A DNA stretch of 34,735 bases from a bacterium (GTDB taxonomy: Bacteria > Chloroflexota > Dormibacteria > Aeolococcales > Aeolococcaceae). The notes under the pieces were generated by a model, which saw nothing but the letters and a program-made list of their open reading frames with translations, had not been told where the DNA came from and did no database searches. A program made the translations under genes and the position numbers. Below, piece after piece: positions 1-34,735 of this stretch. How positions within the stretch are numbered: position 1 is the first letter of the stretch; each line of letters opens with the position of its first letter. Location of the stretch: contig JACWAJ010000043.1 of the NCBI GenBank assembly GCA_014874355.1, forward strand, positions 1 to 34,735, written 5' to 3'.

Positions 1-314
1 GCGGAAGACCCTGACACAGTGATACGAATGACAGTTCCACCGCCGTTGTCAATGTGCCCCGTCTCCAGCGCGCCGTTCGATGAACACCTCAACGCCGTAA
101 CACTCTCGTGCCCGTTCTCTGTCAGTACGAATGCCCCTTCGTACGGCGTGTCACCCGTAGGCCACTGCACGACACCGGTCCACAACGAACCGACAAGGAC
201 AAGGATCAGCACAGCCGCCAGCCCGGCACCATAGCGACGGTATGTGCCACCCCTGTAACGCAAACCACCAACGACAGCCACCATAGCGAGTATCAGCAAC
301 AGGATTGGGATCAT
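1..314 (-). CDS. Membrane-anchored protein of unknown function, partial (runs off left edge)
   Basis: An open frame of 104 codons starts at an ATG at 314 and continues past the left edge without a stop. The start overlaps the stop of the upstream gene as ATGA (311-314), which implies translational coupling. The product begins with two closely spaced hydrophobic stretches (about residues 2-17 and 29-44) separated by an arginine/tyrosine-rich turn. A polar, glycine/threonine-rich segment follows that would lie outside the membrane. It is the third gene of the run polA, 90-aa gene, this gene. I do not recognise a family. The start and reading frame are seen directly; membrane location is inferred from hydrophobicity. 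Confidence 0.6.
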   Translation of the reverse strand, partial: MIPILLLILAMVAVVGGLRYRGGTYRRYGAGLAAVLILVLVGSLWTGVVQWPTGDTPYEGAFVLTENGHESVTALRCSSNGALETGHIDNGGGTVIRITVSGSS

Positions 315-583
315 TTGGTACCCCCCAGCATCCGCAGCACGGAGAGCCGGTACGCCGCCCAGCCCTCGTCGTCGAGCGGAAAGTCGGGCTGCCCCAGCCC
401 CTCGAAGGCCTGCCTCACCACTGCCAGGGCAGCAGCGGCGGCCCGGCCGTATATCACTTCCGGTTGGAGATGGAGCCGGTGCCGCCGGTGCACGGGCCAG
501 AGTTCTTCTTGTGCCGTCCCTATCGCCTGCGCCACCTGCGCCACAAGGTCGGCGTTGCCGTCTGGCTCGGGGATAAGTCCCAT
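311..583 (-). CDS. Small hypothetical protein downstream of polA
   Basis: This 90-residue protein of unknown function has no membrane segment. It is alanine/leucine-rich in the middle (about residues 45-65, likely helical) with an acidic segment near the C terminus. Its ATG at 583 overlaps the polA stop as TAATG, and its own stop overlaps the next start as ATGA, so three genes are joined without spacers. The coupling is the best evidence that it is a real gene, because the sequence itself matches no family I know. A role linked to PolA cannot be claimed from position alone. Confidence 0.6.
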   Translation of the reverse strand: MGLIPEPDGNADLVAQVAQAIGTAQEELWPVHRRHRLHLQPEVIYGRAAAAALAVVRQAFEGLGQPDFPLDDEGWAAYRLSVLRMLGGTK

Positions 584-3294
584 TACAGCCCCTTCATCTC
601 CGCCCAGTTGTCGCCGACTTTGACATCAACGTCCAGGGGTACGAGCAGGGTGGCGGCACCCCCCATGGCATCGCGCAGCAATGTGACGACCGTATCCACT
701 TCGGAATTGGGCGCCTCCACCACGAGTTCGTCGTGGACCTGGAGCAGCACTCTGGCCACCAGTCCCGCCTTCCGCAACGCGGCGTCGGCACGAATCATCG
801 CCACTTTCATGATGTCGGCAGAACTGCCCTGCATCGGCATGTTGACGGCCATCCGTTCCGCGGCCTTGCGCAGTTGGCCGCTGGCGGCATGGATATCGGG
901 AAGGTAGCGCCGCCGGCCCATCAGCGTCTCCACCCAGCCGTGCTCGCGCGCTTGTTGACGCACGCTCTCCAGGTACGCGGTTACCTTGGGAAAGCTCGCG
1001 AAATAGTTCGCGATGAATGCCCCCGACTCTTCGCGGGACATGCCCGTGTCTCGTGACAGGCCAAAATCCCCCAGCCCGTACAGAACGCCGAAGTTGACCA
1101 CCTTGGCAACCCGGCGCATGTCGGCCGAGACAAGATCGGGGTCCACACCGTAGACCTCGGCAGCAGTGCGCCGGTGGACGTCCTCTCCACGTTGAAACGC
1201 GGCTACCAGCTCGTCCTCACCGCTCAGGTGGGCCAGTACCCGTAACTCGATCTGCGAGTAATCAGCGGACACCAGCCGGGTGCCCGGGTCGGCAACAAAC
1301 CCGGCTCGAATACGCAGCCCCCACGGGGTGCGAATGGGAATGTTCTGGAGGTTGGGGTCCGACGAAGAGAGTCTTCCGGTGGCGGCCACCGCCTGGTGAA
1401 ACGACGTATGGACGCGATGTGACTTGTCGCAAAGCAACGGCAGCACGTCCACATACGTGTTCTTCAGCTTGGTGAGTTGCCGCCATTCGAGCAGCAGTCC
1501 AACCAGTGGGTGTTCCTCACGCAACGCTTCGAGCGTTTCGGCATTGGTGCTGCGGCCGGTCTTGGTTTTGCGGCCCGAGGCAAGGCCAAGATCGTCGTAA
1601 AGGATCACGGCCAGTTGCTTGGTCGAAGCAAGGTTGAACTCCCGCCCCGCGAGACGGTAACTCTCGGCCTCGATCTGCGCAATGCGCAGCCCCAATTCTG
1701 CGCTGATAGAGCCGAACAACCCGTCGTCCACCCGGACTCCGGCCAGCTCCATTTCGGCAATGATCGGCACCAGCGGCAGTTCCATCTCATCGTGAAGCCG
1801 TGTCACCTGGACTGCCTCGAGCTGAACGCGAAGCGCGGCCTCCATCTTGCCCATGACTCTCACTCCGGCAGCCACATGCCGGGCCACCTCGTCAACGTCG
1901 ATGGTGCCAAAGTCACGCCGTAAACGACCGCTGCCCAGGAACTCGTCGTCCTCAACAATGTCGGTAGTGCAGAGTTCGTGTGCCAGCGTGGCAAGCGACG
2001 CCACACGCGTTCGCGTATTGACCAGATAGGCCGCCAGCATCAGGTCGAACTTCAGGCCGGCCATGTTGCCGCCCCGCCTGCGCCACAACAGGAGTTCGCG
2101 CTTGAGGTCGTAGGCATGCTTACCCACGCTTGGATCGGCAAGCAGCGCCATCACCATGACCTCAGCCTCGGGGGTGGCTCGCCCCAGCGTGTCTCCGAGC
2201 GGTACGTAGCCGACCGCCCTGCCATCGATGCCGGCAATCGCAACGCCGACAACCCCGCCGGCATCGGCGACGCTGCGCAGCGCCACCGCACCGGCCTTAC
2301 GCCAGCGCTCGACCATCTCGGCCGTGGCTGCCGGCTCGCGCAAGACCTCGACACCGGCTGTAACGGAACCGCTCTCGACCACTGCCACTTCTACGGCCGC
2401 CGTATCGCCGGTGGCGGTCTTGGTAAAACGCGGCAGCCGGGTCAGCAACGATCGGAATCCGAGGCGATTGAAGAACTCGCGGACTTCGACCTCGTCGTAG
2501 GCGTCGAGCCGAGATGCTTCGGGATCGAAGCTGATCTCAACGTCGCGGCGGATGGTCGCCATGTAGAGGCTATGCCGGGCTTGCTCGGCGTGCTCCTCGA
2601 TCAAGGTGCGCAGCCGGCCGGGCTTCATAGACAACGCTCCGGCCAGAACCCCCTCCAGGTCGCCGTACTCGGCAACCAGCGACTTGGCAGTCTTGTCGCC
2701 AATGCCGGGAATGCCAGGAATGTTGTCGCTGGCGTCCCCACACAACGCCTTGTAGTCGATCATCCTGGGCGGGTCGAAGCCAAAACGCTCGTGAACCCTG
2801 GCCTTGTCGTAAACCACGGTCTCGCTCAAGCCACGCTGCGGGGAGAGCACCACCGTGCGGTCCGACACGAGTTGCAGCGCGTCGAGATCACCGGTGAGGA
2901 TGACGACGTCCATACCGGCCGCCTCGGCCTGCTGCGACAGTGTGCCAATGATGTCGTCGGCCTCGAACCCCGCCACCTCGACGATAGGAATGCCAAGCAG
3001 GCGGCAGACGTCTTGGGTCCACGGCAGTTGGATCCGGAGATCGTCGGGCATGTCGGGGCGGTGCGCCTTGTAGGTGGGGTCCTCGGTGTGGCGAAACGTC
3101 GGTTCAGGGAGGTCGAAGGCCGAAACCACGTGACTAGGTCGCGTCTGGTCGAGCGCTTTGAGCAGCATGGATGTGAAGCCAAAGGCGGCATTGGTCAACT
3201 CGCCTCGACTGTTGCGAAGCGCCGGTATGGCGAAGAAAGCCCGGTAGACGAGCGCGTGCCCGTCGAGTAGCAGCAGGGTTTCACGCTTCGACAT
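583..3294 (-). CDS. polA: DNA polymerase I
   Basis: Family A DNA polymerase that fills gaps and removes RNA primers in replication and excision repair. I place the start at the ATG at 3294 (MSKRETLLLLDGHALVYRAF), because the 22 upstream residues are unlike the family; this gives about 903 aa, normal for PolA. The N-terminal third is a 5'-3' exonuclease (DGHALVYRAFFA; GFEADDIIG; the helix-hairpin-helix region NIPGIPGIGDKTA). The C-terminal polymerase has motif A (SADYSQIELRVLAHLSGE), motif B (RRVAKVVNFGVLYGLG) and motif C (VHDELVVEA). The middle 3'-5' exonuclease-like domain has lost its acidic residues: the usual DTE motif is replaced by VALRSVADAGG. Proofreading is therefore unlikely. It heads a coupled run of three genes. 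Confidence 0.97.
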   Translation of the reverse strand: MSKRETLLLLDGHALVYRAFFAIPALRNSRGELTNAAFGFTSMLLKALDQTRPSHVVSAFDLPEPTFRHTEDPTYKAHRPDMPDDLRIQLPWTQDVCRLLGIPIVEVAGFEADDIIGTLSQQAEAAGMDVVILTGDLDALQLVSDRTVVLSPQRGLSETVVYDKARVHERFGFDPPRMIDYKALCGDASDNIPGIPGIGDKTAKSLVAEYGDLEGVLAGALSMKPGRLRTLIEEHAEQARHSLYMATIRRDVEISFDPEASRLDAYDEVEVREFFNRLGFRSLLTRLPRFTKTATGDTAAVEVAVVESGSVTAGVEVLREPAATAEMVERWRKAGAVALRSVADAGGVVGVAIAGIDGRAVGYVPLGDTLGRATPEAEVMVMALLADPSVGKHAYDLKRELLLWRRRGGNMAGLKFDLMLAAYLVNTRTRVASLATLAHELCTTDIVEDDEFLGSGRLRRDFGTIDVDEVARHVAAGVRVMGKMEAALRVQLEAVQVTRLHDEMELPLVPIIAEMELAGVRVDDGLFGSISAELGLRIAQIEAESYRLAGREFNLASTKQLAVILYDDLGLASGRKTKTGRSTNAETLEALREEHPLVGLLLEWRQLTKLKNTYVDVLPLLCDKSHRVHTSFHQAVAATGRLSSSDPNLQNIPIRTPWGLRIRAGFVADPGTRLVSADYSQIELRVLAHLSGEDELVAAFQRGEDVHRRTAAEVYGVDPDLVSADMRRVAKVVNFGVLYGLGDFGLSRDTGMSREESGAFIANYFASFPKVTAYLESVRQQAREHGWVETLMGRRRYLPDIHAASGQLRKAAERMAVNMPMQGSSADIMKVAMIRADAALRKAGLVARVLLQVHDELVVEAPNSEVDTVVTLLRDAMGGAATLLVPLDVDVKVGDNWAEMKGL

Positions 3295-3388
3295 CGTTCG
3301 CCAATGGTAGCCAGCCAAGACAAGGCTCCCGCCAAAGCGCCATATGCCGCACGCCAACACAACTTGGGTCCCGGCTAAGACGGCGACG

Positions 3389-3394
3389 TATGAT
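3389..3394 (+). promoter_or_regulatory. Possible -10 box (TATGAT) for the DUF151 gene
   Basis: TATGAT is one base from the consensus TATAAT and lies in the space between the divergent polA and DUF151 genes. A start point about 7 nt downstream would put the 5' end at or just before the ATG at 3402, giving a leaderless message. The best -35 candidate, TTGGGT at 3364-3369, is 19 nt away and weak. This is inference from sequence only. Confidence 0.35.
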
Positions 3395-3401
3395 CACGCT
3401 C

Positions 3402-3935
3402 ATGACTGGCTTCACCGAGATGATCGTCGACAGCATTCGCGTTCACATGCCCACCAGCCAGCACGTCGTCATCCTCAAGGAGAAGTCCGCCGATCGCTAT
3501 CTGCCGATCTGGATCGGCGTCAACGAGGCTAACGCCATCGCCCTCAAGATCACCGGAATCACGCCCGAACGGCCGATAACCCACGACCTGCTGGCCAACA
3601 TCATGAGCGCCGTGGACATCACGGTGGATCGAGTCGTCATCACGTCGCTGGCCAACGAGGTCTTCTACGCCCGGATCATCGCCTCGGTGGACGGCCGTGA
3701 CCTGGAGATCGACGCGCGCCCATCGGATGCCATCGCCGTCGCGGTGCGCGTTGGTGTGGGCATCTTTGTCGCCGATGAGGTGCTCGAGACAGCCAGCGTG
3801 ATCCCAGAACCCGACGTTGCATCAGAGGATGAGGACGAGGACGAACGGGAGGAGCGCCTTTCCAAGATTCGCAACTGGGTCAACGAACTCAACCTGCCCG
3901 ACCTCGGAGGCGACTCACCGCGCCCGGAGAGCTGA
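3402..3935 (+). CDS. DUF151 / bifunctional nuclease-domain protein
   Basis: Small soluble protein of the DUF151 (BFN) family, whose plant members have RNase and DNase activity; most bacterial members are uncharacterised. The family core is clear: IVDSIRVHMPTSQHVVILKE, then YLPIWIGVNEANAIALKITG, ITHDLLANIM, FYARIIASVDGRDLEIDARPSDAIAVAVR. The RPSDAIAVAVR segment is the hallmark. After the core comes a very acidic linker (EDEDEDEREE) and a short tail ending in a predicted helix. An in-frame ATG at 3390 is also possible. I prefer 3402, because 3389-3394 looks like a -10 box and the residues before 3402 add nothing to the family match. It is divergent from polA. Confidence 0.85.
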   Translation: MTGFTEMIVDSIRVHMPTSQHVVILKEKSADRYLPIWIGVNEANAIALKITGITPERPITHDLLANIMSAVDITVDRVVITSLANEVFYARIIASVDGRDLEIDARPSDAIAVAVRVGVGIFVADEVLETASVIPEPDVASEDEDEDEREERLSKIRNWVNELNLPDLGGDSPRPES

Positions 3936-3960
3936 TCTCGGCGCAGGCCCTGCGTCCGGG

Positions 3961-4356
3961 TCAGCGACGGTTGGCACGCGAACGCGAGCTTGACGCATCC
4001 GACCCACCGCCAAAGGTGATTTCGGACGGCATCGGTTTCTGGTCGGCCGGGACGATCGGCGGAGGTAACGAGCCGGCTGTCCTCCCGCGCTGATGGATCG
4101 CCCACTCGTGCCAGGTCAGCAAAGCGATCATCACCAGGATGAAGGCCAGCACATATGCAATGTTCAGGACAAACGTCCAAGACCCGTTCGACGCGGACAC
4201 CAAGAACCCGGTGATATTGGCAAGGCCGTAGACAACCATGCCCGCAAGCACCACCCAGACGGCGTAAATAGTCATCGCGCGGTTGCGGTCAGCCGTGTGG
4301 CGACCAGGACCGATCCAGTACATGATGGTGTCAGCGTCGCGCTCGCGAAGGGACAT
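3961..4356 (-). CDS. Small two-helix membrane protein
   Basis: A 131-aa protein beginning at the ATG at 4356 (MSLRERDADTIMYWIGPG). I rejected an earlier ATG at 4515 because it would overlap the divergent gene and adds a low-complexity leader. Two transmembrane helices are evident, about residues 28-48 (AVWVVLAGMVVYGLANITGFLV) and 57-77 (FVLNIAYVLAFILVMIALLTW), joined by a short serine/asparagine loop. The N terminus is charged, and the C-terminal tail is proline-rich then basic (SRSRANRR). No family is recognised. It is convergent with the DUF151 gene and divergent from the metalloprotein gene, sharing with it a 91-bp upstream region that carries short repeats. Confidence 0.65.
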   Translation of the reverse strand: MSLRERDADTIMYWIGPGRHTADRNRAMTIYAVWVVLAGMVVYGLANITGFLVSASNGSWTFVLNIAYVLAFILVMIALLTWHEWAIHQRGRTAGSLPPPIVPADQKPMPSEITFGGGSDASSSRSRANRR

Positions 4357-4358
4357 GC

Positions 4359-4412
4359 GACGGACGTTTCGGCGACTTGCACAGGCCACTTGCGGCCACT
4401 TGCGACCGTCCG
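4359..4412. promoter_or_regulatory. Repeat-containing divergent intergenic region
   Basis: The short space between the membrane-protein gene and the HELIH gene holds two exact tandem copies of GGCCACTTGC (4384-4393 and 4394-4403). A third ACTTGC stands at 4375-4380. The repeats are flanked by a 7-bp inverted repeat, ACGGACG (4359-4365) and CGTCCGT (4406-4412). This arrangement suggests regulator binding between two divergent promoters, but no regulator is identified. Confidence 0.3.
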
Positions 4413-4447
4413 TGTGATGTCCGCCGGCTTGTTCCACCATCGGTAAT

Positions 4448-5230
4448 ATGGAATGGGATGTTGATGCCGAACTCCGCAAGGCGTATGACGGGCACTCGCT
4501 GGGCCGGTCGGTCAAACTGGAGAATGACTGGCTAAAGCAGCACTACCCGGCGATTGCCGCACACGAGATCGATCTCATCCAGGCCGCCGCGAGCATGTTT
4601 GGCTCCACCAGCTGGGTCGCGAGCATAGGAGAGGTTGAGCAACCGCCATGGGGAGGTCTGGGGGGAAACTTTAGGCTTTCATCTGGAGCGCTGAAGTTGA
4701 ACCAGTCGCATTTGCAGATGCTTGACGATGCCTTAGCCGGTCGGTTGCAAGTGCTGTCACCGGACGAGGCCCACCAGGTTCGGGGTGCGGTGCATGCCTT
4801 GCTGCACGAATTGATTCACTCGATGGGCCCGGCGGATCGCCGTCAGGTCATTGCCAATATGCAGTCCGATTTCCATCCTCAGAACGGATCTAAACGATGG
4901 CGGCTTATGGTCTCGGAAGGTTTGACGGAACTGGCTACGTCAATCTTCGCGGATGAGTACATAAAGCGTATCGGTCTCGACAAGCTCACCCCCGGCGTGC
5001 TGCACTGCACCACGCCAATGGCCTATAGCAACTGGGTGGACATGGTCAAAAAGCGGATGACCGCAAGTGGACTGGCCAGCAATGAACAGGAACAGCGAAC
5101 GCTCATTGCTGAGGCCGTACGTAACGGTAGTTGCCAGAAGGGGCTTGCCCAAGCGGTTCGCTCACGCCAACGCACCACGGTCCAGGGCAACGCGCCCATG
5201 GTGCCTCGACCGGCTCGCGAACTGGGCTAG
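4448..5230 (+). CDS. Putative zinc metallopeptidase-like protein (HELIH motif)
   Basis: A 260-aa soluble protein with a zincin signature: HELIH at residues 120-124 supplies two histidine ligands and the catalytic glutamate. A later SEGLTE (156-161) offers the third ligand glutamate 33-37 residues on, the spacing seen in gluzincins. Three cysteines occur, at least one in the C-terminal half near VLHC. There is no signal peptide or membrane helix, so action in the cytoplasm is inferred. I cannot assign it to a named peptidase family. The start ATG is immediately preceded by AT-rich TAAT and has no clear ribosome site. Base composition is somewhat lower in GC than neighbours in 4660-4960, which may hint at transfer. 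It ends convergently with the anti-sigma gene. Confidence 0.7.
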   Translation: MEWDVDAELRKAYDGHSLGRSVKLENDWLKQHYPAIAAHEIDLIQAAASMFGSTSWVASIGEVEQPPWGGLGGNFRLSSGALKLNQSHLQMLDDALAGRLQVLSPDEAHQVRGAVHALLHELIHSMGPADRRQVIANMQSDFHPQNGSKRWRLMVSEGLTELATSIFADEYIKRIGLDKLTPGVLHCTTPMAYSNWVDMVKKRMTASGLASNEQEQRTLIAEAVRNGSCQKGLAQAVRSRQRTTVQGNAPMVPRPARELG

Positions 5231-5242
5231 CCCGCCAGCCGC

Positions 5243-6163
5243 TTATCCGACCGTGAGTTCGAGACTGGCTACCATTTCCACCCCTCCTCCCCCGGGATAG
5301 CCGGCCGGAACGACTGCGACAATCTCGACCGAACTGCCGGGTACAAGCGATGCCGGAAGCGTAACCACCTGCAGTGGTAGCCCTCCTGCGTTGACGTCAC
5401 TGGTGGGCTGGGCCTCGGTCAGCGGTGCGGCGATACCAGGCACTGGATTGGCCTCCTTCTCCGTTCGCACCGCCACAAGCGACACACAGGGGATGCTCTG
5501 ATTCGGGGCTGCGGCCGCCGTCGAGCCCACCGGACCCGCCACCATCGCCAGTGTGGTGAGGCGGGCGTAGACGAGCACTACCGCACCGGGCGCCGCGCGA
5601 TCTGTACTCGTCGCCAGCACCAATTGCTGGTTGGGCCGGCTGGGATCTGTCCGCGTCACTGCATCTGTGAAGCCCGCGGGCACCGCCGTAGTGCCACCGG
5701 CGGACAGGGCCGTCGGCCGGCAACTTCCCGAATCCACGGTGCTGGTGTATGTCACCGACTGCTGTTCGGCGCCCCCACCCACCGCCCTGCTCGACTTGGA
5801 CGCAGACGTTTCGGGAGCACCACCCGTCGGGCCCAGGTGGATGCTTAGCGCCAGCAACCCAACCGCCGCAACCGCGGCGACCGCCGTCGCGGCCCCGAAG
5901 GCCGGGCGCATATGGATGACCCGCAACCGGTCCCGGAGGGAAGGTTTCGCCGCCACGGGTGGCGTACCCGGCAGGTGGACGGTCACCGGCATCGTCATCT
6001 TCGGCATTGCCCGCAATGCGTCAATGCCAGCACAGAATTCGGCGTAGGCGCTATGGCACTCGTCGCAATTCGCCAGGTGGGTATCGAAGCGATCCCGCGC
6101 AACACCGCCAAGCTCACGCTCGTAGGCTTGTGAGAAGAGGTCCACCACATGCGAAAGAGTCAT
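5243..6163 (-). CDS. Anti-sigma factor with zinc-finger domain and exported C-terminal domain
   Basis: A 306-aa membrane anti-sigma factor. The start is the ATG at 6163, which overlaps the sigma gene stop as ATGA; the longer open frame upstream is a shadow of the sigma gene. The N-terminal domain has the zinc-associated anti-sigma pattern H29-x3-C33-x2-C36 (HLANCDECH), with His5 as a possible fourth ligand. One membrane helix spans about residues 89-108. The rest would be outside the cytoplasm: a low-complexity linker, then an Ala/Val/Pro-rich domain with two cysteines (SCRPTAL and IPCVSLV) that might pair. Known members of the family bind and inhibit the cognate ECF sigma factor until a signal releases it. 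The signal here is unknown. Confidence 0.88.
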   Translation of the reverse strand: MTLSHVVDLFSQAYERELGGVARDRFDTHLANCDECHSAYAEFCAGIDALRAMPKMTMPVTVHLPGTPPVAAKPSLRDRLRVIHMRPAFGAATAVAAVAAVGLLALSIHLGPTGGAPETSASKSSRAVGGGAEQQSVTYTSTVDSGSCRPTALSAGGTTAVPAGFTDAVTRTDPSRPNQQLVLATSTDRAAPGAVVLVYARLTTLAMVAGPVGSTAAAAPNQSIPCVSLVAVRTEKEANPVPGIAAPLTEAQPTSDVNAGGLPLQVVTLPASLVPGSSVEIVAVVPAGYPGGGGVEMVASLELTVG

Positions 6164-6729
6164 CGTGCACTCTCCTCGGCGGCAAACAGGGTGTTGGCAC
6201 GCAACGCGGCCACCAATTGGGCCCGCCCCCGGCTGACGCGCGATTTCACCGTTCCGATGGGAACGGCCAGCGCCTCCGCCATCTCTTCGTAACTGAGTTC
6301 GTTCACGTCGCGCAGCACAACGGCCGCACGGAACTCGGGCTGCACCTGCCGCAATGCCTGGCGAATTGCCACAGCCCGTTCGCGAGCTTCGGCGCTGGCA
6401 TCGGGACCACACGAGGGATCGGGAATATCGACAATGTTGCCTTCGTCATCTTCGAGCGCGCTCGTGGGGTGGCGGCTTTGGCGTCGCCAGATGTCATTGG
6501 AGGCATTGACCGCCACACGGTGGAGCCAGCCACGTACCGAGCCATGCAATGCGGGCAGGTTGAGGTAGGCGCGCAGGAAGGTTTCCTGGACGACGTCGGC
6601 GGCGTCGGCGGTGGAACCGAGGTGGCGAAGCGCCATGGTGTACAGCTCGTCCTGATAGCGGGTGACCAGGACGGCGAAGGCATCCCGGTCGCCGCGCCGG
6701 GCCCGATCGAGAAGCACTCCGTCGTCCAT
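6160..6729 (-). CDS. ECF RNA polymerase sigma factor
   Basis: A 189-aa group 4 (ECF) sigma factor. I chose the ATG at 6729 (MDDGVLLDRARRGD) because upstream codons run through the tRNA-Leu gene. Region 2 is at about residues 15-65 (FAVLVTRYQDELYTMALRHL, then ADAADVVQETFLRAYLNL), with the promoter -10 recognition helix around RGWLHRVAVNASNDIWRR. Region 4 lies near the C terminus (LRDVNELSYEEMAEALAVPIGTVKSRVSRGRAQL), with a helix-turn-helix for the -35. The acidic linker between them (DDEGNIVDIPDPS) is typical. The gene is followed by its anti-sigma gene with a 4-nt overlap, so the pair is co-produced. No target promoter is evident in the window. Confidence 0.95.
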   Translation of the reverse strand: MDDGVLLDRARRGDRDAFAVLVTRYQDELYTMALRHLGSTADAADVVQETFLRAYLNLPALHGSVRGWLHRVAVNASNDIWRRQSRHPTSALEDDEGNIVDIPDPSCGPDASAEARERAVAIRQALRQVQPEFRAAVVLRDVNELSYEEMAEALAVPIGTVKSRVSRGRAQLVAALRANTLFAAEESAR

Positions 6730-6815
6730 GCACCAAGGGTACGCGCTGGCGGACACATTGGTTCCCGGTGGATCCGCCGTCAGGCGGTGTCCACGTGGCA
6801 AGCTACACGGCCTAA

Positions 6816-6898
6816 GCCGGGGTGGCGGAATGGTAGACGCAGCGGTCTCAAAAACCGCCGAGTGCAAGCTCGTGGGGGTTCGACTCCCCCCCCCGGCA
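6816..6898 (+). tRNA. tRNA-Leu (anticodon CAA)
   Basis: An 83-nt class II tRNA. The acceptor stem GCCGGGG (6816-6822) pairs with CCCCGGC (6891-6897), with discriminator A at 6898; CCA is not encoded (CT follows). The anticodon arm GCGGT-CTCAAAA-ACCGC gives anticodon CAA, reading UUG. The variable arm around GAGTGCAAGCTC is long, as expected for leucine tRNAs. The T arm is GGGGG-TTCGACT-CCCCC (6874-6890). All arms pair. The 3' half is repeated at 7042-7094. Confidence 0.95.
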
Positions 6899-6900
6899 CT

Positions 6901-7041
6901 CTCTTGGCCACCCGGTTCCAACCTCCCGGGTTTTGAGACCGCATGGCGGGAGTGAGCAGCAGCCGGCTTGGCCGGTGCTGCGAGAGGGCGGCGAGCCCTC
7001 ACTATCAATGGGGAACCCCGCGCGACAAGGTCGCGTGGGGC
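6901..7041. other. Structured 141-bp spacer between tRNA-Leu and its partial copy
   Basis: No gene is seen here. The spacer contains TTTTGAGACCGC at 6931-6942, an exact inverted copy of the tRNA anticodon arm at 6842-6853. It also holds a hairpin GAGGGC-GGCGA-GCCCTC (6984-7000). A stronger hairpin at 7016-7040 has an 11-bp stem, including one G-T pair, and loop AAG, and abuts the partial tRNA copy within one base. It looks like a scar of insertion or rearrangement, or a small structured RNA processed with the tRNA. Confidence 0.5.
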
Positions 7042-7094
7042 CTCAAAAACCGCCGAGTGCAAGCTCGTGGGGGTTCGACTCCCCCCCCGGCACT
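7042..7094 (+). repeat. Partial duplicate of tRNA-Leu 3' half (tRNA pseudogene / att-like repeat)
   Basis: These 53 nt repeat 6847-6900 exactly except for one missing C in the run before GGCACT. They cover the anticodon loop, variable arm, T arm and 3' acceptor strand. No 5' half (acceptor 5' strand, D arm) precedes it, so it cannot fold as a tRNA. Integrative elements that use the 3' end of a tRNA as attB leave this kind of direct repeat. Here only 141 bp separate the copies and no integrase remains. Confidence 0.85.
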
Positions 7095-7097
7095 TTG

Positions 7098-7733
7098 TTA
7101 TGCGCAGCCAGAGACGCCCGACTGAATTGCCATAGCGTTGTCTTCATGCCCAACAACCGTATTGGTAACTGCCGCCACCGTCGGTCTTAGAGCACCCTCG
7201 CGTTCCACCACTCGCGACGCACGGTGCCGCATCGCCGAATCGGTCAGCCGGATTCCCAGTCGAAATTGCTTGGGTTGGGTCTGCATGCACCAGATTTCCA
7301 ATTCCGCCGGATCATCAAGGTGCCACCGGGGCCGGCGGACCCCGATTTCTTTGATGAGCGCATTGCGAAGTTCCGTGCGAAGAAATCCAGTTTCGGCGAG
7401 TAGCCGCGCGATCACGCGATACCGCATACGCGAGTGCAGGGGCCGAACTGTATTCGTATAGATCGACAACGCTTGTTCCAAGCCCCTGCCGCCCAGGCTT
7501 CGTGCGACCACCCGATGAAGGTCATCACCCGCATGGGCTGTACCGGCCTCTACGAACACGTCCTCGGATAGTCGCAGCATGAGCAAGTTCTCAAGGCTTG
7601 TAGCTTCAAAAGCCACCACGTCATTCCGTCCGTCGAATTCGACTTTGGGATCACGTAGCACAGCGCCCTTCCCGGCAAGTTCCTCAGCCAGCAGCGGACC
7701 GATGCCTTCAATCGCTGTGGCGAAATACCTCAC
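7098..7733 (-). pseudogene. THUMP-domain RNA methyltransferase, truncated (catalytic domain missing)
   Basis: The 211 codons match the N-terminal half of THUMP-containing tRNA/rRNA guanine methyltransferases of the Trm14/RlmL type. Visible parts are the ferredoxin-like start (RYFATAIEGIGPLLAEELAGKGA), the THUMP domain (about 60-160) and the connecting segment (FRLGIRLTDSAMRHRASRVVEREGALRPTVAA). In intact proteins this last segment leads straight into the SAM-binding Rossmann domain (DPxCGxGTxL) and the NPPY motif. Here about 20 unrelated residues and a stop follow, right next to the tRNA-Leu fragment. The gene therefore lost roughly its C-terminal half and is probably inactive as a methyltransferase. 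The GTG start at 7733 overlaps the stop of the zinc-ribbon gene as GTGA, so it may still be translated and could bind RNA. Confidence 0.8.
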
Positions 7734-8425
7734 GGCGCCAGGATGCGATCACAGTTGCTGCACTGGATCAGCTCCGACCCAGACCTCACCGCACGCGCTT
7801 CCAGGATCCCGAGCGGCAGATGACATCCGCCGCAGGAATCGCCGCCCAGGCGCACCACCGCCGGGTGATGACGCCCCGCGACGCGCGTGTAGAGGCTCAT
7901 GTCGGAGGCACCTATCTGCGCGGCCAGTTGCTCTCGCTCTGTCTGGATCACGCCAAGTTCGTCGCGGGTGTGAATCAGATGCTGCTCGGCGGGCTCGCGC
8001 GAAGCCTCCCGATATGCCTCACGCGCTTGAACGGCAGCCTCGGTCGCACGCACGGCCGCATCCGCGGCCTCAGCCGATTCCATCACCACCAGGAGTTCCC
8101 CATCGGCAACGGCCAGCTTCTCCCGCAACGTGTCCAATTCCCGTTGCAGCATCACGAGTTCTGAGGGATTGCCAATGCCGCCTCCGTACAGGCGACCTTC
8201 CAAGCGCTTGGCATGCCGGGTCAGCTCGGAAACCTCGTGATCGACAGCGTTGGCGTTCGCCAGCGCAGCATCGGCATCCGCCTGAGCTTGCACCACCTCC
8301 ACCCGCAACCGGTCCAGTTGATCATCGCCCTGCAGTTCGCTTTCGATGCGAGCGATCTCGCCGTGGAGCGCAGTCAGGCGGAGATCCAGCTCCTGCAAAG
8401 CAAACAGGCCGGCTCCTCGGGTCAC
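7730..8425 (-). CDS. Zinc-ribbon coiled-coil protein (CT398/DUF164 type)
   Basis: A 231-aa protein with a GTG start at 8425. Most of it is a long heptad-rich coiled coil (about residues 8-165, a helical hairpin typical of the family). It ends in a four-cysteine zinc ribbon, CGGC near residue 198 and CSNC near residue 224 (SCGGCHLPLG and LIQCSNCDRIL). The middle GGGIGNPSELVMLQRELDTL is a conserved family segment. The family is widespread, and its role is not firmly established, though nucleic-acid or protein tethering is suspected. It is translationally coupled to the truncated THUMP gene that follows. Confidence 0.9.
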   Translation of the reverse strand: MTRGAGLFALQELDLRLTALHGEIARIESELQGDDQLDRLRVEVVQAQADADAALANANAVDHEVSELTRHAKRLEGRLYGGGIGNPSELVMLQRELDTLREKLAVADGELLVVMESAEAADAAVRATEAAVQAREAYREASREPAEQHLIHTRDELGVIQTEREQLAAQIGASDMSLYTRVAGRHHPAVVRLGGDSCGGCHLPLGILEARAVRSGSELIQCSNCDRILAP

Positions 8426-8518
8426 CCCACCACGACCAGGCTTACGAATGAACCAGGGCGATAGGTCATACGCGGCATCCTAGCAAGGAGTCGAAGACCC
8501 GCCCCGATCCGAGGTATG

Positions 8519-8549
8519 TGATACCCAGTATCACCGATACCAGGTATCA
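8519..8549 (+). promoter_or_regulatory. Double palindromic operator, probably for the Fur-family regulator at the operon end
   Basis: Two 15-bp sites of the form TGATAC-N3-GTATCA lie side by side: TGATACCCAGTATCA (8519-8533, perfect) and CGATACCAGGTATCA (8535-8549, one mismatch). Their centres are 16 bp apart. The pattern resembles Fur/Zur/Mur operators (7-1-7 type). TATCAT at 8545-8550 could be the -10 box, putting the start point within a few bases of the ATG at 8561, so binding would block the promoter. A third overlapping palindrome, GGTAT-GTG-ATACC, is at 8513-8525. Which protein binds is inference. Confidence 0.75.
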
Positions 8550-8560
8550 TCTAGCCGCCC

Positions 8561-9457
8561 ATGAGAAGAGTTGTCGCGCTCGCCACCCTCGCCCTCCTTG
8601 CCGGATGCGGGCTGGCCGGCGGCGGAAACTCGACCTCTGGGGGCCAGCTCTCCGTCGTTGCGGCAGAGGCTTTCTGGGGCAGCCTTGCGACACAGCTGGG
8701 TGGGGATCACGTGGCGGTCACGAACATCGTTTCCGACCCTCATCAAGACCCTCACGATTACGAGAGTTCGCCCCAAGATGCACGGGCTTTTGCGTCTGCA
8801 GACATGGTGATTCTCAACGGCGCCGGATATGACGCATGGGCGCAGAAGCTGCTTGATGCCAACCCCAAGGATGGCCGCACCGTCCTATCCGTGGCCGGCA
8901 TGATCGGCAAGCAGACCTCGGACAACCCCCATTTCTGGTACAGCCCAACCTACGTCGACCAGGTGGCGGACCAGATCACCCAGAACCTGAAGCAACTGGC
9001 GCCCTCCGATGCCACCTACTTCACGGAGCAGCGCACCAAGTTCGCAACCGCGCTCAGGCCCTACCATGATCTCATCACATCGATCCGGGTCCAGTTCGGC
9101 GGCACCCATATCGCCGCCACCGAGAGCGTCTTCAACTACATGAGCGACGCCTTGGGCCTCCAAATCATCTCCCCGCCCGCATTCATGCGAGCGATCTCAG
9201 AGGGCGGCGACCCACCGGTCAGTTCTGCCGCTACGTTCCAGGACCAGATCCAGAACCACCAGGTGAAACTTCTCATCTACAACACCCAGACGGTCACCTC
9301 CGTCACCACCAATCTGAAACAACTTGCCATCGCAGCCGGGGTCCCCGTGGTCGGAGTTTCGGAAACGATGCAGCCGGCCAATTCCAAATTCCAGGACTGG
9401 CAGTACGCCCAGCTTACGGCGTTGCAGAAAGCCCTCAAATTGAGTCCCAGGGGCTAG
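8561..9457 (+). CDS. znuA: Zinc/manganese ABC transporter substrate-binding lipoprotein
   Basis: A 298-aa cluster A-I (ZnuA/TroA-like) binding protein. The N terminus is a lipoprotein signal with lipobox LAGC (lipid-attached Cys16). Metal-ligand regions of the family are visible: His in DPHQDPHDYESSP, His in NPHFWYSP, and the acidic C-terminal region (GVSETMQPAN). The third ligand region, usually a histidine before the second lobe, reads IAATESVFNYMSDALGL and keeps glutamate rather than histidine. There is no long histidine-rich loop. It would capture Zn(II) or Mn(II) outside the membrane and deliver it to the ATPase/permease pair that follows. Metal choice is not decided by sequence. It is first in a four-gene operon under the double operator. 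Confidence 0.9.
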   Translation: MRRVVALATLALLAGCGLAGGGNSTSGGQLSVVAAEAFWGSLATQLGGDHVAVTNIVSDPHQDPHDYESSPQDARAFASADMVILNGAGYDAWAQKLLDANPKDGRTVLSVAGMIGKQTSDNPHFWYSPTYVDQVADQITQNLKQLAPSDATYFTEQRTKFATALRPYHDLITSIRVQFGGTHIAATESVFNYMSDALGLQIISPPAFMRAISEGGDPPVSSAATFQDQIQNHQVKLLIYNTQTVTSVTTNLKQLAIAAGVPVVGVSETMQPANSKFQDWQYAQLTALQKALKLSPRG

Positions 9458-9459
9458 AC

Positions 9460-10299
9460 ATGGAAACTGAAGGCATCACCGAACTCGCCTGCCTCAAGAA
9501 TGTTGGCGTGCGGCTGGGGGACCGGACCATCTGGTCGGGGGCCAGTCTCTGTCTGGCACCCGGCACGGTGACGGCCGTCTTGGGGCCCAATGGTTCTGGC
9601 AAGTCGACTTTGCTCCGCCTCCTACTGGGGCTGGTTCCACCGAGTTCGGGAAAGGTGCAAGTTCTGGGCAGGCCACCGAAGCACGGCAGCGCCGCAATTG
9701 GCTATGTACCCCAGCGGAGCGGTATCGACCCCGATCTTCCCGTCCGAGGGCGAGACCTGGTGCTGCTGGGGGCCAATGGAACCCGGTGGGGTTGGGGACT
9801 GCCCGGCGCCGCCTCGCGGCGTCGCCACCAACTCGTTGACAAAGCATTGAGTGCCGTCGGAGCCACCGCCTACGCCAACCGGGCCATCGGACGCCTGTCG
9901 GGTGGCGAACAGCAACGGCTCCTGCTCGCCCAAGCTCTGGTCAGCGAGCCCCGACTGCTGTTTCTGGACGAACCCCTTACCAGCCTGGACATCCGCAATC
10001 AGGTGGTGATCTCCCAACTGGTGACCAATATCGCCCAAGAGCGTCACATCGGCGTGCTCATGGTGACCCACGACATCAACCCCATCATGAACGTCGTCGA
10101 TCAGGTGGTCTACATCGCACGGGGCCGCGTCGCAGTGGGGCGGCCCGCTGACATCATCACGACCACTGCCCTCTCGGAGCTCTACGACGCCCCCGTCGAG
10201 GTCGTTCACGACCATCGAGGCCGCGTCTTTGTGGTGGGGTTGGAGGCTGAGGTCGCACACCCGCACGACCACGGCAGCACTGGCGGGAATGGCCGATGA
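9460..10299 (+). CDS. znuC: Zinc/manganese ABC transporter ATP-binding protein
   Basis: A 279-aa ABC ATPase that powers metal import. Walker A is GPNGSGKST (42-50), the Q-loop follows in GYVPQRSG, the signature is RLSGGEQQRLLLAQAL, Walker B is RLLFLDEP, and the switch histidine is in VLMVTHDIN. The C terminus ends in a histidine-rich stretch (EVAHPHDHGSTGG) that may bind metal. It starts 2 nt after the binding-protein stop and overlaps the permease start by 4 nt (ATGA), so all three are coupled. Zinc versus manganese is not settled by sequence. Confidence 0.93.
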   Translation: METEGITELACLKNVGVRLGDRTIWSGASLCLAPGTVTAVLGPNGSGKSTLLRLLLGLVPPSSGKVQVLGRPPKHGSAAIGYVPQRSGIDPDLPVRGRDLVLLGANGTRWGWGLPGAASRRRHQLVDKALSAVGATAYANRAIGRLSGGEQQRLLLAQALVSEPRLLFLDEPLTSLDIRNQVVISQLVTNIAQERHIGVLMVTHDINPIMNVVDQVVYIARGRVAVGRPADIITTTALSELYDAPVEVVHDHRGRVFVVGLEAEVAHPHDHGSTGGNGR

Positions 10300-11195
10300 C
10301 CCCGACCTTCTTGCTCGACACGGTCGTAGGACCGGCTCCATCCCTCAACCTGGTTGACGACATTGCCGGACTACTCCACTACCAGTTCATGCGCAACGCC
10401 TTCGAGGCCGGCACCATCGTCGCCATCGTCGCCGGGGTAATCGGCTACTTCGTCGTCCTGCGCGGCCTCAGTTTTGCCGGCCACGCCGTATCCCACATCG
10501 GCTATGCGGGCGCCACCGGCGCCGTCCTTATAGGCGTCGCCCCGCTTGGCGGACTGTTGACATTCACCGTCGGCGCAGCAATGGCCATGGGGTTTTTGGG
10601 CAAGCGGCTCTGGGGCCGCGATGTCGCCATCGGCATTGTCATGGCCTTCTCGCTCGGACTAGGCCAGCTCTTCGTCACCTTGTACAAGGGCAGCGGCAGC
10701 ACCAGTCAATCGAATGCGATCCTCTTCGGCGAAGTTCTCGGCATCAGCCGCGGTGACATCGTTATCACGCTTGGCATAAGCAGCGTGACGCTACTGCTCA
10801 TCGGCATCTTCTATCGCCAGTTGTTGTTTGCCTCACTCGCCGCCGAGGTGGCGGAAGCGCGAGGCGTGCGCGTGCAGGAACTGGGGGTGGTATTCCTGGG
10901 TATTACCGGACTTGCGGTCGCACAGTCGGTTCAAGTAACCGGCGTACTGCTGATCTTCGCGCTGCTTGTGGCACCGGCAGCGATAGCCCAGCGCATCAGC
11001 ACGCGACCCCCATATGCAATCGCAATCAGTGTCGTGATCGCAGTCCTCTTCACCTGGACGGCACTGACCCTCGCCTACTACTACGGGTATCCCGTGAGTT
11101 TCTTCCTCACCGCCATCGCCTTTGTCGCGTACTTGGTCACCCGCGCTGCCGGCAGCACTCCCGCCTGGATGACCCGACTGCGGGGCCGTGCCTGA
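10296..11195 (+). CDS. znuB: Zinc/manganese ABC transporter permease
   Basis: A 299-aa integral membrane protein of the ABC-3 permease family. It has about eight helices (for example IVAIVAGVIGYFVVLRGLSFAGHAVSH, VAIGIVMAFSLGLGQLFVTLYKG, VTGVLLIFALLVAPAAIAQRIS). The conserved FAGHAVSHIGYAGATGAVLIG loop and the coupling region VLLIFALLVAPAA are characteristic. The start overlaps the ATPase stop as ATGA. The stop TGA shares its A with the ATG of the regulator gene. Confidence 0.93.
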   Translation: MTPTFLLDTVVGPAPSLNLVDDIAGLLHYQFMRNAFEAGTIVAIVAGVIGYFVVLRGLSFAGHAVSHIGYAGATGAVLIGVAPLGGLLTFTVGAAMAMGFLGKRLWGRDVAIGIVMAFSLGLGQLFVTLYKGSGSTSQSNAILFGEVLGISRGDIVITLGISSVTLLLIGIFYRQLLFASLAAEVAEARGVRVQELGVVFLGITGLAVAQSVQVTGVLLIFALLVAPAAIAQRISTRPPYAIAISVVIAVLFTWTALTLAYYYGYPVSFFLTAIAFVAYLVTRAAGSTPAWMTRLRGRA

Positions 11196-11638
11196 TGTCG
11201 GGCAGAGATAACGAATTCCTGCTGGCGTCGACAGGTCACCGGCTCACACCCCAGCGCCGCATCATCTTCGATGCCCTGTGCCAGAGCCATCGCACCATGA
11301 CCGCGCCGGAGATGTTCCTGCGCCTGCGCGACAAACACCCTTCACTTGGCCGCGCCACCGTGTTTCGCAGCCTCGACGCGCTGGTAGCAGCAGGACTGGC
11401 CCAGCGTTTCGAACGCGACGGCCACGTTTACGCCTACGCGAGTTGTTCGACCCACCACCACCATCACCTCATATGCACAAACTGCAACCACACCACGGAG
11501 ATCGATGAAGACGTCATCGCACCGCTGGTGGACTCGCTCAGCCGGCGCTACGGTTTCTCTGCGAAACACCAGACGCTCGATTTCCACGGCCTGTGCGCCG
11601 CATGTCAGCGGCAGGAACCGTCGAGCGCACCCGCCTAA
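11195..11638 (+). CDS. Fur-family metal-responsive repressor (Zur/Mur-like)
   Basis: A 147-aa Fur-family regulator. The winged helix lies at about residues 15-80 (HRLTPQRRIIFDAL; RATVFRSLDALVAAGLAQRF). The dimerisation/metal domain contains a HHHHH run (87-91) and the structural zinc cysteines C94/C97 (CTNC) and C134/C137 (CAAC). Because the gene is co-transcribed with the importer and the operon has two Fur-type palindromes, autoregulated control of metal uptake is the likely job. Zur is the most economical reading; Mur (manganese) cannot be excluded. It overlaps the permease stop by one base and ends 17 bp from a convergent gene. Confidence 0.92.
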   Translation: MSGRDNEFLLASTGHRLTPQRRIIFDALCQSHRTMTAPEMFLRLRDKHPSLGRATVFRSLDALVAAGLAQRFERDGHVYAYASCSTHHHHHLICTNCNHTTEIDEDVIAPLVDSLSRRYGFSAKHQTLDFHGLCAACQRQEPSSAPA

Positions 11639-11654
11639 GGATTGCGGTCGCACA

Positions 11655-12347
11655 CTACGATTGGCATGTCGGCGCCGTTCCATCAACAACGATGAAGCCG
11701 TTGGCATCGGACTGGGACCGTTTCCCTGCGCCGTAGTACAGCTCGAATTGAGCATGGCTGAACACGATGGCGGAGGGCGTGAGGGTATATGAGCCGGTAG
11801 ACGCGACCCCCGAGTAACGCGAACGCCCCTCATCCAATTCCACCGCAGGATTCATCGCAGTCACTTGCTGGACGGGGATAATCTCAAACTGGACAATGTG
11901 GCCACCACGAGTAATATCCGTATAGGCGACCGTAGTTCCCACGTCGTCGAAAGGCGCAGAGATTGCCTTGGATGTCGGGCCAATGTCGTCACCGAGAACC
12001 CCATGCTCGTCAACACATGTGAACCCTGAGAGTACGGCGGTGCGAACGGGCTGCCCCGAGAAGGCCACCGTGACGTTGAGACTTCCTGGCCCGGCGGCCG
12101 GGTGAGGCGGTTTTGGTGTCGGTGGTGGAGAGCCGTTCGACTCCAGGAAGCCACCATTGTGGATGCTCGCCCCGAAGAAAGAGTTGGCCAACGACCCCAA
12201 GATGGCCATGCCGATGACTCCCAGTACGAGCGGGACGAGAATGCAGCCAAGCCCAACGCCACTACACCCACCCAACATTCCAGAGAGGAAGGGCTTTCCG
12301 GCTGATTGCTGGGGCGGCTGATACTGCACATAGGGGACGTTCTGCAT
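11655..12347 (-). CDS. Membrane-anchored protein with exported domain, unknown function
   Basis: A 230-aa protein starting at the ATG at 12347 (MQNVPYVQYQPPQQS). An in-frame codon further upstream (12389) only adds a poor leader. The layout is a short proline/glutamine-rich cytoplasmic head, one glycine-rich membrane segment (about 25-55, GLGCILVPLVLGVIGMAILG), a Pro/Lys linker (PPPTPKPPHP) and an extracellular beta-rich domain. Toward the C terminus of that domain is a FELYYGAGKR segment. The layout resembles actinobacterial DUF4352-type proteins, but I see no decisive motif. It lies downstream of another membrane protein, 105 bp away on the same strand. Confidence 0.65.
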   Translation of the reverse strand: MQNVPYVQYQPPQQSAGKPFLSGMLGGCSGVGLGCILVPLVLGVIGMAILGSLANSFFGASIHNGGFLESNGSPPPTPKPPHPAAGPGSLNVTVAFSGQPVRTAVLSGFTCVDEHGVLGDDIGPTSKAISAPFDDVGTTVAYTDITRGGHIVQFEIIPVQQVTAMNPAVELDEGRSRYSGVASTGSYTLTPSAIVFSHAQFELYYGAGKRSQSDANGFIVVDGTAPTCQS

Positions 12348-12452
12348 GTGTCCCACCGTAGCAATCGCGAAAGGACGTGATCGGGACAAAGACTAGCCAC
12401 CCATGCCGCAAGAGATGGCTCAACTGTGGTCAAACCTTGGTGGCGCGGACGG

Positions 12453-13889
12453 TCAGCGCGGCCGGGGTTGCCAGGTCGCTCCGTCGAAGTAGTAATAGCC
12501 ATCTGGGGAAATCGGAACACGCTGCCACGCTCCGGCTGCGGCATCCCACCAGTAGTTCTTATCGTCGGAGATCGTCGCTCCGGCCGGAGGCGTCGCCACC
12601 GGAGGTAGCGCGGCATCGGGAGCCGCCACAACCTCTGCCGGCGTCTCTGCAACAAGCTCCGGCTCGATGACAGGCTCCGGCTGCGGCATGCGCATCCACG
12701 CGCCGGCTGCGGCATCCCACCAGTAGTTCTTATCGTCGGAGATCGTCGCTCCGGCCGGAGGCGTCGCCACCGGGGGTGGCGCGGCATCGGGAACCGCATT
12801 CTCCACAGGTGCTGACGTCTCGGCCCCCGTCACCGGCTGCGACCCCGGTTCCAACGGTGGTTCGGCCGCCGCGACCACGGGAGCCGCCTCCACAGGAACC
12901 GGGGTCGCAGCGACCGGCAGAGGACTCGCGGCCGGCATGGGCACTGCCGTAGACAGCAGCATCGATGGTATGGGCTGCACGGTGCGACCCGAAACGACGG
13001 CAACGACAACCCCGATAACGAAAACCCCGCTACCAATGCCAAGCATTACCAGGTTCGCCGTCCCCAGATCGGTGACCTGCCCACGCAGGAGCAAGAAGGT
13101 CGCCACGACAACTCCGGCAACCCCACCGGCGACAATGCCACGCGACCCCGCGCCAAGCGTTGCGGCCAGCAGAATTCCCGCCAGAGCCACGCACACACCG
13201 CCGACATTGAGCCAGGTATGTACGTCACCGGCCGGTCCCTGAGACATGCCGAACACCAAGCCCACCATGCCAAACAGGCGCAAAAACTCAGCGTGATCGC
13301 TGCCACGCAACCGCGGCAGCAGGCTCGTCAGCAGCAGTACCAAACCACCGCCGGCAAAAACTGCCGGTATCACGACTTCAGGAGAGGAAACGCTGCCGTT
13401 CTGGATGGCGGCGGTGCCGAAATTCACTGCCGCGAAATCCGCCGCGACAAGTAAAAATACCAGCAGGAAATTGCGCCACCAAGCCAATGCAACGATTAGC
13501 AGTAGCGCGGCCAGAGCGGCTGCCATCGTGAATACCGAATTCGAATCGACAGCCGGAATGCCCGAGTTGAACACACCGGCACCAAACAACACCTCAATAC
13601 AGACGACCCCCAGGCCAACGCTGGCCACGGCTACCGCCGTGGCAACGCCACGATCCCGCATCGGCGTACTGGGTCGTCGCATCAGCACAATCCCAACCGC
13701 CACGCCCACAACCACATAGGCCCCGTCGATGAGTGCCCGGGCCCACCAGTCGAGGGCGGGTTGCCACTGATAGGTGGCCAGAAGCCCACCGACCGTGCCC
13801 AGCATGAGACCGACATAGATGAACGCTTCGACCACCCCGAACCGGCCCGTCCGGACTTGACCATGTGCCTGCTCGGAATCTGTCGCCAT
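12453..13889 (-). CDS. Multi-pass membrane protein with C-terminal tryptophan/tyrosine repeat modules
   Basis: A 478-aa protein. The ATG at 13889 has a strong ribosome site (AGGAGG, 7 nt upstream), which decides the start over an earlier in-frame codon. The N-terminal two thirds contain about ten hydrophobic helices. A Pro/Ala/Val linker follows, then three short aromatic modules: two nearly identical copies of ISDDKNYWWDAAAGAW and a final PDGYYYFDGATWQPRP. The modules resemble the short W-rich DUF2510-type motifs at the ends of actinobacterial membrane proteins, though here they are C-terminal. No enzyme motif is seen. The linker and repeats probably lie on one side of the membrane as a binding tail. 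Confidence 0.75.
   Translation of the reverse strand: MATDSEQAHGQVRTGRFGVVEAFIYVGLMLGTVGGLLATYQWQPALDWWARALIDGAYVVVGVAVGIVLMRRPSTPMRDRGVATAVAVASVGLGVVCIEVLFGAGVFNSGIPAVDSNSVFTMAAALAALLLIVALAWWRNFLLVFLLVAADFAAVNFGTAAIQNGSVSSPEVVIPAVFAGGGLVLLLTSLLPRLRGSDHAEFLRLFGMVGLVFGMSQGPAGDVHTWLNVGGVCVALAGILLAATLGAGSRGIVAGGVAGVVVATFLLLRGQVTDLGTANLVMLGIGSGVFVIGVVVAVVSGRTVQPIPSMLLSTAVPMPAASPLPVAATPVPVEAAPVVAAAEPPLEPGSQPVTGAETSAPVENAVPDAAPPPVATPPAGATISDDKNYWWDAAAGAWMRMPQPEPVIEPELVAETPAEVVAAPDAALPPVATPPAGATISDDKNYWWDAAAGAWQRVPISPDGYYYFDGATWQPRPR
12532..12792 (-). repeat. Pair of 90-bp direct repeats inside the membrane-protein gene
   Basis: 12532-12621 and 12703-12792 match at 88 of 90 positions, offset by 171 bp (57 codons). 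They encode the two copies of the PPVATPPAGATISDDKNYWW module and its flanks. The sequence between the copies is not repeated. Near-identity at DNA level, including third positions, points to recent duplication or ongoing gene conversion. Confidence 0.9.
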
Positions 13890-13998
13890 CTTGCAGCCTC
13901 CTGGGTGACCTGCCCGAACGTCAACGTGTCGGGACAAAGGGGACTCTAACGCCAGGGCCCCTCCTATGACACTCAACGTACCCTAAACGGGAAATCTG

Positions 13999-14616
13999 AT
14001 GAATGACGACACCCATTACTTCGCAGCACGGCCTAGTGCCAAGTCCCACCCACAGCCAGTGGCAGTGCGACTGTCAGACGTCAACCTCGACATCCAGAGC
14101 GATAGCGGCGTCTTCTCCAAAGGCGCCTTGGACCGTGGCACAGAGTTCCTGCTCCGAGCTGCACCCGGCCCACCCACGAAAGGTGCCATTCTGGATCTCG
14201 GCTGCGGTTACGGCGCCATCGCTCTGGTCACAGCGCTGCGCCATCCGCACACCGACGTATGGGCCGTCGACGTGAACGAGCGAGCCCTGGAACTGACGCG
14301 GCGCAACGCGGCAGCGGCCGGCATCGATAACGTTCACGCCGCCACACCCGACGAGGTTCCAGCCGATCTGCGCCTGGCCGCCATCTACTCCAACCCGCCG
14401 GTGCGAGTTGGCAAAGCCAGCCTCCACGAGATGCTGACGCGATGGCTCGATCGCCTCGTGGTTGACGGCCGGGCCTTCCTCGTCATGCACCGCTATCTCG
14501 GCGCCGATTCACTGGTGGACTGGCTCAACCTGAACGGTTACCCAACCGAACGGCTACGTTCGCGGCAGGGTTACCGGCTGTTGACCGTGACACCGAAGCG
14601 GCAGGACCAGGCATGA
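13999..14616 (+). CDS. RsmC-like class I SAM-dependent methyltransferase
   Basis: A 205-aa small-methyltransferase-domain (MTS) protein. The N terminus FAARPSAKSHPQP precedes the core. Core motifs are motif I ILDLGCGYGAIALV (about 62-75), the acidic loop VWAVDVNERALELTRRNA, and the catalytic SNPPVRVGK (about 134), the NPP signature of N-methyltransferases that act on guanine or glutamine. It is close in length to the single-domain 16S rRNA G1207-type enzymes (RsmC C-terminal half), so an rRNA guanine N2 target is a reasonable but unproved guess. The stop overlaps the lgt start by 4 nt, making one transcription unit with lgt and the rhomboid-like gene. Confidence 0.85.
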   Translation: MNDDTHYFAARPSAKSHPQPVAVRLSDVNLDIQSDSGVFSKGALDRGTEFLLRAAPGPPTKGAILDLGCGYGAIALVTALRHPHTDVWAVDVNERALELTRRNAAAAGIDNVHAATPDEVPADLRLAAIYSNPPVRVGKASLHEMLTRWLDRLVVDGRAFLVMHRYLGADSLVDWLNLNGYPTERLRSRQGYRLLTVTPKRQDQA

Positions 14617-15494
14617 TTCACAACGTGGCTCTGGGCATCATCAACATCAACATCGATCCCGTCGCGATCCATATCGGCAGTGGCATTCGCTGGTACGGCA
14701 TCATGTATGCCCTGGCGTTTGCGGTGGCATACCGCTATGGCGTACTCCCCATCGCCACCGCCCACAATGTGGCCCGCCAGCAGGTCGAGCGCATTGCGAC
14801 AGCCTGCATTATCACCGGCCTCATCGGAGCGCGTCTCTACTTCGTCGTACAGCAACCGGACTTGCTCGATTACCTCCGGCACCCGTTGCGCATCATCGCG
14901 GTGTGGGAGGGTGGAATGGCGTTCTTCGGCGCCATCATCGGCGCCATCGCCACGCTGGGTTACTTCGCCTGGCGCAATCGAAAACTGTCCTTCTGGATGC
15001 TGCTCGACGCCGGCGTGTTCTTCGCGGTCGTGGGTCAGCCCATCGGGCGCATCGGCAACATCATCAACGGCGACATCCTCGGAGCGCGCAGCGACGCATT
15101 CTTCGCCACCGCCTACACCTTCCCCGCCGGACTCGGTCACTGCGCCGTGCTTCAGCCCGGCTTCCTATGTGGTGTCGGATATCAACCCGCGGCCGTGTAC
15201 GAAATGCTGGGGACTTTGGCCATCGGCGCTGTGCTCTTCTGGCTGCGCCACCTTCACACGCGTGACGGCATCATCGGCATCACCTACGTTGCGCTCTATG
15301 CCGTGAGCCAGTTCTTGATCTTCTTCCTACGCGACTCCGAACCCGTCATCGGTCTGGGCCTCAAGCAGGCGCAGTGGACATCACTCGCCATCCTGCTCGT
15401 GATCGTTCCAACAGCAGTGCTGGCCTGGCGGCGGTGGGGACGGGGAGACGGTGCGATGTCCTCGGGTAAGGCTCCGGATACGGCGGTGACGTAG
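14613..15494 (+). CDS. lgt: Prolipoprotein diacylglyceryl transferase
   Basis: Lgt, the membrane enzyme that attaches diacylglycerol from phosphatidylglycerol to the lipobox cysteine of prolipoproteins. The 293-aa length and about seven helices fit. Family segments are present: IRWYGIMYALAF, GLIGARLYFV, EGGMAFFGAIIGAI and the Lgt signature GQPIGRIGNIINGDILG. QPAAVYEMLG precedes the last helices. The protein would modify the metal-binding lipoprotein encoded at 8561. It is in the middle of a coupled three-gene unit. Confidence 0.95.
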   Translation: MIHNVALGIININIDPVAIHIGSGIRWYGIMYALAFAVAYRYGVLPIATAHNVARQQVERIATACIITGLIGARLYFVVQQPDLLDYLRHPLRIIAVWEGGMAFFGAIIGAIATLGYFAWRNRKLSFWMLLDAGVFFAVVGQPIGRIGNIINGDILGARSDAFFATAYTFPAGLGHCAVLQPGFLCGVGYQPAAVYEMLGTLAIGAVLFWLRHLHTRDGIIGITYVALYAVSQFLIFFLRDSEPVIGLGLKQAQWTSLAILLVIVPTAVLAWRRWGRGDGAMSSGKAPDTAVT

Positions 15495-15496
15495 AA

Positions 15497-16315
15497 GTGC
15501 GCCAGCACTGGTTCAGGGTCGGGACCGTTGACGTCACCACAACGGTGCTTATCACCGCACTTGCCACGGTCTCGATCTTCGTATACGCAATCGACCCCGG
15601 CCTGCTCGAACCGCTGGTCTTCTATTCGAACGGCGTGGCACCGGGCCAGGTTTGGCGGCTGCTGACCTGGCCGCTGACAAACGTCCCAGACATCTGGGTC
15701 GTACTCGGCATAGTCATGTTCTACTGGTTCGGACAGGGGCTCGAACAACTCCTCGGACGCACCCGGTTCCTGCATTTTTTGGTGATCCTGACCCTGGTGC
15801 CGGCTGCGGGAGACACGCTGTTTACGGTTCTCACGACGCATGCCGTCGCGAGCCTCACCACGCCTCTGGCCATAATCGGTGGCATCACATTCCTAGCCAG
15901 CGGCGTGGTCGTCGCCTACGCCGCCACCTACCCGACGGCCCGAGCCTTCTACGACATCCCGTTCTGGGCCCTGGCCGCCGTGATGCTCGGCCTCAGCGCG
16001 TTGCAGTACACCGGTACCCGCTCATGGGACTACCTCGTCTTTCTCTTGCTGATGGTGCTCACGGCACTGATCGGCGCCAGATCATTTGGCCTCAGCCGGC
16101 TGACCTGGATCCCCAAGCTCCCGCTGCCCGCCATCGTGAGCGGAGACAGGTCGAGAACCGAGGAGCGCCAACGCCGGCGCAAGACCAAGCTACGGGTGGT
16201 CCGTGATACCGAGATCAACCGTCTCCTAGACAAGATCGCCGCGCATGGGATCGAAAGCCTCACCCGCGAAGAACGCCACCGCCTCGACGAACACAGCCGC
16301 AACCGCGCGCAATAG
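15497..16315 (+). CDS. Rhomboid-like membrane protein, probably non-proteolytic
   Basis: A 272-aa protein with GTG start at 15497, two bases after the lgt stop. About six helices match the rhomboid fold (VWRLLTWPLTNVPDIWVVLGIVMFYWFGQGLEQLLGRTRFL). The position of the catalytic GxSG reads LASG, so a serine is kept but its first glycine is not. The last helix (YLVFLLLMVLTALIGARSFG) has no histidine for a Ser-His dyad. I therefore expect a derlin-like or otherwise inactive rhomboid. The soluble tail ends with INRLLDKIAAHGIESLTREERHRL, a helical module found at the ends of many bacterial rhomboids. It ends 6 bp from the convergent dnaE. Confidence 0.8.
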   Translation: MRQHWFRVGTVDVTTTVLITALATVSIFVYAIDPGLLEPLVFYSNGVAPGQVWRLLTWPLTNVPDIWVVLGIVMFYWFGQGLEQLLGRTRFLHFLVILTLVPAAGDTLFTVLTTHAVASLTTPLAIIGGITFLASGVVVAYAATYPTARAFYDIPFWALAAVMLGLSALQYTGTRSWDYLVFLLLMVLTALIGARSFGLSRLTWIPKLPLPAIVSGDRSRTEERQRRRKTKLRVVRDTEINRLLDKIAAHGIESLTREERHRLDEHSRNRAQ

Positions 16316-16321
16316 CGAAGA

Positions 16322-19300
16322 TTAGTTCCCGCGCCGGAACTTCTGCTCCAGCTGCGGCGCACGATTGCGCTTGACCTCCAGCCGGTAGCTTCCCGGACCG
16401 AGCAGCGCCTCGACCTCGCGTTCCAGTCCCACTCCCGGGTTGACACCGAACTCCTCGCCAAGTTCGATCTCATCGAAAGAATCAGGTCCCTCGACGTGCA
16501 GGACGACGACCACATCGCCAAGATGCCGGTCGACAACCGGACCCAACGCCGGAAGCACCGACGCATGTTCCTCACCCACTGTCAGATGGACCACGGCATT
16601 GCGGCGCCATGCCAGCAGGCGGGGGTCATCGAGCGCGTACACGGCTTCGGCGATGATCTTGGCCGGCGCGGCTTCAGGGTGTTCGCCATCGGACTGCGAA
16701 GTCGATCCGGGCGGTGGTTGCGCCGCCTCCACCTTGCCGCGCACCACGACGACGGAATCCGGTTTGAGTGTCGAGGCGCACTCCTCGAAGGTGCGCGCGA
16801 ACACCACAACCTCGCAATTTCCGGTCAGATCCTCGATCTGCAGGAACGCCATCCGCTGGCCGGTGGTGCTGCGTTTGGGAACGAAGGCACGAACATCGCG
16901 CACCGCACCACCGACTTGAACATACAGACCGTCGAGGTGTGCCCCCAACTCGCCGATCGCCGTATCCGTACGCTCCGCCAGCTTGCCGGCAACGCGACGC
17001 AGGGGGTGGTCGCTCAGGTACATGCCCAGCAATTCGCGCTCCCAGCCGAGGCGTGCCTCGTCGCCGGCCGGAGTGATACCGGCCACCGTACCCAGATCCT
17101 CCGAGTCACCACCGGGCACCGGCCCCATCGCCGCCTCGAGGCCCGAGGTGTCGCCGAACAGCGCGGTCTGCCCGGAGTCACGCTCACGGCGCAGTGCCGC
17201 ACCACGATCCATGGCCCGATCGAGGAGCGCCAGCATCAGCGCGCGCTCCCCCAGACAATCGCAGGCGCCGCTCCGAATCAAGGCTTCAAGCACCCGGCGG
17301 TGCAGTTCGCGCGTGCCGACGCGCAGGCAGAGGTCGAGCAGTGATTGGAAGGGACCACTCGCTTCGCGTTCCGCGATGATCGCCTCCACGACCTTCTCGC
17401 CGACATTCTTGATGACAGAAAGGCCGTAAAGAATCTCCTTCTTATCGGCATCACCCACGGCAAACCCGGCCGCCGAACGATTGATGTCAGGCGGCCGGAC
17501 CGTCAGGCCTCGCGCATGACAGTCGATGATTGTCGCCTTCACCTTGTCGAAGTCTCCGGCCTTGCTGTTGAGTAGCGCTGCCATGTACTCGAGCGGGTAG
17601 TTGGCCTTGAGGTAGGCCGTCTGGTAGGAGATCAGACCGTAGGCGACGGAGTGAGCCTTGTTGAAGCCATAGCCGGCGAAGTACGCCATGAGGTCGAAGA
17701 GTTCACCCGCAGTCTTCTCCGCAACCTGGCGCGCCACTGCCCCGGACACGAATTTTTCGCGCTGCTCGGCCATCTTTTGCTTGTTCTTCTTGCCCATCGC
17801 GGCACGGAGAATGTCCGCTTCACCCAGGGAGTAGCCCGCTACCGCCGAGGCGATCCGCATGACCTGATCCTGGTAGATGATGGTCCCGTGAGTTTCGGCC
17901 AGAATCGGCTCCAACTCGGGAAGCAAATAGGTGATCGGTTCTTCGCCACGCCGGCAGCGCATGTAGATGTCGATAACCCCACCTTCGATGGGCCCGGGGC
18001 GGTTGAGCGCCACGGCGACACCGAGATCTTCGAGGCTACGCGGCTGCATGTCGAGACAGATCCGCTTGGCACCCGATTGCTCCATCTGGAAGACCCCGTG
18101 AGTGTCCGCACGTCCAAGTAACTCGTAGGTTTTAGGGTCGTCGAGAGGAATCTGGTCGATGTCGATATCGATGTCGCAAGCCTGCTTGATGCTTTGCACC
18201 GCATCGTCGATGACCGAAAGGTTGGTCAAGCCCAAAAAGTCGATCTTGAGCAGGCCGATCTTGGAGACGCCGTTCATATCGAACTGCGTGACCGCACCCT
18301 CACGCTCGCCGCTCGTGTTGCGCGCCAGCGGAACGATGTTCATCAGCGGCTCACGACCGATGACAACCGCCGCGGCATGTGTCGACGCATTCCGGCAGAT
18401 GCCCTCCAGGCGTCGTGCATTGTCGACGACGCGTTTGGCCCAATCCTCGCCTTCGTACAGTTCGTGCAGTTCACGACTCTCGACAAGCGCCCGGTCGAGG
18501 GTGATGCCGGCCGTCTGGGGCACCAGCTTGGCCAGCCGGTCGACATCGGACAGCGGCACGTCGAGGGCCCGTCCGACATCGCGCAACGCAGCGCGTGCTG
18601 CCATGGTGCCGAAAGTGATTATCTGGGCTACTCGATCGCGACCGTACTTGCGCTCCGCGTACGCCAGCGCCTTGCCCCGGCGGCGATCGTCGAAGTCGAT
18701 GTCGATGTCGGGCATCTGGACGCGTTCGAGGTTGAGGAATCGCTCAAAGATCAACCCGTACCGGAGCGGGCAGATGTTGGTGATGCGCAGCACATACGCA
18801 ACCAATGAACCCGCCGCGCTGCCGCGACCCGGCCCAACCTGGACCCCCTCGCAACGAGCCGCCCGAATGAGGTCCCACACGATGAGGAAATAGGTGGCAA
18901 AGCCCGTCTGCGCAATGACGTCCAGTTCCATAGCCAGGCGCTCGCGCGCCTCGCGCGACGGGCTTTCGCCATAGCGTTCCTTCAGGCCTGTCTCGCACAG
19001 CTCGCGAAGATAGCCATCGGCATCGATGCCGTCTGGAATCGGGTGATATGTGGGCAAGAGGTTGTGCCCCAGATCCAGTTTCACATTGCAGCGCTGCGCG
19101 ACTGCCAAAGTGTTGCTGGCGGCTTCGCCATAGGCGGCAAAGCGCTGGCGCATCTCGGCGCCACTGGAAACGTAGAAATTCGGTCCGTGGAAACGGAAAC
19201 GCTTCTCGTCGCGCTGACGAGCGCCGGTCTGGATACACAGCAGGATGTCATGGGCCTCGGCATCCTCGGGGCGGATGTAATGGGCGTCCTGCGTGCAAAC

Positions 19301-19942
19301 CAACGGCAGCGACGTGCGTTGTGCCAACTCTGTAAGACCCGCGCGAATCGTGTCCTCGCCAGGAATGCCGTGGTCATGAAGTTCCAGAAAATAATTATCC
19401 GGACCAAGGATTTCCATGTGCTGACGCGCCACCCGTTCCGCCGCATCCATGTCCCCGGTCAGGATCGTCTGCGGCAGTTCACCGCCCATGCAGGCCGACA
19501 AACAGATGATTCCCTCAGCGTGTTCCGCCAGGAGTTCCTTGTCGATTCGCGGTCGCTGGTAGAACCCCTCCAGGTGCGCCTTGCTCACCAACTGCACCAG
19601 ATTGCGGTAGCCGGTGTTGTCACGCGCCAGCAGCACCAGGTGCCAGGGGTCGCGATCAATGCGCTGCTCTTTGTCATGACGCGAACGCTGGGCCATGTAG
19701 ACCTCGCAGCCGATGATGGGGTTCAGTCCCGCCTGGGTAGCCTCGACGTAGAAGTCGACAGCGCCGTAGAGCACGCCGTGGTCGGTGATACTGATCGCCG
19801 GCTGGCCGAGCGCCTTGGCCCGGGCCACCAGGTCGCCGATGCGAGCCGCCCCATCGAGCAGGGAAAACTCGGTGTGGGTATGCAGATGGACGAACGGGTC
19901 CGGCTCCACGAGTTCGGCGGCAGGAAGTGCATCGATAGCCAA
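16322..19942 (-). CDS. dnaE: DNA polymerase III alpha subunit
   Basis: The replicative DNA polymerase, 1206 aa. The start is a TTG at 19942 with AGGTGA just upstream; no other start suits the PHP domain, which begins at once (FVHLHTHTEFSLLDG). The PHP metal site looks complete: HLHTH, ITDHG, GCEVYM, WHLVLLARD, LSACMGGE, ELHDHG and QDAHYI. Intrinsic proofreading, as in mycobacterial DnaE1, is therefore plausible. Catalytic aspartates D412 and D414 are in MPDIDIDFDD (410-419), with the third in LLKIDFLGL. The thumb/fingers, HhH region and C-terminal OB fold (RAFVPKRSTTGQRMAFLQIED) follow. It is transcribed alone, facing the rhomboid-like gene. Confidence 0.97.
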   Translation of the reverse strand: MAIDALPAAELVEPDPFVHLHTHTEFSLLDGAARIGDLVARAKALGQPAISITDHGVLYGAVDFYVEATQAGLNPIIGCEVYMAQRSRHDKEQRIDRDPWHLVLLARDNTGYRNLVQLVSKAHLEGFYQRPRIDKELLAEHAEGIICLSACMGGELPQTILTGDMDAAERVARQHMEILGPDNYFLELHDHGIPGEDTIRAGLTELAQRTSLPLVCTQDAHYIRPEDAEAHDILLCIQTGARQRDEKRFRFHGPNFYVSSGAEMRQRFAAYGEAASNTLAVAQRCNVKLDLGHNLLPTYHPIPDGIDADGYLRELCETGLKERYGESPSREARERLAMELDVIAQTGFATYFLIVWDLIRAARCEGVQVGPGRGSAAGSLVAYVLRITNICPLRYGLIFERFLNLERVQMPDIDIDFDDRRRGKALAYAERKYGRDRVAQIITFGTMAARAALRDVGRALDVPLSDVDRLAKLVPQTAGITLDRALVESRELHELYEGEDWAKRVVDNARRLEGICRNASTHAAAVVIGREPLMNIVPLARNTSGEREGAVTQFDMNGVSKIGLLKIDFLGLTNLSVIDDAVQSIKQACDIDIDIDQIPLDDPKTYELLGRADTHGVFQMEQSGAKRICLDMQPRSLEDLGVAVALNRPGPIEGGVIDIYMRCRRGEEPITYLLPELEPILAETHGTIIYQDQVMRIASAVAGYSLGEADILRAAMGKKNKQKMAEQREKFVSGAVARQVAEKTAGELFDLMAYFAGYGFNKAHSVAYGLISYQTAYLKANYPLEYMAALLNSKAGDFDKVKATIIDCHARGLTVRPPDINRSAAGFAVGDADKKEILYGLSVIKNVGEKVVEAIIAEREASGPFQSLLDLCLRVGTRELHRRVLEALIRSGACDCLGERALMLALLDRAMDRGAALRRERDSGQTALFGDTSGLEAAMGPVPGGDSEDLGTVAGITPAGDEARLGWERELLGMYLSDHPLRRVAGKLAERTDTAIGELGAHLDGLYVQVGGAVRDVRAFVPKRSTTGQRMAFLQIEDLTGNCEVVVFARTFEECASTLKPDSVVVVRGKVEAAQPPPGSTSQSDGEHPEAAPAKIIAEAVYALDDPRLLAWRRNAVVHLTVGEEHASVLPALGPVVDRHLGDVVVVLHVEGPDSFDEIELGEEFGVNPGVGLEREVEALLGPGSYRLEVKRNRAPQLEQKFRRGN

Positions 19943-20104
19943 AGATCACCTGAAAACGCACGGTGCGAACGGATCACCTCCACCTAGTGCCCGGGGCGCG
20001 TTGGTGACGGCGAGAAGCTCCAAGTGTGACGCGTCGGCGAGTTGCAGCGTAGCGCCACCCCGGTTCGCGCGCCAGCCCGTGCGCTCGTGCAAAATGGACC
20101 GGAA

Positions 20105-21040
20105 GTGGACTTCATCACCGGCCTGCACGGCTCACTGGCAACCGTCCTGATCTGCGCCTTGCTTTTCATCGACGAGGCCGGCGTGCCCCTCCCCTTCGCC
20201 CCCAACGAGGTGCTGCTGGTTATCGCTGGCCTGCTGATCGCGTCGGGCTCGTTGCCGTGGTTCATCATCTACCCGCTTGCCGTGATCGCCATCCTCCTCG
20301 GCTGCCTCACCGGCTTCAGTTGGGCACGTGCAGTGGGACCCGACCAACTGCGTACCATTGCGTCACGGCTGCAGGCCCTCCGTGCGTATGACCGTGCCCG
20401 CGCACGGATGAGCCATGCCGACGTCCGCGCCGTCGCCGTGGCGCGCTGCCTCCCCGGAATTCGCGTCTACGCAACGCTCATCGCCGGCGCCAGCGAGATG
20501 CCGCGCAAGACGTTCATGCGGGCCGCCATTCCTGCGGCCATCGTCTGGACGGCCGTATTGCTCACCGCCGGCACTGCCGTGGGGGTGCCTGCGGTGGCGT
20601 TCTTTGGCCAGATCGAAAAACTCGCCATTTCCGGCGGCATTCTCGTACTACTGGGAATCGTGGCCTACCGCGCAGCCCGGCGTGCACCACGGCGGTGGCC
20701 CTCCGGTGAAGTGTTCTCCGGTATAGCTCCGTGGCACCGCGTCGTACTTGCGATCGCCCTTGACGCTAGCGTAGTCGCGGTTGTAGCAGCGGGGTTCGAC
20801 CGGATAACCCGCTCGTTCCTGCAATTCCGCATCCACAGCATCCTCTTCACCCAGGAACTGGACTCGTTGCTGATCCTCACCGCCGTGGCCATCAGCTACC
20901 TGGTGGGCAGCCGGCGCCAGAGGCGCGGGGAGACCGCCGGAGAACGTCTCTTCGCGGTCAGCTACGTTCGTCCTCGCCGGTTGTCACCCGAGGGTTCCCC
21001 CAAATCCCGATCGACCGGGGCCGAACCGTCCCCAAAGTGA
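20105..21040 (+). CDS. DedA-family membrane protein
   Basis: A DedA/VTT-domain protein, related to lipid scramblases and flippases that recycle undecaprenyl phosphate and other lipids. The amphipathic re-entrant motif FIDEAGVPLPFAPNEVLLVIAGLL and the later RCLPGIRVYATLIAGASEMPRKTFM (the conserved Arg-Pro-G segment) are diagnostic. Roughly six helices are seen. The C-terminal third (FDRITRSFLQFRIHS onward) is an extension with two further hydrophobic segments and a basic tail. The start is uncertain: GTG at 20105 gives MDFITGLHG; a TTG at 20042 would add 21 unlikely residues. Its stop overlaps the next gene as GTGA. Confidence 0.85.
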   Translation: MDFITGLHGSLATVLICALLFIDEAGVPLPFAPNEVLLVIAGLLIASGSLPWFIIYPLAVIAILLGCLTGFSWARAVGPDQLRTIASRLQALRAYDRARARMSHADVRAVAVARCLPGIRVYATLIAGASEMPRKTFMRAAIPAAIVWTAVLLTAGTAVGVPAVAFFGQIEKLAISGGILVLLGIVAYRAARRAPRRWPSGEVFSGIAPWHRVVLAIALDASVVAVVAAGFDRITRSFLQFRIHSILFTQELDSLLILTAVAISYLVGSRRQRRGETAGERLFAVSYVRPRRLSPEGSPKSRSTGAEPSPK

Positions 21041-21592
21041 AGCTGACGACCCGGCAGCGCGGAGTCCTCCTCTGTGCCGTGCTCGGCTCCGCCATCGTCT
21101 TTCTCTACCAGACCGTGGTCAGCGTGGCCCTGCCCAGCATCGGACGCCAGTTGCCACGGCTCTTCGTGAGCGTCCTCGAAGGCCGGTCATACGTCTACAT
21201 CGGCTATCTGCTGACCCTCAGCTCACTTCTGATCCTGGCCGGTGCGCTGAGCGACGCCTATGGTCGCCGGAGGATGTTCGGATGGGGTCTGGCGACCTCC
21301 GGAATTGCATCGCTGCTTTGCGGTCTGGCGCCAAACCTGGAACTACTCATTGTCTTTCGGGTTCTGCAGGGTGTCGGTCCGTCTGGCCATAAGCCCACTC
21401 AACCAGCCGGCTCACGGGGTTGGCGGCGTGCCTATCGCTCAACTCATCGACGCGACCAAGATTGCGTCAACTGACGCCTTCCACCTGGCGATGCTGGTGA
21501 GCGCCCTGCTCCTCTTGGCAGGTGCGGTTGCGAACGGCATTGGTATCCGCAATCAGCAAGACCGGAAAGGTTCTGCCGGCACAGTCCACTAG
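21037..21592 (+). pseudogene. MFS drug-type transporter with large internal deletion and frame change
   Basis: The first 115 codons (GTG start at 21037) are the N terminus of a 14-helix DHA2/EmrB-type MFS exporter: helix 1 with SVALPSIGRQL, the motif-A loop GALSDAYGRRRMF, and FRVLQGVG. At about 21380 the frame stops matching. The +1-shifted frame from there to 21592 gives SPLNQPAHGVGGVP and then ASTDAFHLAMLVSALLLLAGAVANGIGIRN, which looks like the last helix of such a transporter. Some 250-300 residues are missing between them. The gene is broken and not functional. Confidence 0.8.
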
Positions 21593-21595
21593 ACT

Positions 21596-23293
21596 GTGCT
21601 AATGCTGCTGCTTCTAGCCGTTCTCGTCCCTGTGCTGCTTGGCGTGGGTATCGCTTGGTCGCGACGCGCAAGAGGTGCGCCCCAGCCCGAGGCGGCAACG
21701 CAATCGGATACCGGATCGCACGGTACCGAGCAATTGCAAAGCGAGGCCAAAGCCCTCATCGACGCCGCCCGCGCCGATGCTCTGCGGCTGCGCAGCACAT
21801 CTCTCGAGGAGATTCAGGAACGGCAGCAGAGCCTGGACCTGCAGGAGGCCCTGATCGCCGAACGCGACCGTCTGCTGGGCAACCGCCACCACAGTTTCAT
21901 GCAGCATCGCCACTCTTACAAAGAGCGCCGGGCCGAACTGGACGCCCAGCGGGAAGAGATCGACCTGCGCCGCCAGGAGGCGACCGCACTCCTCGCCGAG
22001 CGAGCCGATCTGGCGCGCGAAGAGGCCGTCACGACCGTCCTCGATCGCATCTCGGCCGAGCTTGCCGCCGAACACCCAAGTCGTGTCGAGGCCGCAGTGC
22101 GTAGTCTTGACGACGACCCTGAGGTCGCCGCCCGAGGGCTGATCACCGCCGCGCTACAACGTCAGGATCAGGGCCACGCGGATGGAGTTCCACGATCTGG
22201 ACCGATCTCCCTCGAGGAGCTTGACGACCCAGCACGAGAGCAACTCGTCCTCACCCTCGAAGCCGTCGCCCTGCAGACCGCCACAGAACTGAACATTGAC
22301 ACCGAGCGCGCCCAGGCAGGCCTCCGCAGCCAGGATCCTCTGAGCCGTGAGGTGGCCCGCCAAGTGGCCACCGAGGTCTTGAGCCGCAAGCTTCAAGTCG
22401 AAGCGGTATCACCACTGATCCTCAAAACCCGCACTGAACTGGCCAAGAAGGTGGTACAGATAGGCGAACGGGCGCTGTGGGAGATGATGTTGGAGGGTCG
22501 GCCCGAACTCGCCGAACTCGTCGGAACCCTCCACTACCGTTTCTCCTACGGCCAGAACGCGTTGCTCCACTGCCAGGAGACCGGCTACCTCTGCGGCATC
22601 CTGGCGTCCGAACTTGGAATGAATCAGGAAGTCGCTCGTGAAGCCGGAATGCTCCACGACATCGGCAAGGCCGTCGACCATGACATCGAGGGATCGCACG
22701 CCATCATCGGTGGCTCGTTGCTTGAAATCCTCGGGACCAACACGGCAATCGTCCACGCCGTCAAGGCGCACCACTTCGACGAGGATCCGTCGACCGATCT
22801 CGCCATGCTGACCATTTGTGCTGACGCCATTTCGGCATCGCGCCCAGGAGCGCGACGCGACACGCTGGCCTCCTACCTGGCCCGTCTCGAACAGCTACAA
22901 GAGATCGCCACCCGCCATGAGGGCGTGGAACGGGCTTTCGCACTCCAGGCAGGACGTGAGATTCGCGTCGTCGTCAGCGCCACGAAGCTCAAGGACGACT
23001 CCCTCGGGAGGCTTTCGCACGAGATCGCCCGCGAGGTGGAGGCTGAGATGCAGTACCCCGGAGTGATCAAGGTGACGGTCATCCGCGAACTCATGGCGAC
23101 CGCCATGGCACCCGCCCAGGTCACTGCGGGAGTGGGGGCTGGGACGGATCCGTCAGCGCAATCGCAGGCCGGTCTCCCCGGCAACTCCCCAAGACGCCGG
23201 CGTCGAGGCGGCCGCAACCGCAAGAACAAGACGCCTGGCGACAGCCTCCAGGAGGAGGCGGAATCCGCCGAACAAGGGATCGTGCCGGAATAA
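21596..23293 (+). CDS. rny: Ribonuclease Y with aberrant KH region
   Basis: A membrane-tethered endoribonuclease that starts mRNA decay. It has an N-terminal membrane helix (residues 3-23), a long coiled coil to about 180, and an HD domain whose metal site is HDIGKAVDH (His354-Asp355). FSYGQNALLHCQE, DAISASRPGARR and the C-terminal QAGREIRVVVSA and YPGVIKVTVIRE are family hallmarks. The KH domain normally has the RNA-binding loop GREGRNIRA. Here the equivalent stretch (about 203-265, ISLEELDDPAREQLVLTLEAV) keeps the overall outline but not that loop. A basic tail (PRRRRRGGRNRKNK) might compensate. The start is GTG 21596 or ATG 21602. It directly follows the broken MFS gene. Confidence 0.93.
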   Translation: MLMLLLLAVLVPVLLGVGIAWSRRARGAPQPEAATQSDTGSHGTEQLQSEAKALIDAARADALRLRSTSLEEIQERQQSLDLQEALIAERDRLLGNRHHSFMQHRHSYKERRAELDAQREEIDLRRQEATALLAERADLAREEAVTTVLDRISAELAAEHPSRVEAAVRSLDDDPEVAARGLITAALQRQDQGHADGVPRSGPISLEELDDPAREQLVLTLEAVALQTATELNIDTERAQAGLRSQDPLSREVARQVATEVLSRKLQVEAVSPLILKTRTELAKKVVQIGERALWEMMLEGRPELAELVGTLHYRFSYGQNALLHCQETGYLCGILASELGMNQEVAREAGMLHDIGKAVDHDIEGSHAIIGGSLLEILGTNTAIVHAVKAHHFDEDPSTDLAMLTICADAISASRPGARRDTLASYLARLEQLQEIATRHEGVERAFALQAGREIRVVVSATKLKDDSLGRLSHEIAREVEAEMQYPGVIKVTVIRELMATAMAPAQVTAGVGAGTDPSAQSQAGLPGNSPRRRRRGGRNRKNKTPGDSLQEEAESAEQGIVPE

Positions 23294-23306
23294 CGAGGAC
23301 ACTGCC

Positions 23307-24131
23307 TCAGCCGGCGAGGAACTCGGTGATGGTCCGCGCGACAGCGACCGGATCCTCGTGGATGAAGACATGGCCGAGACCCTCGAACCAGTGATGCCTC
23401 GCGCCGGGAATACGCGACTCCAACATTTCGGCGTCAGACAGCGGAATAACCGCGTCCTCGGTACCGTGGAGGATGAGCGTCGGGATCCGAAGGGCAGCAA
23501 GTCGACCCGCCACATTGATCTCAGCGGTGGCCTGGTTCTGTGCCGAGTGAACCTTCGCACGCACAGGATGAGTTCCCCTTTCACGTGCCTCCCCATCGAT
23601 GAAGTCGGCATGCTCACGCAAGAAGCGTTCTGAGTAGAGGACAGTGGAGGCAATGCGATACGCGGCCTCGGGTGTACGCGTGCCCCGGCCCAGCAGCCGG
23701 TCGCGCGCCTCAGAACCGAACGAGACGATCGCCTTGCCACCCAGCGCCGTTGCCGCCAAGATCAGCCGGCGCACCCGATCCGGATGGTCGACTGCCAACT
23801 GCTGCGCGATACCGCCACCCATCGACACACCGAACACATCGACTTTGGCCTCCCCCTCCACAGCCTGCACCACCGACAGCGCATCGTCCACGAGTTGTGT
23901 CGAAGTCCAGGGTGGGTCGCTCATCCCCGATTCACCCAGACCGCGAGGGTCGTAGGTGATGACTCTCGAAAACGGCGTCAGATACGGGATAAGCGGGTCG
24001 AAGGTGCGACGCGACGTCCCCCATCCCGGAATGAGCAACAGCGCACAGCCGGCCGGCGTACCGCCTTTGTGGACCTCGACTGCCAGACGGACGCCATCTT
24101 GGGTTTCCACCCAAAGGTTCTCGTTAATCAC
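23307..24131 (-). CDS. Alpha/beta hydrolase
   Basis: A 274-aa alpha/beta-hydrolase-fold enzyme. The catalytic nucleophile is Ser103 in GVSMGGG. The oxyanion region is LIPGWGTS, the acid is Asp in LILHGTEDAVIP, and the histidine is in FEGLGHVFIHED. The cap region spans about 125-200. There is no signal peptide. Such proteins act as esterases, C-C hydrolases or lactonases, and the substrate cannot be told from sequence. It is divergent from mtaB, with 39 bp between the starts. Confidence 0.9.
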   Translation of the reverse strand: MINENLWVETQDGVRLAVEVHKGGTPAGCALLLIPGWGTSRRTFDPLIPYLTPFSRVITYDPRGLGESGMSDPPWTSTQLVDDALSVVQAVEGEAKVDVFGVSMGGGIAQQLAVDHPDRVRRLILAATALGGKAIVSFGSEARDRLLGRGTRTPEAAYRIASTVLYSERFLREHADFIDGEARERGTHPVRAKVHSAQNQATAEINVAGRLAALRIPTLILHGTEDAVIPLSDAEMLESRIPGARHHWFEGLGHVFIHEDPVAVARTITEFLAG

Positions 24132-24170
24132 GGCTGCAGAGCTTAAGCCCGAATACCCGATACTGGGGCA

Positions 24171-25505
24171 GTGGCCGATCTACGTATCCCCGATGCCGCA
24201 TTGCACGACCGTGGCGTTCGCGTCGCGCTGACCGCGCTCGGCTGCAAGGTCAACTACGCCGAGATGGCCGAACTTGCGGGTGCCCTGGCCGCCGCCGGAT
24301 GCACCGTGGTTGACGAAGCCGAACCCGCCGACGTCCGGGTGGTCAACTCCTGCACCGTCACGCTCCAAGCCGACGCCACCACCAGGCAGCGCTTGACAAG
24401 ACTGCGGCGCCAGTACCCGCACTGCCACCTAATCGTCACCGGCTGCTCGGTGGACACCAACCCGGATCGCTACCTGCCCAATGACAGCGTCGGAGCACGC
24501 TCGACGCCGCGCGGTATTGACGCCGCTTTTAGCAACGCTGAGAAATCACGAATCGTCGAACACGTGGTCGCTCTATGCCAGGAGCGCGACACCTTGCCGC
24601 CGCTTGCGGCAGACCTAAACGCCGTTCCTCCGCTACGCGCACGCGCATTCATCAAGGTACAGGACGGTTGCAACCATCGCTGCAGCTACTGCATCGTATG
24701 GCGTGCCCGAGGTCAGTCCCGGTCAGTGACACTCAATGCGGTTCTAGAACAAGCCGAACGCGCACTGACTGCCGGCCACGCCGAACTCGTCATCGCCGGA
24801 GTCGACCTCGGCAGTTGGGGGCGCGACATCGGGCTCGGCCTCGCCACTCTCGTCGAGGCATTGCTGGATGCCGTCGGAGATCGCGGGCGCATCCGGCTTT
24901 CCTCGATTAACGCCAACGATGTGAGCGACAGCCTCATCGAACTCAGCCGGCACCCCCGCCTCTGCCCGCATTGGCACATGCCCCTGCAATCGGGCAGCGA
25001 CGAAGTTCTGAAGGCGATGTATCGGGGATACCGGCGGGCTCAGTTTGCTCGTGTCGCCGCCGCCCTGCGCCAGAGCAACCCCGACGCCCAGTTCACCACC
25101 GACATCATGGTGGGATTCCCCGGTGAAACCGAGGCCGATCACAAGGCCACGCTGGAGCTGGTTCGCGAGATCGGATTCCTGCGCTGCCACATCTTTCGCT
25201 ACTCACCACGACCGGACACTGCCGCAGCCGCCCTGGCAGGGCGAATCGACGACGCCACCGCACACCGCCGTAGCCAGGAAGTGCACATCGCCGCCGCGAA
25301 GGCATCGACCGCCGCCTACGCAAGCGTCGCAGACCGGCGGCTGGAGGTGGTCTGGGACCGTATCGATGCCACCTGGGCGCACGGTTTTGCGGCGACATAT
25401 CACGAGGTGGGGGCTCCCGCACAGCCGGACCTGCACCTGGGCGGCATCAGCCAGGTGCTGGTCCAGTCGGTCGACGGCAACGTATTGCGCGCCGTCAAGG
25501 TGTAG
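24171..25505 (+). CDS. mtaB: tRNA t6A37 methylthiotransferase
   Basis: A 444-aa radical-SAM enzyme that converts t6A37 to ms2t6A37 in tRNAs reading ANN codons. The start is GTG at 24171. The N-terminal UPF0004 domain binds a second iron-sulfur cluster through cysteines in TALGCKVN, NSCTV and VTGCS. The radical SAM motif is GCNHRCSYC (C167, C171, C174). HMPLQSGSDEVLKAMYRGY and FTTDIMVGFPGET are typical of MtaB. The last 65 residues form a TRAM-like domain (LEVVWDRID ... GISQVLVQ). The HIT gene follows by 12 bp. Confidence 0.94.
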   Translation: MADLRIPDAALHDRGVRVALTALGCKVNYAEMAELAGALAAAGCTVVDEAEPADVRVVNSCTVTLQADATTRQRLTRLRRQYPHCHLIVTGCSVDTNPDRYLPNDSVGARSTPRGIDAAFSNAEKSRIVEHVVALCQERDTLPPLAADLNAVPPLRARAFIKVQDGCNHRCSYCIVWRARGQSRSVTLNAVLEQAERALTAGHAELVIAGVDLGSWGRDIGLGLATLVEALLDAVGDRGRIRLSSINANDVSDSLIELSRHPRLCPHWHMPLQSGSDEVLKAMYRGYRRAQFARVAAALRQSNPDAQFTTDIMVGFPGETEADHKATLELVREIGFLRCHIFRYSPRPDTAAAALAGRIDDATAHRRSQEVHIAAAKASTAAYASVADRRLEVVWDRIDATWAHGFAATYHEVGAPAQPDLHLGGISQVLVQSVDGNVLRAVKV

Positions 25506-25517
25506 GCTCCTGGATTC

Positions 25518-25868
25518 ATGAACGACTGTCTCTTCTGCCAAATCGCCCAGGGCACGATTCCCGCCGACAAGGTCCACGAGGACGATTCCACGGTGGCCTT
25601 CCGCGACATCACCCCGCAGGCCCCCTGTCACATCCTCGTGATCCCGCGCCGGCACATACGGTCGGTCGCCACGATCACCCCAGACGACTATCCGCTCTGG
25701 TGTCACATGTTGGAAGTGACCCAGCGCCTCGCCGTGTACGAGGACCTCGTCGGCGACGACGCCGGGTATCGAGTGGTCACCAACTCCGGTGTCGCCTCTG
25801 GCCAGTCGGTGGACCACCTCCACCTCCACATCCTCGGCGGTCGCACCATGACCTGGCCGCCTGGATAA
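25518..25868 (+). CDS. HIT-family nucleotide hydrolase (HinT-like)
   Basis: A 116-aa histidine triad protein that hydrolyses adenosine phosphoramidates and acyl-adenylates. The triad is HLHLH (His100, His102, His104) in QSVDHLHLHILGG. CLFCQI is at the N terminus (residues 4-9), and the protein ends in GRTMTWPPG, the usual HinT C terminus. The stop codon TAA is also the left target-site duplication of the MITE that follows, so the insertion falls exactly at the end of the reading frame and leaves the protein intact. Confidence 0.94.
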   Translation: MNDCLFCQIAQGTIPADKVHEDDSTVAFRDITPQAPCHILVIPRRHIRSVATITPDDYPLWCHMLEVTQRLAVYEDLVGDDAGYRVVTNSGVASGQSVDHLHLHILGGRTMTWPPG

Positions 25869-26048
25869 GAGCCTATCCAGAAACCCTGGTACGAGCAGAT
25901 CGCCGTCCAGACCGTCGAGATCAAGGAAGCGCTGAGCATCGCAGGCGATTGCACCAGTAGGTGCAGGAGCCGGGAAGCGCAGGAACTGACGCCGAGATCG
26001 ACGTAAATGGACGGATGAGATGCCGGGCTGGGGTTTCTGTATAGGCTC
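25869..26048. mobile_element. MITE-like element, 180 bp
   Basis: The ends are inverted repeats: GAGCCTATCCAGAAACCC (25869-25886) and GGGTTTCTGTATAGGCTC (26031-26048), matching at 17 of 18 positions. TAA stands directly outside both ends (25866-25868 and 26049-26051), consistent with a 3-bp target duplication. IS5-type elements with a TNA target duplicate this way, so a non-autonomous derivative of such an IS is likely. The interior has no transposase frame. It fills the space between the HIT stop and the convergent dnaJ stop. Confidence 0.8.
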
Positions 26049-26057
26049 TAAGCATCG

Positions 26058-27167
26058 TCAGGACTTGAAGGCACCCCTGACGTGGTCGAAGAAGCCCCGG
26101 CGCACCTCGGCGGGATGCCCGGTCAGTTCTCCCAGTTGCTCGTAGAGCTTGCGCTGGTCGGCACTGAGCCGGGTCGGAATCACGATATGAACGACACATA
26201 GCTGGTCGCCACGCCGACCGCTGCGCACGTGAGGTACGCCAAAACCGGCGATCTTGATGACCTTGCCGTTCTGGGTGCCTGCGGGAAGCTCGATCTGGTG
26301 CTCTCCGTCGACGGTCGGGACCGCGATGGTGTCACCAAGTACTGCCTGAGCCACCGACACCGGCAACTCGTACACGAGGTCCGTGCCATGCCGCAGGAGG
26401 TCGGGATGCGGCTTGACCCGAAAACCCAGATACAGGTCGCCACGGGGCCCGCCACGCGGACCCGCCTCCCCCTCGCCGGAGACGCGAACCGAGACATCCT
26501 CATCGACACCGGCAGGAATGGTCACCTCGATGCTCTTGCGGACGTCAACCAGGCCATGGCCCCGGCAGCGACTGCACGGCTCGGCTATGAGCCGTCCTTC
26601 ACCGTGACACCTAGGGCATGAACCCACACTGGCCATCTGACCGAAGATCGATTGCACCGTACGGCGGACCTGGCCATGGCCTCCGCAATCGGGACACGTG
26701 GTCGGCTGCGTCCCGGGCTTGGCGCCGCTGCCCTGGCACTCGGGGCAGGTGTCGGCCCGCGGCACCTCGATACTCCGCTTAGCCCCGTATACCGCTTCCT
26801 TGAAGTCGATGTCGATGTTCATGCGAAGGTCGTTACCGTGAGGCGGCCCACCACGACGATGCCGAGCACCACCGCCAAAAAACATGTCGAACAGGTCGAA
26901 GGCCGACTCGAAGGAGAAGCCCCCGAAATCGGGCATGCCTTGGCCGGCGTGGCCGAAGGTATCGTAGCGCTGCCGCTTGTCGGCATCACTGAGGACGGCG
27001 TAGGCCTCGCCGACCTCCTTGAATTTTTCCTCAGCCGACGGGTCGCCCTGATTGCGATCAGGGTGGTACTTCATGGCCAGCTTGCGATATGCCCGCTTGA
27101 GTTCGTCAGGCTTGGCGCCGCGCGCCACACCCAGAACCTCGTAGTAATCCCGTTTGGTCGTAGCCAT
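26058..27167 (-). CDS. dnaJ: Chaperone protein DnaJ
   Basis: A 369-aa type I Hsp40 co-chaperone. The J domain has HPD at 35-37. A Gly/Phe-rich segment follows ([21 protein letters not shown]). Next comes the cysteine-rich domain with four repeats, [24 protein letters not shown] and CSRCRGHG, which bind two zinc ions. The C-terminal substrate-binding domains come last. The protein stimulates DnaK ATPase and delivers unfolded clients. The start is 3 nt after the grpE stop. A dnaK gene, often found in this cluster, is absent from the space. The 3' end lies 7 bp from the MITE and its target repeat. Confidence 0.96.
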
Positions 27168-27170
27168 GGG

Positions 27171-27740
27171 TCAGGCACCTGGACTGGCCGGATGCGCAAT
27201 GCGAACCACTGACGGACGGAGCACCCGATCGTGAAGGCGGTAGCCGCGTTGCAACTCAGTGATTACCGTGTCGTATTCCACGTCTTGCGACTCCTCCGCA
27301 CCGATCGCCTCATGGATCGACGGGTCGAACGGCTCCCCCACTGCGGGCACGGCCACAACTCCAAGGCGTTCCAGCGCAGCCTCGAAGTCACGCACCACCA
27401 GTTCGATACCGCCTACAAAGCTGGCCACGCCAGTTGCCGTACCGTCTGGAACATGCTCCAGAGAACGATGCAGGTTATCGAGTACGGGGAGCAGCGCCAG
27501 TGCCGCCTCCTCGCTGGCATAGCGGCCTCGATCGGTCAGCTCCTGAGCCTTGCGTCGCCTGAAGTTCTCGAAATCGGCCGCCATCCGCACGTATTGCGCA
27601 TGCATGGTCGCCAACTCCTGTTCGAGAACCTCGATGTCCTGCACAACCGAGGTTTCGCTTTGGCCGGCACCAGAATCGGCATCCGTATCGGTCACCATGT
27701 ACTGGTGGGGTTCGGCGCCAGGAGCGCGTCTTCTTGTCAT
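27171..27740 (-). CDS. grpE: Nucleotide exchange factor GrpE
   Basis: A 189-aa GrpE, the exchange factor that releases ADP from DnaK. The start is the ATG at 27740, preceded by GGAGGG; the open frame continues upstream but only into HrcA shadow. The protein has an acidic disordered head, the long helix (EVLEQELATMHAQYVRMAADFENFRRRK), and the beta-domain with FDPSIHEAIG and VITELQRGYRLHDRVLRPSVVRIA. It lies 10 bp after hrcA and 3 nt before dnaJ, all controlled by the CIRCE upstream of hrcA. Confidence 0.95.
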   Translation of the reverse strand: MTRRRAPGAEPHQYMVTDTDADSGAGQSETSVVQDIEVLEQELATMHAQYVRMAADFENFRRRKAQELTDRGRYASEEAALALLPVLDNLHRSLEHVPDGTATGVASFVGGIELVVRDFEAALERLGVVAVPAVGEPFDPSIHEAIGAEESQDVEYDTVITELQRGYRLHDRVLRPSVVRIAHPASPGA

Positions 27741-27750
27741 CTTCCCTCCA

Positions 27751-28785
27751 TCATCCCAGCATTCTGCTGATGGCCTGGCCGACCCGTTGCGCCACATAGC
27801 GAACGCGAGGCGCCACCTGCGGATAGTGCATCCGGGTCGGTCCGAGGACTCCAATGGTGCCGGTTCGCCCCGCGCCCGCGCGGTACGTCGTCACCACCAG
27901 GCTGCACTGACTGAGTTGCTCAAGGCCGTTTTCACGACCGATCATGATCTGCATACCCTGTCCTAGATCGAGCTTGGTAAGAACGTCGGTAAGAAGCCGA
28001 TCTTCCTCGAGAACATCGAGAACCTGCTGGAGCCGCTCCACATCGCCGAACTCGGGCTGGTGCAGCAAATTGCGAACGCCATCGTGGATGACGAGTGTGT
28101 CCTGACGGCTGTCGATACCGCGCATCGCAGTAAGGACGTGGTCGAGCAGCAGGCGGCCTAGCGAGGCCGGCGGCCCGGGCCAAACGACCCCGGCGATCTC
28201 TTCCGCGTTGAGCCCACGGATGTGGCCGTTGATGCCACGAGCCACATCGCTGAGCTCATCCTGGGTGGTGTCGACCCCGGGCGTCACCGGAATCTGGCGG
28301 ATGAGATTGCCTTCGAGCACCAGAATCACCAAGACGTGGACCGGGTCGAGCGAGACCAGATCAACGTGCTTCACCCTTGCCGCCAGCGCCCGCGGGCCGG
28401 TGACGATGCTGACCGAGTCGGTGGCCCGTGCCAGCACCATCGCGGCTCGCTCTTGCAACTGGTCGAGATTGCTGGGAAGGTCTACGAAATGCGGGTCGAA
28501 CTGGCGGCGTACCGCAAGCGGCACCGGTTCCTCTTCCATCAGGAAGTCGACGTAGTAGCGATAGCCGAGGTCGGAAGGAACACGTCCAGCCGACGTGTGC
28601 GGCTGCAGCAGGTAGCCGACATCGACAAGCGTGGCCAACTCATTGCGGATGGTCGCCGACGACCAGGATGCGAGATGGACGGCAAGCGCACGCGACCCCA
28701 CCGGCACGCCGGTCTCGAGATAGTCGGAGACGACGGCCTTGAGGATCTGCTGCTTACGGATGTCCAGATCTATCGGAGAGTCCAC
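27751..28785 (-). CDS. hrcA: Heat-inducible transcription repressor HrcA
   Basis: A 344-aa HrcA that represses heat-shock genes through CIRCE. The start is GTG at 28785. The N-terminal winged helix contains ILKAVVSDYLETGVPVGSRALA and SSATIRNELATLVDVGYLLQPHTSAGRVPSDLGYRYYVD, a very conserved stretch. The C-terminal part with LEQLSQCSLVVTTYRAGAGRTGTIGVLGPTRMHYPQV is also standard. It is the first gene of the operon and 37 bp below the CIRCE element, so it is autoregulated. Confidence 0.97.
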   Translation of the reverse strand: MDSPIDLDIRKQQILKAVVSDYLETGVPVGSRALAVHLASWSSATIRNELATLVDVGYLLQPHTSAGRVPSDLGYRYYVDFLMEEEPVPLAVRRQFDPHFVDLPSNLDQLQERAAMVLARATDSVSIVTGPRALAARVKHVDLVSLDPVHVLVILVLEGNLIRQIPVTPGVDTTQDELSDVARGINGHIRGLNAEEIAGVVWPGPPASLGRLLLDHVLTAMRGIDSRQDTLVIHDGVRNLLHQPEFGDVERLQQVLDVLEEDRLLTDVLTKLDLGQGMQIMIGRENGLEQLSQCSLVVTTYRAGAGRTGTIGVLGPTRMHYPQVAPRVRYVAQRVGQAISRMLG

Positions 28786-28821
28786 GTCGTATAGGTGGTG
28801 GCCCGCCCATCACCAGGGCGG

Positions 28822-28848
28822 TTAGCACTCGGTGTCCCTGAGTGCTAA
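28822..28848 (-). promoter_or_regulatory. CIRCE operator of hrcA-grpE-dnaJ
   Basis: TTAGCACTC (28822-28830), nine bases, then GAGTGCTAA (28840-28848): both arms match the CIRCE consensus without a mismatch. On the minus strand, TACCAT preceded by TGG (28849-28857 region) sits directly upstream as an extended -10, so HrcA would cover the transcription start. Confidence 0.96.
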
Positions 28849-29051
28849 ATGGTACCACGCGAGAGATCGATCCTCCGCCGCCCTCCACGAGATTGAGACA
28901 TCTCTTCGGTGAGATCTCGATGCAACAAATCGAGAACCTCCTGGGCTTTCCAATGTTCCATTGCCGCAGCCGTACTCGAAGACAGACCGGCGCGCATCAA
29001 TTCGGCGACCACTAGCTGGGGCGGCGGCTCATGCACGCGGTGACGTTTCAT
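28845..29051 (-). CDS. Possible small protein in the hrcA-comEC gap
   Basis: The 330-bp gap between hrcA and comEC holds one plausible short frame of 68 aa from the ATG at 29051 (MKRHRVHEPPPQLVV); an in-frame GTG at 29069 is also possible. The middle forms a credible amphipathic helix (AAAMEHWKAQEVLDLLHRDL), and the C terminus is basic. There is no clear ribosome site, and its stop lies inside the CIRCE right arm. I see no family. It may be a chance frame; nothing else is evident in the gap. Confidence 0.3.
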   Translation of the reverse strand: MKRHRVHEPPPQLVVAELMRAGLSSSTAAAMEHWKAQEVLDLLHRDLTEEMSQSRGGRRRIDLSRGTI

Positions 29052-29177
29052 CTGTAGGAAAGAGTGCACCCGGGACGATATGGAGAACGATGCTCGTTGA
29101 CGGAATGTGACCGAACCGTCTAGAAGCCGTCCAGAAAGTCAATCGACGGCTGTCGTCATCACACCGCCGATACCGCG

Positions 29178-31451
29178 TTAGTCGCGAGCCAGGCCCGCTC
29201 CCGAGGTGGCGGTGTAGCCAAGATCGCCGTCGTTGCCCGTTGTCGCGACCGTCACGCCGCCGCCCAGTTCGGGGACCTTCCCTTGGGACACCGTCGGCAC
29301 AGCCACCCATCTGGGGTTGACTGCATCGAGCAACACCGGCAACAGTCCGCCGCCTGGCGGCGATACCAGAAGGTCGGCATGGAGCAAGGACCGCCCGAGC
29401 ACCGCCACCGACCCCTGCGCCGGCGAAGGCACGGCCCCCGTCACAACCACCGTCCAACCGGCGTCAGCTTGGACGCGCAAAACACAGCCCACCGCGGAGT
29501 GTTCGGGGTCCGCTGTCACGCAACTCCAGAGAGCCCCGCCCCAGCGCCAATCCGTCGCGCCTAGGCTGACATCGGCGCCACCCTGGCGCAACCCCTCGAC
29601 GGCGGTTTGACCGCCAGCGGTCAGGTTTGCCGCAACCACCACCTCACCAACCGCGTAGTGGCCGACCAGTCCGGCCAGCCCACCGACTGACTTGGGGTCG
29701 GATGCAGTGACAACGACGACATCGAGCCGTAAGTCCGTTGGCGCCAGCACCCGCCCGAGTGCCGTAAGCAGAGGTTGTGGATAGGCGCCGGCATCGACCA
29801 ATACCCGCTCGCCCGATGCCATTTCCATCAGCACCGCCTCTCCACCACCGACATCGAGGACCGTCACACGGCCCGCTCCTGATGGCAACGACGCGATGCC
29901 GGCGATGCCCAGCGCCACCGCAGCCCCGGCGATGCCCGCAACCGCAACACGCCACTCCACATCAAGACGACGACGCGCCAACCAGTACGCCACCAGCACA
30001 CCCACAACAAGCCCGCCAATTTCGGCTCCTATCCAGGCTCCGGGCCAGTTGCCGACGTGGATCGCAGCCCCGGGGATAGCCGCCAGCACGCGCGAGATGG
30101 CGACAACCGCGCCCGAAAGAGCGCCGGCCAGTTGCAGCGGCAGCCAGCCCGCAGCCGGAACCGTGGCGGCGGCCACCGACCCAACGATTCCCAGTCCTAC
30201 GATCAAGGGCAATGCGGGCAGCACGATGGCGTTCGCAACCGGCCCGACAACTGAGATCACCCCGAATGTGGCAGCAATAATCGGCAGCGTTGCCATCTGC
30301 GCCGCCACCGTCACCGCCAACGGCACTACCAGGAGACGTGGTCCCGGCAGCCGCCGTTGCAGCACAGGAGCCATCAGCAGGATCCCGGCAGTGCCCACGA
30401 AAGAGAGCTGGAAGCCGACGTCGAAAGCAATCCGGGGCTCCAGCCCGCAGAGCAGCGCAGCTATGCCCACCAGACCAATGAACGGATCCAGCCTGCGCCC
30501 ATCGCGACGCACCGCAAACGCCAGCGCGGCCATCATCGCGCTACGCATGGCCGCCGCACCGCTGCCGCTGAGAACGACGTAGAACGCCACACCCGCAAGC
30601 CCGACGAGACGGCGACGCCACGGCAGCCATCCGCCCAGTGTGGTGAGTGCAGCCAGCAGCCCCAGCACAATGATCACCTTGAGGCCACTGACCGCGACGA
30701 TGTGATAGAGCCCGGCATCCTGCAGCGACACGCGAATGCCGCTGTCGATGGGCTGGTGAATCCCCATAGCCACACCGAGGACGAGACTGGCAGCCGGTTC
30801 GGGAAGCTCGCTGTCGACGGCCTCTCGAACGTGTTCTCGCAGCACCGCCAGCCACCGCTGCGGAGACTGCTCGACTCCAACCACAACCGCCGAACTCACC
30901 GTGGCGATGGCGTCGACTCCATCGCGCTCGAGTGCCTCCATCGATTCCGCACCCGGGCGCCGCCCTGGGAAGCGGAGGGCTGACGCCGTAATTGCGACCC
31001 GGTCACCCACCTGAAGCCCCACCGGCACCAGCCCCCCGAGGAGCACGCGCCCTCCTGCCGCCATGGATTGGTCGGCCGTGGCGATTCGATCGACATCGAC
31101 CACCACACCGGGCGTCTCAGTAGCACTGACCACCCCCGAAACGATCAGCGGCACACCTATATGGCCGGCAAGCGCCGCGTCTCCACCAGCGGTACTACCA
31201 CCTCGCGCCAGGCCAACCAGCACACAGACGGCAACGGCCATAACGACCCCTCCTCCACGCCCAAGAACGCCCTGTGCAATGAGAGCAACGCCCAGAGAAC
31301 CCAGTCCAACCGCCGCCACTGCTCTCGCATCCAGCCGCAATCGCCAGCCCAACGCAACAGCCAGCGCAAAACCGCCAAGTCCGGCGATGGCGGCACCACG
31401 GCGGCTCGCCGGTTCAGTGGATGGCACGCAGCCAGGGCGAGATGGCCGCAT
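29178..31451 (-). CDS. comEC: ComEC/Rec2 DNA-uptake channel with degenerate beta-lactamase-like domain
   Basis: A ComEC-type inner-membrane channel for single-stranded DNA during transformation. It has two N-terminal helices, an OB-like exported domain (GVVVDVDRIATADQSMAAGGRVLLGG), and the competence domain with many helices. HIVAVSGLKVIIVLGLLAAL is the family hallmark, and FDVGFQLSFVGTAGILL follows. The C-terminal metallo-beta-lactamase-like domain (about 540-757) has lost its metal ligands: the HxHxDH motif reads TASDPKS, and the distal HHGS region reads SPPGGG. Channel function is likely kept, nuclease function probably not. Starts at ATG 31478, ATG 31451 or GTG 31427 are possible; all overlap comEA. 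Confidence 0.88.
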   Translation of the reverse strand: MRPSRPGCVPSTEPASRRGAAIAGLGGFALAVALGWRLRLDARAVAAVGLGSLGVALIAQGVLGRGGGVVMAVAVCVLVGLARGGSTAGGDAALAGHIGVPLIVSGVVSATETPGVVVDVDRIATADQSMAAGGRVLLGGLVPVGLQVGDRVAITASALRFPGRRPGAESMEALERDGVDAIATVSSAVVVGVEQSPQRWLAVLREHVREAVDSELPEPAASLVLGVAMGIHQPIDSGIRVSLQDAGLYHIVAVSGLKVIIVLGLLAALTTLGGWLPWRRRLVGLAGVAFYVVLSGSGAAAMRSAMMAALAFAVRRDGRRLDPFIGLVGIAALLCGLEPRIAFDVGFQLSFVGTAGILLMAPVLQRRLPGPRLLVVPLAVTVAAQMATLPIIAATFGVISVVGPVANAIVLPALPLIVGLGIVGSVAAATVPAAGWLPLQLAGALSGAVVAISRVLAAIPGAAIHVGNWPGAWIGAEIGGLVVGVLVAYWLARRRLDVEWRVAVAGIAGAAVALGIAGIASLPSGAGRVTVLDVGGGEAVLMEMASGERVLVDAGAYPQPLLTALGRVLAPTDLRLDVVVVTASDPKSVGGLAGLVGHYAVGEVVVAANLTAGGQTAVEGLRQGGADVSLGATDWRWGGALWSCVTADPEHSAVGCVLRVQADAGWTVVVTGAVPSPAQGSVAVLGRSLLHADLLVSPPGGGLLPVLLDAVNPRWVAVPTVSQGKVPELGGGVTVATTGNDGDLGYTATSGAGLARD

Positions 31452-31986
31452 ACGTGGCTTTGTCCACCTCCAACGCATCGCGCAGTTCAGTCAGACTGGC
31501 CACCGAACCCCAGGTGGAGCGGTAATCGACGATGGCCTGCGCGAGCCCGGCGGGCATTCCCGGCACAGCCGCCAGTTCCTCCATACTGGCGGAATTGACG
31601 TCCAGCCGCACGGTGGCAGAACCAGACGATCCCGACGGCTTCAAGAACGGCACATTGATCTGCCGGGCATCCTGCACCCGCGCCGCCAGATTGGGGAGCT
31701 TGCCCGGGTCTGCGGCAGATGTCATGCCGCCAGCCGCGGCGATGGCGTCAGCAACCCGCGCCGCTTGGCTGAGCCGGTAGAGACCGGGATGGACCACCGC
31801 GCCGCTGACAAACATCAGCGCCACCGGCGTAGTGTCCGAGCCAAGATCGGCCGTGGACAGCGTGGCGACCGCTGTCCCAGCGGTTGGCACAGAGTGGACA
31901 AGCACGATCGCGCTTCCGATCCCACATAGGAGTAGGCCCACCACTACGGCACCTATGCGAATGTGTTGTTTTGCATATGACAACAT
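31414..31986 (-). CDS. comEA: ComEA-like DNA-binding competence protein
   Basis: A membrane-anchored DNA receptor, 190 aa from the ATG at 31986 (MLSYAKQHIRIG). An ATG four codons earlier (31998) falls inside the -10 box and is less likely. One N-terminal helix (VVVGLLLCGIGSAIVLVHSV) is followed by an SLBB domain (FVSGAVVHPGLYRLSQAARVADAIAAAGG). The C terminus has two helix-hairpin-helix motifs (LDVNSASMEELAAVPGMPAGLAQAIVDYR, then SLTELRDALEVDKATYAAI) that bind double-stranded DNA. comEC follows with an overlap, giving the usual uptake pair. No type IV pilus gene is in the window. Confidence 0.93.
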   Translation of the reverse strand: MLSYAKQHIRIGAVVVGLLLCGIGSAIVLVHSVPTAGTAVATLSTADLGSDTTPVALMFVSGAVVHPGLYRLSQAARVADAIAAAGGMTSAADPGKLPNLAARVQDARQINVPFLKPSGSSGSATVRLDVNSASMEELAAVPGMPAGLAQAIVDYRSTWGSVASLTELRDALEVDKATYAAISPWLRAIH

Positions 31987-31996
31987 ACCGGGCAGC

Positions 31997-32026
31997 ATAG
32001 TATCAGCAGGTCGGCCCGGTAGTCAA
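31997..32026 (-). promoter_or_regulatory. Promoter of comEA-comEC
   Basis: On the minus strand, TTGACT (32026-32021) and TACTAT (32002-31997) are separated by 18 bp and are close to the sigma-70 consensus. The predicted start point, about 31990, falls a few bases before the ATG at 31986, so the message would be leaderless or nearly so. Confidence 0.6.
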
Positions 32027-32064
32027 GCCAGGGAGGCGGATGCAGCCCAAACCTCACCGCGTTG

Positions 32065-32093
32065 TTGCCTTGGCGCCCCAAGGGTGGTACCGT
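32065..32093 (+). promoter_or_regulatory. Possible promoter of the CHAP-domain gene
   Basis: TTGCCT (32065-32070) and TACCGT (32088-32093) are 17 bp apart, with the start codon 35 bp further on. The match to consensus is moderate. The site is divergent from the comEA promoter. Confidence 0.4.
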
Positions 32094-32127
32094 GCCAACG
32101 TCATCGCGTTCACTCCATACCCCCCTC

Positions 32128-33243
32128 ATGCGAAGACTTACTTCACAATTCCGTCGCACGCTCGTAGCGTTGTTGCTCGCCCTGGCCGTGCTCTCCACGC
32201 CGGCGATGCAGTTTCACGTGTCCGCAGATCAGTACGACACGAAGATCGCTCAGCTTCGCCAGCAGATCGCCACAATGCGCGCGCAAATGGGAAGCGTGGG
32301 TGCCGAACAGCAGGCCGCAGCTCAGGCCGCAGCGGCAATACAGCAGGCGCTGGCTCAAACGCAAGTACAACTGGCAAGCACTCAGGCACACCTCAACGCC
32401 GTCAACGCCGAGATCGCGACCACCACAGAGCGCCTCGTCCAGGTCACCGCGCAGCTCGCCACCGACCGGCAGCACCTGGCCACGGTGATGAAGTCGATCT
32501 ACGAAATGGACGACAGCGGTGCCGCCTTGTGGAGCGTCATCAACGCTTCGAGCATCAGCGACCTGACGCGATCTTTGATCTACCTTCAGCGAGTCAACTC
32601 CAGTATGACCACGCTGACGAACGCCGTTCAGGCCGACATGCGCACTGTCAGCGACCTGCGTGCCCGGGAGGTGACCGAGCAGGCCGAGGTCGTCAGCACC
32701 ATGAACTCCCTGCAAGCGTTGCAGGCCAGCCAGGAAACCCAGGAGATCGCGTACCAGCGTCAGTCCGCGGCACTCACCGGGCAGGCGGCCTCGATCAATG
32801 CCCAGATAGGCGCCGCTCAGGCGCAGATAGTCCAACTCCAGGCCGCGCAAGCCGCCGCCGCATCGGCATCCTCGGGCGGCTGGGTGACTCGCGGCAATGC
32901 ACTGCCCCCATTCAACTTCGGCCCACGCTTCGACGCCTTCCCGTGGGGTCAGTGCACCTGGTACGTCGCCTCTCTACGCGATGTGCCGTGGAACGGGGAC
33001 GCCTGGGCCTGGGCAGGCAACGCTCGCGCCTACGGCTACTCCGAGGGGATGACACCACAACCAGAGGCCATCGTGGTCTGGGGTGCCGGCAACGGCTACA
33101 GCGGCTATGGGCATGTTGCCTACGTAGTAGCGGTAACCGGACCGGCGAGCTTCATCGTTGACGAGGCCAACTACCTCGGTCTAGGCGTGGTCAACCAGCG
33201 CCAGGTAACCAGCCTGAACGACGTCGAAGCCTTCATCTACTGA
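32128..33243 (+). CDS. Secreted coiled-coil CHAP-domain peptidoglycan hydrolase
   Basis: A 371-aa exported protein, starting at the ATG at 32128 (MRRLTSQFRRTLVALLLALA); earlier in-frame starts would spoil the signal peptide, which runs to about residue 32. A long coiled coil fills about residues 33-245 (DQYDTKIAQLRQQIATMRAQ, then ALAQTQVQLASTQAHLNAV). The C-terminal CHAP domain has Cys276 in GQCTWYVA and His329 in YGHVAYVV, the amidase/endopeptidase dyad. The architecture equals PcsB/CwlO-type hydrolases, which FtsEX activates to split septal wall; no ftsEX is in view. The 3' end is partly repeated at 34321-34336. Confidence 0.9.
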   Translation: MRRLTSQFRRTLVALLLALAVLSTPAMQFHVSADQYDTKIAQLRQQIATMRAQMGSVGAEQQAAAQAAAAIQQALAQTQVQLASTQAHLNAVNAEIATTTERLVQVTAQLATDRQHLATVMKSIYEMDDSGAALWSVINASSISDLTRSLIYLQRVNSSMTTLTNAVQADMRTVSDLRAREVTEQAEVVSTMNSLQALQASQETQEIAYQRQSAALTGQAASINAQIGAAQAQIVQLQAAQAAAASASSGGWVTRGNALPPFNFGPRFDAFPWGQCTWYVASLRDVPWNGDAWAWAGNARAYGYSEGMTPQPEAIVVWGAGNGYSGYGHVAYVVAVTGPASFIVDEANYLGLGVVNQRQVTSLNDVEAFIY

Positions 33244-33333
33244 GCCACCGACGACCTTTCGATTGCTCCGGCGCGGCCTCTCCTGCTCCTTACCCACACG
33301 AAGCCCACACGAATCTGCCAAAGTGAGCAGGCT

Positions 33334-34293
33334 GTGCAAAGACCCGTCGACAGTGGCGCGAAGGCCACCCCCCTTACACCTCAACCGCGTAAGGGTCGGG
33401 CTGTACTTCGACGGGTTCCGAGAGCAGCGGTCAGAACCGCCCAGCCCGTTCTCGAACCACTTCGCCGCACGGAAACTCGCGGACCCCGGCGCTCAGTCGG
33501 CAGGGTAATTTTCCAAGCTCCCAAGGACTGGTTTCTCGAACGGTGCCCTATCCCCGCCAACATCCTCGAGTACAGTCTGCTGTTTGGCGGCCCGCTCCTC
33601 TTCGGAGCCCCGGTCAGTTCGATGATGGCCACCTACTGGTGGCTGGCGCAGATCCCCACAGTCGCCAATCTGACTCGCACCGTCATTCACGGAGATGTCT
33701 CGTACTGGACCCGACCCCAGGCCCGCCAGGCAATCGATGTCGCCAAGCAGGCGCGCCTGCCGATTGAGACGATGGACGGGATCAAGGGAGTCCCCCGGTG
33801 GGTACGATGGCTTCCGCTTGCGGCCGAGAGTGGGGGACGGCTCGTCCGGCGTGCAGCGGCAGTCGGCGACGACTGGATCAATCAGAGAGCTCGCTACCCA
33901 GGATTTCTCATCTCGATAGGGGTCGTTCTCACCGGGATGTTCATCCTGCCCGTCCCGTGGATTGTCCTCTTCCCCCTTGACGCCGTCGTCGGCTTCGCAC
34001 CCAGAGTTTTTGCCGCCTGGCTGTGGTTACGCAATGGGCGCACCCGGGATTTCGAACTCCGTTTCACCCGCCCCGGCATCTACCAGCGACCGACAACGAT
34101 CCGCAAGCTGAAAGAGAAGGCGGGAGTGGCAACCCACCTCCTGAGCATCCCCGGTCCCGGCCGGACGGCGGACCCCAAGCAGGCTGGGACACGAGCCCCG
34201 CGCGTCTTCCGGTCGCCGAGTCTGCACCTCCCGCCAAAGCCCGGCGGCGGACCCGCAAAGAGCCGATCGAGCCGCCCCTCCATGACGCTCTAA
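33334..34293 (+). CDS. Hypothetical protein with two hydrophobic membrane regions
   Basis: A 319-aa frame from a GTG at 33334. Residues 1-57 are arginine/proline-rich and may not all be coding; an internal start near RVIFQAPKDWF is possible. Hydrophobic regions lie at about residues 77-106 (ILEYSLLFGGPLLFGAPVSSMM) and 190-235 (GFLISIGVVLTGMFILPVPWIVLFPLDAVVGF). The polar middle has WTRPQARQAIDVAKQARLPIETMDG, and the C-terminal tail is basic and proline-rich. No family is recognised. It sits alone between the CHAP gene and remnants. Confidence 0.55.
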   Translation: MQRPVDSGAKATPLTPQPRKGRAVLRRVPRAAVRTAQPVLEPLRRTETRGPRRSVGRVIFQAPKDWFLERCPIPANILEYSLLFGGPLLFGAPVSSMMATYWWLAQIPTVANLTRTVIHGDVSYWTRPQARQAIDVAKQARLPIETMDGIKGVPRWVRWLPLAAESGGRLVRRAAAVGDDWINQRARYPGFLISIGVVLTGMFILPVPWIVLFPLDAVVGFAPRVFAAWLWLRNGRTRDFELRFTRPGIYQRPTTIRKLKEKAGVATHLLSIPGPGRTADPKQAGTRAPRVFRSPSLHLPPKPGGGPAKSRSSRPSMTL

Positions 34294-34320
34294 CACCGTC
34301 GACACCTGGACACCGGTGTA

Positions 34321-34356
34321 CGAAGCCTTCATCTACGGCCCACCGACAACGATCCG
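34321..34356 (+). repeat. Mosaic repeat joining copies of two upstream segments
   Basis: Bases 34321-34336 (CGAAGCCTTCATCTAC) are an exact copy of 33225-33240, the last codons of the CHAP gene. Bases 34331-34356 match 34078-34103, inside the membrane-protein gene, at 22 of 26 positions. ATCTAC is shared by both parents and looks like the junction. Confidence 0.55.
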
Positions 34357-34392
34357 TTTTGCATAGCGTCCGCTCAATGTACAGTAGGTCCA

Positions 34393-34629
34393 ATGTCCGC
34401 TTTAAGCCACTACACCGCCATCGCAACGACCGGGCTCTCGAAGCAGTTCGGCGCCCAGACCGCAGTGCGGGATCTCACCATCAACGTGCCGCAGGGTGTG
34501 GTCTGTGGATTTGTCGGACCGAACGGCTCCGGGAAAACCACCACCATTCGCATGCTGCTCGGGCTGGTCCGCCCAACATCGGGAAACGCCACGGGAGCTA
34601 ACGTCATTTCATGTGGAAATTGCCGTTGA
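34393..34629 (+). pseudogene. ABC transporter ATPase, N-terminal fragment
   Basis: A 78-codon frame equals only the start of an ABC-2 type exporter ATPase: the A-loop region TTGLSKQFGAQTAVRDLT and Walker A GPNGSGKTT, followed by TIRMLLGLVRPTSG. After that come about 13 unrelated residues and a stop. The signature LSGGQ, Walker B and switch histidine are all absent, so it cannot hydrolyse ATP as it stands. No matching continuation is seen in other frames up to the right edge. It is a stub left by deletion. Confidence 0.75.
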
Positions 34630-34725
34630 CGACCCGCTGACTGCGGATAGGAAAGCGGCGTAGCCTTCCAGGCTGCAGAAACAACAACGGACCCGTTAGA
34701 GCGGGTTCATCTGGAGGACAACGCC
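34630..34725. other. Intergenic stretch with two small hairpins
   Basis: AGCCT-TCC-AGGCT (34662-34674 region) and ACCCG-TTAGAG-CGGGT (34691-34706) can form short stems. Neither is followed by a T run, so they are not convincing terminators. The second lies just before a ribosome site. No gene is seen. Confidence 0.3.
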
Positions 34726-34735
34726 GTGAAGGCAC
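34726..34735 (+). CDS. Start of a further gene, partial (right edge)
   Basis: GTG at 34726 is preceded by GGAGG (34713-34717) at 8-nt spacing, the clearest ribosome site in this part of the window. Only three codons (V/M-K-A) are visible. The product cannot be identified. Confidence 0.4.

Follow-up and report, generated by a model that had tools for sequence, protein, structure and literature searches.

On a contig from a soil bacterium of Dormibacterota, an intact tRNA gene is followed by a second copy of its own 3′ half, and directly beyond that copy a methyltransferase gene stops short of its catalytic domain. This arrangement raises the question of which events produced it, and whether a single event could have produced both the copy and the truncation. 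A reading made from the sequence alone had proposed that an element inserted at the tRNA gene and that one later excision or deletion removed the element together with the 3′ part of the methyltransferase gene. Here, we analyzed the entire contig (G000:C25; 34,735 nt; 63% GC; from here on, the window) in the context of its genome, which comprises 1.45 Mb in 76 contigs with a completeness of 98.8% and a contamination of 0.68%, and of related genomes. The features on which the argument rests are listed in Table 1.

Table 1. Features of the locus in the window
Feature	Coordinates	Strand	Basis or remark
ECF sigma factor gene, left flank of the tRNA	6160..6730	-	Same place in relatives G004 and G026
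tRNA-Leu(CAA), intact	6816..6899	+	ARAGORN; Rfam tRNA, 58.8 bits
Anticodon loop/crossover core CTCAAAA	6847-6853	+	Sequence, within tRNA-Leu(CAA)
Spacer, presumed remnant of an inserted element, 142 bp	6900..7041	.	Unique in the genome; hairpin-rich
Inverted anticodon arm GCGGT-CTCAAAA-CCCG, third crossover-like core	6927..6942	-	Repeat search and shuffle test
tRNA-Leu 3′-half copy, one C missing	7042..7094	+	Sequence, repeat search, blastn
AT-richer DNA between the copy and the methyltransferase break, 72 bp	7095..7166	.	Encodes the stop and the last 22 codons, which are unrelated to the family
Truncated THUMP-type RNA methyltransferase (Trm14/TrmN/RlmL-like)	7098..7733	-	Homolog alignment; homologous part 7167-7733
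CT398-like coiled coil and zinc ribbon protein	7730..8425	-	Pfam; GTGA overlap with the truncated gene downstream
RsmC-like methyltransferase, start of the conserved right flank	13999..14616	+	Order RsmC-like, lgt, then dnaE

The 3′ half of tRNA-Leu(CAA) is repeated at an integrase-type boundary

ARAGORN predicted a single tRNA in the window, Leu(CAA). The stretch at 6847-6900, which comprises the tRNA from the opening base of its anticodon loop through its 3′ end plus one base beyond the gene (6900), recurs at 7042-7094, at a start-to-start distance of 195 bp, and a run of nine C in the tRNA is reduced to eight in the copy. The coordinates and blastn thus agree with the earlier claim that the 54-nt 3′ half recurs 195 bp downstream with one base missing. 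With the tRNA as the query, blastn found only two places in the 1.45-Mb genome, and the E value of 1.2e-19 for the copy excludes chance. The possibility that the copy is part of a second functional tRNA was rejected, as ARAGORN predicted none there and a tRNA-Sec match at 7010-7088, with 23.4 bits, stayed below the gathering score of 47. We conclude that 6816-6899 is best read as the restored target gene (attL side) and 7042-7094 as the displaced tRNA fragment (attR-like), i.e., as a decayed attL/attR scar, and that the copy is most likely the footprint of an inserted and since decayed mobile DNA element.

This layout has counterparts among known tRNA integration systems. Partial tRNA genes resulting from integration are widespread (PMC9897764), displaced tRNA fragments mark the ends of islands, and the crossover sublocations described are the anticodon loop, the T loop, and the T/acceptor junction (PMC4383910). 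As in the class A islands of Islander (PMC4383910), the window has an intact tRNA followed by a 3′ fragment in the same replicon and orientation that starts at the anticodon loop; the boundary of the fragment falls on the first anticodon-loop base, as it does in the relatives described below. Unlike in those islands, only 142 bp separate the tRNA and the fragment, this interval lacks an integrase gene, PF00589 is not matched anywhere in the genome, and the start-to-start distance of 195 bp falls short of the length of an island. Because the integrase is absent and the distance is only 195 bp, we filed the locus as a scar and not as an island. The copy also resembles the category 1b partial tRNA genes (PMC9897764) in being a partial, non-canonical tRNA sequence attributable to the integration of an element; however, the archaeal fragments in that category still mark elements of about 9-23 kb, whereas the presumed element of the window is almost gone.

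tRNA-Leu(CAA) is a recurrent integration site in related genomes

Using blastn with tRNA-Leu against 61 genomes, we identified 3′-half copies with the same start in nine other genomes of the class (Dormibacterota relatives; G014, G019, G020, G030, G046, G048, G049, G055, and G057), with one to three copies per genome. The first bases of these copies are those of the anticodon loop, CTCAAAA or a closely similar sequence, and the DNA preceding them is in most cases unrelated to the tRNA. Tyrosine integrases adjoin the tRNA in G014, where the open reading frame of the integrase terminates within the tRNA in antisense, and in G030 and G057; in the latter, an integrase is also found near a copy. 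Relics of integrase C termini accompany the copies of G019 and G030, and in G048 such a relic adjoins the tRNA. The order tRNA, interval, copy, and old integrase stub in G019 and G030 represents stacked insertions. The window has the same order (tRNA, interval, 3′-half copy, and other DNA), but keeps neither integrase genes nor stubs, while G019 and G030 keep one or the other. On G057:C14, two integrases and two displaced 3′ copies, roughly 23 and 30 kb distant, accompany tRNA-Leu in an apparent tandem island array.

These data support that tRNA-Leu(CAA) is a recurrent integration hot spot among the Dormibacterota relatives searched, of which the window most likely holds one scar. No description of this hot spot in Dormibacterota was found in a narrow literature search.

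The earlier reading had suggested a search of the same genome for tyrosine integrases. A profile search for tyrosine recombinases (PF00589) yielded none in the whole window genome, which is 98.8% complete, and XerC/XerD therefore likewise went undetected. Two serine recombinases are encoded on other contigs (C19 and C32). They were discarded as the cause of the copy, because serine recombinases do not usually leave a target duplication of 53 bp.

An inverted anticodon arm lies within the spacer

The spacer sequence occurs once in the window genome and contains no recognizable element gene. Folded together with the copy, it is more stable than shuffled sequences (z = -2.97). In comparisons with phages and plasmids, matches were confined to the tRNA part of the query; the att core was not found in viral contigs, and the similarity of the spacer and of the 72-bp tail beyond the copy to the element ends of relatives was no better than that of shuffles.

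Within the spacer, an inverted anticodon arm (6927-6942) includes the entire 7-base crossover sequence. It matches the tRNA arm at 15/17 positions compared to a maximum of 13 in 2000 spacer shuffles, a contrast that is somewhat flattered because nothing but base composition is preserved in the shuffles and the arm used as the query was picked after the repeat had already been seen. No comparable inverted arm above 13 was present in the flanks of the relatives that we examined. The inverted arm may be an integrase site, the remnant of an inversion, or a replication accident.

The methyltransferase gene ends directly before its catalytic domain

The open reading frame at 7098-7733 on the minus strand has 211 codons; its start overlaps the upstream gene at 7730-8425 on the same strand, and its end lies 4 bp from the tRNA copy. 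The encoded protein alone had no Pfam match. A class-wide search returned one clear relative, an intact 363-aa protein in G089, which is 38-39% identical to the fragment over the first ~189 residues of the latter (39% over residues 5-196) and in which residues 185-325 form a UPF0020 methyltransferase domain. When the two proteins were used phylum-wide as a two-sequence profile, 102 of 400 genomes gave matches, the window genome included. An alignment of about 30 intact homologs from the phylum displays an N-terminal region, ALRP.AAA, and then LDPMCGSGT and TNLPFGK. Two homologs tested matched UPF0020 strongly and RlmL_1st and THUMP weakly, and one homolog compared with solved structures matched Trm14 and a related methyltransferase. 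Via these intact homologs, the fragment possesses the ferredoxin-like/THUMP N-terminal region common to Trm14/TrmN and RlmL-type THUMP methyltransferases (3tlj, 3tma, and 3v8v), while it differs from these enzymes in being without their Rossmann-fold catalytic domain. The homologs, the UPF0020 domain, and the Trm14 structure matches confirm the initial assignment of the gene as a THUMP-type methyltransferase.

Homology of the fragment ends at codon 189 with ALRPTVAAV (7193-7167), directly before the position of SAM motif I (LDPxxGSGT), and the catalytic domain with motif I and the N(L/P)PFG motif is absent beyond 7167. The 22 codons that follow are unrelated to the family and have a GC content of 51% versus 63% for the window. 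The homolog alignment therefore bears out the earlier statement that only about 20 codons lie between the expected start of the Rossmann domain and the end of the gene. We considered that an intact methyltransferase might continue in frame beyond 7098, masked by a sequencing error. However, only 72 bp are available from the break to the copy, and none of the three frames resembles the lost domain or contains its motifs; thus, a frameshift cannot conceal the rest of the gene. The catalytic half was also sought elsewhere in the window genome and was not found: matches to PF01170 were confined to PrmC on C24 and a pair of DNA-methylase-like genes on C59, and the two-sequence profile gave no further match. 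The two DNA-methylase-like genes adjoin each other on an 11-kb contig that, by eye, also encodes an apparent PrgI-type protein and is possibly a conjugative or other mobile element.

Family-level relatives had no clear match to the fragment, and a contig scan with the gene fragment recovered no relative. In relatives, the CT398-like gene is normally followed by a gene for RNase HI instead of a methyltransferase, indicating that the methyltransferase in the window is a lineage-specific neighbor. Overall, the truncated gene looks like the lineage-specific loss of an RNA-modifying enzyme. On a larger scale, the host orders polA-BFN-sigma-tRNA and RsmC-like-lgt are kept among relatives, and variation is found only between the tRNA and the RsmC-like gene. 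Positions 7730-13976 of the window carry the CT398-like gene, znuA and ABC transporter genes, a gene for a Fur-family regulator, and two unassigned open reading frames; in G004 and G023, YbjQ-like and sarcosine-oxidase-like genes (by eye) occupy the equivalent interval.

A probable history of integration and later deletions

Taken as a whole, an integration scar followed by later deletions is the probable history of the locus. The tRNA-Leu(CAA) gene would be the target of elements with a tyrosine integrase that crosses over in the anticodon loop. Upon integration, the attP copy of the 3′ half would have restored the tRNA at 6816-6899, and the original 3′ half would have been displaced to 7042-7094. 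Internal deletion would later have reduced the element to 142 bp, and another deletion, on the right-hand side of the copy, would have fused 72 bp of other DNA to the middle of the Trm14-like methyltransferase gene with loss of the catalytic domain. The 72 bp may be old host flank or what remains of a second tandem element such as relatives have; neither the spacer nor the 72-bp tail matches the element ends of relatives, so that the second element is conjectural. That an integrase made the copy in the window, as well as the order and number of the deletions, is what we infer from this layout.

The number of events is constrained by the position of the copy. Precise excision, by recombination between the repeats, would leave a single intact tRNA gene; because the second repeat copy is still present, the element was deleted from within and not precisely excised. 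Moreover, the internal deletion lies to the left of the copy and the loss of methyltransferase sequence to its right, and one event cannot do both and keep the copy. Therefore, at least two deletions, or an independent truncation, are needed to explain the scar and the cut methyltransferase gene; the layout is compatible with two separate events or with a stacked second element that, when lost, carried away the end of the gene. Integrase-mediated insertion at the tRNA, as originally proposed, is supported by the anticodon-loop boundary and by the copies in nine genomes, several with integrases, while the single excision or deletion has to be given up, as excision leaves no copy and the copy lies between the two losses.

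Other origins of the repeat were weighed against this history. The copy could have arisen by local duplication through template switching or unequal exchange, with no integrase involved and with the inverted arm stemming from the same replication accident; the spacing of only 195 bp, the lack of any remaining element gene, and the inverted partial copy in between are in agreement with this. We nevertheless consider it unlikely, since the boundary is the anticodon loop, where copies of this tRNA gene also begin in nine relatives, several of them with integrases. The inverted core counts against the integration scar, because plain insertion does not predict it, and so do the lack of an integrase and of any recognizable element gene and the failure of the spacer and the 72-bp tail to resemble element ends from relatives. 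With three CTCAAAA cores within about 200 bp and a hairpin-rich spacer, the tRNA, the inverted core, and the direct core might instead constitute a minimal non-autonomous element or a platform on which integrases act in trans, and not a scar, but this is very improbable. Alternatively, reads from a strain with the full element could have been mis-joined at the repeat, in which case the short spacer or the truncated end would be unreal. The genome is in 76 contigs, and short assembly k-mers may not span a repeat of 53 bp; on the other hand, the spacer is unique in the genome, completeness and contamination are favorable, and, because 72 bp lie between the repeat and the point at which the methyltransferase gene is broken, a mis-join at the repeat alone does not account for the truncation. 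An assembly artifact is thus quite unlikely.

A different issue is whether the scar and the truncation are connected. The scar may be real and the methyltransferase gene may have decayed on its own during genome reduction, a scenario that concerns only the link between the two and overlaps with the integration scar history. In its favor, the copy sits between the spacer and the gene, 72 bp apart; GC3 of the fragment is 0.61 versus 0.72-0.77 in the other genes of the window; family-level relatives are without a clear match to the gene; and the genome, at 1.45 Mb, compares with about 1.4-4.4 Mb for draft genomes of the family. However, no more than 75 bp separate the break from the copy, and this region varies among the relatives compared, which favors a deletion connected with the unstable site, and we regard unrelated decay as a serious possibility, but not the leading one.

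Returning to the integration scar, tRNA-Leu(CAA), in the interval from the sigma factor gene to RsmC-lgt, is a recurrent and apparently undescribed integration site among the Dormibacterota relatives searched. The window shows an end state of this process, in which a genome without a detectable tyrosine recombinase still bears the footprint of one.
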